From Verrucomicrobiaceae bacterium (lineage in GTDB: Bacteria > Verrucomicrobiota > Verrucomicrobiia > Opitutales > Intestinicryptomonadaceae): 64,000 nt of DNA. The stretch covers positions 1-64,000 of the forward strand of contig SUVO01000012.1 in NCBI GenBank assembly GCA_015061955.1, read 5' to 3'. The first letter of the stretch is position 1; every line of letters starts with the position of its first letter. The translations under genes were made by a program, and so were the position numbers. The notes below the pieces were generated by a model that saw nothing but the letters and a program-made list of their open reading frames with translations, made no database searches and was not told the DNA's origin. Positions 1-64,000 of the stretch are shown piece by piece.

Positions 1-176
1 ACTTTTGAATTGATTACAAAAATACAAAATTTAAATAATCATCAGTTCTTTTATTTATATTCTTTTTGTATTCAATTAAAAGCAAATAACTTACATCTAT
101 AAACAATAGAGGGGTATTCTTAATACTTACAGTAAGTGTTTTAATTTTTTATACTAAAATAGAGAGGTATAGATAT

Positions 177-2867
177 ATGAAAGACAAAAATTGTGAAAAT
201 GATAAAAAGGAAAATAAAGCTTTTGTTTTTATTAATAAGTTTAGTGAGTTCCTTCTTACTAAATTTTTTTGGGGTTGGGATATTCTAAAACCAAAAATCC
301 CTGAAAAATATTCGAGTAAGGTTGATGAAAAAATAGAGAAATTTAAAACATGGGATATACAAAAGCAAAAATATACAGCATTAGGTGTATTTAGTGTTTT
401 AGTTGTTTTTGGTTACATTTTATTTTCAGGTGATGATTCTTATTCCGAACCTACGGTTGTAAAAGAACAACCTACTATTGAACAATTAGAGGCCAAAATA
501 GAAAAAGAGCAATCTGAACAAAAAATTGCGAAATGGAATCGTATACTAGAAGATTTTAAAGCTCTTCCATTATCCACACAAATAAAAAGAGCTGAGTCAA
601 CTATTGATAAATCCGCTGGTTTAGGCGTTAAAAACGCAGAAGAGCAGATTATTAATATAGTGAAAAGTTCGATAAATGAAACGAAAAATCCTAAAGATTT
701 GATGGATCTTTCAAAAAGAATATTAACAAGTGAACATTTTCGAAATAAATATAATATTCCTGTTGAAGAAAGCGCTGTTTTCTTTGTTCAGGCGGTAAAG
801 AATGATACTGTTGGACAGTTCTTAGATAAGCCTTTGCCAGTAGTTAAAATTGAAACTGCTCCAGGTGTTGGTAGGAAAGCGAACGCACCAGATCAAACTA
901 AAGAAATTTTTACAGAGGATCAAATAAAAGACCTTGCACTTTTAGGACATGTAGAAGCTTCTGAAAAATATGGGCATATTCTTATGTCTAAAAATCCAAC
1001 AGAAGCAGCAGATTTTTATCTTCAACGAATAAAAGCTGGGGAAACAAAATATCTTGATAAATTAATCGAGCTTACAAATGTGCCTTCTGTTAAAAAATAT
1101 TTTGCAGAGAATATGGAATCACCAGAAGTGAAAAAAATAATTGAAAGTGGGCATAGAAACGGATCTATAATTCTATTAAATTGCGAATTAGATAAAGGTG
1201 ACCAATTAGCATATATAAAATATGCTAGCAACATTCTTTTGGTATCGAGTGAAAAAAACGTGGCATTTGTAGATTTAAATGCTAGTGGAGATGCAAAAAA
1301 TATAACAAATTACATGAAGGGCAATAGAGCAAAAGTACCAGATGAATATCATACAAAAACAATGGATGTTCTTTTGGATATGGCTATTAATGGAAATGAT
1401 GATGCATTAAAAATACTAGATCAATATTTTCAATATGTACTTTTTCCCGTATATATTTTTTATGAAGATATAGAGAAATTTGCTTTGTTAAACTTGTATA
1501 AAGCTGTAACAAATAAGAACGGTAAAAATGCTTCTGAGAATTATAATAAGTTGATTAAAAGTTTGCTTTCAAAAGAAAAACTATTCTCAGAAAAAGAGTA
1601 TTCAAATATAAAGGATAATAATAAAAAATTAGAACTTATATATAATATAGAAGCATTAAATTATGTTCCATCGGAAAAATATATAAGTCGTTATATGAAT
1701 ATTATAAATAAATACAAGGATTCTACAGAAAATGATGAGCGTATTTATATTAATAATATAATCTATAATTCTTCATTTGTTCCTCAAAAAGATAAAGATA
1801 TTGCTAGAGATTTTATTATTAATACTTATTGTAAGTATGATTTTGCTTTCAATTATTTTTCTCAAAATTATGAAATATTTTTTAAACTTAGAGGGAATAG
1901 TGGCTTGGGTGCGTTAATGAACGCTATGAGTGGCGAGTCTTATCAACGTTATATTCCTGTTGTGAATGATCCAGGTATAGTGAATATTCTAAATAGTGCT
2001 GTAAAAAAGTTTAAAACTATGAGTTTTGTAGAATTTGCTACAAAAGAAAAAACTTCCTTTGAGAAAAAAGAACAAGAAGGTAATATGCAGTCGCTCTACG
2101 CTCTTATCTTAGTTGAATCAGATAAAAATAAAGCAAAAGAATATTTCTTAAAACTTATAAATAATACTAATGATATAGCTGCCTTAGATACTGCACTGTA
2201 TTTATCAGGTAAAAAATCATTAGGTTGGATGTTTAACGAAATTTATTCTGATTTGCGAGATGGGAAATATACTCCCAAAACAGAAATAGAACGTGACTTG
2301 TTAGAGTATACTTGTGCATTAAACTTTGCTTATGCCAAAACAACAGAATCAATAAAGAGATTAGAGTTCAAGGATAAAAAATTAAGTGAAGCTGACTTTA
2401 ACAAAAAAATAAGTTCATCGTATGAAAGATTATTAATTCGATTTGGTGGAAAAATTGCGTTTTCTGAATCGATTGAGATCTTCAAGGATTTATATAAAGG
2501 TAAGTTCTTAGAAAGAATTGTTGAGTACCAGATTAACAACTTTTTCTATAGTTTACTTCATGCATCTACTATTTTTGGTGACATTAAAGAAGAGGATAAG
2601 AAAAAAATGTTTACGGATTTCTTTGCATCTCTCAATGAATACAATAGTTCTTATTACTATTTTGATGTAGCAATCAAATTCCATAAGTTAGGTGTACTTA
2701 TTCAAAAAAATAAGGGAAGTATGGAATTTTTGATTGCCTTACCTGGATTAGGAGGTGACGCAAAATCTCTTGATGATGTATCGATCGTTTTAGCCAAGAA
2801 GGCTTTAGAAAAAGCCGATGGACAGTTAAAAGAGGCTATCCAAAAATTCTTAGAAGAGATAAATTAA
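177..2867 (+). CDS. large orphan single-pass membrane protein, helical
   Basis: I do not recognise the family. The 896-residue product has a charged, Lys-rich N-terminal region of about 65 residues, one hydrophobic segment at about residues 67-84 (core VFSVLVVFGYILFSG), then a long, mostly helical, Lys/Glu/Asn-rich region that could be alpha-solenoid or TPR-like, although no clean repeat register is visible. With no signal peptide, the N-terminus is probably cytoplasmic and the large C-terminal part probably outside the membrane. The ATG at 177 is preceded by GAGAGG about 9 bases upstream. A strong hairpin terminator follows 36 bases after the stop. Codon use looks more AT-biased than in neighbouring genes (few TCG/GCG codons), which could mean a different origin; this was judged by eye only. 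Confidence 0.7.
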   Translation: MKDKNCENDKKENKAFVFINKFSEFLLTKFFWGWDILKPKIPEKYSSKVDEKIEKFKTWDIQKQKYTALGVFSVLVVFGYILFSGDDSYSEPTVVKEQPTIEQLEAKIEKEQSEQKIAKWNRILEDFKALPLSTQIKRAESTIDKSAGLGVKNAEEQIINIVKSSINETKNPKDLMDLSKRILTSEHFRNKYNIPVEESAVFFVQAVKNDTVGQFLDKPLPVVKIETAPGVGRKANAPDQTKEIFTEDQIKDLALLGHVEASEKYGHILMSKNPTEAADFYLQRIKAGETKYLDKLIELTNVPSVKKYFAENMESPEVKKIIESGHRNGSIILLNCELDKGDQLAYIKYASNILLVSSEKNVAFVDLNASGDAKNITNYMKGNRAKVPDEYHTKTMDVLLDMAINGNDDALKILDQYFQYVLFPVYIFYEDIEKFALLNLYKAVTNKNGKNASENYNKLIKSLLSKEKLFSEKEYSNIKDNNKKLELIYNIEALNYVPSEKYISRYMNIINKYKDSTENDERIYINNIIYNSSFVPQKDKDIARDFIINTYCKYDFAFNYFSQNYEIFFKLRGNSGLGALMNAMSGESYQRYIPVVNDPGIVNILNSAVKKFKTMSFVEFATKEKTSFEKKEQEGNMQSLYALILVESDKNKAKEYFLKLINNTNDIAALDTALYLSGKKSLGWMFNEIYSDLRDGKYTPKTEIERDLLEYTCALNFAYAKTTESIKRLEFKDKKLSEADFNKKISSSYERLLIRFGGKIAFSESIEIFKDLYKGKFLERIVEYQINNFFYSLLHASTIFGDIKEEDKKKMFTDFFASLNEYNSSYYYFDVAIKFHKLGVLIQKNKGSMEFLIALPGLGGDAKSLDDVSIVLAKKALEKADGQLKEAIQKFLEEIN

Positions 2868-2903
2868 TTCTCTGAAAAAGAATTCATCTTGTAAACAACA
2901 CAT

Positions 2904-2931
2904 AAAAACGCATTCGTTAGAATGCGTTTTT
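2904..2931. terminator. bidirectional intrinsic terminator
   Basis: A perfect 12-bp stem (AAAAACGCATTC / GAATGCGTTTTT) with a GTTA loop has A- and T-runs on both sides. It lies between the convergent ends of the 896-residue gene and the GH2 remnant, so it could serve both. Confidence 0.8.
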
Positions 2932-2957
2932 ATGGTTTATAAATACTGCGTTTTTAT

Positions 2958-3287
2958 TTACTTAACAGAGTTGATTAGTTTTTGGTTTGCTTGGCGGAAC
3001 TTTTGTTCGTCGAATTTTACAACTTTTCGGTCGTAGGTCATTATACCATTTGTTTCGTTTTCAACGTCGGTTGTTTGTGTATAAACTGCTGCTACAACTC
3101 CGTATGGTGTCATATCAACAAGCATATCAATGAACTCACAATATTTATTCAAAAGCTCATCTGCATTTTTGAAGCTTTGGTAACCCCAAGTTTTACGGTT
3201 TGCCCATGTATGTCCTTCAACAACGTAGCCTAAACTACCGTATTCGCCAATAGTATTTACTTTTGTACATTCCAACATTAGAGCCAT
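2958..3287 (-). pseudogene. 3' remnant of a glycoside hydrolase family 2 gene
   Basis: The 109 residues match only the extreme C-terminal part of GH2 beta-galactosidase-like enzymes. The segment GEYGSLGYVVEGHTW (residues 14-28) is followed by AAVYTQTTDVE and NGIMTYDRKVVK, which in GH2 proteins form the last part of the catalytic barrel and its end. The sugar-binding domain, the immunoglobulin-like domain and most of the barrel are absent. Reading upstream in the same frame meets a stop two codons before the first Met. Full-length relatives are roughly 600 to 1000 residues, so this is a truncated remnant and not a small gene. Its broken 5' side abuts the broken 5' side of the zinc-ribbon remnant at about 3254-3457, as expected from one deletion between divergent genes. 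Confidence 0.8.
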
Positions 3288-3457
3288 TTGATTCTATTAT
3301 AGAAAGGATTTTTCCTAAAAAAACTCCATTGCAACAGCAACGTCCGGTTGAAGATGAGTTGGTAAGCTCTACAAGTGCAAAATTCTGTTCAAACTGTGGA
3401 ACTAAGCTTACCGAAAAATCCGTATTTTGTGCAAACTGTGGCAACCGACTAAACTAA
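3254..3457 (+). pseudogene. 3' remnant of a zinc-ribbon protein
   Basis: The open frame runs from a stop at 3251 to the stop at 3457 and ends in a two-knuckle zinc ribbon (KFCSNCGTKL then FCANCGNRLN, two CxxC pairs). The preceding 35 or so residues have no recognisable domain. There is no ATG with a ribosome-binding site; only a TTG at 3263 could start it. C-terminal zinc ribbons of this type are common on larger membrane or regulatory proteins, so this is most likely the tail of a gene that lost its 5' part at the same junction as the GH2 remnant. A functional small zinc-ribbon protein is possible but less likely. Confidence 0.55.
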
Positions 3458-3479
3458 CAAATACGTTAAAGTTTTTTTC

Positions 3480-3512
3480 AAAGGCAAAGAGCATTACTAC
3501 TTTTTGCCTTTT
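3480..3512 (+). terminator. possible terminator after the zinc-ribbon remnant
   Basis: AAAGGCAAA and TTTGCCTTT form a 9-bp stem around a 14-base loop, followed by TTAATATTT. The weak T-run and large loop make this tentative. It overlaps the end of the ygiQ coding region on the other strand. Confidence 0.35.
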
Positions 3513-5200
3513 AATATTTCGATTTGGGCTCGGCGTTCCGACAAACCTTTATTTACCTTTATTGGCTTACCATCGGGCGTTATTTCGGCACAATACATGG
3601 CTGCTCCCATTGTCATTGGCAACGGTATGAAATCTTGCACTTGTTGAAGTTTCCAATTCGACTTTGTCAAATAACTTTCAACTACTTTCATATCGTTTTG
3701 CGTACACCCAGGGAAATTCGATATGAAATACGGCACCATATACTGCTTCTTACCAGTTTGCGAATTTATACGATCGAAAATTGTACGAAATGCCTCAAAC
3801 TCGCCAGCTTTACCTTTACGCATAAGTTTTAAAACGTTATCGTGCAGATGCTCCGGTGCAACGCTTATTTGCCCCGAAACATGATTTTTTATTATTTTTT
3901 CGGTCTGCTTTTTCTGTACAAGTGCAAGGTCCAGACGCACTCCAGAATTTATAAAAACATGTTTCACTTTTGGCAATTGACCGATTTTATCTAACAATTC
4001 CATTAAAGGCTTTTCTTCGGCAACATAATTTTTACAGAAGTTTGGAAATATACACGATACTCTTTTACAACTCTTACAAATATTTTTATCTTTTGGATGA
4101 TGTCCGTAAATATTACCAGCTGCACCACCAACATCAGAGATTGTCCCCCTGAAATATTGTTGTTGTGTTAGATTTTTTATACTGCGTACAACGCTATCTT
4201 GACTTCGCGATACCAAATGTCTGCCTTGATGCGACACCAATCCACAAAACGCACAACCCCCCGGACAACCACGCACTACGGTTATAGAATCTTTTATCAT
4301 TTCCCACGCTGGAATTTTTTCTTTGTAGGAAAAATGTGGCGCATATGCAAACGGCAATTCGCTGAAATGGTCGAACTGTTGCGATGTCATAGGTTCACGA
4401 GGTGGTTCTACAATCAAAATTCTGTTATTTGTACGCTGAATTAAACGCTTGGCATTCCAAGGATTCATATTAGCTTCAACCAATTTAGTGAGCTTCATTA
4501 TTGCTGTTTTCTCTTGGCAGACTTCTTCATACGAAGGCAATTCAACACAATTTTCATCAACCACAAAAGCATCTGATTCTTTTCCACCTAAATATCTGCA
4601 CGTTCCACGAATGCCATCTAAAGATTTACCATCTCTTATACGCTGAAAAATTTCAAGCATTGTAAGTTCGCCCATTCCGTAGCATAGCAAATCGGCTTTA
4701 GCATCGACCAATTCTGACGGACGAAATTTATCTTGCCAATAATCGTAGTGAGCAACTCGTCGCAAGCTTGCTTCTACACCTCCAAGTATTACTGGAATTT
4801 TCCCAAAGGCACGTTTTGCAAGCTGACAATAAACAACACTTGCATGTGGTGGACACATTCCTGTTTTACCAGCAGGTGCATACATATCTTCGTGTCGGGT
4901 TCGTCTGCCAGCAGTGTAGATTTTCAACATTGAATCTATATTGCCACTCGACACCCCAACGCCAATTTTAGGAACTCCCATAACCTTTAACGATTCTGGA
5001 TTTTTCCAATCGGGCAGGGCTACTATACCCACGCGAAACCCGGCATCTAACAAAATTCGGGCAATTAGTGGCGAGCCAAATGTTGGATGATCTACATAGG
5101 CATCGCCCGATATTATAAGAATATCAATTGCATCCCAACCACGAGCTTGCATTTCTTCACGCGAGGTTGGTATAAATTTTGTGAGCAATGTCTTATTCAT
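3497..5200 (-). CDS. ygiQ: YgiQ family radical SAM protein
   Basis: This 567-residue protein belongs to the YgiQ (UPF0313) radical-SAM family. Its N-terminal region has the family segment DILIISGDAYVDHPTFG and a cobalamin-binding-like fold. The radical-SAM cluster motif CPGGCAFCG (CxxxCxxC, about residues 310-318) is followed by HQGRHLVSRSQ. A second Cys-rich patch lies about 50 residues later (CKSCKRVSC with a further Cys). The family is widespread in anaerobes, but its substrate is not established. The gene begins 8 bases after the stop of the upstream PhoD-like gene and is probably cotranscribed with it. It is slightly shorter than many homologues, lacking a C-terminal extension. Confidence 0.9.
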   Translation of the reverse strand: MNKTLLTKFIPTSREEMQARGWDAIDILIISGDAYVDHPTFGSPLIARILLDAGFRVGIVALPDWKNPESLKVMGVPKIGVGVSSGNIDSMLKIYTAGRRTRHEDMYAPAGKTGMCPPHASVVYCQLAKRAFGKIPVILGGVEASLRRVAHYDYWQDKFRPSELVDAKADLLCYGMGELTMLEIFQRIRDGKSLDGIRGTCRYLGGKESDAFVVDENCVELPSYEEVCQEKTAIMKLTKLVEANMNPWNAKRLIQRTNNRILIVEPPREPMTSQQFDHFSELPFAYAPHFSYKEKIPAWEMIKDSITVVRGCPGGCAFCGLVSHQGRHLVSRSQDSVVRSIKNLTQQQYFRGTISDVGGAAGNIYGHHPKDKNICKSCKRVSCIFPNFCKNYVAEEKPLMELLDKIGQLPKVKHVFINSGVRLDLALVQKKQTEKIIKNHVSGQISVAPEHLHDNVLKLMRKGKAGEFEAFRTIFDRINSQTGKKQYMVPYFISNFPGCTQNDMKVVESYLTKSNWKLQQVQDFIPLPMTMGAAMYCAEITPDGKPIKVNKGLSERRAQIEILKGKK

Positions 5201-5208
5201 ACAACGTA

Positions 5209-6495
5209 CTACTGACCACGCAATTCCGATTCTTTCAAGGTCAGATTAAAAAGCTGTTCGCCCTTTGAATTTATGAACGACATCGATATTCTACGATCGT
5301 TTTCTGCTCCATCAATTTTTACCAACATAAACGAGCGCACTGTTATAGCACTGTTGGGTACGCGAAAATAATTCATTTCGCTAACTTCTTTTGCAGGGCG
5401 ATTTGTGAATGCGCCTACTGTGGCTTCGTGCAATGGGTATCCACCAGCACGCACAAAACGTGTTATTTCTGAAAAATCTTTATTAGCCGAAACAACTACA
5501 ACACCTGTTATTTTTTTTAACACCAAGAAATCGAGTATTGCCTTACGTTCTTTTTCGGCAAAAGTAAAGTGAGCCTTGCTTTTTACGGGATTTGTAAGTG
5601 GCGAATTTACTACAATTATCTTGAATTTTGCAGTTGAATTATTGAGGTTTGCCATCAACCATTGCAACTGCTTTTTGCCGAGAATTTCAGGCATATATTC
5701 TTTGTAATCTAAATTAGAACGTTGTGAACAAGTATCTAAAACAAAAAAGTCGGTATCGGAATACGAGAAGCAATAGTAGAGGGCATCGTCATTGCTTTGA
5801 GGTATACTCCAAAACTTTTTAAATGTTGCCTTTGCATTTTTTGCTGTTGGTGAAAACTTGTCGGCATTTTTATCGCCAAATGCCTGATTAGCCATAACTC
5901 CGTAATTAGCAAAATTATTCAACACATTTTGTGCTTCGGCAACTTTGCGAGACTTACTAAAGCGATATGTCATTGCTTCTTGCGAACCCATATCGGCAGG
6001 GCGTAGAGTGTCGGCGCCATTTGCCCAAACTACAAAGTTCGGTTTTGCTTTTGCTACTGCATTAAAAATCTCGTATTCGCTACCATTTGTTCTAAATGGA
6101 ACATCGAAAGGTTTATCGTTTACATAGCTTGAGCCAAGCACTGCAAATGAAAAATCAGGTGGAGGTGTTCGGTCTTTATAATCTGGAGCAGTTTTAAATT
6201 TCCCATTTACTTCTACTTTATTTTGAGTATCTAAAACTTGGTATTGGTATTCAGTATCTTGCGAAAGGTTTGCAAAGCTCAATTTTTGTTGAGGAAGTTT
6301 TGCTATTTGCTGATTTAAAATTTCACCTGTTTTTGCATTTTTGAGTACTACCGAAAGCTGTTGTGCGCAATTTTCGTTTTCAACAAATATATCGGCTTTT
6401 GTGCAATCTACATGTAATAATGTTGCTTGTATTGCGTACGATGTTGAAAAAATAAATGGTAAGGTAAATAGGGCAATAAATTTCTTTGTATTCAT
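5209..6495 (-). CDS. exported PhoD-like metallophosphoesterase homologue, probably inactive
   Basis: The product has a signal peptide (about residues 1-21, ending SYA), a beta-sandwich-like N-terminal part, and then a region collinear with PhoD-like alkaline phosphatases. Typical family features are kept, such as LGKKQLQWLMANL, FKIIVVNSPLTNPVK and AGGYPLHEATVGAFTNRP. The three metal-ligand motifs are not. The GDNxY position reads NGADTL (about residue 157). The DDHDF/GPND position reads NQAFGDKNAD (about 202-211). The GDRH position reads ANKDFSE (about 337-343). I infer a pseudo-enzyme that keeps the fold. It follows the terminator of the cytochrome pair, so it probably has its own promoter, and it is 8 bases upstream of ygiQ. 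Confidence 0.75.
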   Translation of the reverse strand: MNTKKFIALFTLPFIFSTSYAIQATLLHVDCTKADIFVENENCAQQLSVVLKNAKTGEILNQQIAKLPQQKLSFANLSQDTEYQYQVLDTQNKVEVNGKFKTAPDYKDRTPPPDFSFAVLGSSYVNDKPFDVPFRTNGSEYEIFNAVAKAKPNFVVWANGADTLRPADMGSQEAMTYRFSKSRKVAEAQNVLNNFANYGVMANQAFGDKNADKFSPTAKNAKATFKKFWSIPQSNDDALYYCFSYSDTDFFVLDTCSQRSNLDYKEYMPEILGKKQLQWLMANLNNSTAKFKIIVVNSPLTNPVKSKAHFTFAEKERKAILDFLVLKKITGVVVVSANKDFSEITRFVRAGGYPLHEATVGAFTNRPAKEVSEMNYFRVPNSAITVRSFMLVKIDGAENDRRISMSFINSKGEQLFNLTLKESELRGQ

Positions 6496-6558
6496 ATTGC
6501 CTTAGAGACTAACTAAACAACAAATGCTTTCAAGCATATTTTATCTTACAAACAAAAA

Positions 6559-6581
6559 ACCACACTTACAATAAGTGTGGC
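6559..6581 (-). terminator. terminator of the cytochrome operon
   Basis: On the minus strand CCACACTTA / TAAGTGTGG forms a 9-bp stem with a three-base loop, followed by TTTTTTG. It lies 23 bases after the stop of the propeller-cytochrome gene and separates it from the PhoD-like gene. Confidence 0.75.
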
Positions 6582-6603
6582 TATTATTGTCTTTTGTAAA
6601 ATT

Positions 6604-8463
6604 TTAAAGCGACAAAATATATTCTTGTAAATCTTTTAAATCTTTGTCGGAAAGTTTATTTGTAGTGCCATGTTTATTATCTTTATTATGATGCTTGAGC
6701 ATATCGACTATTGTTTTTGCTCTGCCATCGTATAGGTATGGAGCTGTTCGCCAAACTTCGCGAAGTGTTGGAGTATCGAATTTGAAGCCTTTGTATTCAT
6801 CAAGTCCAGAACCTACGTCGTGTTTTTTCATATCGGTAAAGTATTCACCCGTATGGCAAACTGAACATTTTGCTTCTTGAAAAACAAATTCGCCAGCCAA
6901 CGCCGATTCAGAAAGCGACCCATCTTTTTGTAGATGAGGGCTTGGAATAGGCTTAAGGCTCGACAAATATTTATCGATAGCTACTGAATCCTTTTCTGGT
7001 CGACGCGTAAACTGAATAAATCGGATACCTTTACGCACTGCAGCTTTTGCGTGCTCGCGAACACCTGTAATCATTGAAGGAGGCGTGAAGTGTGCGTATA
7101 GCATAGATTTAGATTGTTTTGGATTGCCTATGCCATCGTTTAACAAGTCCCAATTTAGCGCATCTGAGCGAACTTCTGTGTGGCAGGTAATACACGACAA
7201 CCATTTTTGGAAACACAATGAAGCGTCGTGATAGAATAAATCGCCCTTACGAATTTCATTTAGATTTTCGTTTCCTCCAATCGAGACACGCTTTACGTTG
7301 AAATTTGATAAATCTACAACATTTAATACATCAGAATAATACATGCCCACGATTATTTTATTGTTCATTTCACACAGATGACGTGGTCCGAAACCTTTGA
7401 GGGCAACTCTGGTTTTTATGCCAGATAAGAACGACAAATCGTTGCAGATGTCTTCAAATACTTTATTTGTATTTTTTTCATTCTTGTAGGCTTGTCCAAT
7501 TTTGTTGTGCATTTTATGTCGGTCTATTACACAAATTTCGTGTGTGCCCGATTGTGCAATTACAAGCTTACTTCCGTTTTTACCTGCAGTTATTATTCCG
7601 TATGGATTAGCAGAACCTAACTCGATGTCGTCGATTAAAACCGTAGCTAAAAGTGTTTTTTTATGAATATCAATAATACTAATAGCGTTTGTGTTTATCC
7701 AACCACGTTCAACTTGCGTTGTTGGAACATTAAAACGAGCTACAATGTGAGTTATGTAGGCGTATCTATCGCTATGAGATATTGCTACATCTTGAGCATT
7801 AATTGCTCCGTTAGGCAAATTGATAGTAGCGATAGTTTTCATAGTCTTTGCGTCGGCAATATTTATGGCGGCAGCAATGTTTTCTTCGTAAAGACCACCT
7901 TTAGCTTCTGGAAGTTGATTTACAATTACAAGCCAATTGCCATCTTTAGTTGGTGCTACTGCAAAGGCATCACGAATTGCATTAGCTTCGCCCAAAATTT
8001 TCATAGTTGCAGTATCGACTTTTACAACTTTGTTTTTGAATTGAAGTGGAATATAGATGAATTTTTCATCGTGCGAAAGTCTAATAGCACGAGGCATATG
8101 GCCAACTTCAACTTCTGCTATTATTTTGCCACTATCAACATCAACTTTCAAGAGTTTACCATTTGGTTGATAGAGTGAAACGAATGCTGTTTTTGCATTT
8201 TTAGTAACATCTAAACCACTCGTAAAGTTTGGCAAGTTTATCTTTTTATATTTGTTGCCATCTATAACTAATAGTGCTTTCCCTGTTCTGCACGATACAA
8301 AAACTTTTCCTTTTGCACTCTTTACGAAATCGGGCGATAAATAATATTCTTTATAATCTGGAATGTCTCCGTATATCACAGGTGCTTTTGCTTGTTTCTT
8401 TTGTGCAAAAGCGAAAAGTGTAGCAAAAAATAATAGGAAAACTAAAAATTTATTTATCTTCAT
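6604..8463 (-). CDS. exported beta-propeller and di-haem cytochrome c peroxidase-like protein
   Basis: After a signal peptide (about 20 residues) come some 380 residues of YVTN/YncE-type propeller repeats, for example the segments SGKIIAEVEVGHMPRAI and HSDRYAYITH. The C-terminal third resembles the MauG/cytochrome c peroxidase family. It has two CxxCH haem sites (CITCH at about 423-427, CSVCH at about 531-535) and the family sequence FDTPTLREVWRTAPYLYDGR near the end. It probably acts in the periplasm as a redox or oxidase-like protein; the substrate is unknown. The ATG overlaps the stop of the upstream HzsA-like gene by 14 bases, implying translational coupling and a shared role. c-type haem needs a cytochrome maturation system, which is not in this window. 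Confidence 0.85.
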   Translation of the reverse strand: MKINKFLVFLLFFATLFAFAQKKQAKAPVIYGDIPDYKEYYLSPDFVKSAKGKVFVSCRTGKALLVIDGNKYKKINLPNFTSGLDVTKNAKTAFVSLYQPNGKLLKVDVDSGKIIAEVEVGHMPRAIRLSHDEKFIYIPLQFKNKVVKVDTATMKILGEANAIRDAFAVAPTKDGNWLVIVNQLPEAKGGLYEENIAAAINIADAKTMKTIATINLPNGAINAQDVAISHSDRYAYITHIVARFNVPTTQVERGWINTNAISIIDIHKKTLLATVLIDDIELGSANPYGIITAGKNGSKLVIAQSGTHEICVIDRHKMHNKIGQAYKNEKNTNKVFEDICNDLSFLSGIKTRVALKGFGPRHLCEMNNKIIVGMYYSDVLNVVDLSNFNVKRVSIGGNENLNEIRKGDLFYHDASLCFQKWLSCITCHTEVRSDALNWDLLNDGIGNPKQSKSMLYAHFTPPSMITGVREHAKAAVRKGIRFIQFTRRPEKDSVAIDKYLSSLKPIPSPHLQKDGSLSESALAGEFVFQEAKCSVCHTGEYFTDMKKHDVGSGLDEYKGFKFDTPTLREVWRTAPYLYDGRAKTIVDMLKHHNKDNKHGTTNKLSDKDLKDLQEYILSL

Positions 8464-11400
8464 TTGGTGAACATTTAAATGGTTTTGGATTTATGACATT
8501 GTCCCAATACAATTTGTCGCATTCAAAAGCATTAAAATTTTTTGGATTATCTTCTTTAATTATTCCAAATCTGCGCATAGAAGTCAAGTATGCACCTTGT
8601 GGAAAATAATTAGGGGCATCGTAGCGTGGGTTATTTTCAGATATGTTCTTCTTAGCTTTTTCAATAGCTTTTAAAATAGTCTGGTAGCGAGGGTCTTTAG
8701 GCGATTTAAATATAACTGGATGTCCTTTTGCAGATGCTCTACCACCTGCACGCATACTCAATGGTGCACATAGTACAGCCGAGTTTTTAGGGTGAGTTAA
8801 ATTAAATACTGCAGCCGAAGCCAATCTAATTCTGGGTGATTTTCTATCTTCATAAAAAACGAAATGCCAATTTTTTCTTTCTTTAGAATCTGCACTAATT
8901 CTGTCGGGCAAACGTTTTTTCCCAGAATGGCACGACGCACAATTTTCTTGGAAAACTTTATTCATGTGGGCAACTTCTTTCCAATTTTTGTCTCGAGCTA
9001 TAAAGCGATTTTGATAATAACTACCCAACATACCCGATTCAGCACAAGCTATGCTACCAGCATGTATTGCACCTGTATCGAGCCAAGTTTTTAACAAATT
9101 GAGTTCATCTTTTGTTGCTTTTACGCCTTTGTGCGAGCCGTCAAATTTCTTTAATATTTTGCTCGAGCCAGAACCAAATTGATATGGTGGCATATTGCCA
9201 TTTCTGTTATATCCATCAACAATTTGTCGGGCAGTGTATAGTGCGTAATAACTGCGAGCAAACATTGGTCCCATACCTTCGGTGAGGTCTATTTTTGCTG
9301 CGAATTTTTGTGGATTATGACAATTTATACAATATTTAGATAATAGTGGTTGAATGTCTCGAACAAAGTCCATAACTTCTCCCGATTTTACACCACTAAT
9401 ATCTTTTATCATATCAGGAGGTCTGCGTAGTGCTTTAAGTTTGTTTTTTATTGGAGGTGGAGCCATATCGCGATGTTCGTGGCAACCTATACACGATGTT
9501 GTTGTTCCTGAAACAAAGTTTACAAAGCTTTGCATCTTTTTTACAGCCTTGCCATCTTTGTCTAAAGATGTAAACGACAAAGCTCTGTTAGCTGGTACTT
9601 TAAAATGAGCCGAACCGTCATCTTCAACATTTACAGTACCCAAAGGGCGTTCCAAGCTAAAAGTACCAAGTATTGTAATAGGTTCCATACCTCCAGTTAC
9701 ATGGCAAGCTAATGGTAGAATTTCGCTTATTAGTATTTTCTTTACATCGCCTTGTTTTACACCTTTCATATTGCGTCCGATAGTTGCATCTACTAAGGCT
9801 ACCGTTGCGTATTTGCCGTCGTAATCGGCTAAATCGGCTGATACTTTTCCACGAGGATAAGCCTTTACGGGAATGGGGCTTTTTATTTCGAGTTTAGCTT
9901 TTTTTAAATTTTCTAAAAATTCATCTGGTAATTTTATGTTTTGGAATATGTGTCCCTGATTATCAATTATAAGGATATTTGAACCATCAGAAGTCAACAT
10001 GTATTCTTTTGAAATAGGATACGGATACGATAAATTTTTTATATTTTCGCCCGATGCAATCTTAAGAGCCGATGCATCGGATGGATTGCGTGGCGAATGC
10101 AAAAATGCAACACCACCTTTGTGATCTTTACTGCCGTGCCACTCTGAGAATGTCAAAGTGTACGAGTTAGTGTTGGGTATTTGTTTAGCATCTATGAACA
10201 AATGATTAGGTATGTCATTTGCAAAAAACACCATGTCGTTTGCTCCGTTTTCATCTTTTTTCCATAGACCGTGAAAATTCATCTGATTTTTATGCACATA
10301 TTCCCACTTCATGTACAAGATACGTCCGTCGGATGTTGGGGCAGGCGAGTTGTCTTGGTCGACATTAACAGATATTGGGCGAACTACGTTTTCTTCTGCA
10401 AAATAGCGATGCAATATTGCAACATCTACTGCCCAACATGGAACCATACGTTTACAACGACTCGATATAAATGCTATGTCTTCATTAGGTAGATAACATG
10501 GCTCAATATCGTCATAACCTTCTTGCCAAAATGGCATAGGTGTTATTTTTTTACCGTCTATATCGGTTTCGTAAATTCTATAATGTTCACTACCAGCCTT
10601 GCGATAAGAAAACATTAATTTTTGAGCATCAAAGTGTAGCACTGGATCACGAACAGCTCCGTCGGGGTCATCTATTATACATTTTAGTTTTCCACTTTTT
10701 AAATCTAAAACTACCAATTTGCCTCCACCTTTTGCGTACGCACATCTATCGAATAATTTTTGAACAGCAGGTTCATCGAGCTTTACATTGGCAAATTTAC
10801 CAAAGTTACCATACCAATGGACATCTCCAGAGTTGCCTCTAACCGAAAATATTAATTTTTCACATCCGAGAGCATTCAAGGCTTTTTGGCTTTGTTCTTC
10901 AAGGTAGTTTGGTGTGTTTGGAATATCGGGAATATCTGAAAGTTTTATGTAGTCTAATGCTAACCATTGTGGATTTTTTTTGTGTACTTTTTTGTCGGCA
11001 ATAAATTTAAACGATATTTCGTTTTCTCCAATTTTCAAAAGATTAGCTGGTATTTTTACTACATTACAAGCAGGTATACCCCATGTTTTAGAATTGAACA
11101 AAATATTTTCAAAGCACGGATATTCATTTTCTTTGCTTATTTTATATGGGGCAACTTCGTTTGTAATTAGGTTATTGTTTGCTCTTATTTCTATTCCGAT
11201 ATTGGCGTATCTTGGTGCTTTGTCTATAAATCCAATTTTAAAGTAGAGGTCTTTTTTGGGAGCGTCTGTCAATTTGAATTTTATAGTGGTTGGTGGAAAT
11301 TCTTTGTTTTTTGCGTATCTGTTGTCCCAAGAATAATAGGTTAAATTTGAATCTATACGTTTAAACGAGATGTCTGCCCATTCGCAAGAATTAACTGGAA

Positions 11401-11659
11401 ATACAAATGGTAGGTCCTTTTCGGTATTTTTATTAACTTCAAATATGATAGGTTTTGCAAAAAACTTCTTAGATTGTGTGTATGGATCAATTTTTGTTTC
11501 GTCAAAGTAAAAACGGGCTGCATTGAAATCTATGCCGAAATCGTTAAATTCGGCACTTTTTGAGTCTGGAGTGCCTATCGAGAAAATATCTTTAGCCGAA
11601 AGTGTGTTAGTTATTGAAAGTACAATAGACAATAACGTTGTTAATACTGTTTTTTTCAT
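8450..11659 (-). CDS. exported HzsA-like multihaem protein
   Basis: The 1069-residue product has a signal peptide (ending TLSA, about residue 22). An N-terminal beta-sandwich or carbohydrate-binding-like region follows, then PD40/TolB-like propeller strands (such as DPVLHFDAQKLMFSYRK and DIEPCYLPNEDIAFIS). The C-terminal half resembles the HzsA middle domain found across planctomycetes and verrucomicrobia. There are three CxxCH sites: CIGCH (about 722), CINCH (about 776) and CASCH (about 906). True hydrazine synthase belongs to anammox bacteria; nothing here suggests hydrazine metabolism, so only the domain relationship is claimed. It is the first gene of a pair with the propeller-cytochrome and lies divergent from purA, with a 130-bp region between the two starts. 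Confidence 0.8.
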   Translation of the reverse strand: MKKTVLTTLLSIVLSITNTLSAKDIFSIGTPDSKSAEFNDFGIDFNAARFYFDETKIDPYTQSKKFFAKPIIFEVNKNTEKDLPFVFPVNSCEWADISFKRIDSNLTYYSWDNRYAKNKEFPPTTIKFKLTDAPKKDLYFKIGFIDKAPRYANIGIEIRANNNLITNEVAPYKISKENEYPCFENILFNSKTWGIPACNVVKIPANLLKIGENEISFKFIADKKVHKKNPQWLALDYIKLSDIPDIPNTPNYLEEQSQKALNALGCEKLIFSVRGNSGDVHWYGNFGKFANVKLDEPAVQKLFDRCAYAKGGGKLVVLDLKSGKLKCIIDDPDGAVRDPVLHFDAQKLMFSYRKAGSEHYRIYETDIDGKKITPMPFWQEGYDDIEPCYLPNEDIAFISSRCKRMVPCWAVDVAILHRYFAEENVVRPISVNVDQDNSPAPTSDGRILYMKWEYVHKNQMNFHGLWKKDENGANDMVFFANDIPNHLFIDAKQIPNTNSYTLTFSEWHGSKDHKGGVAFLHSPRNPSDASALKIASGENIKNLSYPYPISKEYMLTSDGSNILIIDNQGHIFQNIKLPDEFLENLKKAKLEIKSPIPVKAYPRGKVSADLADYDGKYATVALVDATIGRNMKGVKQGDVKKILISEILPLACHVTGGMEPITILGTFSLERPLGTVNVEDDGSAHFKVPANRALSFTSLDKDGKAVKKMQSFVNFVSGTTTSCIGCHEHRDMAPPPIKNKLKALRRPPDMIKDISGVKSGEVMDFVRDIQPLLSKYCINCHNPQKFAAKIDLTEGMGPMFARSYYALYTARQIVDGYNRNGNMPPYQFGSGSSKILKKFDGSHKGVKATKDELNLLKTWLDTGAIHAGSIACAESGMLGSYYQNRFIARDKNWKEVAHMNKVFQENCASCHSGKKRLPDRISADSKERKNWHFVFYEDRKSPRIRLASAAVFNLTHPKNSAVLCAPLSMRAGGRASAKGHPVIFKSPKDPRYQTILKAIEKAKKNISENNPRYDAPNYFPQGAYLTSMRRFGIIKEDNPKNFNAFECDKLYWDNVINPKPFKCSPNEDK

Positions 11660-11789
11660 AATATCATCTGTCTAAACACTCTAATGGTGTTCGTGTTGAA
11701 AGAAAATGTCAAATAAAATTAAAAAAGTGTTGAAAAAGGGGGAAAGGTTTTCAGTATATATAGGTTGTACTAAATGGAGTTTTAAAAAA

Positions 11790-13340
11790 ATGGCATTAAC
11801 AAATTTTAAAAGTCAAGTTATAGCCGACGTCGGTATCAGTATGGGCGACGAAGGCAAGGGTCGCCTTATCTACGAAGTTATCGATGAATTGAAGTCGGCA
11901 AGTGGTAAAAAAGATATCGCTGCTATCGTTATGAAAGTTAATGGTGGTGCAAATTCAGGACACACTGCTGGTGGTGTTAAACTTAATTTGTTGCCTGCTG
12001 GCGTTATAGAAAAAGATGTAGAAGTTTTAGCTATTGGTGCTGGCGTTGTAGCTGATCCTCGCAAATTCATTTGGGAAGGTAAACCTTTAGAAAAACGTGG
12101 GTACGATATTTTTGGCAGATTGCTAATTGATGAACGTGCAATGATTAGCGATGTAGGGCATCGTTTGTTAGATTTAGCTTATGAAGATTATCGTGTAAAT
12201 ATTTTGAAAGAAGAACCTCGTGGTTCAACAGGCAGAGGTATTACTCCTTCGTATGTTGATGAAGTTAGTCAGTTCCAAATTTGTTATGGAGATTTGCTTG
12301 GCGATAAAGAAGTGTTCCGTCATAAGATGTCGGCTCGCTTAGAACGTGCATGCAAAACAATTCAATATGTATGTCAGGTTTCTGCTGAAAAGTGGGCATC
12401 GTTCTTCGATGTTCTTACAAATGCCGAATTGCGTGCAAATGCCGAAGCTATTGAAGAAGGCGTTTTTGTAAATGATGATTTTGATTTCCATAAGTTTATG
12501 GGAGCAAATCCATTTGAATTGAATATAGATGCCATAGTTGATGAATATTGGAATGTTGGTCAAACATTGGCTAAAAATGTAGGTGATGTTCGCGAAGCAT
12601 CGTTGAAAGCAATTGCTGAAGGTAAATATATATTGGGCGAATATGGACAGGCTTATTGGTTAGATAAGCGTCATGGTTTTGCACCAAATGTAACAGCATC
12701 GCACACAGGTGTTCCTGAATTTTTCCAAAGTGCAGGTATTCCATTGCGTCAAGTTCATACTTTGGGTTGTTGCAAAGCTTACGATACTAAAGTTGGTACT
12801 CACGTTTTCTTGACTCAGATGAACGATGAACATCCACTTGCAAAAAAACTCAAAAAGCTTGAGTTTGGAACAAGTACAGGTCGTCAACGTATGGTTGGCT
12901 GGTTCGACGCAGTTGAAAAGGGCGATGCACTTCGTTATGGTGGCTACGATGATATTGTAATAAATAAACTCGATGCACTTTCTTACGATGGTCAATGGTG
13001 CGAAGGTGGCGAATTATTGGTTTGTATTGGTTATAAAGATGCTTCGGGTAAGACTTATAAATCGGTACCACGTTGCGATAATTTGCGTAAAACTTTAAAA
13101 CCAGTTTATGCACAGCTTCCAGGTTGGGCTGAAGATATTTCAAATGTTCGCAAATTCAATGATCTTCCAGACGCTGCAAAACGTTATGTAGCATTTTGCG
13201 TAAAGAGCGTAATTGAAATTGCTAATAAAAATAACGATTTAAAAAATCTACCAAATTTACGATATATTGGTGTAGGTCCGTTGCAATCGCAGATTATTCG
13301 CGACGTTCCTTCAACCGAAGAACTTATTAAGTTGGCGTAA
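11790..13340 (+). CDS. purA: adenylosuccinate synthase, long divergent form
   Basis: It catalyses the GTP-dependent ligation of IMP and aspartate in AMP synthesis. The P-loop GDEGKGR with its catalytic Asp, the conserved His in [11 protein letters not shown], the IMP loop [11 protein letters not shown] and the GTSTGRQR segment are all present. I start at ATG 11790 because GGAG lies 10 bases upstream and homology begins there; an in-frame ATG at 11706 would add 28 unrelated residues. At 516 residues it is well above the usual 430, with extra sequence in the middle (about 200-260) and near the C-terminus. It is the first gene of a cluster with mcsA, mcsB and clpC, the place where Firmicutes have the repressor gene ctsR. 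Confidence 0.93.
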
Positions 13341-13367
13341 GCATATTGCGCCAACACTAACTATTAT

Positions 13368-14057
13368 ATGGCAAAACAATACAAGTGTGTAAGATGCGGA
13401 AAACCAGCGGTAGTTCACATCACGCGCATTTCGGGCAATGAAAAGCTCACTTTACATTATTGTGAAGAGTGTGCGAAGAAATTCTCGTTGGAAGATCCAA
13501 ATATTCCTGCAAATCTCGACCCTGAAATAAAGAAGTTTGAAGAGACTATGTTGAATAAAAAACATAGTACGATATGTCCAACTTGTGGAATGCTTTTGAA
13601 CGACTTGAAAAAGGGCGATAAATTTGCGTGTCCAGATTGCTATAGTATAATAGACGATTCTGTTATAGAGTTGTTTATGCAAATGCACAATGCTTCGCGT
13701 CATATAGGTAAGCAACCTAAAAACCACGAGGCAAACGTTGATACAACTTCTATTTTTGAAGAAAAAACTTCGGTATTTAATGAAGATTTTCTATCGGATT
13801 TAGAAGATGTAGTTTCATCGGCAATAGAACAAGTTTCGGGTATTCAAGCAGATTTTGTATTTGATGAAGATAACTTACCAAGTAAGGTTGATGTTGAAGA
13901 TTCTTCGAAAAAGAAATCTAAGAAAGTGTCGAAATCTAAAAGTGCAGTAGATAAACGTAAGGAGCTTGAGCATCTTCTTGACGAAGCCGTAAAGCAAGAG
14001 CGTTATGAAGATGCTGCAAAGATAAGAGATCAGTTAAATTCGTTGCCAAAGTCGTAG
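13368..14057 (+). CDS. mcsA: McsA-like zinc and UVR-domain activator of McsB
   Basis: This 229-residue protein has two zinc-knuckle pairs in its first 90 residues (CVRC 7-10, CEEC 32-35, then CPTC and CPDC). A low-complexity acidic and Lys-rich linker follows. The C-terminal UVR motif is KELEHLLDEAVKQERYEDAA with KIRDQL. In Bacillus, McsA binds and activates the protein-arginine kinase McsB and helps deliver substrates to ClpC; the adjacent mcsB and clpC genes support the same role here. The gene starts 27 bases after purA and ends 5 bases before mcsB. The linker between the zinc region and the UVR motif is longer than in Bacillus. Confidence 0.88.
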   Translation: MAKQYKCVRCGKPAVVHITRISGNEKLTLHYCEECAKKFSLEDPNIPANLDPEIKKFEETMLNKKHSTICPTCGMLLNDLKKGDKFACPDCYSIIDDSVIELFMQMHNASRHIGKQPKNHEANVDTTSIFEEKTSVFNEDFLSDLEDVVSSAIEQVSGIQADFVFDEDNLPSKVDVEDSSKKKSKKVSKSKSAVDKRKELEHLLDEAVKQERYEDAAKIRDQLNSLPKS

Positions 14058-14062
14058 TAAAA

Positions 14063-15124
14063 ATGGTGTCTTCAAAAAGAGTTCGTAAGGTCAATTCGGC
14101 AATAGTAATATCGTCGCGAATTCGTTTGGCTCGCAATTTAGCTGGGCGTAGATTTGTTGCATCGGCAACGCCACAGCAGTTGTCGGAAATTTATGTTGTA
14201 TGTGCAAATGCAGTTCTAAAAACAAAAAAAATGCGTACTGCTAAGCTCTATAATATGGGCGAAATTACAGAGTATGATAGAGCTGTTCTTTCTGAAAAAC
14301 GTGCAATTAGTAAAGAACTTGAAACTTCTAATACTACAAAAGGTGCAATTGTTTCAAAAAATGGCAAACTAAGTGCGTTCATAAACGAGGAAGATCATAT
14401 CAGAATACAAGTATTAGGTGATGGATTATCGTTAGAGTCGCTTTATAAGACTGCTAATGCCTTAGATGATGAAATTGAAAACAACTTAGAGTATGCTTAT
14501 AGTAGCGATATTGGTTATATAACATCGTGTCCAACCAATATGGGTACGGGAATGCGTGCTTCGGTTATGATGCACTTGCCTGCGTTGTCGGCAGATTATC
14601 AGATGGAAAAAATCGTGCGTGCATTAAATCAGCTTGGTATGGTTGTGCGTGGGGCAAATGGCGAGGGTAGTGATTCGTTTAATGCGTATTATCAGTTGTC
14701 GAATCAACAGACTTTAGGTATATCGGAAAACGATATTATAAAAAAAATTCAAACTTTTTGTAAAAAAATTTGTCAGTTTGAAATAAATGCAAGATCTAAG
14801 ATAATGGAAGATAATCCACTTTTGTTAGTCGATAAAATCTTGCGAGCTAGGGCGTTGCTTGAAAACTGTAAGTTGATAGATACCGATGAAGCGTTGGCAA
14901 ATATATCGGCACTGCGTTTGGCTGCTGATATGAATATGATAGATAATGGCGAAGATGTTATAAAAACGCTCGATGCGTTGTCGCAAAATATTTTGCCAGC
15001 ACACTTACAAGAATGTCTTTCAGTTTCGGCAGAGTCTAATCAGCGAGATGCAATAAGGGCAAAGTATCTGAACGAAGAAATTGCAAAATTGCCCGAAATA
15101 AAAATAGGTAAAATAAATTACTAA
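14063..15124 (+). CDS. mcsB: protein-arginine kinase McsB
   Basis: McsB phosphorylates arginines on proteins and so marks them for ClpC. The phosphagen-kinase-type motifs are intact: VISSRIRLARNL near the N-terminus, FINEEDHIRIQ, SCPTNMGTGMRAS with the catalytic Cys at residue 156, and RGANGEGSD. The C-terminal RDAIRA (about residues 328-333) matches the RDxxRA motif of the allosteric phospho-arginine pocket known from Bacillus. Length (353) is typical. It lies 5 bases after mcsA and 10 bases before clpC, so the three are almost certainly one transcription unit. Confidence 0.93.
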   Translation: MVSSKRVRKVNSAIVISSRIRLARNLAGRRFVASATPQQLSEIYVVCANAVLKTKKMRTAKLYNMGEITEYDRAVLSEKRAISKELETSNTTKGAIVSKNGKLSAFINEEDHIRIQVLGDGLSLESLYKTANALDDEIENNLEYAYSSDIGYITSCPTNMGTGMRASVMMHLPALSADYQMEKIVRALNQLGMVVRGANGEGSDSFNAYYQLSNQQTLGISENDIIKKIQTFCKKICQFEINARSKIMEDNPLLLVDKILRARALLENCKLIDTDEALANISALRLAADMNMIDNGEDVIKTLDALSQNILPAHLQECLSVSAESNQRDAIRAKYLNEEIAKLPEIKIGKINY

Positions 15125-15134
15125 TTAAAATATT

Positions 15135-17648
15135 ATGCAACCATTTACACAAAGAGCACAGATGGTGCTTGTAAATGCACGCAAAATAGCGTTGCATTTT
15201 AAGCACAATTATATTGGTACAGAACACTTGTTGTTGGGCATATTGGCGCTCGAACAAGGTATAGCTGTTAATGTATTGCGCAGAGTCGGTTTGAAGTTGG
15301 CAGAAGTTGTTTCTGATATAGAAAGTCAGCTTTCAAAAGGTGAAGAACCTATAAATGCAAACGAAATTCCATATACGCCTCGTGCTAAAAAAGTTTTAGT
15401 TTTTGCTTCTAACGAGGCAACAAGAATGAATCATAATTACATAGGTACTGAACATCTATTGCTTGCTATTCTGCGTATTGATGAAGGTTTGGCTGTTGAT
15501 TATCTAAAAAGCAAGGGCGTAGATTTAGACAAATGTAGAAAGATGATTTTAGATGAGTTGTCGTTCGATTTTGTAGGCGATAATCCAGAAAATCCAGAAC
15601 AGTCGCAAAATCAAGAAAAGAGCGACGAGTATAGCGAAGAAAATCCAGTGGGAAATGCATCTTCTAAAAGTGCGTTGGAGTCGTTTGGTAGAGATTTAAC
15701 AGAACTTGCTAAGAAGGGCGAATTAGATCCGGTTGTTGGCAGAAGTGATGAAATTTTGCGTGTAATACAAATATTGTGTCGTCGTCGTAAGAATAATCCG
15801 GTGTTGATTGGTGAAGCTGGCGTTGGCAAAACAGCAATTGTAGAAGGCTTAGCTCAAGAGATTGCAAATGGTACAGTACCTGAAATTCTGCTGAATAAAC
15901 GCGTGGTATCGCTCGATATGACTTTGATGGTTGCAGGGGCAAAGTATCGTGGACAATTCGAGGAACGTATAAAGGCTTTAATGGCTGAAGTTGAAAAAGA
16001 TAAAAATGTAATATTGTTTATTGATGAACTTCATACAATAGTTGGTGCTGGTGCTGCCGAAGGTGCTATGGACGCATCGAATATCTTTAAGCCAGCGTTG
16101 TCGCGTGGTGTATTGCAATGCATTGGTGCAACAACTATTGCCGAGTACAGAAAATTTATCGAAAAAGATAGTGCTTTAGATAGACGTTTCCAGAGCGTAA
16201 AGGTTGACGAACCATCGGTAGATGATGCTATTAAAATCTTGATGGGCTTGCGTGAAAATTATCAAAAACACCATAGCTGTGTATTTACTGATGAAGCTAT
16301 TGAAGAAGCTGTAAAACTTTCAAGCCGTTATATTACAAGTCGATTCTTGCCAGACAAAGCTATCGATATTATAGACGAAGCAGGCTCACGTGCTCGTATA
16401 AAAATGATGGAGCGTCCTGACGAGGTTAAGAATATTGATAAAAAAGTAGATGCGTTGAAAACTCAGCGTGATGAAGCTGTTGCAGGTCAGCGTTTTGAGG
16501 AATGTGTGAAATTACGCGATGAAATAAAGTCGTTAGAAGCACAGAAAAAAGATATAATATCGGCATGGCAAAAGACACTCAAAGGAAAAACTTCTACTGT
16601 TGATGTTGATGATATTTATACAATAGTTTCATCGTGGACTGGTATTCCTTTAACACGTATGGAAGCTCAAGACGCTAAAAAATTACTCGAGCTTGAGAAG
16701 GTATTGCAAGATAATGTAATTGGGCAAGACGAAGCAACTGTTGTTATTGCTAAAGCGTTGCGTCGTTCTCGAGCTGCACTAAAAGATCCAAAACGCCCGA
16801 TAGGTTCGTTCTTGTTTTTGGGACCTACTGGTGTTGGTAAAACTTATTTGGCAAAAATTTTGGCAGAGCAAATGTTCGGCAACCAAGATGCGTTAATTCA
16901 AATTGATATGTCGGAGTATATGGAAAAATTCTCGGTGTCGCGTTTGATAGGTTCGCCTCCAGGGTATGTTGGACACGAAGATGGTGGTCAGCTCACAGAA
17001 CAGGTGCGTCGTCGTCCGTATAGCGTAATATTATTCGATGAAATTGAAAAGGCACATCCAGATGTTGCTCAAATTCTTCTTCAAGTTCTCGAAGATGGTC
17101 GTTTGACAGATAGCTTGGGTAGAACTGTCGATTTTCGCAATACCATTATAATTCTTACAAGTAATGTAGGTGCCGATATCTTGCAGAGAAAATCATCTAT
17201 GGGCTTTGGTTTTGCCGATGAACAGCAGAGCTTTGATAAAGTTAAACAAAACGTTATGGACGAAATGAAAAAATCGTTCCGTCCGGAGTTCTTAAACAGA
17301 ATTGGGAATATTGTTTTGTTTCGCAGTCTCGATAAGAAAGATATGCAACGTATTGTTAAGCTTGAACTTAAAAAGTTGGAAAGCCGAATGCACGAAAAAG
17401 GTATGGAACTTGAACTTGATAAATCGGCTATGGACTTCCTTATAACAAAAGGTTGGGACGAAAAATACGGAGCAAGACCTCTAAAACGTGCAATTGAGCA
17501 AGAGTTGGAAGATCCACTTGCAGAGGAAATTTTACGAGGTTCCGTTGTTGATGATGGTGGCGTTGTAAAAGTTAAAGCTTCAAAAAATGGAGAATTCTTA
17601 GAGTTTAAGCAAAGTACATCTAAAAAACTTGCTAAAAGTAAAAAGTAA
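15135..17648 (+). CDS. clpC: ATP-dependent unfoldase ClpC
   Basis: ClpC unfolds proteins for ClpP, and in Bacillus it recognises phospho-arginine through its N-domain. The 837 residues show two Clp-N repeats (1-145) and a first AAA+ domain with Walker A GEAGVGKT (about 226) and [11 protein letters not shown] middle domain carries a UVR motif ([14 protein letters not shown]), and a second AAA+ domain has GPTGVGKT (about 563) and a C-terminal D2-small domain. The UVR motif marks it as ClpC rather than ClpB or ClpA. Context with mcsA and mcsB supports an arginine-phosphate degradation pathway. A terminator follows at 17676. Confidence 0.95.
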
Positions 17649-17675
17649 TAGAAATTGCGTAAATCTTATAAAAAT

Positions 17676-17709
17676 AAAAATGAGCTTGAAAATTCAAACT
17701 CATTTTTTT
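17676..17709. terminator. bidirectional terminator between clpC and aroK
   Basis: AAAAATGAG-TTGAA pairs with TTCAA-CTCATTTTT (one mismatch), with an AA loop and T/A runs on both sides. It ends the clpC transcript and overlaps the last codons of aroK on the other strand. Confidence 0.75.
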
Positions 17710-18260
17710 GTTTTTATTTTTCTAAGATAAATTCGCAAAACATGTTCTACTGTTTTATTTATATCTTTGTCGGTAGCAATAGAAACACCACTTCTCAAAT
17801 AGTAGGGGGTGCGTTCTTTTAAAAGTTCGTTTATACGTTCAAGTGGATTTTCTACATTCAAAAGCGGACGCCTGTTATTCTTACTTGTGCGTTCAAGAAT
17901 TTCGTTAGGCTGACTAAACAAAACAATAGCAACACCTTTCGATTTCACAAGTTCAGGCATATCATCTCTACATACTAAACCACCTCCACATGAAACAACG
18001 CAATTGTTTTTTGGGTGCCCACTTTCGATAAATTCGCGTTCTAATTGGCGAAATTTAGCTTCGCCATATTGCGAAAATATTTCTTTTATTTCGGTAGCTT
18101 GCTGACGTTCGATTTCTGAATCTGAATCTATAAACGTAAAATTCAATCTGCGAGCTAAACGTTTACCAACCGACGTTTTACCAGTTCCCATAAAACCTAA
18201 GAGATAAATGTTTGGTAAATTATCTCCGATAGGTAAACGTATTTTTTCGCGTTTTTGCAT
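17700..18260 (-). CDS. aroK: shikimate kinase
   Basis: This 186-residue kinase phosphorylates shikimate in the chorismate pathway. It has the P-loop GFMGTGKTSVGKRLA, the shikimate-binding FIDSDSEIE (DxD), the CGGG motif in VVSCGGGLV, and RRPLL in the lid/substrate region. The start ATG at 18260 gives an N-terminus about 15 residues longer than minimal AroK. It is monocistronic here, convergent with clpC and divergent from the beta-helix gene. Confidence 0.93.
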   Translation of the reverse strand: MQKREKIRLPIGDNLPNIYLLGFMGTGKTSVGKRLARRLNFTFIDSDSEIERQQATEIKEIFSQYGEAKFRQLEREFIESGHPKNNCVVSCGGGLVCRDDMPELVKSKGVAIVLFSQPNEILERTSKNNRRPLLNVENPLERINELLKERTPYYLRSGVSIATDKDINKTVEHVLRIYLRKIKTKK

Positions 18261-18340
18261 TGTTATAATATACTTTATTTAAACCATAAAGAGCAAGCTT
18301 TTTTGTTGCATAATGTTTGCTGAAAATATACTTTAAAAAT

Positions 18341-20020
18341 ATGAAAAATTTATTCGTTTTTGGTTTATGTTGTCTACTTTCACTTACTACTTTGGCTCAA
18401 ACTGTTTACAAATTTGATGATTTTCACAAAGAGGGTGCTGACGGATTTCAAACAATGGCTGATATTCTAAAGATTGTAAAAGCTCAGAATGGGAAACCTT
18501 GTGTTGTTGAGATGTCGCCTAAAACTTACAAGTTTGGAAAATCTAAAAACCACGGTGCGTTTATATCGCTTATTGGTTTTAAAAATCTAACAATCGATGG
18601 TAAAGGAGCTAAAATTCGTTATCATAGGCATAATAACTTTTGTGTGGGAACGCGTTGTGAAAATGTTGTTATTAAAAATTTTGACGCGTCAATGAACAAA
18701 GTGTCGTTTGCACAAGGCGATATTATTGAAGTTAACGAAGACCATTTTGTTTTTGATATAGATAAAGGTTATCCACTTCCTCCAACCGACGAGTTTACAC
18801 AAAAGAATTTTCCCGATCAAAAATGGCGATGGGGCAGTGTTATGAATCGTCAAAAACGTGCTATAAAAGAAAATTTTATCGACCATATTTTTATGGCGAA
18901 AGTTGAGCAGGTTGGTGGTCGTAAATTTAAAGTTTATCCTCGCAAGGATTATCTAAAATATATGTCGGATATAGTTATTGGTGATGTTTGGGTAATGCCT
19001 GTTTACAAAGAAATAAATAAAAATTTTGGTGCAGAAAATTATACGGTTTCGTTTGTGTTATCGAAAGACATTCTAATCGAAAACGTAAAAATTTCAGCGA
19101 CTCGACACGCAGGTTTTGCAGGAAGTAACAACAAAGGCAAAATAACTTTTCGCAATTGTACTTTAACTTGGCGTAATAGCAACGATATGATTTCATCGTG
19201 GCGCGATGGATCGCACTTCAAGAATAATAAAATTGGTCCAACTCTAGAAAATTGTGTGTTTGAGGGTATGCTTGACGATGCAATAAATATAAGTTCAGCT
19301 CCTGCTTTCGTTATAAAGAAAATTAACGATACATCTTATCAAATGCGACGCACTACTTTTTTTGAAGGCAATGATATTGCTTTAATGTATGGTGAAACTG
19401 GTGATTGGGTTGAAGGTTTTAAAGCTACGAAAGGTTCTATTGGGTTAAAATTATGCGTAGAAAAACCTTTAAATTTTACTATGTGGCAAGAAATTTCGGC
19501 GTACGATATAGTAAGTGGAAATAGCAAAAAAAATTCCAAGGCTACGCAGTTTTTTAATATGTCGTACATAAACAATGGCTTTGTTATACGCAATTGTAAG
19601 TTTGGAGTACAGCGTAGATACTCTATGATTATTAGAGCTCACAATGGTATTATTGAAAATAACACTATTACTGGGGGAACTGGTATTATGATTGCTAACG
19701 AATTTGGCTCGTGGTTTGAAGGTCCGTTGCCTCATAATATCGTTTTAAGAAACAATGTAGTTAATTCGTCAGTTGCAAGAAATCCATTTACTATTGCTGG
19801 AAATTTTCCTGCAAAAACTAAGTGTAATTATAACTTTAATATAACAGTGCAAAACAATACTGTTTATTATAATCGTAAAATGAAATACGTTGGTATTTTA
19901 GTTCGCGATTGTAAGGGGATAAAACTCGAAGATAATAAATTCTTCAACTTGCAGAAAAAACCATTAGACGCAAAAAAATCGGTGTACGTTAGCAACGCCA
20001 CCGATGTTGAAATAAAGTAA
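18341..20020 (+). CDS. exported right-handed beta-helix protein, possible polysaccharide-active enzyme
   Basis: The product begins with a signal peptide (MKNLFVFGLCCLLSL, cleavage near LAQ). It continues with repeated beta-helix turns such as NLTIDGKGAKI, NVVIKNFDAS, ILIENVKISA, ITFRNCTLTW, LENCVFEGMLDDAINIS, FVIRNCKFG and IVLRNNVV. The DDAI turn in the central helix resembles acidic pairs seen in GH28/GH110-type glycosidases, so a GH110-like galactosidase is one possibility, but I cannot assign it. I start at ATG 18341 because the signal peptide begins there; an upstream ATG at 18317 adds eight residues. It stands alone between aroK and nhaD. Confidence 0.75.
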   Translation: MKNLFVFGLCCLLSLTTLAQTVYKFDDFHKEGADGFQTMADILKIVKAQNGKPCVVEMSPKTYKFGKSKNHGAFISLIGFKNLTIDGKGAKIRYHRHNNFCVGTRCENVVIKNFDASMNKVSFAQGDIIEVNEDHFVFDIDKGYPLPPTDEFTQKNFPDQKWRWGSVMNRQKRAIKENFIDHIFMAKVEQVGGRKFKVYPRKDYLKYMSDIVIGDVWVMPVYKEINKNFGAENYTVSFVLSKDILIENVKISATRHAGFAGSNNKGKITFRNCTLTWRNSNDMISSWRDGSHFKNNKIGPTLENCVFEGMLDDAINISSAPAFVIKKINDTSYQMRRTTFFEGNDIALMYGETGDWVEGFKATKGSIGLKLCVEKPLNFTMWQEISAYDIVSGNSKKNSKATQFFNMSYINNGFVIRNCKFGVQRRYSMIIRAHNGIIENNTITGGTGIMIANEFGSWFEGPLPHNIVLRNNVVNSSVARNPFTIAGNFPAKTKCNYNFNITVQNNTVYYNRKMKYVGILVRDCKGIKLEDNKFFNLQKKPLDAKKSVYVSNATDVEIK

Positions 20021-20026
20021 TACTTC

Positions 20027-21448
20027 TTAGAATAGGTACGATTGTAATATAAATGTGCCTATACCTGCAAAATATCCAACTGCTGCTATGATTGTAAAGT
20101 GCTTTAAATACCACACAAATGTGATTTTTTCTAAGCCCATAACTACAACACCAGCAGCAGAACCAATAATCAACATACTTCCACCAACGCCAGCACAATA
20201 GGTTAGCAACAACCAGAAAGTACCATCTTGTACAAAGTGCGACAAGTATGCTACATTTTCAGAAGCTTGTATCACTTCGGTTGATGGCATATCATACATA
20301 CCAATTGCTCCAGCAACGAGTGGTACGTTGTCTACTATAGATGATAATATACCGATGATTGTGTTTATTATATATATATTGTGAATTTTTTCATCTAAGA
20401 AGTTTGATACACTTGCAAGTACTCCAATCGACTGAAGTGCTGATACTGCCATCAAAATACCTAAGAAGAAGAATATTGTACCAAAGTCGATTCGTTGGAT
20501 TACACGCATCATTCTGTATTTCTTATTTTCAGGTACATATTTTTTTCTGTCATACATCAAGCCTACATATACCCAAATTACACCCATAGCTAACAATGCG
20601 CCCATAAATGGAGGCAAATGAGTAAGAGCTTTAAACACAGGAATAGATATCAAACCACCAATACCAAGCGCCAATATTAAATTACGTTCAAAACTTGTTA
20701 TATATGGATTGTATTTATCGTAATCTTCTTTTTCTGGTTGTACAACATTACCTTTCCCAAGCCAGAACGATACCATAATCAATGGAACAACAACAGATAC
20801 AATAGATGGTATTACCAAATATTTCAACAAGCTTGGTGTTGTAACATTTTCATTTATCCAAAGCATAATTGTAGTAACGTCGCCAATTGGTGACCAAGCA
20901 CCACCACTATTTGCAGCCAATATTACCATACTTGCGAAAATCCAACGTTCGCGTTTATCGGTAACAATTTTACGAAGCAACATTGTCATAACAATAGCAG
21001 TTGTAAGATTATCTAAAATTGCTGACAAGAAGAATGTAATAAATGTAATAATGCACAAAAGTTTTGTTTTGTTGCGTGTGGTAATTCTGCTTGTTATACA
21101 TGTGAAACCAGCGTGAACATCGATAAGTTCAACAATCGACATAGCCGCAATCAAGTACAATATAACCTGAATAACATCGCCCAAGAAATGTGGCACTTGG
21201 TATCCAGAAATAAATTTTATACATTGTTGTGCCAAAGGAAGTTTTGCGACATCTGGATTTGTATCCATAAAGTGCTTAAAGGCATCGGCAGACGATGTCG
21301 ATATAAGTGTTTCAGGGCAGAACATATACATAACCCACAAAACCATACCCAAAATAGTTGCAGTAGCTGCTTTGTTTATGTGTGTTTTATGTTCGAGTGT
21401 GATTAACAAATAGCCAATCACGAATAAGATTATCATTGATGTTACCAT
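20027..21448 (-). CDS. nhaD: NhaD-type sodium/proton antiporter
   Basis: This 473-residue polytopic membrane protein, with about a dozen hydrophobic segments, matches the NhaD family. Family segments include FFLSAILDNLTTAIVMTMLL, ILAANSGGAWSPIGDVTT and GILSSIVDNVPLVAGAIGMY, which contain the conserved Asp/Asn pairs of the ion-transport site in two inverted halves. It exchanges Na+ (or Li+) for H+ at the inner membrane. It is transcribed alone, and its 3' end is 6 bases from the beta-helix gene's 3' end. Confidence 0.9.
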   Translation of the reverse strand: MVTSMIILFVIGYLLITLEHKTHINKAATATILGMVLWVMYMFCPETLISTSSADAFKHFMDTNPDVAKLPLAQQCIKFISGYQVPHFLGDVIQVILYLIAAMSIVELIDVHAGFTCITSRITTRNKTKLLCIITFITFFLSAILDNLTTAIVMTMLLRKIVTDKRERWIFASMVILAANSGGAWSPIGDVTTIMLWINENVTTPSLLKYLVIPSIVSVVVPLIMVSFWLGKGNVVQPEKEDYDKYNPYITSFERNLILALGIGGLISIPVFKALTHLPPFMGALLAMGVIWVYVGLMYDRKKYVPENKKYRMMRVIQRIDFGTIFFFLGILMAVSALQSIGVLASVSNFLDEKIHNIYIINTIIGILSSIVDNVPLVAGAIGMYDMPSTEVIQASENVAYLSHFVQDGTFWLLLTYCAGVGGSMLIIGSAAGVVVMGLEKITFVWYLKHFTIIAAVGYFAGIGTFILQSYLF

Positions 21449-21607
21449 ATATAAGTGTATTTAGATTGAAAATTCTTAGTTGAAATTCCTATCAATGTAC
21501 AACGAAATGTAAACATAGCAAGTTTTTATTAAAACTTTTTTTTAATTTTGTTGTCAATAATACCGATTAGTAGTTTTATAGACAATAATCACGAAAGGAA
21601 AATACTT

Positions 21608-22051
21608 ATGAAAAATATATTAAAGTACATTATGTTGCTGGGGATTTCTATTTTAGGAACATCATTATATGCAGGCGAAAAACCAATAGAAGTAAGTCAG
21701 TTGCCAGAAAATGCAGTTAAATTTGTAAAGACAAATTTTCCTCAAGCTCAGATAACATTAGCAACTAAAGATGGTTGGTGGTTGTCGGCTGAATACGATG
21801 TATCGCTAAACGATTCAACATCTATTGAGTTCGATTCGGCAGGGGACTGGAAAGAAATTAAAAATTCTGTAAATGGTCTAAGTTTGAATTTACTACCAGA
21901 AAAAATAAAGAATACTTTAGAGATAAAGTTTGTTGGGGCAAAAGTAAAAAGTATAGAACGTAAACCACGCATAGCATACGAGATTGAATTATTTGATGGA
22001 CGTGATTTAAAGTTCGATAAAAATTTGGTTCTCTACGAAGTTGAAGATTAA
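21608..22051 (+). CDS. secreted PepSY-like domain protein
   Basis: The 147-residue product has a signal peptide (about 1-22, ending SLYA). Two short PepSY-like modules follow, with the patterns LPENAVKFVKTNFP...YDVSL and LPEKIKNTLE...YEIELFDGRDLKFD. This is the putative periplasmic 'beta-lactamase-inhibitor-like PepSY' family. The function is unknown; it may bind other exported proteins. Start 21608 has AAAGGA 9-14 bases upstream and begins the signal peptide; an earlier ATG at 21548 is not supported. A terminator follows at 22099. Confidence 0.75.
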   Translation: MKNILKYIMLLGISILGTSLYAGEKPIEVSQLPENAVKFVKTNFPQAQITLATKDGWWLSAEYDVSLNDSTSIEFDSAGDWKEIKNSVNGLSLNLLPEKIKNTLEIKFVGAKVKSIERKPRIAYEIELFDGRDLKFDKNLVLYEVED

Positions 22052-22098
22052 AATTTCGTACAAAAATAATAGATAAGTTAGTTTTTTCATATTATTTC

Positions 22099-22127
22099 AC
22101 CGACACATTTATGTGTCGGTTTTTTTA
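22099..22127 (+). terminator. terminator of the PepSY-like gene
   Basis: ACCGACACA / TGTGTCGGT with a TTTA loop is followed by TTTTTT. Confidence 0.8.
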
Positions 22128-22151
22128 TAAAGATGTATTCTTGTCCATAAA

Positions 22152-22183
22152 AAAAAGATGCAGTTTTTTAACTGCATCTTTTT
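22152..22183 (-). terminator. terminator of the FKBP gene
   Basis: AAAAAGATGCAGT pairs with ACTGCATCTTTTT around a TTTTTA loop, 18 bases beyond the FKBP stop. It is symmetrical and could act in both directions. Confidence 0.75.
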
Positions 22184-22201
22184 ATATAAGATTGTTATAT
22201 G

Positions 22202-22921
22202 TTATTTCTTAGGTGCTTCAGCCTTTGGAGCTTCTGCTTTGGGTGCATTCTTCACGTCTAAGATTTCAACATCGAAAATTAAAGTTGAATGTGGTGGAAT
22301 TCCTGGTATAGATTGAGCTCCGTAGCCAAGTTTTGCTGGAATGTACAATATAACTTTGCCACCTCTACCAACTTTTTGCAAACCTTCTCTGAATCCTGGA
22401 ATTACATTTGCGAGATTAAATGTTGCTGGTTGACCATGTTTATCGGTGCTATCGAATACAGTTCCATCAACAAGTTTACCAGTATAGTTTATCGTTACAT
22501 CTGAGTTATCCGATGCAATTTCTTTGTCTGAACCCTTATCTATAACTTTGAAAGCCAAGCCCGAAGCTGTTTTTTGGACGCCTTCTGTTTTTTCTAATTC
22601 GCTCCAGAATTTAGCCGATTTTGCTTCAGTTTCTTTGGCTTTTTCTGCTAAAGTAGCTTCGGCACGATTTTTGAGGTATTCCATCATTTTCTGACCAAAA
22701 GTATCGATATTCTTTGGCAAGTCTTTACCTGCATAAGCATCTTTCATACCTTGTAAAAAGATGTCGAATTCTGTTGGAGTTAATTTCAGTTCGCTCAAAC
22801 CACCGTTTTTATATACAATCATACCAAAGGTTTTGATGTAATCTTCGTTTGTTTCAGCGAATGTTGATGTTACTGCTGCTGCCGAAATTGCAGCTGCTGC
22901 TATTGTCTTTTTTATATCCAT
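22202..22921 (-). CDS. exported FKBP-type peptidyl-prolyl isomerase
   Basis: A signal peptide (about 1-22, ending TFA) is followed by a helical FKBP N-terminal dimerisation domain (about 25-120). The FKBP catalytic domain then has VTINYTGKLVDGTVFDST, NVIPGFREGL, YIPAKLGYGA and PPHSTLIFDVEILDV. The last 15 residues are Ala/Pro/Lys repeats (KAEAP units). This is the layout of FkpA/Mip proteins, which catalyse proline isomerisation and chaperone proteins in the periplasm. It is divergent from the PEP-CTERM gene across a 219-bp region. Confidence 0.92.
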   Translation of the reverse strand: MDIKKTIAAAAISAAAVTSTFAETNEDYIKTFGMIVYKNGGLSELKLTPTEFDIFLQGMKDAYAGKDLPKNIDTFGQKMMEYLKNRAEATLAEKAKETEAKSAKFWSELEKTEGVQKTASGLAFKVIDKGSDKEIASDNSDVTINYTGKLVDGTVFDSTDKHGQPATFNLANVIPGFREGLQKVGRGGKVILYIPAKLGYGAQSIPGIPPHSTLIFDVEILDVKNAPKAEAPKAEAPKK

Positions 22922-23071
22922 ATTATGATTCTTTCGTTATGTTTGTAATAAATGCGTGTATATAATTGACATGATAAAATACAAAATGTTCCCACTTTGC
23001 AATATCAAATAATGTTTAAGTGTTATTTTCTTCGGTAAAAATAAAAAAATATTAATTTTTATAAAAAAAGC

Positions 23072-23102
23072 TTGACAAAGATTGTTGGGGGGGGGGTAGT
23101 AT
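23072..23102 (+). promoter_or_regulatory. promoter with a G10 tract in its spacer
   Basis: TTGACA (23072-23077) is a perfect -35 box. A run of ten G (23087-23096) fills the second half of the spacer, and TAGTAT (23097-23102) is a reasonable -10. The spacer is 19 bases; loss of two G would give the optimal 17. Homopolymeric G tracts in promoter spacers are a known phase-variation device, for example at Neisseria porA. No other G or C run of this length is seen in this AT-rich window. Confidence 0.6.
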
Positions 23103-23140
23103 TTGTCAAATTTATAAAATAAAAAGAGAAAGTTATAAAA

Positions 23141-24475
23141 ATGAAAAAAATTCTACTTCCACTTATTACTTCTGCATTTATTACCTCAGCGTTTGCAGTA
23201 GATTATACAATTATAGGCAGTGGCTTATGGTACAATAGCGCTATTTGGCAAGGTGGTACAGCTCCTGTAGCAACTGATCCATCATCTGCTATTGATAACC
23301 TAAGTTTTACACAGCCAACAACAGTTGTAAAACTAACAGGTGATAATAGTGGTAAATATTATGTTAAGAATTTTGTTGGTTCAACATCACAATCACAAAC
23401 AATTCGTTTTGTTACAAATTCTGAACACCAAAATGAACGTTTTGCAAATATAACTGGTAATGAAAATTATCGTGTAAACTTCATTTGGGGGGCAACAGAA
23501 GCAGAGCTTGCTGCGCGTACTGTAAGTGGTCTAAGTGTAACAGGTAATTCTCCATTTTGGACTTATGTAACAGATAAATCTACATCTACTACTACTTACA
23601 AGTATGCTAATGTTACTGTAAATTCAATTATGTTGACCGATAATTTAGTATTAGATAATACTACATTGAATTTATCGTCTGTTAAACTTGCACGTGGTGG
23701 AAGTAATTCTTTTACTTCTATTACTTTGAAGAATGGTTCAGTTGTAAATTTGAATTCAAATAAACATCAATACAATGTATCTAAGTATATACAAATAAAC
23801 ACAGGTACATCGTTTATTTCAAACAACAATGCAACGCTTAAAGTTAGCGATTATATCAATCTTGATGGCGAATTGAATTGGACTGGCGAAAAAGGTTCGT
23901 TGATTGTTGCAAATAAAATTCGCTTCAATGGTGGCACTTTGAGATTAACTGGTTCTGAAGTTCTCACAAAAACTGCTTTGAGCGATAGTAAACCTGATAT
24001 TACTGCTATATCATTAAACAATTACGGCAATTCAAGAATCGAGCTTGGTGGAAACGAATCGTTTGATTACATTGCCCAAACATTACAAAAATCTGGTAGC
24101 AAATATGTAGATACTGTACGCCAGTTTACATTCAAGTTGCACGAAGATACTACACTTTTAAGTATAAATAAGCTCTACAATAGTCTTAATAATGATTACG
24201 TTGGTGCATTAGGTGGAACTGGTACAAATTCTGATGGTTCTACATATACTTGGGATATTCAATATATTTTTGAAGATTTCTCAAATGGTGTTGTAAGAAT
24301 AGCACAAGCTTTAACAGATGAAGAATTGACCCATTTTTACGCTGATGGTTGGGAAAACTTTACACAAAATTCAGATGGTTTCTTATATGCCACAGCAGTT
24401 CCAGAACCAGCTGAAATTGCGATTGCTTTTGGCGTAATTGCTTTAGCTTTTGCATATTATCGCCGTCGTAAGTAA
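23141..24475 (+). CDS. PEP-CTERM surface protein
   Basis: This 444-residue exported protein has a signal peptide (about 1-19, ending AFA). A long Ser/Thr/Asn-rich beta-strand region like autotransporter-associated repeats follows (LDNTTLNLSSVKL, ITLKNGSVVNLNSN, FNGGTLRLTGSE). It ends in a PEP-CTERM sorting tail: VPEP, a hydrophobic helix (IAIAFGVIALAFAYY) and RRRK. In bacteria with exosortase the tail is cut and the protein delivered to the cell surface or EPS matrix. Its promoter carries the G10 tract described at 23072. A terminator follows at 24498. Confidence 0.85.
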   Translation: MKKILLPLITSAFITSAFAVDYTIIGSGLWYNSAIWQGGTAPVATDPSSAIDNLSFTQPTTVVKLTGDNSGKYYVKNFVGSTSQSQTIRFVTNSEHQNERFANITGNENYRVNFIWGATEAELAARTVSGLSVTGNSPFWTYVTDKSTSTTTYKYANVTVNSIMLTDNLVLDNTTLNLSSVKLARGGSNSFTSITLKNGSVVNLNSNKHQYNVSKYIQINTGTSFISNNNATLKVSDYINLDGELNWTGEKGSLIVANKIRFNGGTLRLTGSEVLTKTALSDSKPDITAISLNNYGNSRIELGGNESFDYIAQTLQKSGSKYVDTVRQFTFKLHEDTTLLSINKLYNSLNNDYVGALGGTGTNSDGSTYTWDIQYIFEDFSNGVVRIAQALTDEELTHFYADGWENFTQNSDGFLYATAVPEPAEIAIAFGVIALAFAYYRRRK

Positions 24476-24497
24476 GATAAGAAATTTAAACTTTATT

Positions 24498-24528
24498 AAA
24501 AAGTAGTTCGAACGGAACTACTTTTTTT
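24498..24528 (+). terminator. terminator of the first PEP-CTERM gene
   Basis: AAAAAGTAGTTC pairs with GAACTACTTTTT around a short loop, followed by TTG and a T-run. Confidence 0.8.
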
Positions 24529-24589
24529 GTTTTCAAATTATACAAAATATTTTGTTGAACATTGTAAAATAAAAGCCGACAATAAAGCT

Positions 24590-25093
24590 ATGTTTAAGAA
24601 TATCAATATTACAGAAGCGTTTGCCAAGCCTATTGAAAAAATCGGCAAAGATTGGACATTGATATCGGCAGGCGATATCAACAATTTTAATATGATGACT
24701 GCCAGTTGGGGTGGCGTTGGTTTTTTATGGAATAAGCCCGTTGCGTTTATATTTGTGCGTCCGAATCGTTATACTTTCGAGTTTATTGAAAAACAGCCTG
24801 TTTTTACGCTTTCTTTCTTTGCTCCAGAAGATAAACACATTTTGTCGTATTGTGGGTCGCATTCTGGCAGGAATGAAGATAAGGCTAAGGCTTGTAATCT
24901 TTCGGTTATTGCAACTTCATCAAATTCTATTTCTTTTAAAGAAGCTCAGATGTATTTTGAATGTCGTAAGCTCTATGCACAAGATATGGACGAAAATTTA
25001 TTTATAGATAAAGCTCCGTTGTCGCAATGGTATGGTAAAGATCCATTACATAGAGTTTATGTAGGCGAAATTTTAAACGCTATGGCAAAATAG
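24590..25093 (+). CDS. flavin reductase family protein (flavoredoxin-like)
   Basis: The 167 residues match the FMN-binding split-barrel flavin reductase/flavoredoxin family. Segments include the N-terminal NFNMMTASWGGVGFLW, VAFIFVRPNRYT and VFTLSFF. It probably binds FMN and passes electrons to an acceptor or reduces free flavin in the cytoplasm. Start 24590 is preferred to a TTG at 24527 because the additional residues overlap the previous terminator and are not family-like. The helicase gene begins 4 bases after its stop, so the two are probably cotranscribed, though no functional link is evident. Confidence 0.82.
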   Translation: MFKNINITEAFAKPIEKIGKDWTLISAGDINNFNMMTASWGGVGFLWNKPVAFIFVRPNRYTFEFIEKQPVFTLSFFAPEDKHILSYCGSHSGRNEDKAKACNLSVIATSSNSISFKEAQMYFECRKLYAQDMDENLFIDKAPLSQWYGKDPLHRVYVGEILNAMAK

Positions 25094-25097
25094 CCAA

Positions 25098-27455
25098 ATG
25101 CAATCGTTAGGCGATATTGTTCGTATTCCAGACGCTTGGCAGACCGAAGCGTACGAACATCTTTGTGCTGGTAGAGATGTTATAATAGATGCTCCGACTG
25201 GTGCAGGCAAAACGTATGTCTTTGAAATGTTGATTGAGCGTGGCTTTACGGGCAAAGTTGTCTATACAGTACCTACAAGGGCTTTGGCTAACGATAAATA
25301 TTCCGAATGGAAAAGTCGTGGTTGGCGTGTGGGTATTTCAACGGGAGATTATTGTGTTGATACAAATGCTCCAATTGTAGTTGCAACCTTAGAGACTCAA
25401 AAAAATGCAATTTTTACAGGGAATACTCCTGATTTATTGGTTATAGACGAGTATCAGTTAATATCAGATACCATAAGAGGCTTTAATTACGAGCTTTCGA
25501 TAGCTTTAGCACCAAAACATACTCAACTTTTGTTAATAAGTGGAAGTGTTGAAAATACATCTGACATAAAAAAATGGTTCAAAAATATCGGAAGAAATTG
25601 CGAAGTGGTGTCGCACCCGACCAGAGCAGTCCCACTTGAAGAAATTGTGTCGACAGCCTTGCCCGATACCGATACAAAAGGCTTGTATAGTATGTGGGCA
25701 AAACTTGTGCATAAGATAATTGTTGCTGATATGGCTCCAGTGCTGATTTTTGCTCCACACAGAGCCGAAGCCGAAGCTATTGCACGCAAATTGGCAACAG
25801 AGTTGTCGTGTCCAGATTTTCTGAATTTGCCTAAACAAGTTGCATCGTCGGCAGGGCGTGAACTTGCAAATATGATGCGTAAGCGAATAGCGTTTCATCA
25901 TAGTGGACTTTCAGCATATCAACGTAGTGCAATTGTAGAAAAATATGCACGCAATGGCAAGTTAAACGTTGTTGTGGCAACAACTGGTTTGGGAGCTGGG
26001 GTGAATTTTTCTATGCGCAGTGCCATAGTTGTTTCTCGTGAGTATGAAACAGTTTCGGGTACACAGGTGTTGCGTCAAGATGAGCTTTTGCAAATGTATG
26101 GGCGTGCTGGTAGACGTGGAAAAGACAAACTTGGTTTTGCTATATCTCTACCATCGAAACCTCGTCTAAGTGAAGCTAAAAAAGCCATTTTAAAACGTGT
26201 TGATGCTATTGATTCGGCAGCATCTATTCGCGTTATGGCAAATGCTGTGGATAACAAAGAAGATTGTGTTGAAGCTCTCAAAAGATTTTATTCACGTTTA
26301 TTTACATTTGAAAAAATAGATATTGGGTTTGATGATATTTCAAAATTATCACGCAAGAATAAACGCCAATCATTGACTACCGATAAAAGTGTAAAAATAG
26401 AAGTTTTCAATTCGCATGGAATGTGGGAACGACGTCGCCCAAAAGGTATTTCGGTTTTGAACGAAACTTTATATTTTGATAAAGATAAAGTGTGGGTGCC
26501 ATTCTTATCTTCTGCAAATGCGTTGATGTCGTTGAAAATTGGTAGAGTTGTTAAATATAACGAAAAATTTGTAATACTTTTAGATATTGCTTTTACAAAA
26601 GATGGCACGTTGTGTTTCACAAAAGTAGCTCGGAAAATCATAGCCAGAATAACCTCGGTGAATAAATCGTACAGATGCTATTTTGCTGGAGATAAACTCA
26701 CTTTAAAAAATATTCGTCGCAATTTTTCAAAATTCGTTGAAGCGTATTTTGCAGGTGCGTTGGTCGAAGAATTTCAAGAGAAAAATGGAAAAGTTAGTGC
26801 AGTTATAGATTTAGCAAACGCTAAGGTGAATGTTGTTGTTGATAGCTACGGAGCTAAATTGTATAAACCACCAGAACGTGAAGTTTTAGTTGTTGGCGAA
26901 AACGATTTTGAAAAACTTTCAGGGCTTTCTACTTCGAGTGGTACTGGTAGTTCGTTAGCGTTAACTTGGTATAAATTCGGATTGGTTGATAGCAATTTTA
27001 AACCTACTATGCGTGGCAGAATTTTTTCGTTCTTCAATGGTGGCGAAGGTTATGCCGTTGCTGCTGGGATAGAAGATGATTCGTATGCAATAGAAGATTT
27101 ACTTTTCGATTTAGCTAATCTTCGTGCTGGTGGACGCTTTCATTTGTCTAATACTCAACGGGGGGTATCATCGCGGTTAGCCGATGTATGTAGATTAACA
27201 TTCTTTTCGGCAAGCGTTAAAGGTGCTTTAAAAGGTGGCGTACCTCTTACATATGGTGAAGGTGCCAGTGAGATTATACGCGAGCTTGTAAATGGTGCTC
27301 AACTTTCTGGGTTTGAAAACGATTTGATTTTACGAGGCGATGTTGAACGCGCATATTTAGAATGGAAAAGTATGTTGCGACATATAACTCATTTGCCACA
27401 TTTAGAAAATGAGCGTTGGCTTAGTCTTCAAGCGTTGGCTTCTAAATATGTTTAG
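25098..27455 (+). CDS. SF2 DEAD/DEAH-box helicase, Ski2/Brr2-like
   Basis: The N-terminal helicase core is complete. Motif I is DAPTGAGKT (residues 31-39), Ia is VPTRALAND, II is DEYQ (117-120, instead of the usual DExH/DEAD), III is LISGSVEN, IV-V is VVVATTGLGAGVNF and VI is QMYGRAGRRG. The roughly 400-residue C-terminal region has no motif I recognise, but it resembles the long C-terminal extension of Ski2-like helicases. An RNA- or DNA-remodelling role is likely; the substrate is unknown. It follows the flavin reductase gene by 4 bases. Confidence 0.82.
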   Translation: MQSLGDIVRIPDAWQTEAYEHLCAGRDVIIDAPTGAGKTYVFEMLIERGFTGKVVYTVPTRALANDKYSEWKSRGWRVGISTGDYCVDTNAPIVVATLETQKNAIFTGNTPDLLVIDEYQLISDTIRGFNYELSIALAPKHTQLLLISGSVENTSDIKKWFKNIGRNCEVVSHPTRAVPLEEIVSTALPDTDTKGLYSMWAKLVHKIIVADMAPVLIFAPHRAEAEAIARKLATELSCPDFLNLPKQVASSAGRELANMMRKRIAFHHSGLSAYQRSAIVEKYARNGKLNVVVATTGLGAGVNFSMRSAIVVSREYETVSGTQVLRQDELLQMYGRAGRRGKDKLGFAISLPSKPRLSEAKKAILKRVDAIDSAASIRVMANAVDNKEDCVEALKRFYSRLFTFEKIDIGFDDISKLSRKNKRQSLTTDKSVKIEVFNSHGMWERRRPKGISVLNETLYFDKDKVWVPFLSSANALMSLKIGRVVKYNEKFVILLDIAFTKDGTLCFTKVARKIIARITSVNKSYRCYFAGDKLTLKNIRRNFSKFVEAYFAGALVEEFQEKNGKVSAVIDLANAKVNVVVDSYGAKLYKPPEREVLVVGENDFEKLSGLSTSSGTGSSLALTWYKFGLVDSNFKPTMRGRIFSFFNGGEGYAVAAGIEDDSYAIEDLLFDLANLRAGGRFHLSNTQRGVSSRLADVCRLTFFSASVKGALKGGVPLTYGEGASEIIRELVNGAQLSGFENDLILRGDVERAYLEWKSMLRHITHLPHLENERWLSLQALASKYV

Positions 27456-27478
27456 TAGTTAAATAGACAAGAAAAAGC

Positions 27479-27508
27479 TTGACCAATTGAGTTATTTGTA
27501 AATTATAT
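27479..27508 (+). promoter_or_regulatory. ferredoxin promoter, near-leaderless transcript
   Basis: TTGACC (27479-27484), a 17-18-base spacer, and ATTATA/TTATAT (27502-27508). The expected start of transcription, about 27515, is only about 3 bases before the ATG at 27518, and no ribosome-binding site is present. Confidence 0.5.
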
Positions 27509-27517
27509 TTTATCACT

Positions 27518-27748
27518 ATGGCAGATAAAAACGATAAAAACGAATTCAATGTTGCAGGTAAATATTATGTAGACTCGCAGTGCATCGGTTGCGCTCTCTG
27601 TGCATCGACAGCTGAAGGTCTCTTTGAAATGACTGATTCTGGTTGTGCTTGTGTTGCTAAGCAACCAGAAAATGATGCAGAAGTTGCTGCTTGCAACGAA
27701 GCATTGGAATCTTGTCCAGTTCAAGCTATCGGTGATGATGGCGAATAA
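27518..27748 (+). CDS. single-cluster [4Fe-4S] ferredoxin
   Basis: This 76-residue acidic protein has the cluster motif CIGCALC (CxxCxxC) and the distant fourth ligand in SCPVQAI. Two further cysteines (DSGCACV) and one in AACNEAL lie between and may form a disulphide. It is the small one-cluster type that carries electrons in anaerobes. Radical-SAM enzymes in this window (YgiQ, the glycyl-radical activase) are possible clients, but that is inference. It is transcribed alone between two terminators. Confidence 0.9.
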   Translation: MADKNDKNEFNVAGKYYVDSQCIGCALCASTAEGLFEMTDSGCACVAKQPENDAEVAACNEALESCPVQAIGDDGE

Positions 27749-27770
27749 TTTATCTGAAAAATGAAATTTT

Positions 27771-27798
27771 AAAGACGCTCGTAAGGGCGTCTTTTTTT
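27771..27798 (+). terminator. ferredoxin terminator
   Basis: AAAGACGC / GCGTCTTT with a TCGTAAGG loop is followed by TTTTT. Confidence 0.8.
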
Positions 27799-27872
27799 AT
27801 GTCTGTTATTTTTTTTATGATTGTTAAAATATATTGTTTTTTTATTTGTGAGTTTATGTTATTATAAAAGGT

Positions 27873-29012
27873 ATGAAAGTTGAATTTAATAAGTTATCTA
27901 TCGGCAATAATGAACTTTCAAATTTGCGTTCAGCAATGGATGGCTCTCCATTGCAAGGTGGTGGTAGATTTTTATCGCAATGTGAAATACGAATTGCTCA
28001 AATTACAAAAGCTAACAATGTTTTGCTTACAACATCGGGGACTTCTTCGTTAGATATTTGTGCCTATTTGTGCAATATTAAAGCTGGCGACGAAGTTATT
28101 GTACCTGCATATACGTTTGTTTCGAGTGTTAATGCGTTTGTCTCGCGAGGTGCTAAGCCCGTATTTTGTGATGTTGTGCCTGATACTTTGAATATAGATG
28201 TTGATATGCTTGCTAACTTGATAACGCCTCGTACAAAAGTTATAGTTGTTGTGCATTACGCTGGGGTAGCGTGTGATATGGATAAAATTATGACGTTAGC
28301 AAAAGCTAAAAATATTTTGGTTGTTGAAGATTCTGCACAGGCTTTTAATGCTTATTATAAAGGTGTTCATTTAGGGACAATAGGGCAGTTGGGGGCAATA
28401 AGTTTTCATTCTACAAAAAATGTAATTGCTGGCGAAGGTGGTGCGTTGCTGGTGAATTCGCAAAATTTGATTTCAAGAGCAAATTACATAAGAGAAAAGG
28501 GAACAAATCGCGTTGATTTTGTAAATGGAAAAATAGATAAATATACTTGGGTTGATTATGGTGGAAATTTTATTCCGTCAGAATTGACTGCCGCATTTTT
28601 GTCGGCGCAGCTCGAACGCGTTGATACTCTAACTAAACATAGAGTTTCGGCTTGGAATTATTATGCCGAAAATTTAAAGGAGCTTGAAAGTACAGGTAAA
28701 TTAAGTTTGTGCAAAATTCCGTCTTATGCTTGTAGTAATGGACATATTTTTTATGTGTATACAAATTCAGAGCAGACTACTATGGCTTTAAAAAGTTATC
28801 TTCAAGAAAATGGTATAGTAGCATTGTCTCATTATACGCCATTGCACAAATGTCCGATGGCTTTAAAGTTGAGTGGTGGCGAACTTCCAGTGTTGCCTGT
28901 AACAGAAAAAATGGCTTCGAGTATGTTGCGTTTGCCTATGTATGCAGACATAACTAAGACAGAGCAAGATTATGTTTGCGAAAAAATTGTCAATTTCTTT
29001 GACAAATTGTAA
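27873..29012 (+). CDS. DegT/DnrJ sugar aminotransferase, WecE/RffA-like
   Basis: This PLP-dependent enzyme adds an amino group to a dTDP- or UDP-keto sugar. Key segments are TTSGTSSLD, EVIVPAYTFVSS, VVEDSAQAFNA, and SFHSTKN with the PLP lysine at residue 182. It also has REKGTNRVDF and KYTWVDYGGNFIPSE, the pattern of dTDP-4-amino-4,6-dideoxygalactose transaminases (WecE/RffA). The product is likely an amino sugar for surface polysaccharide, fitting the EPS export genes at 43.4 kb. It stands alone before the RNase P RNA. Confidence 0.85.
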   Translation: MKVEFNKLSIGNNELSNLRSAMDGSPLQGGGRFLSQCEIRIAQITKANNVLLTTSGTSSLDICAYLCNIKAGDEVIVPAYTFVSSVNAFVSRGAKPVFCDVVPDTLNIDVDMLANLITPRTKVIVVVHYAGVACDMDKIMTLAKAKNILVVEDSAQAFNAYYKGVHLGTIGQLGAISFHSTKNVIAGEGGALLVNSQNLISRANYIREKGTNRVDFVNGKIDKYTWVDYGGNFIPSELTAAFLSAQLERVDTLTKHRVSAWNYYAENLKELESTGKLSLCKIPSYACSNGHIFYVYTNSEQTTMALKSYLQENGIVALSHYTPLHKCPMALKLSGGELPVLPVTEKMASSMLRLPMYADITKTEQDYVCEKIVNFFDKL

Positions 29013-29038
29013 AAATATCATTTTATAAGATTTAGTTT

Positions 29039-29399
29039 TTTTAATGGCGGGCATTCGCTCGGCTTATAGTCGAGAGGAAAGTCCGGACACCATAGAGCAA
29101 AATCCCGATTGAAAAATCGGAGTGATAGGGGAAAACCCTATTGCATGAACAGTGCCACAGAAAATAAACCGCCTGCAAGGGTAAGGGTGAAAAGGCGAGG
29201 TAAGAGCTCACCGCCGTTAGAGTAATCGAACGGGCATGGAAAACTCGGTTTGGTGCAAGACAATGTATGATGTCGGGCTGCTCGTCCACAAGACATCGGG
29301 TGTGTCGCACTCTCGCAAGAGAGGTGTTAGCGAAAGCTAATGCAGATAAATGAATGCCACTCGAAAGAGTACAGAATCTGGCTTACAGCCATTAAAAAA
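29039..29399 (+). ncRNA. rnpB: RNase P RNA
   Basis: Bacterial RNase P RNA landmarks occur in order: GAGGAAAGTCCGGAC with CATAGAGCA, ACAGTGCCACAGAAA, AACCGCC, GTAAGGGTGAAAAGGCG, GGTAAGAGCTCACCGC, the late GATAAATGAATGCC and ACAGAATCTGGCTTACAG. The ends pair as helix P1 (TTAATGGC near 29041 with GCCATTAA near 29388), which sets the boundaries within a few bases. It is the catalytic subunit that matures tRNA 5' ends. A terminator lies 10 bases downstream. Confidence 0.95.
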
Positions 29400-29407
29400 G
29401 CTATAAA

Positions 29408-29445
29408 AAAAAAGCACTTCTATAAAAACAGAAGTGCTTTTTTTA
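29408..29445 (+). terminator. rnpB terminator
   Basis: AAAAGCACTTCT pairs with AGAAGTGCTTTT around an A-rich loop, followed by a T-run. It also lies just after the hisF stop on the minus strand and could serve both. Confidence 0.8.
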
Positions 29446-29458
29446 TTTATATAGTTTT

Positions 29459-30217
29459 TTAAAGGCGTGTTGGTATTGAGTTTTTTGCAAGTTCTTCTTT
29501 TGCTTGTTTTATTGTGTATGTTCCAAAGTGGAATATAGATGCTGCCAATACTGCATTTGCTTTACCTTCGTTTACAACATCAACCATATGTTGTAAATTT
29601 CCACATCCCCCCGATGCAATAACTGGTATAGATACAGCTTCGGCAACAGCTCTTGTTAGGGCAATATCGTAGCCATCTTTAGTGCCATCGGCATCCATTG
29701 ATGTAAGCAAGATTTCACCAGCACCTCTGCGTTCAACTTCTTTAGCCCATTCAACAGCATCGAGATTTGTTTTATTTCTACCACCGTGCGTGTAAACTGC
29801 CCACTTATTTTCGCCATCGGCTTTGGCATCGATAGCAACAACTATACACTGATTACCAAATTTGGCTGAAGCTTCTGAAATCAAATCGGGCGTAGTTATA
29901 GCCGATGTATTAAGTGATACTTTGTCGGCACCAGCGTTTAACATTTTACGAATATCTTCAATTGTTCTCAAGCCACCACCTACGGTAAGAGGCATAAAGC
30001 ATTCTGATGCAGTACGCTCTACAACTTCGTGCATAATGTTGCGATTATCACTTGAAGCAGTTATGTCGAGGAACACCAGTTCATCGGCTCCTTGTTTTTC
30101 ATAAGTTTTAGCTTGTTCAACTGGATCGCCAGCATCAACAAGGTTAACAAAGTTTACGCCCTTTACAACGCGTCCGTTATGGACATCAAGACATGGAATA
30201 ATTCTAACGCTCAACAT
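29459..30217 (-). CDS. hisF: imidazole glycerol phosphate synthase cyclase subunit
   Basis: HisF forms imidazole-glycerol phosphate and AICAR from PRFAR, using ammonia made by HisH. The 252-residue beta/alpha barrel has the N-terminal catalytic Asp in [15 protein letters not shown], the second Asp in [10 protein letters not shown], and phosphate-binding loops VGGGLRT and ASGGCGN. No hisH or other his gene is nearby, so the histidine pathway is scattered. It starts immediately after the stop of the coiled-coil membrane protein gene and is presumably cotranscribed with it. Confidence 0.95.
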
Positions 30218-30218
30218 A

Positions 30219-31664
30219 TTATATTGTTATTTCTTGTTTTTGACCTGAAGTAATTTGATAAAGTTCTTCACCAATTTGTTCTTCGTCGTTTTTCCAAATA
30301 GAATAATTTATTTCGCCATCAAACGATGGTAATACAACGCGCCATACACCAATTTCAACGTAGTCCATAGCAATGCCTTTATCTTTGCTTAAAGGTTCGG
30401 CATTTCCTCTGATATACGGTTTATTGCCTATACCAATCGACAACGTATGCAGTGTAATTACTGTATCTTTTTTAGTCAGAGTTCTTTTTTTTTCGACAGC
30501 AACGTTTGCAAAAAGCATTTCATCTATTGGTATATGCGTTGCTTCTTTAAGTGTTTGATTATTTATAGTAGTTTCTATGTTATCTTCAGGAGTGTCGAAT
30601 GTTAAATCGGCAATATCGTTTTGTAAATCTTGTTGAATAGTTTGTTGCGATGATATTTGTTCTTGATTTTCTTCAACATCGTCAAAATCTAAATCAACAA
30701 ACTCGTCGGCATTTTGTTCTTCTTCGTTTAGTTGTTCTTTTGCCACCACCGATGCTGCTATCAATTTTTCAACTGATGATGCTGTCGACATTGCATTGCC
30801 TAAGGCTTTCGACATTAAGCCTGATAATTTGTTGTTGTTGGTAGTGTCGGTTTGTTGTTGAGTTGGTTGCTCGAATTCTTCAATTTCTTCGTCTAACTCT
30901 GCTGTTGAAGTTTGGACATTTTCTACCAGTTCTACTTCTTCTGTTATTTGTTCTGGTTGTATATCTACATCTGAAGACTGTTCTGTTTCTTCGGATAAAT
31001 CTTCTGATTGAGTGTCATCATCTAAAGATATAGATATATCGTCAATGCCTGTTATTTTTTCTATTTCCTCGTTTGTAGGTGCATATAGTTCGTTATTCTT
31101 TATTTCACCCAAGCGTGCTTCGAGGTCGTCAATAGTATTTATGTATGTATTAAGTTTTTCGCGAAGTTCATCAAGTGAAAGAGTATTGCGTTCAGAGTCA
31201 GCTATTGCATTTGCTACATTATTTTGATTTTCATCTAACTTTTGCGATATTTCTAAAATTTGAATATTTAGTTTATCGCTGAGTTCATCGAGCGCATTTT
31301 CAAAAGTTTCAAATTTTAAATCGGTATCTTTTGCCAACTGGAATGCTAATTTTTCTTCAAGTTCATCGAAGGCTTCTTTTGATTCTGCAATCATTAGTTG
31401 ATGGGCAGATAGATTTTCAAAAATTAAATCTATGTTTTCGCGAGTCTTTTTTACATCTTTTGAAATCTTTTGTTTGTTTTCTAAATGTTCAAAAACAAAT
31501 GGAGCTAAAACCATGCACATTCCACTCAGTACTAACAGACAACACAGTATTACGCTTGATGTCGACATGGTTTCTTGTAAAACCATATTGGGATACGATA
31601 TAAACCCAACTGCAATAAACATTAAAATGTCGCCAATTAAGAGAGGAATGTGTGATTTTTTCAT
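30219..31664 (-). CDS. membrane-anchored coiled-coil protein of unknown function
   Basis: I do not recognise the family. The 481 residues begin with two hydrophobic segments (about 7-25 and 38-57). A long heptad-like coiled coil follows (about 65-195, for example [10 protein letters not shown]...[10 protein letters not shown]). The middle is very acidic, rich in Glu/Gln/Thr and probably disordered (about 200-370). The C-terminal segment of some 90 residues is compact and beta-rich. Both hydrophobic segments are close together, so most of the protein probably lies on one side of the membrane. Only 1 base separates it from hisF, with no obvious functional link. Confidence 0.65.
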
Positions 31665-31673
31665 AGGTTTTTA

Positions 31674-32687
31674 TTATTCAAAATTCATAAAGCCAACTTT
31701 GCGATAAACTTTCGACATCATCTTGTTTACTCGGCGTTGTGCAGCCATAGAACCTTTCTTAAGCGCAGATTCTATTAGTGATTTATCGGTCGAAAATTCT
31801 TTGTATTTTGCACGGACATCGGCAAGACCCTCAATTACTACATCAGCAACTGCCGATTTAAAATCGCCATAGCCTTTGCCTGCAAATTCGTTTTCAATTT
31901 CTGCATAAGTTTTCTTAGTGAATGCAGCCATTATACCCATTAAGTTTGATATACCAGCTTTGGTTGAAGGATCGAAACGTACACAACTATCGCTGTCGGT
32001 AACAGCCGACATTATCTTTTTGCGAAGTACATTAGGTTCGTCAGTTATGTAGAGAGTTCCGTTTTGATTGGTATCTGACTTCGACATTTTCGATTCCGGA
32101 GACTGCAACGACATTATTCTAGCTCCAGTTTTTGGTATATATGGTTCTGGAATTTTGAACGTTGGCGAATAAGTGTTGTTGAACTTTTGAGCAAGGTCGC
32201 GAGTAAGCTCAATATGTTGTTTTTGGTCTTCGCCAACTGGAACTAAATCGGCATTATATATAAGAATATCGCTTGCCATTAGAACGGGGTAGTATAGCAA
32301 GCCACTATTGAGAGCTTCTTTGTGCTTTTTTGCCTTGTCTTTGTATTGGGTCATACGCTCTAAGGCCCCAAGTGGACATATACAACCTAAAATCCAAGAT
32401 AAATCGGCATGGCCTTTTACCATACTTTGCAAAAAAAGATTGCATTTTTCTGGATTAAGCCCACATGCCATGTATTGAGCAGCACAATCGTAAACATTGC
32501 GTTTTAAATCAGCAGGCACATATGGAACTGTTATGGCGTGCATATCTACTATACCGAAATAGCACTCGTAATTTTCAATCATTTCACCCCAGTTTTTTAC
32601 AGCACCAAGGTAATTACCCAAATGAAGCTTGCCTGTTGGTTGGGCAGCTGTCATGACTACTTTTTTTTGTTCTGTTGAATTTTCCAT
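31674..32687 (-). CDS. trpS: tryptophanyl-tRNA synthetase
   Basis: This 337-residue class I aminoacyl-tRNA synthetase charges tRNA-Trp. The HIGH-like motif is PTGKLHLGN (17-25) and KMSKS is intact (about 199-203). Segments FLQSMVKGHADLSWILGC and DLVPVGEDQKQHIELTRDLA are typical of TrpS. I chose ATG 32687: the frame is open to 32921, but the extra 78 residues are not family-like and would overlap the start of pyrG. It is divergent from pyrG. Confidence 0.94.
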   Translation of the reverse strand: MENSTEQKKVVMTAAQPTGKLHLGNYLGAVKNWGEMIENYECYFGIVDMHAITVPYVPADLKRNVYDCAAQYMACGLNPEKCNLFLQSMVKGHADLSWILGCICPLGALERMTQYKDKAKKHKEALNSGLLYYPVLMASDILIYNADLVPVGEDQKQHIELTRDLAQKFNNTYSPTFKIPEPYIPKTGARIMSLQSPESKMSKSDTNQNGTLYITDEPNVLRKKIMSAVTDSDSCVRFDPSTKAGISNLMGIMAAFTKKTYAEIENEFAGKGYGDFKSAVADVVIEGLADVRAKYKEFSTDKSLIESALKKGSMAAQRRVNKMMSKVYRKVGFMNFE

Positions 32688-32781
32688 TATCGTTTTTAAG
32701 CATAATGTTTTATTTGTATATTTTTTACAAGCCCAAAATAAAGGATTGTAGGGCGATATGTAAAAAAAATAAAAAAAATGC

Positions 32782-32809
32782 TTGCAATGGGTTGATGTCA
32801 TAGTAATAA
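32782..32809 (+). promoter_or_regulatory. pyrG promoter
   Basis: TTGCAA (32782-32787), a 16-base spacer and TAATAA (32804-32809). The predicted transcript would have a leader of about 8 bases before the ATG at 32824 and no ribosome-binding site. Confidence 0.5.
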
Positions 32810-32823
32810 AATAAAGCCCCGTT

Positions 32824-34416
32824 ATGAAATACATTTTTGTTACAGGTGGAGTAGTTTCCTCATTAGGAAAAGGTTTAACATCGGGTACATTGGGTGCCCT
32901 TTTAGAGACTAGAAATCTCAAGGTCAGAATGCAGAAGTTCGACCCTTATTTGAACGTCGATCCTGGAATGATGAGCCCATTCCAACACGGCGAAGTTTAC
33001 GTTTTAGACGATGGTGCAGAAACAGACCTCGATTTAGGTCATTATGAACGTTTTACGCATTGTAAGTTGAGTAGATTCAACAGTATGTCGAGTGGTCAGG
33101 TTTACGAACACGTTTTGCAGAAAGAACGTCGTGGAGATTATCAGGGCAAAACAGTGCAGGTTATCCCACATGTAACTAACGAAATTAAAGATCGTCTTTA
33201 TGCCGCAAGTAAAGATGTTGATGTTTTGATTACTGAAATTGGTGGAACAGTTGGCGATATTGAAGGTTTGCCATTCTTAGAAGCGTTGCGTCAGTTCTCG
33301 TTAGAAGTTGGCAAAGAAAACGTTTTGTTTATACACATCACTTTGTTGCCTTATTTGAAGGCTGCAGGTGAGCTCAAAACAAAACCATCGCAACAAAGCG
33401 TTGCAAAATTGCGTGAAATTGGCATTCAGCCTGATATCCTCGTATGCAGAACCGAACAGCCTATGGACGATGATATGCGTATGAAGCTTTCTATGTTCTG
33501 CAATGTTGAACAACGTGCAGTTATCGAAGAACGCGACGTTGAGCATTCTATCTATGAATTGCCATTGATGCTCGATAAAGAAGGTATGGGTGAACTTATT
33601 GTACAAAAATTACATATCGATTGTTCGGCAAGCGATATGAGTGGTTGGGAAAACATTGTTCGCAGAGTAATTTCACCAAGTAATGGCGAATGCAAGATTG
33701 CAGTTGTTGGTAAGTACATCAATTTGCAAGACGCATATAAGTCGGTTTACGAGTCGTTGGCTCATGCAGGTATTAGCAACGACTGTGCTGTTAAGATTTT
33801 GCGTGTGGATTCTGAGGAAGTTGAAGCAAAGGGTGCCGAAGCAATTCTCAAGGGTGTAGATGGTATACTTATCCCAGGTGGATTTGGTGATAGAGGTATT
33901 GCTGGTAAAGTAATGTCGGCTAAGTATGCTCGCGAAAACAATATTCCATATTTTGGATTAGGGTTGGGTATGCAGGTCGCAGTAATTGAATATGCTCGTA
34001 ATGTCTTGAAATTGGCAGATGCCAATAGTAGCGAGTTCGATGCAAAAACATCAAATCCTGTTATATCGAGCTTTGAAGATTTAGATAAGGCCACATCTAT
34101 GCGTCTTGGTTCGTACGAATGTAAGTTGATTGGCGATTCTATATCGTCAAAGGCATATGGTGAAGAATTTATTAGAGAACGTCATCGTCATCGCTATGAG
34201 CTAAACAATGCGTATCGTTCGCGATTGGAAGACGCTGGTATGGTTGTAGCTGGTGTAAATCCAAAGCGTGATTTAGTTGAAATTGTTGAAGTTAAGAATC
34301 ATCCATGGTTTGTGGGGGTACAGTTCCATCCAGAGTTTCAATCGAAACCTTCAAATGCACATCCATTGATTAGTGCTTTTGTTGCTGAAGCTTTGAAATT
34401 CTCAAAATCAAAGTAA
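32824..34416 (+). CDS. pyrG: CTP synthase with Gly in place of the amidotransferase Cys
   Basis: PyrG aminates UTP to CTP. The synthase domain is intact: [39 protein letters not shown] split over 16-40, and [10 protein letters not shown]. The class I glutamine amidotransferase domain keeps the oxyanion loop PGGFGDRG and the His502/Glu504 pair in FHPEF. The nucleophile motif GICLGMQ, however, reads GLGLGMQ, so residue 380 is Gly (codon GGG) where E. coli has Cys379. In E. coli, loss of this Cys abolishes use of glutamine but leaves ammonia-dependent synthesis. A Cys codon to GGG needs at least two changes, so a single base error is unlikely. The enzyme is predicted to depend on free ammonia. 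Confidence 0.95.
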
Positions 34417-34434
34417 AAAATAAAAGAGGATATT

Positions 34435-35610
34435 ATGAAGAAAGTATTATTAGGTTCGCTTATTGTTTTGTTTGCGTTAACATTAATGGCAAGTGAACTA
34501 GTAATGCTTAACAAGAATGAAAAGCCTCTTGTAAAGTCGGTGGAAACAGTATTGGAACTTCCACCGACTAATAATAACCCTCGCAATTCTGAAGGTGCTT
34601 TTGTTACACTAAAAGACGGTACAATAATGTATGCGTTTTCGCGTTATCATGGTGACAGTTGGGACGATAATGCGCCTTCGGATATTGCTGCTCGTTACTC
34701 TTATGATTGTGGCAAAACTTGGACTAAAGAAGATAAAATTTTGTTCAAGTGTGGCACTAAAAAGGGCGATAATTTAATGAGTGTTTCGCTTTTGCGTTTG
34801 CAAAATGGCGAGATTGCAATAGTGTATCTACAAAAATTTGTTGAGCCATGTGGCAGAATAAATTGTATGCCCAAAATCCGTTTTTCAAAAGACGAATGTA
34901 AAACGTGGTCTGAGGTTGTTGATTGTATTCCACATTCAGCAAGAGGGTACTATGTAGTCAATAACGATAGAGTTATTCAGCTTAAAAATGGTAGATTGCT
35001 TGTTCCAACTTGTTATGCAAAACAACTGCCAAAGGGGGTATCGCAAAGATCTATTGATTTTGTTTACTATTCTGACGATAATGGCAGAACATGGAAAGAA
35101 TCAGAATGGTTGTTGCCAAGTACTCATAAAACTAGTAAAGGTCTCCAAGAACCTGGTTTGATTGAGCTTCAAAATGGCAATGTTATGTTGTTTGCGCGTA
35201 CCGATTTAAAGTATCAGTATAAATCGTTTTCAGCCGATAAAGGCGAAACGTGGTCGGTGCCTGCTCAGGCAACAGAATTTCCCAGTCCAGTTGCTCCATT
35301 GTCGATAAAACGTAATCCTGCTGATAATTCGTTGATTGCAGTTTGGTGTGGAAAACAACCAGAGTGGAATTTTCCAAAGCCTACAAAAAAAACATGGGAT
35401 AGAACCCCGTTAGTTATGGCTGTTAGCTACGATGACGGTAATACATGGGAAAAACATACAGCAATAGAAACCGATCATACAAATGGTTTCTGTTATACTG
35501 CTATTCATTTTACCGATGACAATTCTATGTTGTTAGCATATTGTTGTGGAGGTGAAAATTTAGTACCATTACAAGCTGTAAGAATTAAAAAATTTAAACT
35601 AAATAAATAA
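34435..35610 (+). CDS. secreted BNR-repeat (sialidase-fold) protein
   Basis: The 391-residue product has a signal peptide (about 1-20, ending LMAS). A six-bladed propeller follows, with four Asp-box motifs: [24 protein letters not shown] and SYDDGNTW. Sialidases of family GH33 have an FRIP motif at the start of the propeller; here the equivalent strand is NPRNSEGAF, so the substrate could differ from sialic acid. AAGAGG sits 6-11 bases before ATG 34435. It lies between pyrG and kdsA with short gaps (18 bases and 1 base), so it may be cotranscribed with both. Confidence 0.8.
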
Positions 35611-35611
35611 A

Positions 35612-36409
35612 ATGATTTTTGAAAATTCAGATAAACTTCTTTTGATAGCTGGTCCTTGTTCTCTGGAATGTGAAGCATTGAGTATGCAGGTTGCAGAAGT
35701 TGTAGCCGATATTGCAAAACGTTATGAAAACGAGCTTACAGTTGTCTTTAAAGGTAGCTTCGATAAAGCAAATCGTACTAGCCTAAAAAGTCCACGGGGA
35801 CCTGGAATTGATGAAGGTTTGCAAATTTTAGCAAATGTAAAAAGTAAGTTCGGGTTGCCTGTTCTTACCGATATTCATGAAACTTCGCAGTGTGCTAAAG
35901 TGGCAGAAGTTTGCGATGTTCTGCAAATTCCAGCATTTCTTTCGCGCCAGACCGACTTGTTAGTTGCAGCTGCTCAAACTGGTAAGGTTGTGAATGTCAA
36001 GAAAGGACAGTTTATGTCGCCGTATGATATGAAATATGCCGTTTCTAAATTGCGTGATGCTGGTTGTGTGGAAACGTGGCAGACCGATAGAGGTACAACT
36101 TTTGGTTATGGTAATTTGGTTGTTGATATGCGTTCATTTCCAATTATGGCAGAAAATAATACGCCAGTAATTATAGATGCAACTCATTCAACTCAGTTGC
36201 CAAGTGCTAATGCTGGTGTTAGTGGAGGTGATAGACGCTTTGTAAAACCTCTTGCTAAAGCTGCTATTGCAGCTGGTGCAAATGGCTTGTTTATAGAAAC
36301 ACATCCAGAGCCAGAAAAAGCACTCAGCGATGCAGCAACTCAGCTTCCATTGAATGAACTTGAAGACTTGTTAAAAGTTTGTATTGCTATAAAAAAAGCA
36401 ATTGCATAA
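35612..36409 (+). CDS. kdsA: 3-deoxy-8-phosphooctulonate synthase
   Basis: KdsA condenses arabinose 5-phosphate with phosphoenolpyruvate to give KDO 8-phosphate for the lipopolysaccharide inner core. The 265 residues contain [67 protein letters not shown], and [16 protein letters not shown]. It implies a Gram-negative envelope with KDO. It starts 1 base after the BNR gene. Confidence 0.95.
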
Positions 36410-36435
36410 GAAAATTTTTAATGAAATATTTACAG

Positions 36436-36462
36436 AAGCGTTGGTTTTGCCAACGCTTTTTT
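36436..36462 (+). terminator. kdsA terminator
   Basis: AAGCGTTGG / CCAACGCTT stem is followed by TTTTTAG. Confidence 0.75.
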
Positions 36463-36546
36463 AGTAAAAAATACTTGTAATACCAATGTAAAGATTTTAT
36501 GTTTTTTGCATTGAACTATGATAGTATTAACAAGAAATTATTAATT

Positions 36547-37989
36547 ATGAAAAAATCAATATCCTATATAATGACGGGGCTTGTTTCGTTGTTCGTTGTA
36601 TCGTGTGCATCACAACAAGCTGATAAATGTTCAAAAGGTAAATCGTGTATTCAATCGGCACCAAAGCAAATTCAAGTGTCGGTTGATTGTTCTAAGCAAA
36701 TCGGTAAAATCAAAGCTCTAAATGGTGTAAATTTTGGACCAAAAATTTCATCTGAATCGGCTGGTTCTGGTAGTGTTTTTCGCAAAGAGTTTTATGATTT
36801 AAATGTTCATAGTGTGCGAACTCACGATATTTCGTTGCAAAATCCTGGGTTGATGATTGGCGATACCGATATGATATTCCCACTCTTCCATGCTGATGTA
36901 AACGATCCACGCAATTACATTTTTAAGCCAACTGATGATTATTTGCAAATTTCGGCAAAAGAAGGTGCAAAAATTATTTTCCGTTTGGGCGTAAGTATTG
37001 ATCACTCTAAAAACAAGTATAGAACTTGGATGCCCGAACCAAAAAAGTGGGCTCAAATTTGCTGTAATATAATTGCTCACTATAACGAAGGTTGGGCAAA
37101 TGGCTATAAAATGGGTATCGAATATTGGGAAATTTGGAACGAGCCAGAAGTAACTAATCCCGATGGTGGTCATCTTATGTGGGCTGGCAATTTGAAGCAG
37201 TTTAACGATTTTTATTGCGAGGTTGCTAAGATTATAAAAAAGCGTTTCCCAAATATAAAGATTGGTGGTCCTGCACATACTAGTGCTTACAGCAAAAAGC
37301 TTGGATACGAATTTCTCAAGCGTGCATCTGAAGCCGGTGCACCAGTTGATTTCTATTCGTGGCACTACTATGGTAAAGATTTGAAAAATTTGAAAGAACA
37401 GGTAAGAATTGTTCGTAAATGGGCTGATGATTTGGGCTTTAAGAATACAGAACTTCACCTCAACGAGTGGCACTATAAGCCAATGTCGTGGGCTGATTTG
37501 CGTGGGAAAAATGCAAAAAAAGATTTGATGTTCGGTCTTGAAGCAGGTGTGTTTGCAAGTTCTATAATGACACTTTGGCAAGATGAACCTTTAGATGTTT
37601 CAAATTACTACACATATGGTCCTGGTGGATGGGGACTTGTTCAGAACGGAGGCATTATTTTTAAAAGCTATTATCCATTTAAGGCTTTTGGCGAGTTAGT
37701 TCGTTATCCTAATCGCTTGGCAACTACTACATCAGACGAAATGAACGCATCTGTTTTGGCTGGTCGCGATTCAAAAGGTAAAACTGCAATCTTAGTAAAT
37801 GTTTTCAAACAAGGCAAAAGCAATGTTGTTGTTGATTTGAAGAATTGCACATTTGATTTGACAAGAGCTCAAGTTCTCATTTGCGATGATGATAAAAATC
37901 TCGAGCCAGCCGACAATGTAAAGGTTTATCCTTCAAAGCTTGAAATTCCAGTGAAATCAGATTCAGCTTGCATTTTGATTAAATTGTGA
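36547..37989 (+). CDS. GH39-like glycosidase lipoprotein
   Basis: The product starts with a lipoprotein signal (MKKSISYIMTGLVSLF...VVSCAS, lipobox Cys at about 21). It has the clan GH-A barrel pattern of family GH39 (xylosidase/iduronidase-like): LNVHSVRTHDI, the acid/base motif YWEIWNEPE with NEP, YSWHYYG, and the probable nucleophile Glu in ELHLNEWHY. A beta-sandwich C-terminal segment follows. It likely hydrolyses oligosaccharides at the outer membrane; the exact sugar cannot be told. I start at 36547 because the signal begins there; an in-frame ATG at 36499 adds 16 residues. A terminator separates it from the next glycosidase. Confidence 0.82.
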   Translation: MKKSISYIMTGLVSLFVVSCASQQADKCSKGKSCIQSAPKQIQVSVDCSKQIGKIKALNGVNFGPKISSESAGSGSVFRKEFYDLNVHSVRTHDISLQNPGLMIGDTDMIFPLFHADVNDPRNYIFKPTDDYLQISAKEGAKIIFRLGVSIDHSKNKYRTWMPEPKKWAQICCNIIAHYNEGWANGYKMGIEYWEIWNEPEVTNPDGGHLMWAGNLKQFNDFYCEVAKIIKKRFPNIKIGGPAHTSAYSKKLGYEFLKRASEAGAPVDFYSWHYYGKDLKNLKEQVRIVRKWADDLGFKNTELHLNEWHYKPMSWADLRGKNAKKDLMFGLEAGVFASSIMTLWQDEPLDVSNYYTYGPGGWGLVQNGGIIFKSYYPFKAFGELVRYPNRLATTTSDEMNASVLAGRDSKGKTAILVNVFKQGKSNVVVDLKNCTFDLTRAQVLICDDDKNLEPADNVKVYPSKLEIPVKSDSACILIKL

Positions 37990-38008
37990 TTTTCTATAAC
38001 CAAATTTA

Positions 38009-38036
38009 CTGCCGATGGAAATCGGCAGTTTTATTT
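38009..38036 (+). terminator. terminator of the GH39-like gene
   Basis: CTGCCGAT / ATCGGCAG with a GGAA loop is followed by TTTTATTTT. Confidence 0.75.
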
Positions 38037-38051
38037 TAAAAATATCTATAT

Positions 38052-40178
38052 ATGATTATGAAACTAAAAAATATATTACCTTTATTCTTTATTGCAAACG
38101 CTTGCGTTGCAATGCCTATTATCGAAGAAAAATTTGATAATGGCGATGTATCGCAAAAATTTCTCGATAATTTCAGAATATCTGAAAATCGCACTAACGT
38201 AGAGCCAATGAAAAATGGCGATTACGCAATGACTTTCGACTACATGAAAAATTCGGGAGGGTATCCTATGGCATTGCGATATCCCAAAAAAAGTAGTAGT
38301 GCATATTTGGGCAAAAAGATGTACGAAGTATCTTTCGACTATAAAATTTTGTCGTTAAATGGTGTTGGCGATTGCGTTGCAGCTATTCAGCGAAGTTCTG
38401 GTAATGAAATTAAAAACGATTCCGTTGTTTACTTTGGTGGCAAAAAGGGAGAGACGGGCAGAGTTGTTCTTTATTCAAACACGTTTGCAGATATAGATAA
38501 AGCGTATTTCTTTGTTTCTCCCAAAGATAGTAAAATAAAATTTGCCATTGATAACTTTACTATAAAAGAAATTCCTGTTTCAGATTGGTTTTTCGATAAA
38601 AAATATCGCCTATGGGGTATGAGATCTTATCCGTTTACTGGACATTTTTTGGTACAAAATAAACATTTGTTATCGATGAGTGCCGAAGAGTTCTTTCCGT
38701 TTATCGATAAGTTCGGGCAGTTCAAACATAAAGAGTGGCAAAATAAAGTTCATAGCATAGAGGATCTCAAAAAACGCACAGAAGAAGAAAATGCTTTCAA
38801 TGCAAAACTTGGCGATATTCCCAATAGAGATAAATATTTTGGCTATGTAAACGAAAACCATAAATACAAAGCAACTGGTCGTTTCCGTACGGAAAAAATC
38901 GATGGTAAGTGGTATTTGATAACTCCCGAAGGTAATCTGTTTTGGTCGATGGGTGTAAATGCTATTGGTCTTTATCAGGCAACTCCAATTTCAAAAAGAG
39001 AACATTATTTTGAAGACATCAATGGCAAAAAGTATATCAGATTTTCTCGACAAACCAGACATATCTTTAAAGAGCCATATAATACATTCTGTTTTGAATG
39101 GCGAAACTTAGATTGGAAATATGGCAACGATTGGCGTAATCAATATGGCAAAGTTGTTGAACAACGTACTCGTAAGTGGGGCGTAAACACAATGGGTGGT
39201 TGGGTTCAAAACTTTGTCTTTAACAAAGTTCAAATACCTTTTACACACATGATGAATTCTGTTAAAGGCGTGTCGATAAAATCAAAGAGCAAGTTAGTTG
39301 CTCACTGGATTGATGTTCCCGATTATTTTGATCCCAAATTCAGAAGCAAAACGTTAGAACGTTTCCAAAAAGATTATAATAAAAAAGTTCTTTTAAATCC
39401 GTATTGTATTGCAGTGTTCGTCGATAACGAACTTCCATGGCAACCACGTGATTATATGTTGGCTAAGGCTATATTGCAGTCGGGTGAAAAACAATATGCA
39501 AAGATAAAATTTGCCGATGTCTTAAAACAAAAATACGAGACAATAGAAGCTCTCAATAAAGCATGGAATGCAAAATATAAATCTTGGGAAGATTTCCTTG
39601 TGGTAGATTCGTTCTTGCCTAAGACAAAAGCATCGCTCAAAGATATGTTAAATATTGAAGAGCTTTATTATCGAACATATTTTAGTACATGTCGCGATGC
39701 TGTAAAAATGGCATCTCCCGATGCGTTGTACATAAGCTGTCGCTTTGCTTGGGGTAATCAAAATGTAAAGCGTATTGCTACCGAATATTGCGATATTTTG
39801 GCAATAAATTATTACAAAAAAACTCCATTGACCATAGTGTATCCTAAGGGAGGCAAAGATGTACCAATCATAATTGGCGAGTATCACTTTGGTAATCAAG
39901 ATAGAGGCGTTTTTGGAGGTGGCTTAGTTGCGTGTAAAACAATGAAAGAACGCATAAAAGCAAATAATAAATATATTGAAGATGCTCTTTCGCATCCCAA
40001 TATTGTAGGGGCCCACTGGTTTAGATGGGCAGACCAAATAACATCGGGACGCCAAAACGATGGCGAAAACTTTTCGTGTGGTATGGTCGATATTTGCGAT
40101 ACTCCTCAGTACGACTTTGTAATGAGTGTTCGCAAGCTATCTGAAGATATGTATGAAAAACGCTTAGGCGAAAAATAG
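38052..40178 (+). CDS. secreted agarase-like (GH50-type) glycoside hydrolase
   Basis: The 708-residue product has a signal peptide (about 1-20), a carbohydrate-binding-like beta-sandwich (20-180), and a TIM-barrel catalytic domain. The barrel entry reads FRTEKIDGKWYLITPEGNLF, as in GH50/agarase-like proteins. FVDNELPW supplies the likely acid/base Glu and IIIGEYHFG the likely nucleophile Glu. The segment HWFRWADQITSGRQNDGEN near the C-terminus is also typical. Homologues are often labelled beta-agarase, but related subgroups act on other galactans. A second Met at 38058 (MKLKN) could be the true start, giving a cleaner signal. The gene ends 9 bases before a membrane-protein gene. Confidence 0.78.
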   Translation: MIMKLKNILPLFFIANACVAMPIIEEKFDNGDVSQKFLDNFRISENRTNVEPMKNGDYAMTFDYMKNSGGYPMALRYPKKSSSAYLGKKMYEVSFDYKILSLNGVGDCVAAIQRSSGNEIKNDSVVYFGGKKGETGRVVLYSNTFADIDKAYFFVSPKDSKIKFAIDNFTIKEIPVSDWFFDKKYRLWGMRSYPFTGHFLVQNKHLLSMSAEEFFPFIDKFGQFKHKEWQNKVHSIEDLKKRTEEENAFNAKLGDIPNRDKYFGYVNENHKYKATGRFRTEKIDGKWYLITPEGNLFWSMGVNAIGLYQATPISKREHYFEDINGKKYIRFSRQTRHIFKEPYNTFCFEWRNLDWKYGNDWRNQYGKVVEQRTRKWGVNTMGGWVQNFVFNKVQIPFTHMMNSVKGVSIKSKSKLVAHWIDVPDYFDPKFRSKTLERFQKDYNKKVLLNPYCIAVFVDNELPWQPRDYMLAKAILQSGEKQYAKIKFADVLKQKYETIEALNKAWNAKYKSWEDFLVVDSFLPKTKASLKDMLNIEELYYRTYFSTCRDAVKMASPDALYISCRFAWGNQNVKRIATEYCDILAINYYKKTPLTIVYPKGGKDVPIIIGEYHFGNQDRGVFGGGLVACKTMKERIKANNKYIEDALSHPNIVGAHWFRWADQITSGRQNDGENFSCGMVDICDTPQYDFVMSVRKLSEDMYEKRLGEK

Positions 40179-40187
40179 ACAAGTGAT

Positions 40188-41129
40188 ATGTTTAGGATGT
40201 ATGCCAACTTTATAAAAAATAAATTGCCATTGCTATTTTTTTTGTATGTTGGCATTACAGCTATTATTACTGTTGCAGCAACATCAGTTCTCTTATATGG
40301 CATTTATTTTGATACAAAAATGTTATATAAAAATTCAGCTGAAGTTCCTTGCATTTTTTTGTCCATAATTAGTGGCTGTTGTTTTTTGTTTATGTGCTCT
40401 TGGTTGGCAAATAAACTATCACTTCAAAGAACAATGTATGTAGCTGTATTGTCGGGATACATGTTCTTTACAATAATAGTAGCATATTTGTTATATCCCA
40501 ATTGGAGTTTTTATAAAGTTGTTTTAATATTTCTTTGTACGGTCTTATCGTTGTTTCTTCTCTTGTTCATTGGCAGTTGGATTTTCAAAAAAGTACAATC
40601 AAATCTTCGCTTAGTTTTGATAACATTGTTTTCGATTTTGTCTATACCAGTTGTTGTTGCAAATGTTATGCTAATTTTTACAACGTTGCTATCTGGATAT
40701 ATAGCATTAACCTCAACAAAACAAACTTTAGCATCGCCAGCTCTTGCTCCGTATTGGAACGAAATAAAGCGAGAATGTAATCAAAAATATCAATTTCCAA
40801 TTGAGGAAATTTTTGATGGCGAAATAGAGAATTGTTTTTTTGCTCCAGATAAAGATGGTAATAAAATATTAGAATTACTTAAAACAAAAAGTGGTTCGAC
40901 AGAGTGGACTCTTAAATGCTCTTTTGTTGGAGACTCTACGAAAATATATCGCTGTGTAATTGGGTTCCATAAAGTACATAATGATGGAGCATTTGAAAGC
41001 GTATGTATTACATTATCAGATTTGAGCGAGGCTAAAAATTCAATAATGTATATGTTCAATAATAAAAGTGAAAAGCTCACATTACCTCAAGCGTTAGAAA
41101 AAATAAAAGAGCTTGAAAAAGAGTTATAG
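40188..41129 (+). CDS. five-helix membrane protein with a soluble C-terminal domain
   Basis: I do not recognise the family. The 313 residues have five hydrophobic helices (about 12-40, 50-75, 82-103, 106-132 and 140-168) and then a soluble region of some 135 residues with mixed alpha/beta character (EIFDGEIENCFFAPDKDGNK...SFVGDSTKIYRCVIG). The N-terminus is short and basic. It begins 9 bases after the agarase-like gene and may be cotranscribed. A bidirectional terminator separates it from transketolase. Confidence 0.65.
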   Translation: MFRMYANFIKNKLPLLFFLYVGITAIITVAATSVLLYGIYFDTKMLYKNSAEVPCIFLSIISGCCFLFMCSWLANKLSLQRTMYVAVLSGYMFFTIIVAYLLYPNWSFYKVVLIFLCTVLSLFLLLFIGSWIFKKVQSNLRLVLITLFSILSIPVVVANVMLIFTTLLSGYIALTSTKQTLASPALAPYWNEIKRECNQKYQFPIEEIFDGEIENCFFAPDKDGNKILELLKTKSGSTEWTLKCSFVGDSTKIYRCVIGFHKVHNDGAFESVCITLSDLSEAKNSIMYMFNNKSEKLTLPQALEKIKELEKEL

Positions 41130-41188
41130 TTCTTCAAATATCAGTAGAAATTCTACTATAAACAAGTTTATAATTTTTTTCCAAAATA

Positions 41189-41221
41189 AAAAAATGCGAA
41201 TAGAAACTATTCGCATTTTTG
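41189..41221. terminator. bidirectional terminator before tkt
   Basis: AAAAATGCGAATAG pairs with CTATTCGCATTTTT around an AAA loop with A/T runs on both sides. It lies between convergent genes. Confidence 0.8.
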
Positions 41222-41238
41222 TTTGTTTTTATAAAGTA

Positions 41239-43218
41239 CTAAGCCAAAGTTTGCTTGAGCTTTTCTTCTGTAAAGCCGAATGCGTCAAAGAGGAATGGAG
41301 CATCGGCTGAGAAGCCAAAGTCATCGGTTGCTACAACTCTATTTGCATACTTGTACCAGAGGGCAGATACGCCAGCTTCAACAGCAACAACTTCTTCGCA
41401 CTTTGACAAGATTTCATCTTTGTATTGTTGTGGTTGAGCATCAAATATTTCCATGCTTGGCATAGAAACTACACGCATAGAAGGAATATCTTTTGCAACC
41501 TTGAGTGCCAACGACAACTCTGAGCCTGTTGCTATAACAATCTTCTTGAGTTCTTCTGTTTCCTTCTTTGCAACGTATGCACCCTTAAGTGTACCCATGC
41601 GTTTTGTTTGTGCATCGACTTCTGCAACTAATGGCAAGTTTTGACGCGACAATATCAACGCTGTTGGACCATCTTTACGAGCTACTGCACAAGCCCATGC
41701 TGCTGCACATTCTTCTGAATCGGCGGGGCGAATAACGTTTAAGCGTGGGATACAACGCAAAATCGAAGCCATTTCAACAGGCTGGTGCGTAGGACCATCC
41801 ATACCAACACCGACAGAATCGTGTGTAAATACATATTGAACGGGCAAGCGTGAGAGAGCCGATACACGAATCGACCCCATCATGTAGCCTGCAAATGTCA
41901 AGAATGTTGCACACGATGCTTCAAACAAGCCGTAGTAAGCAATACCATTTACAATAGCGCCCATTGCGTGTTCACGAATACCAAACCAAAGATTTCTGCC
42001 AGCGTTGTTGTCGGCAGAAAAGTCGCCCATATCTTTGAGGTAATTCTTTGTCGAGCCAAAGAGGTCGGCAGAACCTGTAATCATATAAGGCAAATTCTTA
42101 GCTAAAGCATTCATAACAACGCCTGACGAAGCACGAGTTGCACTTTTGTCATCAGCTGGGAATGTTGGAATTAGCTTCAACAATTCTTCTGCTGATACGC
42201 TATTTTTGCGATTTAAGCATACATCAAGTTCTTTAGCTTTTTCTGGATTTGCGCTTTTCCAAGCATCGAACTTTGCTTGCCATTGAGCCGAAATTTCTTT
42301 GCGAGTTTGTGCAATTTCATTGAAAAGTGCGTATGTTTCTTGGCTTACATAGAATTTTTCATCAGGCAAACCAATAGACTTTCTTGCTTTTTCGGCAAAC
42401 TTAGCACCACCTTCACCATGACCTTTTGCACAATTTTGAACTTCTTCTATACCCTTAGCAATTATTGTTTTGCAGATAACGAGCTTTGGTTTGTCGGAAG
42501 TTGAATTTTTTACATCGTTGAAAGTCTTGCGAACGGCGTCAATATCATGACCATTGCATTGCGATACTTCCCAACCGTACGATGTAAAACGCATAGCTGT
42601 ATCTTCAGCCATAGTTTTGTCTGCCATTGCATCAAGGGTTACATCGTTCGAGTCGTAAACTACTACGAGATTTCCAAGTTTCAAAGTGCCAGCCAATGCA
42701 GCAGCTTCAGCCGATACACCTTCTTGCATACAACCGTCGCCAGCTAAACACCATACTTTGTGGTCGAAAATTTTGTTGTCGGCAGTGTTGAAACGTGCTT
42801 CAGCCATTTTTTCAGAAATAGCCATACCAACTGCATTACCGATGCCTTGACCAAGTGGACCACTTGTAGCTTCTACACCTTCAGTTTCTTCAAATTCAGG
42901 GTGTCCTGGTGTCTTAGAACCCTTAATTCTAAAATTCTTGAGGTCGTCTATCGAGAGATTGAAACCCGATAAGTGCAACCAAGAATAGATGAACATACTT
43001 CCGTGACCGGCACTCAATATAAAGCGATCTCGATTGAGCCACTTTGGTTGAGATGGATCTATATTGAGGATTTCACTAAACAACACTGCACCAATTTCAG
43101 CGCAACCCAATGGTAAACCAAGGTGTCCAGAAGCACATTTTTCAATAGCATCTATGGCTAAACCACGAGCTTCATTAGCGGCTTGTTGTAGTTTTTTGTT
43201 GTCTTGAATTTTTAGCAT
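41239..43218 (-). CDS. tkt: transketolase
   Basis: Transketolase moves two-carbon units between sugar phosphates in the pentose phosphate pathway. The 659 residues contain the thiamine diphosphate motif (LAGDGCMQEGVSAEAAALA), ASGHLGLPLGCAEIG, GPLGQGIGNAVGMA, and the C-terminal pyrimidine domain with WFGIREHAMGA and THDSVGVGMDGPTHQPVE. Length is typical. It is transcribed alone and is divergent from the EPS genes across a 225-bp region. Confidence 0.95.
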   Translation of the reverse strand: MLKIQDNKKLQQAANEARGLAIDAIEKCASGHLGLPLGCAEIGAVLFSEILNIDPSQPKWLNRDRFILSAGHGSMFIYSWLHLSGFNLSIDDLKNFRIKGSKTPGHPEFEETEGVEATSGPLGQGIGNAVGMAISEKMAEARFNTADNKIFDHKVWCLAGDGCMQEGVSAEAAALAGTLKLGNLVVVYDSNDVTLDAMADKTMAEDTAMRFTSYGWEVSQCNGHDIDAVRKTFNDVKNSTSDKPKLVICKTIIAKGIEEVQNCAKGHGEGGAKFAEKARKSIGLPDEKFYVSQETYALFNEIAQTRKEISAQWQAKFDAWKSANPEKAKELDVCLNRKNSVSAEELLKLIPTFPADDKSATRASSGVVMNALAKNLPYMITGSADLFGSTKNYLKDMGDFSADNNAGRNLWFGIREHAMGAIVNGIAYYGLFEASCATFLTFAGYMMGSIRVSALSRLPVQYVFTHDSVGVGMDGPTHQPVEMASILRCIPRLNVIRPADSEECAAAWACAVARKDGPTALILSRQNLPLVAEVDAQTKRMGTLKGAYVAKKETEELKKIVIATGSELSLALKVAKDIPSMRVVSMPSMEIFDAQPQQYKDEILSKCEEVVAVEAGVSALWYKYANRVVATDDFGFSADAPFLFDAFGFTEEKLKQTLA

Positions 43219-43354
43219 AATGTTATTCCTATTCTTTCAAAAATTAACAGTTTTTATGTTTAACGCTTTTTTTTATTATTTCAATAGTTTTTCATTGAAT
43301 AGTGTTTTTTTTATTTATTTTAGTGGTGGAGGGGATTTTTTTCCCAAAAGTGTG

Positions 43355-43384
43355 TTGACTTGATGCCAAAATTATGGTTATCTT
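43355..43384 (+). promoter_or_regulatory. possible promoter of the wza-wzc genes
   Basis: TTGACT (43355-43360) and TATCTT (43379-43384) are spaced 18 bases apart. A GGGGATTTTTTTCCC hairpin-like repeat lies just upstream (43330-43344) and could be an operator. Tentative. Confidence 0.3.
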
Positions 43385-43443
43385 TACCCCGAGATTTTTT
43401 ATACATAAACATTCTTATAATTTTTTATTAAACAAAGTTCACT

Positions 43444-44028
43444 ATGGCAAAATTAATTAGTCTTTTTACTACGTTGACAGTGCTTATGCTTTCTGTTGCT
43501 AATGTTTATGCAGCAAAAGTAAAAACATCGTACAAGCTTACTCCTTTGGATGTTTTAAATATAAAGGTTTTCCAAGAACCAGACTTAGATACTGTCTATA
43601 AAATTAGTGCCGATGGAAATGTTGTTTTACCATTAATTGGTCGTGTTTCTGTTGCAGGGCTTTCTATTTCCGATGCTCAAAACAAAATAAAAGAATTGTA
43701 CGAAAAAGATTATTTGGTACATGCAAGTGTTAGTATTTTTGTTGCTGAATACGCACCACGTCGAGTTTATGTAACAGGTCAAGTGTTGCGTCCGGGCGAA
43801 GTTTTGTTCCCAGTTGAAGAAGAATTAACTCTTTCGCGTGCTATTGCAAATGCTGGTGGGGTAACACGTATCGCTAAAAAAAGTGCTATAAACGTAAAGC
43901 GTAAGCTTGCTAATGGAACAACCAGAGTTTTTGAAATAGACCTTGATGCTATCTTAAACGATAAAAATGTTACTGACTTTTCGTTGCAAGATGGCGATAC
44001 AATCGATGTTAAAGAATCGGCTTTCTAA
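43444..44028 (+). CDS. polysaccharide export protein, Wza-like
   Basis: The 194-residue product has a signal peptide (about 1-23, ending VYAA; no lipobox Cys). A polysaccharide-export domain follows (YKLTPLDVLNIKVFQEPDLD, ISADGNVVLPLIGRVSVAGL), then one SLBB domain (RRVYVTGQVLRPGEV...LTLSRAIANAGG). It would form the periplasmic or outer-membrane part of an exopolysaccharide exporter. It lacks the C-terminal amphipathic helix of full-size Wza, so it is a short form. The Wzc-like gene follows after 35 bases. Confidence 0.88.
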   Translation: MAKLISLFTTLTVLMLSVANVYAAKVKTSYKLTPLDVLNIKVFQEPDLDTVYKISADGNVVLPLIGRVSVAGLSISDAQNKIKELYEKDYLVHASVSIFVAEYAPRRVYVTGQVLRPGEVLFPVEEELTLSRAIANAGGVTRIAKKSAINVKRKLANGTTRVFEIDLDAILNDKNVTDFSLQDGDTIDVKESAF

Positions 44029-44063
44029 TACAATTTAAACACATAACCACATAGATTTTTCGT

Positions 44064-46439
44064 ATGTCAGAAGAAAATAATTTACAAAATCAAAATACAG
44101 AGCAGGTAAATCAGGCTCAAACAACCAAGAAAGTTATAAAACGTAAAAAAGTTTCAGGCTATGGAGGTGGCTATGGTGGTTATGGTGGCTATGGCTCATC
44201 GTATGGTGGTGGTTATGGCTATGGTGGCTATGGTAATTATGGTGGTGGTTATGGCTACGGCTATGGTTATGGTCAGGGCGCTGTTCCTGTTCCAGCTCAG
44301 GTTCAGACTATGCCAAATAGAACTTTTAAAGATTATTTGATGATTTTGCGTGAACGTATTTGGTACATAATCATTACTTTCTTTATTATTTTGGCAGGTG
44401 TTCTTTTGTATACATTCAGAATTACTCCTGAATATACATCGTTTTCGTCTATACAGATATTGCGTGATAGCGAAGTACCAATCGATGGTCCAGGTGGGTC
44501 GCAACATTCTAGAAACGATATTATCTTGAGTATCGAAGACTTTAATACCCAAGTAAAGTTGATGGAAAGTTTTGAAATTGTTGCAGCTGTTAAATCTCGC
44601 TTAAAGGAAGACGAACTTAAACGCTTTGTTGCTCCTTACAGAGATATGTTTACAATTGGTGTTCCAAAGAGTGAAGAAGAATTACTTTTTGAAAATCGTC
44701 GTATAATTCCAGAAAGAATGACATTGTTTGTGCGTATAACATTTACGCACCCAGACAAATACACTGCCGCAAAGATTGCTAATTTGTTTGCACAAGAATA
44801 CATAAGATTTACACATCAAAATAAAGTTCAGAAACTCATTACTTCTATTGACGAACTCCGTACAAAAGTTGCACAACAAGAAGCTAAAGTAAAAGAGCTT
44901 GATAAAAAACTTGTAGAGTTCCGTGAAAAGAACAGAGCCTTTTCTTTAAATCGTGAGTCAGACGTTGATAGTATGGAGCTTAAAGATTTGAATTCTATCC
45001 TTACAAACGATAAACGTGTATTCGATTCTGTATCTACACAGTGGGAAATGATTCAAAACTTCAAGCGTGAAGGTAAAGATTTGTGCGAATTACCATTTGT
45101 TTCAGATTTGCCACAAATTAGTAAATTGATTACCGATAGATCAACACAACGAGTTTTTGTTTCGTCATTGGAAAAGCGTTATAAAGAAAAACATCCAAAG
45201 ATGATTGAAGCACGCAAAGCTTTAGATCAAATAAATAAGGAGCTTGATGTTGCTATAAACTATGCTTATCAGAAGATTGAATCAACATATCAAAATGCTT
45301 TGAAAAATTATGAAGATTCGCAACGCAGATTGGCTGAAAAGAAAGAAGCTATTATAGACTTAGATAAAAAATCAATCATTTATAAGTCGTTGGAACGTGA
45401 ACGTCAGGTGGCTGAAAGTATGCACTCATCATTGATTGCATCGATGAACGTTCGTACAGCTCAAGTTTCGTTGATTAACGAAGGTGCTAGAATTGTCGAC
45501 CATGCATCGCCATCGTTGCGTCCTTCAAGTCCTAATTATATATTAAATGTAGTTTTAGGTGTGTTTGCTGGTTTAGTAGGTGGCGTGGGCATTGCATTGT
45601 TGGTTGCATTCTTAGACGACCGTGCAAAGAGTGCTTACGATATCGAAGCTGTAATAGGTATTCCATTGTTGGGCATTATTCCAAGAGTTGTTCGCTTGAA
45701 TTCTTCAGAAAAAGCTCAAGTAGCAGCATCGAATGCAGACAGAATTACAACCGAAGCTTTCCGTTCGTTGCATTCAACTTTGAAGGTCAATAATATGACT
45801 AAGAATGCAAAGGTTATCTTGTTTACATCAACAACGCCATCTGAAGGTAAAAGTTTTGTTGTAACAAATTTGGCATTTACTTGTGCTTTGAATGGTGAAA
45901 AAACAATTATAATTGACGCCGATATGCGTTTGCCAGTGTTGGCTAAAACGCTCGGTATTTCGGCAAGTAAGGGGTTGGTATCGCATATCGAAAATGGCGA
46001 TGCACTCGACGATGTTATTATAAAAGATTTCTTCCCAAATCTCGATGTTTTGTGCTGTGAAAAACGTGCAACAAATCCAATGCAAGACTTGAATTCTGAA
46101 GAGTTCTTCAATCTGTTGCAGGTTCTTCGTGAAAAGTATGATAAAGTATTTGTTGACTCGCCACCTGTTGGTGCTGTTAGCGATGCTGTTTCTATTATGC
46201 CAGCAGTTGACGGTGTGATTTATGTTGTTAAGTTCAATTCGGCAAAGCGTAAGGTAATTAAAAATTATATACGCAGATTGATGGATGCAAATATTCCAAT
46301 TTTTGGTGCAATTATGAATATGGTAAGTTCTGGTGCAACTTCTTCGTATAGTATGAACTATTATGATAAGAGTTATCAGAATTACTATACACAACCACCA
46401 CAGTTTGAAGAAGAACCACCTCAACCTGAACAAAAATAA
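44064..46439 (+). CDS. Wzc-like polysaccharide co-polymerase and tyrosine autokinase with a Gly/Tyr-rich tail
   Basis: The 791-residue product contains a Wzz domain between two membrane helices (about 98-116 and 490-516) with a long periplasmic coiled coil. A cytoplasmic BY-kinase domain follows, with Walker A TPSEGKSFV (about 591), Walker A' IIIDADMRLP and Walker B FVDSPPVG. The C-terminus has a tyrosine cluster (YSMNYYDKSYQNYY). These proteins set chain length and control export of EPS by autophosphorylation. Unusually, residues 32-74 at the N-terminus are a Gly/Tyr repeat with 13 tyrosines, ahead of the first helix and so probably cytoplasmic. It is paired with the Wza-like gene. Confidence 0.9.
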   Translation: MSEENNLQNQNTEQVNQAQTTKKVIKRKKVSGYGGGYGGYGGYGSSYGGGYGYGGYGNYGGGYGYGYGYGQGAVPVPAQVQTMPNRTFKDYLMILRERIWYIIITFFIILAGVLLYTFRITPEYTSFSSIQILRDSEVPIDGPGGSQHSRNDIILSIEDFNTQVKLMESFEIVAAVKSRLKEDELKRFVAPYRDMFTIGVPKSEEELLFENRRIIPERMTLFVRITFTHPDKYTAAKIANLFAQEYIRFTHQNKVQKLITSIDELRTKVAQQEAKVKELDKKLVEFREKNRAFSLNRESDVDSMELKDLNSILTNDKRVFDSVSTQWEMIQNFKREGKDLCELPFVSDLPQISKLITDRSTQRVFVSSLEKRYKEKHPKMIEARKALDQINKELDVAINYAYQKIESTYQNALKNYEDSQRRLAEKKEAIIDLDKKSIIYKSLERERQVAESMHSSLIASMNVRTAQVSLINEGARIVDHASPSLRPSSPNYILNVVLGVFAGLVGGVGIALLVAFLDDRAKSAYDIEAVIGIPLLGIIPRVVRLNSSEKAQVAASNADRITTEAFRSLHSTLKVNNMTKNAKVILFTSTTPSEGKSFVVTNLAFTCALNGEKTIIIDADMRLPVLAKTLGISASKGLVSHIENGDALDDVIIKDFFPNLDVLCCEKRATNPMQDLNSEEFFNLLQVLREKYDKVFVDSPPVGAVSDAVSIMPAVDGVIYVVKFNSAKRKVIKNYIRRLMDANIPIFGAIMNMVSSGATSSYSMNYYDKSYQNYYTQPPQFEEEPPQPEQK
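44157..44280 (+). repeat. imperfect tandem GGTGGCTAT/GGTTAT-type repeat
   Basis: Short GGNTAT/GGCTAT units repeat in register and encode the Gly/Tyr-rich N-terminal stretch of the Wzc-like protein. Unit changes of 3 or 6 bases would keep the reading frame, so length variation among strains is plausible. Confidence 0.7.
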
Positions 46440-46505
46440 TATGATTTATTGCAGAGCATTCAGCTGAATGCTCGCATTACTTTAAATATATTACTAAAAA
46501 ATAAA

Positions 46506-47621
46506 ATGAAAACACTGTTTGTAACACTCGAAAAAGATCCTCGTGAAGCAAGAGTGGCATTGATACCTTCCGATGCTCAAAAACTTGCTAAACTTGGGTG
46601 GGAAATAAATGTAGAAAGTGGTGCTGGTGCAAAGGCAGGATTTGCTGATGATGCATATGCCTCAGTTGGTGCAAAAATTGTAGATGCTGAATTTGCATCG
46701 CAAGCCGACTTTGTTGTGTCGGTACGAAAACCCACAATCGAAGAAGTAAGTAAATATAAAAAAGGCTCGTTTCACTTGAGCTTGCTCGACCCATTCAATG
46801 AAAAGGCTTTGATAAAAGCTTTTGCAGATGCTGGCGTTTATGCTGCAAGTTTTGAAATGATTCCACGTAGTACAATTGCTCAAAAGATGGACGTTTTAAG
46901 CTCGCAGTCGAACTTGGCAGGGTATAATGCAGTTATAAAGGCAGCTAGTGTGTTGAATAGAATTTTGCCTATGATGATGACACCTGCTGGTACAATTTCG
47001 CCTTTGAAATTCTTTATCGTTGGTGTTGGTGTTGCTGGTTTGCAAGCAATTGCTACTGCAAAACGATTGGGAGCAAGAGTTGAAGCGTTCGATACACGTC
47101 CAGTAGTTGAAGAACAAGTTCGTAGCTTGGGTGCTAAGTTTGTGAAAATCGATCTTGGCGAAACAGGTCAAACAGCTCAAGGTTATGCAAAAGAATTAAC
47201 TCCAGAGCAAATTGAACTTCAACGTAAGGGTATGGCAAAGGTTTGTGCGCAAAGTGATGTTATTATTACAACAGCAAAACTCTTTGGTAGAAAAGCACCT
47301 CGTATTATTACAGCCGATATGGTTGCTGGTATGAAAGCTGGTAGCGTTATTGTTGATATGGCAGTAGAAAGTGGTGGTAATGTTGAAGGCTCTTGCCCAG
47401 ATAAGAACGTTGTAACACCTAATGGAGTTCTCATAATTGGTGATACATGCTTAGAAGCTGGTGTACCTGCAACAGCAAGTCAGATGTTCAGTTCGAATGT
47501 CTTTAACTATATAAATCACTTTACAGTAGATGGCGAATTTAAGTTAAATCTTGAAGATGCTATTATGAAGTCGAGCGTAGTAACCGCCGATGGAAAAATC
47601 ACTGATGAACGTTTCATGTAA
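46506..47621 (+). CDS. pntAA: NAD(P) transhydrogenase subunit alpha 1
   Basis: This 371-residue subunit is the NAD(H)-binding domain I of the proton-translocating transhydrogenase. It has PREARVALIPSDAQKLAKLG, the loop DVLSSQSNLAGYNAV, the dinucleotide-binding GVGVAGLQAIATAKRLGA, and AFDTRPVVEEQ. I start at ATG 46506, where homology begins; the frame is open to 46449 but the extra 19 residues are not family-like. The following genes supply the membrane and NADP(H) parts, so the transhydrogenase is of the three-subunit type seen in Rhodospirillum and other bacteria. Confidence 0.94.
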   Translation: MKTLFVTLEKDPREARVALIPSDAQKLAKLGWEINVESGAGAKAGFADDAYASVGAKIVDAEFASQADFVVSVRKPTIEEVSKYKKGSFHLSLLDPFNEKALIKAFADAGVYAASFEMIPRSTIAQKMDVLSSQSNLAGYNAVIKAASVLNRILPMMMTPAGTISPLKFFIVGVGVAGLQAIATAKRLGARVEAFDTRPVVEEQVRSLGAKFVKIDLGETGQTAQGYAKELTPEQIELQRKGMAKVCAQSDVIITTAKLFGRKAPRIITADMVAGMKAGSVIVDMAVESGGNVEGSCPDKNVVTPNGVLIIGDTCLEAGVPATASQMFSSNVFNYINHFTVDGEFKLNLEDAIMKSSVVTADGKITDERFM

Positions 47622-47640
47622 ATTTTAAATAGGCAGTAAA

Positions 47641-47928
47641 ATGGATATAATATTGTTGTTATTTATTTTCACGTTGGCAGCATTTTTGGGGTTCGAGCTT
47701 ATTTCAAAAGTTCCAAGTCAACTTCATACACCATTGATGAGTGGTTCAAACGCTATTAGTGGTATTACAATTGTTGGTGCGTTGTTGGCAACCGCAGCAA
47801 CAGCTGGTAGTACATTTGCAACAGTTTTAGGTGTTGCAGCGTTAGTTTTGGCTACAATTAACGTAGTTGGTGGCTATATGGTTACTGATAGAATGCTTGC
47901 TATGTTCAAGAAAAAGGAGGACAAATAA
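47641..47928 (+). CDS. pntAB: NAD(P) transhydrogenase subunit alpha 2
   Basis: The 95-residue membrane subunit has about three hydrophobic helices and the family segments LGFELISKVPSQLHTPLMSG, NAISGITIVGAL and NVVGGYMVTDRML. It forms part of the proton channel of the transhydrogenase. It lies 19 bases after pntAA and 1 base before the start of pntB. Confidence 0.93.
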   Translation: MDIILLLFIFTLAAFLGFELISKVPSQLHTPLMSGSNAISGITIVGALLATAATAGSTFATVLGVAALVLATINVVGGYMVTDRMLAMFKKKEDK

Positions 47929-47929
47929 T

Positions 47930-49381
47930 ATGGAACAGGGTGCAATTGTAAATTTTGTTTATATTGTTTCGTCGGTATTGTTCATCTTGGGTATTAAGAT
48001 GCTCGGTAAGGCAGAAACTGCGCGTAAGGGTAATTTCATATCGGCATTGGGTATGTTGTTGGCAGTTGTTGTTACTCTTTTCGATAAAAATATTCTCGAT
48101 TCTGCAGATGCAGTTTCTTGGGGTTTGTTATTTGGTGGTTTAGCTTTTGGCTCGCTTGTGGGGTACGTTGTAGCTAAGAAAGTAAAGATGACATCAATGC
48201 CAGAAATGGTTGCATTGCTCAATGGTTTTGGTGGTTTGGCAAGTTTGCTTGTTGGCTGGGCTGATTACTACTATAATGGTGTTTTTAAAGCTCAAGGTAT
48301 TGCTGGCGCAGTAGAAAAAACCGTATCTGGTGATGTTCCAATGTTTACTAAGATAGCAACGATTTTGGCTATACTTATTGGTGGTATTACATTTACTGGA
48401 AGTGTTTATGCTTGGGGAAAGCTCTCGGGCAAAATATCGGGTAAGGCAAAAGTTTTTGTTGGTCAAAAAATGGTGAATGCAAGTATTGCAGTAGCAATGG
48501 TTGTAGCGTCGGTAGCTTTTGCAGTTGTTGGCGATGCAAATACGGCTCATTATTGGTTGATAGCATCGGTTGTGCTTTCGTTTGTGTTAGGTTTTGCAGC
48601 AGTTATGCCAATCGGTGGTGGTGATATGCCAGTTGTTATATCGTTGTTGAATTCGTTGTCTGGTTTGGCTGCATCGGCTGCAGGTTTCGTAATTGAAAAC
48701 AATGTGTTGATTGTAGCAGGTTGCTTAGTTGGGGCAAGTGGTGTTATCCTCACAGTTATTATGTGCAAATCGATGAATAGAACATTGTTCAATGTTTTGT
48801 TCTCGGGCTTTGGTTCGGCAGGTGGTAAGGCTCAAGGTAAGGTTGAAGGCGAAATGAAACCTATGAGTACTGACGACGCCTATTATGTTCTTGAAGCTGC
48901 TCAAAGTGTAGTGTTTATTCCAGGTTATGGTATGGCTGTTGCTCAGGCTCAGCATGCTGTGAAGGAATTGGCTGGAATTTTAGAAGATAACGGTGCAGAA
49001 GTTGCTTTTGCAATTCACCCAGTTGCTGGTCGTATGCCAGGGCATATGAATGTTCTTTTGGCAGAAGCCGATGTTCCATACGAACAGCTTAAAGAAATGG
49101 AAGAAGCAAATAGAATTCTTGAAATGGCTGATGTTGCTATTGTAATTGGTGCTAATGACGTTGTAAATCCTGCTGCAGCAGAAGACCAGTCGAGCCCAAT
49201 TTATGGTATGCCAATTATTGAAGCATTTAAGGCTAAGACTGTATTGGCGCTAAAGCGTGGTAAGGGTACAGGTTTTTCTGGTTTGGAAAACGCATTGTTC
49301 TTCCGTCAGAATACCCGTATGATTTATGGCGATGCTAAGGCAACTGTAAACGATTTGGTTGCTAAGTTTAAAGAGTCATAA
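47930..49381 (+). CDS. pntB: NAD(P) transhydrogenase subunit beta
   Basis: PntB carries the remaining membrane helices and the NADP(H)-binding domain. The 483 residues include about nine hydrophobic helices, then VVFIPGYGMAVAQAQHAVKE, AIHPVAGRMPGHMNVLLAEA, VAIVIGANDVVNPAA and GMPIIEA. A strong ribosome-binding site (AAGGAGG at 47914-47920) sets the start at ATG 47930; the in-frame GTG or TTG starts further upstream inside pntAB are rejected. The complex uses the proton gradient to drive NADPH formation. A terminator follows. Confidence 0.95.
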   Translation: MEQGAIVNFVYIVSSVLFILGIKMLGKAETARKGNFISALGMLLAVVVTLFDKNILDSADAVSWGLLFGGLAFGSLVGYVVAKKVKMTSMPEMVALLNGFGGLASLLVGWADYYYNGVFKAQGIAGAVEKTVSGDVPMFTKIATILAILIGGITFTGSVYAWGKLSGKISGKAKVFVGQKMVNASIAVAMVVASVAFAVVGDANTAHYWLIASVVLSFVLGFAAVMPIGGGDMPVVISLLNSLSGLAASAAGFVIENNVLIVAGCLVGASGVILTVIMCKSMNRTLFNVLFSGFGSAGGKAQGKVEGEMKPMSTDDAYYVLEAAQSVVFIPGYGMAVAQAQHAVKELAGILEDNGAEVAFAIHPVAGRMPGHMNVLLAEADVPYEQLKEMEEANRILEMADVAIVIGANDVVNPAAAEDQSSPIYGMPIIEAFKAKTVLALKRGKGTGFSGLENALFFRQNTRMIYGDAKATVNDLVAKFKES

Positions 49382-49402
49382 TCAATTAACTGAGATTTAT
49401 CT

Positions 49403-49435
49403 AAAAGCAGAATGTCTACCGACATTCTGCTTTTT
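49403..49435 (+). terminator. terminator of the transhydrogenase operon
   Basis: AAAAGCAGAATGTC / GACATTCTGCTTTT with a TACC loop, followed by TATA. Confidence 0.85.
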
Positions 49436-49559
49436 ATATGTTAAAATTTTAATTTTATTGTATAATAATAGTGAAAAAAAGATTGACAGATTGGTATAAA
49501 TAACGTTTTATGTGTTCCTTATTTTTATGAATTTTTTAACTGATTAATATAATATATAT

Positions 49560-50852
49560 ATGAAAAACAAAATAACATCTATAACAGCATTGATAACATT
49601 TGCATTTGTGGGGAGTGTAAATGGTGGCGAATATAAAGAATCAACCTATAAAAACTATATGGAAACATCTAATAGTACTTTTACTTCAACTGGTTCTATA
49701 TATTTTAATAGTGGTTGGACAAGTTCTAACGATACTCTTACAACAGGGTCTGGATCGGCACTATATTTACAAGGTTCCAGCTTGTCAGCACAACCAACAA
49801 AAATACCCTATAATATAACTGGTGCAAATATAACTGCTAGTGGTGGTTTGTATTCTCAAAGAAATGCTAATACTCTTATAGAAAATTCTATATTAAATGT
49901 ATCAGGTAAAATTTGTGTACAACAAGGTGAATCAAGTTTGTATATAAAGAATTCAACAACAACTTTTAATGCAACTGGAATGAGTCAAGTTGTCGATGGC
50001 TCTTCACTTACGATTGATGGTGGTTCGTTTACTATTACAGGTGATCAGCAAATAAGCGTAAAGCAAGGTTCTACAATTGCATTTAAAAATATTACAGTTG
50101 ACTTGGCGGAAAATTATATTGCAACAGGTACAGATTCATCGTATAAGAATGCTTCGGCTAAAATTGTAGTAGATAATGCTCAATTTACAGCTCATCATAT
50201 AGAATTATATGGTTATACATCAGCAGGCGAATTACCAATTTTAGAAATAAAAAATGGTTCTACCGTAACTACTGCTATTGGTACATTTATGGGGCCGGTT
50301 CTTTGGAAAGGTGTGCGCGGTGGTACAATTATTGTAAGTGATAGTTCTGTATTCAATTCAACGAGTGATTTGTATCAGGCAAGTGAAAGCGATAAGCAAG
50401 TTTATACTTCTGATGTAATTGTAAAAGATGGTAGTAAAGTTTTTGTAGATGGCGATGTAGATTTGAATTCTGTCTCTGTTACATCTGATGGTTCTTTAGA
50501 AGCTGATAATGTTTCTGTAAAATCGTTAGTTGTTGCAGAAGGCTCTTCAATCACTTTGGCAGAAGAAGGTACACTTAGTTTCGAAAATCTCGAAATTATT
50601 GTAGATGACATGTTGGCAGAAGGTTCGGAAATAGATCTTAATTCTGTGCTTTCTGGAGGTTTAGGCGTTGTGTTGTCATCGCTTGAAGCTGATGATGCAG
50701 TAGTACTTAATAATGGGGTAAGCAAGTTTAATGCAGTTGTTGATTCAAATGGCGTAGCATTGGTAGGTTCTGCAGTTCCAGAACCATCGCAATGGGCTAT
50801 GATTTTGGGTACTATTGCATTAGGTTTTGTAATGTATTTTAGAAGAAAATAA
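49560..50852 (+). CDS. PEP-CTERM surface protein, second copy type
   Basis: This 430-residue exported protein has a signal peptide (about 1-21, ending VNGG). A Ser/Thr-rich beta-solenoid-like region follows, with repeated ladder strands (NSTTTFNATG, SLTIDGGSFTITG, SLEADNVSVKSL). It ends in a PEP-CTERM tail (VPEPSQWAMILGTIALGF, then RRK). It is an exosortase substrate by motif, but no exosortase gene lies in this window. It shows no close sequence match to the 23141 protein outside the tail and general composition. A TTGACA at 49483 could be its -35 box. A tiny membrane ORF begins 1 base after its stop. Confidence 0.83.
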   Translation: MKNKITSITALITFAFVGSVNGGEYKESTYKNYMETSNSTFTSTGSIYFNSGWTSSNDTLTTGSGSALYLQGSSLSAQPTKIPYNITGANITASGGLYSQRNANTLIENSILNVSGKICVQQGESSLYIKNSTTTFNATGMSQVVDGSSLTIDGGSFTITGDQQISVKQGSTIAFKNITVDLAENYIATGTDSSYKNASAKIVVDNAQFTAHHIELYGYTSAGELPILEIKNGSTVTTAIGTFMGPVLWKGVRGGTIIVSDSSVFNSTSDLYQASESDKQVYTSDVIVKDGSKVFVDGDVDLNSVSVTSDGSLEADNVSVKSLVVAEGSSITLAEEGTLSFENLEIIVDDMLAEGSEIDLNSVLSGGLGVVLSSLEADDAVVLNNGVSKFNAVVDSNGVALVGSAVPEPSQWAMILGTIALGFVMYFRRK

Positions 50853-50853
50853 A

Positions 50854-50955
50854 ATGAAGTTTATAGTATATTCAATTTTAATAGGAATAGGTGGTTTGGT
50901 AGCTTTATGGTTGATTATTAACTATTTTATAGCTAATGTAAATTCATCGTTCTAA
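50854..50955 (+). CDS. 33-residue single-helix membrane peptide
   Basis: An ATG sits 1 base after the stop of the PEP-CTERM gene and opens a 33-codon frame (MKFIVYSILIGIGG start, hydrophobic core about 3-28, ending NSSF). A strong terminator follows 6 bases after its stop, so the ORF is neatly framed inside the same transcript. No ribosome-binding site other than coupling to the upstream stop is seen. It could be a small accessory membrane peptide or a chance ORF; I have no family for it. Confidence 0.5.
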   Translation: MKFIVYSILIGIGGLVALWLIINYFIANVNSSF

Positions 50956-50961
50956 CAAAAT

Positions 50962-50989
50962 AAAACAGCTTTAATTAAAGCTGTTTTTT
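50962..50989 (+). terminator. terminator after the PEP-CTERM gene
   Basis: AAAACAGCTTTAA / TTAAAGCTGTTTT is a perfect 13-bp stem followed by TTG and a T-run. Confidence 0.8.
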
Positions 50990-51090
50990 GTTTATAATAA
51001 GGTAATGGTAAATATGTTTTTTACAAAATAGGTTTGCAATTTATAAGGGTTTTATTAGGTTATTCCTTAGCAAATTTAATTCCTGTAATT

Positions 51091-52164
51091 ATGAAAACAT
51101 CATTATCTAAAGTAAATCCAGCCGATTTTGATGCTGTTATTGACGGCAAGAAAGTCGGGTTGTTCATTCTCAAAAACAAAAATGGTATCGAGATGTCGGT
51201 TACAAACTTCGGTGGTAGGGTTGTAGAGCTTTTTACTCCAGACAAAAATGGCGAGTTTGTCGATATTGTTCTCGGTAAGGAAACTCTCGATGAATATGTA
51301 AATTTCAAAGACGAACGTTTCTTGGGGGCTACTATTGGTCGTTTTGGTAACAGAATTGCAAATTCGCAATTTACTTTAAATGGTACCGTTTACAATGTTC
51401 CTGTAAACGATGGCAAAAACTCTTTACACGGTGGTTTTAATGGTTTCGATATGAAAGTTTGGGACGTGGTTGAAGCAACCGAAACTAAACTCCATTTGCG
51501 TTTGATTTCTCCAGATGGCGATGAAGGTTATCCAGCAGAACTTACTGTCGATATGATTTACTCGCTCAATGATGCAAATGAATTCGACATTACTTACACT
51601 GCAACTTCGGATGCCGATACTCATGTAAATCTTACGCATCACTCGTTCTTCAATTTGCATGGTGCTGGCGTTGGCGATATAAACGACCACGTTATGCAGA
51701 TAAATGCCGACAAATACACGCCTATTGATGATACTCTAATTCCAGAGGGTGAGCCAGCTTCGGTTGAAGGAACTCCACTTGATTTTCGCAAACCAACCGT
51801 AATTGGCGAACGTGTAGATAGCGATTTTATTCAGCTTAAACGTGGCAATGGTTACGATCATAACTGGGTTCTGAACAAAACAACGCCAAATGCGTTGGAA
51901 TTTGCTGCCGAAGTTTTTGAACCTGTAAGTGGTCGTGTTTTGAGCGTTTATACAACTGAACCGGCAATGCAATTTTATGGTGGTAATTTCTTTACTGGAA
52001 CTCCTGGTAAATGGGGCGCAATTTATAATCGCAGGGCATCGTTGGCGTTAGAAACTCAACATTATCCTGATTCGCCAAATCGCCCTGATTTCCCGTCTAC
52101 ACTCTTACGCAAAGGTGAAACATATAAGCATATTTGTAAGTATGTTTTTTCGGTTCGCAAGTAG
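51091..52164 (+). CDS. galM: aldose 1-epimerase
   Basis: GalM-type mutarotases interconvert alpha and beta anomers of sugars. The 357 residues include TNFGGRVVELFTPDKNG, RFGNRIANSQF, SLHGGFNGFDMKVWDV, the catalytic His in NLTHHSFFNLHG, and the catalytic Glu near the end in LALETQHYPDSPNR. I start at ATG 51091, where homology begins; an in-frame ATG or TTG at 51034 is not supported. It is the first gene of a five-gene operon (gaps 6, -4, 12 and 10 bases), so it probably prepares the sugar anomer for the glycyl-radical pathway downstream. Confidence 0.92.
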   Translation: MKTSLSKVNPADFDAVIDGKKVGLFILKNKNGIEMSVTNFGGRVVELFTPDKNGEFVDIVLGKETLDEYVNFKDERFLGATIGRFGNRIANSQFTLNGTVYNVPVNDGKNSLHGGFNGFDMKVWDVVEATETKLHLRLISPDGDEGYPAELTVDMIYSLNDANEFDITYTATSDADTHVNLTHHSFFNLHGAGVGDINDHVMQINADKYTPIDDTLIPEGEPASVEGTPLDFRKPTVIGERVDSDFIQLKRGNGYDHNWVLNKTTPNALEFAAEVFEPVSGRVLSVYTTEPAMQFYGGNFFTGTPGKWGAIYNRRASLALETQHYPDSPNRPDFPSTLLRKGETYKHICKYVFSVRK

Positions 52165-52170
52165 ATAGCT

Positions 52171-52923
52171 ATGGTTGGCACCATTTTCAGTATTGAGGAA
52201 TTTGCAATAAATGATGGCCCGGGTATACGCACTACCGTATTCTTAAAAGGTTGTCCGTTGCGCTGTCAATGGTGTCATAATCCAGAGGGACAAGAGTTTA
52301 CACCTCAATGGTTAAATAAAAAAACTGGCAAAGTTTTGTGTGGTAAAACAATTTCAAGTTCCGATTTAGCAACTGAAATTTTGCGTAACGAGAAAATTTT
52401 TTCGCTAAATGATGGTGGGGTAACTTTCACTGGTGGTGAGCCGTTATCGCAAGCCGATTTCCTTTTTGAAACAATGCGTTTATTGAAGGGACGTGTGCAT
52501 ATTGCCATAGAAACAAGTGCTTTTGCCGATAGCGATGTTTTTACAAAGGCAGTAGAGCTTGCCGATTTTATGTTGGTAGATTGTAAAGTTATTGATAGTT
52601 TTTTGCACAAAAAATACACAGGTGTTGATAATGATAAAATTTTGCAAAACATAAAGGGTTTATGTAGTTTACAAACCGAGTTTGTTGTGCGTATACCTTT
52701 AATTGCTGGCGTTAACGATTCTATCGAAAATATGCAAGCTGTTGCAGAACTTTTAAAAGATGCAAAAAAATTATTTAGGGTGGAACTTCTAACTTATAAT
52801 ACATCGGCTGGCGCAAAATATGCTTGGTTAGATAGAGCATATAATCCAGATTTTGATGCTCATAAAAAACCTTTAGTTCACGATATGTTTTCAAAGTTTA
52901 ACATTCCATATATTGTGTTATGA
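52171..52923 (+). CDS. glycyl-radical enzyme activating protein
   Basis: This radical-SAM activase abstracts hydrogen from the partner enzyme to make its glycyl radical. It has the start FSIEEFAINDGPGIRTTVF, the cluster motif C28-PLR-C32-QW-C35, GGVTFTGGEPLSQ, and the usual downstream PLIAGVN. At 250 residues it is compact like the pyruvate formate-lyase activase, and lacks the eight-Cys ferredoxin insert found in most activases of dehydratase-type glycyl-radical enzymes. Its last codon overlaps the start of the enzyme gene by 4 bases, so the pair is translationally coupled. Confidence 0.93.
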   Translation: MVGTIFSIEEFAINDGPGIRTTVFLKGCPLRCQWCHNPEGQEFTPQWLNKKTGKVLCGKTISSSDLATEILRNEKIFSLNDGGVTFTGGEPLSQADFLFETMRLLKGRVHIAIETSAFADSDVFTKAVELADFMLVDCKVIDSFLHKKYTGVDNDKILQNIKGLCSLQTEFVVRIPLIAGVNDSIENMQAVAELLKDAKKLFRVELLTYNTSAGAKYAWLDRAYNPDFDAHKKPLVHDMFSKFNIPYIVL

Positions 52924-54983
52924 ATGAATCAATAAAGGCCTTAAAAAAATATATAATAATTGACAAATCTCATCACGAGTTTCGACGCAATCCAGAAGAT
53001 ATTGGGTTATCGTCTTTAGCTGTTAAATTTGCGAAACTTGGGTTATCTGCTCAGGAGCGAGCTGGAAAAATGTTTTCTGCTTTTTTAGACGCTGAAATTC
53101 CAGTTATTTTACCACATGAAAAAATTGTGTTTACCAGAACTATAAAATCGGTTCCAGATTATTTTACAGAAGACGAATTGACGTTGATTAAGGGAAAACA
53201 TTTCTTGGCTGAGAAAGGCGAAGTTTTCAATATATCTGCCGATTATGAGCGTGTTCTTCACGAAGGTTTGCAAGCTCGCAAAGATTTAGCAAAGTCGTTA
53301 TTGGAAAATGCAAATCAGGAAGAAAAAACTTTCTTAACGTCGGTAATCGAGTGTATTGAAGCTATTCAGCGATTAATTGATAGGTATATTGTTGAAGCTG
53401 ATAAACAAGGTACGAGCGATATTGCAGAAACTCTACGAGCTATTCGCAACAATGGCGCAAAAAGTTTTCGTCAAGCTGTTCAACTTTTACGCATTTTGCA
53501 TTTTTCGGCATGGGCTTCTGGAAGTTATCACAATACTTTAGGTAGGCTCGACCAATATCTTTTGCCATTTTATCAATACGATATTGAAAATGGTTGTTCT
53601 AAGGAAGAAGTGTTTGATATTCTCGAAGAATTTTTCCTCACATGCAATAAAGATAGCGATTTATATATCGGCATGCAACAGGGAGACAATGGACAAAGTT
53701 TAGTGCTTGGTGGTCGTTCGGCAAGTGGTGAGTATTTGTTTAACGATATTTCCGAAATGGCATTGCGTGCTAGTTATGAGCTTGAACTTATAGATCCTAA
53801 AATAAATATTCGTGTAGATGCAAAAACACCTTTAGAAGTTTTCGAAAAAGGATCGCAACTTACAAAAATAGGTTTAGGTTTTCCTCAATATAGCAACGAC
53901 GATATTGTAATTCCAGCTCTAAAACGTTGGGGATATTCGGAACTCGATGCTCATGAATATGTAGTTGCAGCTTGTTGGGAATTTATAATTCCTAAATGTG
54001 GCTTAGACATACCGAATATAGATGCTCTTTCGTTTATCGATTGCGTGTGTGTAAATTTACAAGCCCTCAATAAGTGCAATAGTTTTGAAGAGTTTTATGC
54101 ACTTGTGGAAGCCGAAATAAAAAAGCGTTGTTCGGCTATGGTTGAATGTCATAAAAATCTTTATATGAAGCCGTCTCCGATAATGTCTATTTTGTCAGAT
54201 TGTGCAATAGAACGTAAAGTTGATATTTCGGCAGGAATGAAATACAACAATTATGGTATTCATGGTACTGGTTTAGCGTCGGCAACGGATTCATTAGCAA
54301 GCATTAAAAAGTTTTGTTTTGATGAAAAAAGTATATCGCCAAACGAACTGATTGAAGCTTTAAAAAATAATTTTATTAATGCGCAAGAAATTTTTGAAAA
54401 ACTTCGCAATGCTCCTAAAATGGGACAAGACGATGATTTTGTTGATTCGCTTGCAACACGTTTATTGAATTCATTTGCAGATGCTTTCGATGGTGTAAAA
54501 AATGAACGTGGTGGCATTTATAGAGCTGGAACAGGTACTGCAATGTATTATGTTTGGCATGGAAAAGACTTAGATGCAACTCCTGATGGACGTCGGAAGG
54601 GTGATGTACTACCAGCAAATTATTCGCCCAGCCTTTTTATAAAACAGAAAGGTCCTATTTCGGTTATAAAATCGTTTGCAAAACCAGATTTAATTCGTGT
54701 TGCCAATGGTGGACCTTTAACTTTAGAGTTTGATGAATCGGTTTTTCGCAACGATGAAGCTGTAAAAAAATTAGCAATGTTAGTTCGTACTTTTGTTGTG
54801 TTAGGAGGTCATCAATTACAACTAAATACAATTAGCAAAAGTAAACTTTTAGATGCAAAAGTTCATCCGGAAAACTATCAAAATTTAATTGTTCGAGTTT
54901 GGGGATGGAGTGGCTATTTTGTCGAGCTTGACGAATGTTATCAAGATCACATTATAAATAGAATTGAATTTGGTGTTGAGTAA
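52920..54983 (+). CDS. glycyl-radical enzyme of unassigned reaction
   Basis: The 687-residue protein has the full glycyl-radical-enzyme architecture. The thiyl-radical cysteine is C352 in VAACWEF with Glu354 two residues on, a C-x-E pattern like the Cys-Glu of dehydratases. The glycyl loop is RVWGWSGYF, with Gly662 between two Trp (the usual form is RVxGY). ATPDGRRKGDVL marks the start of the C-terminal domain and GFPQYSNDD precedes the Cys loop. It lacks the two adjacent cysteines of true pyruvate formate-lyase. The genes around it (mutarotase, sugar porter, isomerase-like barrel) suggest a sugar or sugar-acid substrate; I cannot name the reaction. Confidence 0.93.
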   Translation: MNESIKALKKYIIIDKSHHEFRRNPEDIGLSSLAVKFAKLGLSAQERAGKMFSAFLDAEIPVILPHEKIVFTRTIKSVPDYFTEDELTLIKGKHFLAEKGEVFNISADYERVLHEGLQARKDLAKSLLENANQEEKTFLTSVIECIEAIQRLIDRYIVEADKQGTSDIAETLRAIRNNGAKSFRQAVQLLRILHFSAWASGSYHNTLGRLDQYLLPFYQYDIENGCSKEEVFDILEEFFLTCNKDSDLYIGMQQGDNGQSLVLGGRSASGEYLFNDISEMALRASYELELIDPKINIRVDAKTPLEVFEKGSQLTKIGLGFPQYSNDDIVIPALKRWGYSELDAHEYVVAACWEFIIPKCGLDIPNIDALSFIDCVCVNLQALNKCNSFEEFYALVEAEIKKRCSAMVECHKNLYMKPSPIMSILSDCAIERKVDISAGMKYNNYGIHGTGLASATDSLASIKKFCFDEKSISPNELIEALKNNFINAQEIFEKLRNAPKMGQDDDFVDSLATRLLNSFADAFDGVKNERGGIYRAGTGTAMYYVWHGKDLDATPDGRRKGDVLPANYSPSLFIKQKGPISVIKSFAKPDLIRVANGGPLTLEFDESVFRNDEAVKKLAMLVRTFVVLGGHQLQLNTISKSKLLDAKVHPENYQNLIVRVWGWSGYFVELDECYQDHIINRIEFGVE

Positions 54984-54995
54984 AAAGGATAAATT

Positions 54996-56354
54996 ATGCA
55001 GAAAAATACTATAAAAAAATTTATGTTTTGGATAGCCTTTGTGGCATCGTTAGGTGGCTTTTTATTTGGTTTCGATACTGTTGTCATATCGGGTGCCGAA
55101 AAAAGCATAAAAGAGGTTTATCAATTAAGTGGCTTTATGCACGGTTTTACAATGGCATCGGCAATTATTGGTACGCTGATTGGCGCATTGTTCTGTGGGA
55201 AACCTGCTGAGAGATTTGGTAGATTGGAATGCCTGAAATTTATTGCGTACATGTATTTTATTTCGGCAATAGGCTGTGCTGTTATTGTGAATTGGTATGC
55301 GTTTGTATTTTTCAGATTTTTAGGAGGCCTTGCAGTAGGGGCATCTTCTGTTGTTGGTCCTATGTATATAGCTGAAATTTCTCCATCAGCATGGCGTGGT
55401 CGTTTTGTTGCATTTTTTCAATTCAACATTGTATTAGGTTTAGTTAGTGCATACATTTCAAACTATTTCTTATATGGAATTGAAAACGATTGGCTTTGGA
55501 TGTTAGGTGTTGAAGGTATTCCTGCATTATTGTTTGCTATATTGTTATTTACTGTTCCTGAAAGTCCTCGTTGGTTAGCACTCAAAAATAGAGACTCAGA
55601 TGCTAAAAAAGTTTTAACTATTGTAGGTGGTGAAGACATTGAAAAAGATTTAAACGATATTAAACTATCGCTTGCAAATACTCAATTTGGCGAGGCTCTA
55701 TTTCAATTCAAATACTGGAAACCTATCGCTATTGCTTTTTTGATTGCTACTTTAAATCAGCTTTCGGGCATAAATGCTATAAACTACTATGCACCTCGCA
55801 TTATTGCGTCTTCAGGTGTATTGCAAGAATCGGCAATGCTTCAATCTATTCCGTTGGGTGTAACAAACCTTATTTTTACAATGCTTGGTATGTTTTTAAT
55901 CGATAAACTTGGTCGCAGAGTTCTACTTTTTGTTGGCTCTATCTTTATGACAATATTTTTATTTGCAGTTGCATTAGGTTTTGAATATCCTCAACTACCT
56001 TCGATTTGGGGAGCTGAATACAAATTAACCCAATTATGTGGTGGGTTATATATGATGATTTGTTTGATGGGCTTTTTGGCATCGTTTGCAATGTCGTTAG
56101 GTGCTACTATATGGGTAGTGATTTCTGAAGTATTCCCAACGAGTGTTAGAGCAAAAGGACAAGTCTTAGGTAGTATGACTCACTGGTTTTGGTGTGCAGC
56201 TATTACTTGGGCTTTCCCAATTTTTGCAGAAGATTATTCTGGACTTTTGTTTGGATTTTTCGGAATAATGTCGGTATTAACTTTTTTCTTTGCGATGAAA
56301 ATTCCAGAAACAAAAGACAAATCTTTAGAACAAATTCAGCGTGAATTAACTTAG
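54996..56354 (+). CDS. MFS sugar porter
   Basis: This 452-residue permease has twelve predicted helices and the marks of the sugar-porter family: GFLFGFDTVVISGA in helix 1, GRLECLK after helix 2, VPESPRWLA after helix 6, QLSGINAINYYAP in helix 7, DKLGRR, and PETKDKSLEQIQREL at the end. It likely imports a monosaccharide with protons. AAAGGA sits 7-12 bases before the ATG. It is the fourth gene of the operon, 12 bases after the glycyl-radical enzyme, and probably supplies its substrate. Confidence 0.92.
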   Translation: MQKNTIKKFMFWIAFVASLGGFLFGFDTVVISGAEKSIKEVYQLSGFMHGFTMASAIIGTLIGALFCGKPAERFGRLECLKFIAYMYFISAIGCAVIVNWYAFVFFRFLGGLAVGASSVVGPMYIAEISPSAWRGRFVAFFQFNIVLGLVSAYISNYFLYGIENDWLWMLGVEGIPALLFAILLFTVPESPRWLALKNRDSDAKKVLTIVGGEDIEKDLNDIKLSLANTQFGEALFQFKYWKPIAIAFLIATLNQLSGINAINYYAPRIIASSGVLQESAMLQSIPLGVTNLIFTMLGMFLIDKLGRRVLLFVGSIFMTIFLFAVALGFEYPQLPSIWGAEYKLTQLCGGLYMMICLMGFLASFAMSLGATIWVVISEVFPTSVRAKGQVLGSMTHWFWCAAITWAFPIFAEDYSGLLFGFFGIMSVLTFFFAMKIPETKDKSLEQIQRELT

Positions 56355-56364
56355 AAAGGTATAT

Positions 56365-57342
56365 ATGAACAGACGTGATTTCCTATTTAAATCGTTAACA
56401 GCATCGGCTTTGGTCGGCACTATGGGAACGCAAAATTTATTTGCTTCTGGCTCAAAAATTGACGAAGCTATAAAAAATGTAGATCCAAATCCTAAAAAAT
56501 TTAAGATTAAATTTGCTCCAAATATCTACTCATGGACAAATTTATTTCCCGTTTCCTACAAAGGCATGACTATTGCCGAGAAAATGGACTTCCTTGGTAA
56601 GCTCGGCTTTATCGCTTACGAAGACAACGATTTTTATCGTCGCAAACCTGAAGATCAAGAGATTATTCTTAATGCCACAAAAAAATATGGTATGGAATTT
56701 GGGGTGTTCACTGTGCCTCTCAAAGGCAAATTTGTATTGACTGAAAATAAAATTGGCGATTCAAAAAAAGCCGACAAATCTGCCGCAATTGCTCATTCAA
56801 CAGAAGCAGTAGAAAATGCTGCAAAATTAGCAAAGAAAATCGGAGCAAAGTGGATGACTGTTGTTCCAGGTTATCTTCATGAACATCTTTTAGATATGGA
56901 TGTTTTTGCAAACGTTATGGATCATCTTCGTCCAATGGCAAAAATATGCGAGTCTTATGGCGTTACAATGGTTCTCGAACCTCTTTGCCATGTAAATCAC
57001 CATGGTGTTTGGTTGAAGAAAACTGCACAAGCATACGCATTATGCAAAGCTATCAATAGTCCATCTTGCAAAATTCTTTTCGATGTTTATCACCAACAAA
57101 CCGACGAAGGAAATCTGTTCCGTAACATTGAAAAGCATTTCGATCAAATTGCATATTTCCACCTTGGCGACGTTCCTCTTCGCACAGAACCTCTTTCGGG
57201 CGAGATTAACTATCACAACTTAATCAAGCACATTATGGGGCTTGGCTACACTGGTATTTTGGGAATGGAGCATCGATTGAGCGACAAATCTCTTGAAGGT
57301 GAGCGCAAGCTTATGCGTGCGTATCGTTCTCTCGACTCTTAA
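56365..57342 (+). CDS. exported TIM-barrel sugar isomerase/epimerase-like protein
   Basis: The product begins with a twin-arginine-type signal (MNRRDFLFKSL, hydrophobic ALVGTMGTQNLFAS). A xylose-isomerase-like TIM barrel of the hydroxypyruvate-isomerase/IolE family follows. Likely metal ligands are Glu in VLEPLCH, Asp in ILFDVYHQQ, His in AYFHLGDVP and Glu in LGMEHR. Export suggests it acts in the periplasm on sugars before import, which is odd beside a cytoplasmic glycyl-radical enzyme. It is the last gene of the operon; the large inverted repeat starts at its stop codon. AAAGG lies upstream of ATG 56365. Confidence 0.85.
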   Translation: MNRRDFLFKSLTASALVGTMGTQNLFASGSKIDEAIKNVDPNPKKFKIKFAPNIYSWTNLFPVSYKGMTIAEKMDFLGKLGFIAYEDNDFYRRKPEDQEIILNATKKYGMEFGVFTVPLKGKFVLTENKIGDSKKADKSAAIAHSTEAVENAAKLAKKIGAKWMTVVPGYLHEHLLDMDVFANVMDHLRPMAKICESYGVTMVLEPLCHVNHHGVWLKKTAQAYALCKAINSPSCKILFDVYHQQTDEGNLFRNIEKHFDQIAYFHLGDVPLRTEPLSGEINYHNLIKHIMGLGYTGILGMEHRLSDKSLEGERKLMRAYRSLDS

Positions 57343-57539
57343 AAAAACGGGTGTGGACGCACCACGTGGGCAAATATTTTAATATATAATGGTAAAAGGC
57401 GTTTCTTGAAACGCCTTTTTTGTATATAGCTTGCCCACGTGGTGCTTGTAGCTAAAAACGCACTTTTGCTTCGACTCACGACCACAGGTCGCTCACGCTC
57501 GCAAAAGCACGTTTTTAGCAGACACCACACCCGTTTTTT
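57342..57539. repeat. 198-bp nested inverted-repeat element (copy A)
   Basis: The ends are a perfect 15-bp inverted repeat: AAAAAACGGGTGTGG (57342-57356) and CCACACCCGTTTTTT (57525-57539). Inside are a perfect 15-bp pair, GCACCACGTGGGCAA (57359-57373) and TTGCCCACGTGGTGC (57431-57445), and an inner terminator-like hairpin, AAAAGGCGTTTC / GAAACGCCTTTT (57394-57419). A further 19-bp pair has two mismatches, GCTAAAAACGCACTTTTGC (57451-57469) and GCAAAAGCACGTTTTTAGC (57501-57519). It could be a small mobile element, a large terminator or a structured RNA. Confidence 0.7.
57394..57423 (+). terminator. terminator of the glycyl-radical operon
   Basis: Inner hairpin of copy A: a 12-bp stem with a TT loop and a TTTTTTG run, 51 bases after the last stop. 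It is probably the operon terminator whatever else the repeat does. Confidence 0.65.
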
Positions 57540-57568
57540 ATTTCTGTTTCTTACGTTGATTCTAATCT

Positions 57569-57671
57569 GAGGGCAATATTTTTTATTATAATGATGAAAG
57601 GCAATTCTTTGGAATTGCCTTTTTTGTATTTAGCTTGCCCTCGTGGTGCTTGTAGCTAAAAACGCACTTTT
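57569..57671. repeat. related nested hairpin (copy B)
   Basis: Outer stem GAGGGCAA (57569-57576) / TTGCCCTC (57635-57642) encloses the inner hairpin AAAGGCAATTC (57597-57607) / GAATTGCCTTT (57612-57622). From the inner T-run to CGCACTTTT (57620-57671) it is nearly identical to copy A (57417-57467). Both stems differ from copy A in bases that remain paired. Confidence 0.7.
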
Positions 57672-57802
57672 ATAGAGCAAGCTTATTTAGTTTAGTTAGT
57701 CAAAGAAGTATTGCAAAGCAATCTCCTTCGGTGTTCAACATATAAAAAAACGTTTTTTTTTGTGTTCCTATACTATTTTTTATTGTGATTTTCTTACAAC
57801 AA
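57672..57802. other. gene-free stretch after the repeat cluster
   Basis: Together with the repeats this makes a 508-bp region without a gene between the operon and the BNR lipoprotein gene. I see no convincing ORF, RNA gene or promoter here beyond the terminator at 57803. Confidence 0.5.
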
Positions 57803-57829
57803 AAAAAGCACTCCGTATGGAATGCTTTT
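57803..57829 (-). terminator. terminator of the BNR lipoprotein gene
   Basis: On the minus strand AAAAGCATTCC / GGAGTGCTTTT (one G-T pair) is followed by a T-run, 22 bases beyond the stop. Confidence 0.7.
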
Positions 57830-57850
57830 GTTATAAAATATACTTATTTT

Positions 57851-59146
57851 TTATTCAGCTTTATTTACTATTTTTGCAGGTTCTGATGGTTCAGAAATTT
57901 TCTTTGCTAATATATCGGCTTCTGTAATTTTTGCTACATATATTTCTTGTTCTTTATAACGTTCGTAATCGAAGCAAACGTAGATATTTCCGTTATCATC
58001 TTGGTCGGCATCTGGATATGAAACGTTTCGTCTATTATCTAATATCAAGCCACCTTGCCATGTTTTACCATCATTTTTTGAAAGGTAAACTACAATCTTT
58101 TCGCGGGGGTATCCACCCTTATTTGAATTATCACGAGGTTTCCCTTTTAACCATTTTTCATCATCGGCATAATTCTTTACAAGTATCAAGTTGCCCGATT
58201 TTAAGCGATAGATGAAAAATCTTGAGCCAGTATGTGGAATTGGTGAAGGCTTTAGTGCATCAAAGGTTTTGCCTCCGTCTTTTGATATAGCCTCTAAGAT
58301 ACCTACATTCCCATATGCGTATGGTAAAGCTCTTGTAGAGCATGCTCTACGACTTGGATGTGTGCGAGAAAGTAACCACAAATCGCCATTATTTTTTTCA
58401 ACAAACATATGTTCTGTGTATGGTGAATTTGGTACTCGTATTGAATTTACAAGTTTTAAATTTTTTGCTTCGGGATCCGACACATACAATTTGGCACCTT
58501 CTTCATTTGTTTTTAAATCGTTTATATTAACATTATAAAATTCACACACAGGAAATGCCCATTTGCCATTTTTCAAAACGATAGGTTTATTCATCATAAC
58601 ACCATCGCAAAGTCTTTTGGGCGCTGACCATTGTGGATTTTCATCATCTGGATTTTTACAGACAGAGTACCATACACCACCTCGGCGATCATATGCACCT
58701 TTTAGTTCTTTATTTATAGTACCTCCATGATTATAAGTTCCTTTTGCTTGAGCCCAGAAAAGCCAAATGTCGCCACTTGGTGAACGCCATAGGGCAGGGT
58801 CGAACAAGCGTACGCAATCATCGTGAGGCGATTTTACAATTAAATCTACTTTATTTTGCCATTTATTATTATTGCCATACGCAACCATTATGTAGTTGCC
58901 CGACATCTCGTTAGGAGTATTCCCGTACCATGCCAAAATTTGACGCTTTCCTGAGGCTGTAGTAGCTATACTTGGTATTCCTTGAAATGGTTTTGTTCCC
59001 TTGGTATATTTACCTTTAGCTTTGATAATTTGAGGAGCTACAAGGGCTTCATCTAACGGAGCTTTTTGCACATTTTTAGATGTAATACAGCCTGTAAACA
59101 AGCTAATGATAACAGATAATAATATGAATATATTTGTTGTTTTCAT
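57851..59146 (-). CDS. BNR-repeat (sialidase-fold) lipoprotein
   Basis: A lipoprotein signal (lipobox LFTGC, Cys at about 20) is followed by a six-bladed propeller with Asp-box-like motifs SKDGGKTFD and SKNDGKTWQG. Family segments include FDPALWRSPSGDIWLFW, MMNKPIVLKNGKW and VSYPDADQDDNGNIYV. The expected FRIP motif reads QGIP, with no Arg, so it may not be a sialidase in substrate. It would sit at the outer membrane. It is downstream of the beta-mannosidase gene on the same strand, but a bidirectional terminator lies between them. Confidence 0.78.
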   Translation of the reverse strand: MKTTNIFILLSVIISLFTGCITSKNVQKAPLDEALVAPQIIKAKGKYTKGTKPFQGIPSIATTASGKRQILAWYGNTPNEMSGNYIMVAYGNNNKWQNKVDLIVKSPHDDCVRLFDPALWRSPSGDIWLFWAQAKGTYNHGGTINKELKGAYDRRGGVWYSVCKNPDDENPQWSAPKRLCDGVMMNKPIVLKNGKWAFPVCEFYNVNINDLKTNEEGAKLYVSDPEAKNLKLVNSIRVPNSPYTEHMFVEKNNGDLWLLSRTHPSRRACSTRALPYAYGNVGILEAISKDGGKTFDALKPSPIPHTGSRFFIYRLKSGNLILVKNYADDEKWLKGKPRDNSNKGGYPREKIVVYLSKNDGKTWQGGLILDNRRNVSYPDADQDDNGNIYVCFDYERYKEQEIYVAKITEADILAKKISEPSEPAKIVNKAE

Positions 59147-59185
59147 AGGTGTGGTTTATATTTTGGATATAAAAAGTGTCAATAT

Positions 59186-59214
59186 AAAACTCCGACACTA
59201 GTGTCGGGGTTTTA
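59186..59214. terminator. bidirectional terminator between beta-mannosidase and BNR genes
   Basis: AAAACTCCGACAC / GTGTCGGGGTTTT with a TA loop. It follows the beta-mannosidase stop on the minus strand. Confidence 0.7.
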
Positions 59215-59238
59215 TTTATTTATTTATTTATTTATTTA
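59211..59238. repeat. seven-unit TTTA tandem repeat
   Basis: Seven perfect TTTA copies span the last codons and the stop of the beta-mannosidase gene. Because the stop falls within the first units read on the minus strand, changes in copy number would not alter the protein. Confidence 0.85.
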
Positions 59239-61531
59239 CGATAAATCCGTATGTTGAATTGAATTTTGGATTTGTTTTTGACTTTAGTATAATTTCAAAA
59301 CGTTTTCCTTTAAAATTAGGAAGTTTTGCCACTATATTACCTAATTTTACATTGCGATTTACGTCTGTCGTTTTTCCTTTTACTTCGCCAATTTTTGTTT
59401 CAATACCAGCATTGCGTACGAAAATTTCGATATCGCCCGAATTAACTTTTTCAAAAGTATCGTTTAGCAACCAAACTTCAATGGGCATTTCGTCTTTGCT
59501 TTTCCATATAATTGAGTTGAATTTTGCGCTGATTGCAACTGGTCGACATGAATCTTTTACTGTGTAGAATGCTGGTTTACGAGTTGCTGGATATTCAACA
59601 AGTGCATTGCCAGCGGCTACTGTCCAAGCTTCGTTATAGTCCCAATTTATAGCCATAGAGCAGTGTGGCTTTTGGCGACGTGCTTCTTCAAACAAAGCTT
59701 TATAACCTTGAGCCTGCATAAACTGACTATTTTCAACCATTTCTTCAAGCGATTTTATCTTACCAACATAGCGTTCTAAGTCGGACAAGAAAATCCAGCC
59801 ATCGCCCCAGAAACCTGTTCCGAAGTGTGCAACCCACGATGGAGTTTCTTTCAATGGGAACAATTCATTTTTTGGAATACAACGCTTTATTGCATCAACT
59901 GAAGCTGCTCCATTTACACCAAATTCTGTATATGCAACCATATCGTTTAAAGCAAACTCTGTCATTACATCGTATTTTTCATCGGGACGGAATTTGTAGT
60001 GTCCGTGTCCGATTCCAATGAGAGGCGATGTATAATTAAATGGTGTTTCTGGATCAAGTTCCAAACAAACTGCATTCAACATTCTCAGTGGAATAGACTG
60101 TGGCGACATTTTCGACCAATTATTGAAAAGCTCGTTTCCACCACACCACATTGCAACACATGGATTTTTACGAACTCGCTTTACAACTGCTCGGGCTTCA
60201 TCTTCCAAAACTTTTACATATTGTTCGTCGTCGGGGTAATAGTTGCAAGCCAATGGGAACTCTTGCCAAACAAGGATACCTTTTTCATTGCAGAGGTCGA
60301 AGAAGCTATCTTTATTTACTATTGCACCTCCCCAAATTCTAAAGATATTGAAGTTTACTTCAACTGCCATATCGATAAGTGGTTGGTAGCGTTTTCTGTC
60401 TAATTCAGAAAAGAACACTTCTGGATTTACCCAATTCGAGCCTTTCGCGAAAATTTGTTTTCCGTTTAACTCGATTTGCATTGGGGTTTTGTTGCACTGA
60501 TTTACACGATTTGTATTTGTTTTGCGTTTCCATTCGCCTTCATTCATTACTAAGCGAATTTTTCTAAAACCGATTTTCTCAGATATTGTTTGAAGCTTTT
60601 TTCCATCGGCAGTAAAAAGGGTTAAATTCCAAGTGTATAGATATGGAGTTCCATGGTCGTGAGTCCACCATAAATTAGGATTATTAAATGCACCTTCGTC
60701 TATTACAATACAATTGTCTAAAATTGTTCCGTTTTGTTGCATAGCACATTTACCATCTTTGTCGGTTAGTTCCCAAGAGTATGTGCAATCTTTTATGTTG
60801 TTTCCTTCGAGATTTAACTTTAGATGTGCAACTTTTAAATCGTCCGACATTTTATATGTAAGTGCTGCGTATGTTATGTTTGAAACATCGCGAGCTTCTA
60901 CTGAAAATTCGTCCCAAATCCCGAGTGGAATAAGGCGAGGGTGCCAGTCCCAACCATAGCTTACAGGTGGTTTTGCCGATTTTGAAGCATTTGCTCTATA
61001 GCCGTGAAACCCAAATTTTTTATCAGGAAATGCTTTTGGTGCTGGTTCAATTTTTACTTCTAAAGTGTTTTCGCCAATATTAAGGACTTCGGTTATATCA
61101 ATTTGAAAGCCTTTGAACATTCCTTCGTGTTCGTAAACTTTTTTACCATTTACTAAAATCTGATATTTATAATCTACACCTTTGCCATTTATAAAAAGGC
61201 GTTGGTTTTTGTTGAGAGTAGGTTTATTGAAAGTTGTTTTATATGTGTAGTGCATATCTTCCATCCACTGATACAAATCAGCATTTGTACCAAAGTGATA
61301 CGATGGAATTTTCTTAGCTTTTGCAATATCGATTTGAACCGACCCTGGAACTTTTGCCGGTACAAATTCGCTCGGAGCTTCTGTTGATGTCTTTGCCCAA
61401 CCTACTTGCCACGATAAATCCATTTTCTCGCCATTTGCCAATGGTTTTGAATTTGTGTTTTTAAGTGTGTTGTTTCCAACACATCCAAATAGGATAGCTG
61501 ATATAATTAGCGATATTATTAATTTTTTCAT
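59228..61531 (-). CDS. GH2 beta-mannosidase lipoprotein
   Basis: The 767-residue protein has a lipoprotein signal (ILFGC, Cys at about 17), GH2 N-terminal sugar-binding and immunoglobulin-like domains, and a TIM barrel. The acid/base is Glu in AMWCGGNELFNNW; the likely nucleophile is Glu in VAYTEFGVNGAAS. Segments VPGSVQIDI, WMEDMHYTYKTTF, YGWDWHPRL and GIPAW-like WVNPEVFF are typical of beta-mannosidases rather than beta-galactosidases. It would release mannose from glycans at the cell surface. Directly upstream in the same unit are a sugar kinase and mannose-6-phosphate isomerase, which fits. Confidence 0.85.
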   Translation of the reverse strand: MKKLIISLIISAILFGCVGNNTLKNTNSKPLANGEKMDLSWQVGWAKTSTEAPSEFVPAKVPGSVQIDIAKAKKIPSYHFGTNADLYQWMEDMHYTYKTTFNKPTLNKNQRLFINGKGVDYKYQILVNGKKVYEHEGMFKGFQIDITEVLNIGENTLEVKIEPAPKAFPDKKFGFHGYRANASKSAKPPVSYGWDWHPRLIPLGIWDEFSVEARDVSNITYAALTYKMSDDLKVAHLKLNLEGNNIKDCTYSWELTDKDGKCAMQQNGTILDNCIVIDEGAFNNPNLWWTHDHGTPYLYTWNLTLFTADGKKLQTISEKIGFRKIRLVMNEGEWKRKTNTNRVNQCNKTPMQIELNGKQIFAKGSNWVNPEVFFSELDRKRYQPLIDMAVEVNFNIFRIWGGAIVNKDSFFDLCNEKGILVWQEFPLACNYYPDDEQYVKVLEDEARAVVKRVRKNPCVAMWCGGNELFNNWSKMSPQSIPLRMLNAVCLELDPETPFNYTSPLIGIGHGHYKFRPDEKYDVMTEFALNDMVAYTEFGVNGAASVDAIKRCIPKNELFPLKETPSWVAHFGTGFWGDGWIFLSDLERYVGKIKSLEEMVENSQFMQAQGYKALFEEARRQKPHCSMAINWDYNEAWTVAAGNALVEYPATRKPAFYTVKDSCRPVAISAKFNSIIWKSKDEMPIEVWLLNDTFEKVNSGDIEIFVRNAGIETKIGEVKGKTTDVNRNVKLGNIVAKLPNFKGKRFEIILKSKTNPKFNSTYGFIVNK

Positions 61532-61546
61532 ATATGTGTGTGAATT

Positions 61547-62653
61547 TTATTTGTTGTCTAATTTATTTAAAGCAAATGCATAAGCACCTACTGCAACAGC
61601 ATTGCTTGCTCCAAGTTTCGATATACAAACACCAACGCGTTTTTCCGAAGTAGCAAATGTTGTTTTGGTTGAACCATATACTTTAACTTCTTTCATACCT
61701 CCTGTTGCAAATTCTTTAAGTTGTGTTTCGTCTTCTAAATTGTAAACTTTTTGAACAAGTTTAGGGAATTGCTTGCCGTCGGCATTTTGAAGTTGAGCGT
61801 TCATTTCTTTTATCAAAGATGGCATAAAGAGTTTGTATCCATAACTTAAACCACCACCAATAACAACTATCGAATCGGTAATTCTTATGATTTCGCATAA
61901 GATATCACCTAATGCTTCTCCCATATCTTCGTATGCTTTTTGTGCTGCTTGAATATTACCCGATAATTTTCCAAAGGCTATGTCTTCTATATCTTTGGGC
62001 GAATATTTTTTGTAGTCGTCAATATTTGCATACTTTGCATACGATTTTTGGATAGCTCTAATACACGCAGATTCTTCGGCGAACGATGTTGCGTTATATT
62101 TGTTTTTCATAAGCCAAATTTCTGATGCATTAGAATTATCGCCAGTGTATAATTTGCCATCAATTACAAATCCACCACCAAGTCCAGTACCGAGTGTTAT
62201 TCCAAAAATGTTTTTATAACGTTTGGGGTTCCCATTTGATTTTAGAGTTTGGTTTATTGATGGTAATGTACCAACCATAGCTTCGCCATACGCAAACAAA
62301 TCGCCATCATTGTTTATAAAAACAGGAACATTAAATTCGTTTTGAAGAATATCTGCAAGAGCCACACCACCAGCGAATGCAGGTATATTGCCAATATTGA
62401 AAATAACACCGTTTTCGTAGTCGGCTGGTCCTGGGAAAGCAAAACTAATTGCAGATGGTTTTGTTTGTGTGGTTTCGGCAAGTATCGCAAAGCCACGTTT
62501 GATATTTGTTATGCTTTTGTCGAGATTGTCGGCCTCGGCAGGCAGTGTTATTTGTTCGCCAATTTTTTGACAAGCCTTTATTGCAGTAAAAACATAGTTT
62601 GTGCCACCTGCATCGAGTGTAAATATTGTTCGTGGGTCGTTTGAAAAGTTCAT
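61547..62653 (-). CDS. ROK-family sugar kinase without the zinc motif
   Basis: The 368-residue protein has the ROK phosphate-1 motif FTLDAGGTNYVF, the catalytic Asp in VFINNDGDLFAYGE, and the adenosine/phosphate-2 segment GITLGTGLGGGFVIDG. The CxCGxxGC zinc motif usual in ROK proteins is absent; the equivalent stretch reads NASEIWLMKNKYNATS. A C-terminal extension is present. Its position 3 bases after manA and 15 bases before the beta-mannosidase gene suggests it phosphorylates mannose to mannose 6-phosphate. N-acetylmannosamine or glucose are alternatives. Confidence 0.82.
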   Translation of the reverse strand: MNFSNDPRTIFTLDAGGTNYVFTAIKACQKIGEQITLPAEADNLDKSITNIKRGFAILAETTQTKPSAISFAFPGPADYENGVIFNIGNIPAFAGGVALADILQNEFNVPVFINNDGDLFAYGEAMVGTLPSINQTLKSNGNPKRYKNIFGITLGTGLGGGFVIDGKLYTGDNSNASEIWLMKNKYNATSFAEESACIRAIQKSYAKYANIDDYKKYSPKDIEDIAFGKLSGNIQAAQKAYEDMGEALGDILCEIIRITDSIVVIGGGLSYGYKLFMPSLIKEMNAQLQNADGKQFPKLVQKVYNLEDETQLKEFATGGMKEVKVYGSTKTTFATSEKRVGVCISKLGASNAVAVGAYAFALNKLDNK

Positions 62654-62656
62654 AAT

Positions 62657-63622
62657 TTAAATTTTTATTTTTGTTATTAAAACTTCGGAATCTTCTAATG
62701 CAGTAAGCTTTAAAGTTTCGGCAGAAGGTTGCAATACATTTTCTGAACAAAAAATAGAATTGTTTTCGTCGTCAATCAAAGTGCCTTGTACAAGCGATAT
62801 AATTTTTGCTTCGCCATTTTGAAGTTCTATTGTTGCATTTTTAGACATTTTTAAATGACGAATTTCAAATAACTCGAAATTGCATAAAATTGATGCGTTT
62901 TCTAATGTTGCATTTTGCTTGATAGGGCAGTTCTGGTTAGTTTCGATTACTGAAATTGGCGAAGAAAAATTTATACACTTAGCAGATTGATCTATGTGAA
63001 GTTTTCTAGGATTTCCGTTGTCGTCGAGTCTATCCCAGTCGTATAGGCGATATGTGGTGTCGGAATTTTCTTGAATTTCCAAGATTAAGTTTCCTTTACC
63101 AATTGCATGAACGCAACCTCCTGTTATGAAGATGGAGTCGCCTTTCTTTGTGCTGATTTCGTTGAGATTTTCGCGCAACCATTTGCCATCGGTAAGGTTT
63201 TCTGTACTTGCCGACTTTACCGAAGGCTTAAAACCTGCAATTATGGTTGAATTTTCTTGCGATTGAACAATAAACCAATTTTCGTTTTTACTTTCGGCAT
63301 TCAGTATTTTTGCAGTATTAGTATTGGGATGTACTTGAATGCTTAATGGTTGATTTGCGTCAATCCATTTTACTAATATGGGGAATGGTTTGTTCCATTG
63401 TTTACCCATAATGTATTGTTGATTGTTAGCTATAATGTCGGCTAACGAGATGTTTGCAAATTGTCCGTTTGTAGCAATAGAAATTGCTTCGGGGCGATCT
63501 GTTATTTCCCAACTTTCGCCTATATTTGCGTTGTTGGGAATGTTGCGATTGAACATTTCTTTTAGTTTTGAGCCACCCCAAATTCTATTAAAATATATGG
63601 GCTTAAATTTTATGAATTTCAT
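62657..63622 (-). CDS. manA: class I mannose-6-phosphate isomerase
   Basis: ManA interconverts mannose 6-phosphate and fructose 6-phosphate, leading into glycolysis, and supplies mannose 6-phosphate for GDP-mannose. The 321-residue protein is of the short Bacillus type. Zinc-ligand segments are LSIQVHPN, KNENWFIV and GGCVHAIGKGNLILEIQ, followed by DTTYRLYDWDR. The N-terminal YFNRIWGGSKLKEMF and IGESWEI are also typical. It is the first gene of the mannoside operon. Confidence 0.92.
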   Translation of the reverse strand: MKFIKFKPIYFNRIWGGSKLKEMFNRNIPNNANIGESWEITDRPEAISIATNGQFANISLADIIANNQQYIMGKQWNKPFPILVKWIDANQPLSIQVHPNTNTAKILNAESKNENWFIVQSQENSTIIAGFKPSVKSASTENLTDGKWLRENLNEISTKKGDSIFITGGCVHAIGKGNLILEIQENSDTTYRLYDWDRLDDNGNPRKLHIDQSAKCINFSSPISVIETNQNCPIKQNATLENASILCNFELFEIRHLKMSKNATIELQNGEAKIISLVQGTLIDDENNSIFCSENVLQPSAETLKLTALEDSEVLITKIKI

Positions 63623-63819
63623 AATTTGTTAAATTTAAAAGTAAAAATAGGATAACAATAGTACAATATTTTATAAAAAAATCTATTGTAAAAAAAGACA
63701 TTACTTTAGATATTTTAAACATTTATAAAAAGATGATGCTTGTTTTTGTAAAAAATATGTAAATCTTTTAAAAAAAAGCTTGCATTTGGTTTGAATATAT
63801 GCAGACTACTGAATTTATT

Positions 63820-63916
<97 letters not shown>

Positions 63917-63924
63917 TTTGTGCA

Positions 63925-63952
63925 AGCTCGCTATTTTTAAAGGTTAGCGAGC
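63925..63952 (+). terminator. weak hairpin after the tRNA
   Basis: GCTCGCTA / TAGCGAGC stem with a 12-base loop, followed by TTCTTTG. The imperfect T-run makes it tentative. Confidence 0.4.
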
Positions 63953-64000
63953 TTCTTTGTGCCTATTTTACTACGGTTGAGAGTTATGTCTGATTTCTTT

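Follow-up and report, generated by a model that had tools for sequence, protein, structure and literature searches.

Does an unbroken run of G residues in the promoter spacer of a bacterial surface-protein gene work as a length-dependent switch, and does such a run concern one gene or many? The question is raised by a promoter in the window, by which we mean the whole analysed stretch of 64,000 nucleotides, and the first-pass annotation had answered it with likely phase variation of a single PEP-CTERM gene. On re-reading the sequence, TTGACA, the 19-base spacer with its G10 and TAGTAT were all found where they had been described (Table 1). This G10 is the only run of at least eight G in the window (three overlapping matches against 0.15 expected from shuffles). 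An imperfect inverted repeat that flanks the tract, TTGACAAA/TTTGTCAA (23056-23125), might have acted as an operator or formed a hairpin, a reading that was rejected because it is absent from the sister sites.

Table 1. Coordinates of the G-tract promoter, its target gene and other features of the window
Feature	Position	Strand	Remarks
FKBP-type peptidyl-prolyl isomerase gene	22202..22921	-	Divergent neighbour outside the promoter; PF00254, E 4e-24
-35 element TTGACA (23072-23077)	23070..23077	+	GC just before, as at most sister sites; TTGACA in 28/28 sisters
Spacer, variable part AAGATTGTT, 9 nt	23078..23086	+	8-10 nt in sisters; first 8 nt with 55% mean pairwise identity
G10 homopolymer, 3' half of spacer	23087..23096	+	6-10 G in sisters, abutting TA
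-10 element TAGTAT (23097-23102) and conserved TTG	23097..23105	+	Consensus TAGYATTTG
Gene for 444-aa exported PEP-CTERM-like surface protein	23141..24475	+	Start 44 bases past the G tract
C-terminal sorting tail VPEPAEIAIAFGVIALAFAYYRRRK	24398..24472	+	E 5.6e-20, profile of 11 tails including its own
PEP-CTERM gene starting at 49560, TTGACA at 49483	49483..50852	+	Contrast within the window; without G tract

The target that had been proposed for this promoter, a surface protein, is borne out by a signal peptide at the N-terminus (MKKILLPLITSAFITSAFA) and a PEP-CTERM-like tail, in which a PEP motif, a hydrophobic stretch and a basic end, the features by which PEP-CTERM proteins are recognized, are all present. 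No Pfam domain was found in the protein, and its matches to the NCBIfam PEP-CTERM models are weak (E 0.06-0.08, below the cut-off); three sisters whose tails are of this kind do pass the cut-off of TIGR02595 PEP_CTERM. The genome from which the window comes, hereafter the source genome, contains about 48 PEP-CTERM genes according to a tail-profile search and three PF09721 matches over the cut-off, representing exosortase genes. Judging by the type of tail and by features of the genome, the organism may belong to Verrucomicrobiota. In a congener, the most similar homologue of the window gene (L061 and L049; G003:C3:106938-108225) is split over two frames, corresponding to residues 1-172 and 173-444, because of either a frameshift in the gene or an error in the assembly.

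The tract had been described as a feature of one gene, a view that the rest of the source genome (2.43 Mb in 35 contigs) overturns, as it belongs to a genome-wide module of PEP-CTERM genes. The module, TTGACA-N8..10-G6..10-TA, mostly ending in TAGYATTTG, occurs at 28 distinct loci, counted after duplicated contig ends had been merged; the sequence was read directly in the neighbourhood of the tracts, of PEP-CTERM genes and of contig ends. Nearly all of the 25 tracts returned by a G9 search share one layout, in which GCTTGACA is followed by 8-10 bases of mixed sequence, by the G run and then by TAGCATTTG or TAGTATTTG. At most sites the module lies 33-53 bases from the start codon of a signal-peptide gene, a position that suits a promoter. 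PEP-CTERM genes follow it at 25 of the 28 loci, and the remaining three targets also encode exported proteins, of which one is long and has Ig-like domains, one is a Sel1-repeat protein and one is a further Ig-like protein.

Composition would predict roughly 0.6-1 distinct runs of at least nine G in 2.43 Mb; there are 23, of which 20 lie inside the module. One of the three outside it is a C9 tract upstream of a PEP-CTERM gene, without -35 and -10 elements. A query that leaves the G residues out, TTGACA-N8..30-TAGYATTTG, gave 19 matches, all of which contain G8-10 and have spacers of 18 or 19 bases. At 27 of the 28 loci, G fills all eight positions immediately before TA, and the first eight bases of the spacer are only 55% identical on average between pairs of sites. 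Given that a G-rich element under loose constraint should show interruptions, we take the near-pure run to be an integral tract.

Spacer length is narrowly distributed among the 28 sisters, with 19 bases at 14 loci, 18 at 11, 17 at two and 16 at one. The length of the non-G prefix and the number of G residues are negatively correlated (rho -0.63, p 3e-4, 28 loci); a longer prefix thus pairs with a shorter G run, which indicates that the total spacing has been held. These figures do not sustain the earlier proposal that a 19-base spacer is an off state from which the loss of two G residues would restore an optimal 17, since 25 of the 28 spacers measure 18-19 bases and just two measure 17. Judged from the sequences, 18-19 bases is more likely to be the working range of a G-filled spacer. 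A spacer survey of ordinary promoters in the source genome gave no clear peak. The very uniform spacing across loci would be equally compatible with a fixed promoter and with a switch.

Evidence on variation of the tract comes from the assembly. The end of contig C26 and the start of contig C15 share 153 of 154 bases, and the sole difference is G10 vs G9. Contigs of this assembly that are true neighbours in the graph overlap by exactly 127 identical bases, which marks a k=127 graph, and the first 127-mer of C15, composed of 117 nt, G9 and T, is the first k-mer by which the two lengths can be told apart. As the overlap splits exactly at the k=127 branch, both G9 and G10 were present in the reads, with support enough for retention, and this pair could have arisen by polymerase slippage during library preparation. 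A second contig break occurs at a G10 (C21/C7), and four contig ends fall within 130 bp of a tract, vs 0.2 expected. As a separate observation, a dispersed repeat family (GTGTGTGGTGTCTGCTAAAAGAG..., CAAAAGTGCGTCATAAGCTGTGAGG...) lies at the ends of many contigs of the source genome (G000; e.g., L155, L177, L198).

The source genome encodes MutS, and slippage aided by absent mismatch repair was rejected on this ground. With mismatch repair apparently present, slippage rates may be modest, as MutS would keep mononucleotide slippage low.

Within the family, a loose form of the pattern returned 0-4 matches in each of 13 congeners and five other members, near the level of the reversed control, and 64 in the source genome; a stricter form (spacer up to 18) returned zero matches in the same 13 congeners and five other members. 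Among 388 surveyed genomes of the phylum, the source genome had 29 matches and the next best four, with reversed-pattern controls almost empty, and some of the matches in other genomes precede genes for exported proteins, one of which is a PEP-CTERM gene (L148). A blind scan of about 85,000 genomes (species) for TTGACA-N7..12-G8-TANNAYTTG yielded 31 sites. A hydrophobic N-terminus was encoded downstream in 23 of the 27 evaluable cases vs 72 of 188 control ORFs. The viral contigs that were scanned contained no matches.

One genome of rabbit-gut Bacilli carries eight such promoters with near-identical flanks, G10, G11 or G12 and spacers of 18-20 bases, and a tract-free sister promoter has a spacer of 17; this family is an independent case of the same promoter design. 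The proteins encoded behind the G10-G12 promoters of these uncultured Bacilli form an exported family (MKKEKKSHFN...YSALNASVKITGDV; L074, L081, L082, L088, L092, L093, L095, L096). In Microcystis, two PEP-CTERM promoters from two genomes (L068, L084) are identical at 39 of 40 upstream positions and carry G11 vs G14 in the spacer. Comparison of these sequences suggests several separate origins of the design, mostly ahead of exported proteins, with the tract length as the part that differs. The phase variation first proposed for the window is upheld only in part: the sister locus, the paralogous Bacilli promoters and Microcystis indicate indirectly that such tracts vary in length, while the assembly gives a single length for the window's own tract.

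Taking these observations together, we favour, at a probability of about 60%, a multi-locus, porA-like family of phase-variable promoters in front of some 28 exported-protein genes, 25 of them PEP-CTERM genes, in which switching would follow from changes in the tract. Gain or loss of a single G during copying probably alters the output of each surface protein in the bacterium. Slipped-strand mispairing would add or remove single G residues, and each step would shift the distance between the -35 and -10 elements by one base and lead to a graded change in transcription, as in Neisseria porA, with 18-19 bases as the presumed active range of the G-filled spacer. If the promoters slip independently, a population would come to contain PEP-CTERM surface proteins in many different combinations. 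Selection may keep most promoters near the working length, and the pure G run may keep them mutable. The fuller version of this account, in which about 28 surface genes share one copied, slippage-prone promoter, each is tuned independently by single G residues round an optimum of 18-19, and the Bacilli and cyanobacterial promoters have separate origins, strikes us as an even bet.

Promoter-homopolymer phase variation has been described mostly for single genes or small sets of genes in pathogens. The counterpart in Neisseria that had been invoked for the window does exist in porA, where a G homopolymer occupies the promoter spacer ahead of a surface gene; in Neisseria meningitidis, expression is high with 11 G, about half with 10 G and 13-fold lower with 9 G (PMC3639595). 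Both systems place a perfect run of about 9-11 G within the core-promoter spacer ahead of a surface-protein gene, and porA exhibits graded expression at single-G resolution (PMC3639595). The Neisseria case, however, concerns one gene, whereas the module described here is found at about 28 loci, most of which belong to an exosortase-sorted family, and its switching is predicted. In Treponema pallidum, the tract of tp0126 lies between the -35 and -10 elements and expression is best at a spacer of 17 (PMC7864442). Poly-G in the promoters of several outer-membrane protein genes (tp0126, tprE/G/J/L) resembles the present arrangement, but there a handful of genes have differently placed tracts, and here the placement is identical 28 times with the spacer mode at 18-19.

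Akkermansia muciniphila, a gut member of the Verrucomicrobia, has PEP-CTERM proteins and a proposed slippage-based phase variation (PMC3048395); the tracts noted for it differ in being intragenic (G8 and C10 in capsule genes) and outside PEP-CTERM promoters (PMC3048395). The title of PMC9850573 reports an RpoN-dependent PEP-CTERM gene in Aquincola tertiaricarbonis. The likeness lies in the transcriptional control of a PEP-CTERM surface gene, and the difference in its sigma-54 dependence, in contrast to the sigma-70-type-looking -35 and -10 elements with a G tract found here. Among the papers searched, none tied PEP-CTERM genes to promoter G tracts.

The strongest competitor, which we nonetheless regard as unlikely, is that the tract has a constant role within a common PEP-CTERM promoter, either structural or as the binding site of a regulator, and that changes in its length are mutational noise which is purged. 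Either A-like poly-G DNA would make a spacer of 18-19 bases workable or a regulator would bind there, and the shared promoter would coordinate a regulon. One conserved module in front of one gene class is what such a role would produce, as are the concentration of spacers at 18-19 bases (25/28) with compensation between prefix and G length, and the fact that a TAGYATTTG promoter without the tract was not found in the source genome. Yet a role in binding or geometry would probably bear a broken G-rich sequence and the run is unbroken in every copy, the remaining spacer is just 55% identical, G9 and G10 occur together at one locus, and three tract lengths stand between fixed flanks in a single Bacilli genome.

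Much less probable is a recent spread by duplication or gene conversion, under which the uniformity would reflect descent and the G run would have no selected role. Shared sequence does extend past the core, several copies have common upstream flanks and the module is absent from congeners, but the spacer next to the tract and the downstream proteins have strongly diverged, the tract has no internal substitutions, and other lineages evolved similar promoters of their own in front of genes for exported proteins. A chance run or an assembly artefact can practically be dismissed. Homopolymers are prone to sequencing error, but the same layout recurs at 28 loci of one genome, and reversed-pattern controls gave 3 and 0 matches vs 34 and 29 for the true patterns; the excess of runs of at least nine G, the 28-locus module and the G-free query that always returned G8-10 refute this explanation.

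A phase-variable promoter family of this kind, if true, could give the organism very many surface states. A single promoter module has apparently been copied to about half of the PEP-CTERM genes of one organism, which offers a testable explanation of the way in which surface proteins sorted by exosortase could diversify. The 28 promoters also constitute a natural series on how poly-G in the spacer shifts the best distance between the -35 and -10 elements.

The remainder of the roughly 48 PEP-CTERM genes, including the one in the window that begins at 49560, are without the module. A G8 run upstream of C9:72263 was considered as a further copy and rejected, as it differs from the module promoter. 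Several PEPSTYAMIFGAI-type PEP-CTERM genes are preceded by a second shared promoter-like motif, approximately TTGCAATGGGTATTTGTAATACTATAT, which has no G tract and is located in the upstream regions of G000 C18:117731, C22:108439, C29:16966 and C18:11959 (loci L108, L105, L102 and L106).
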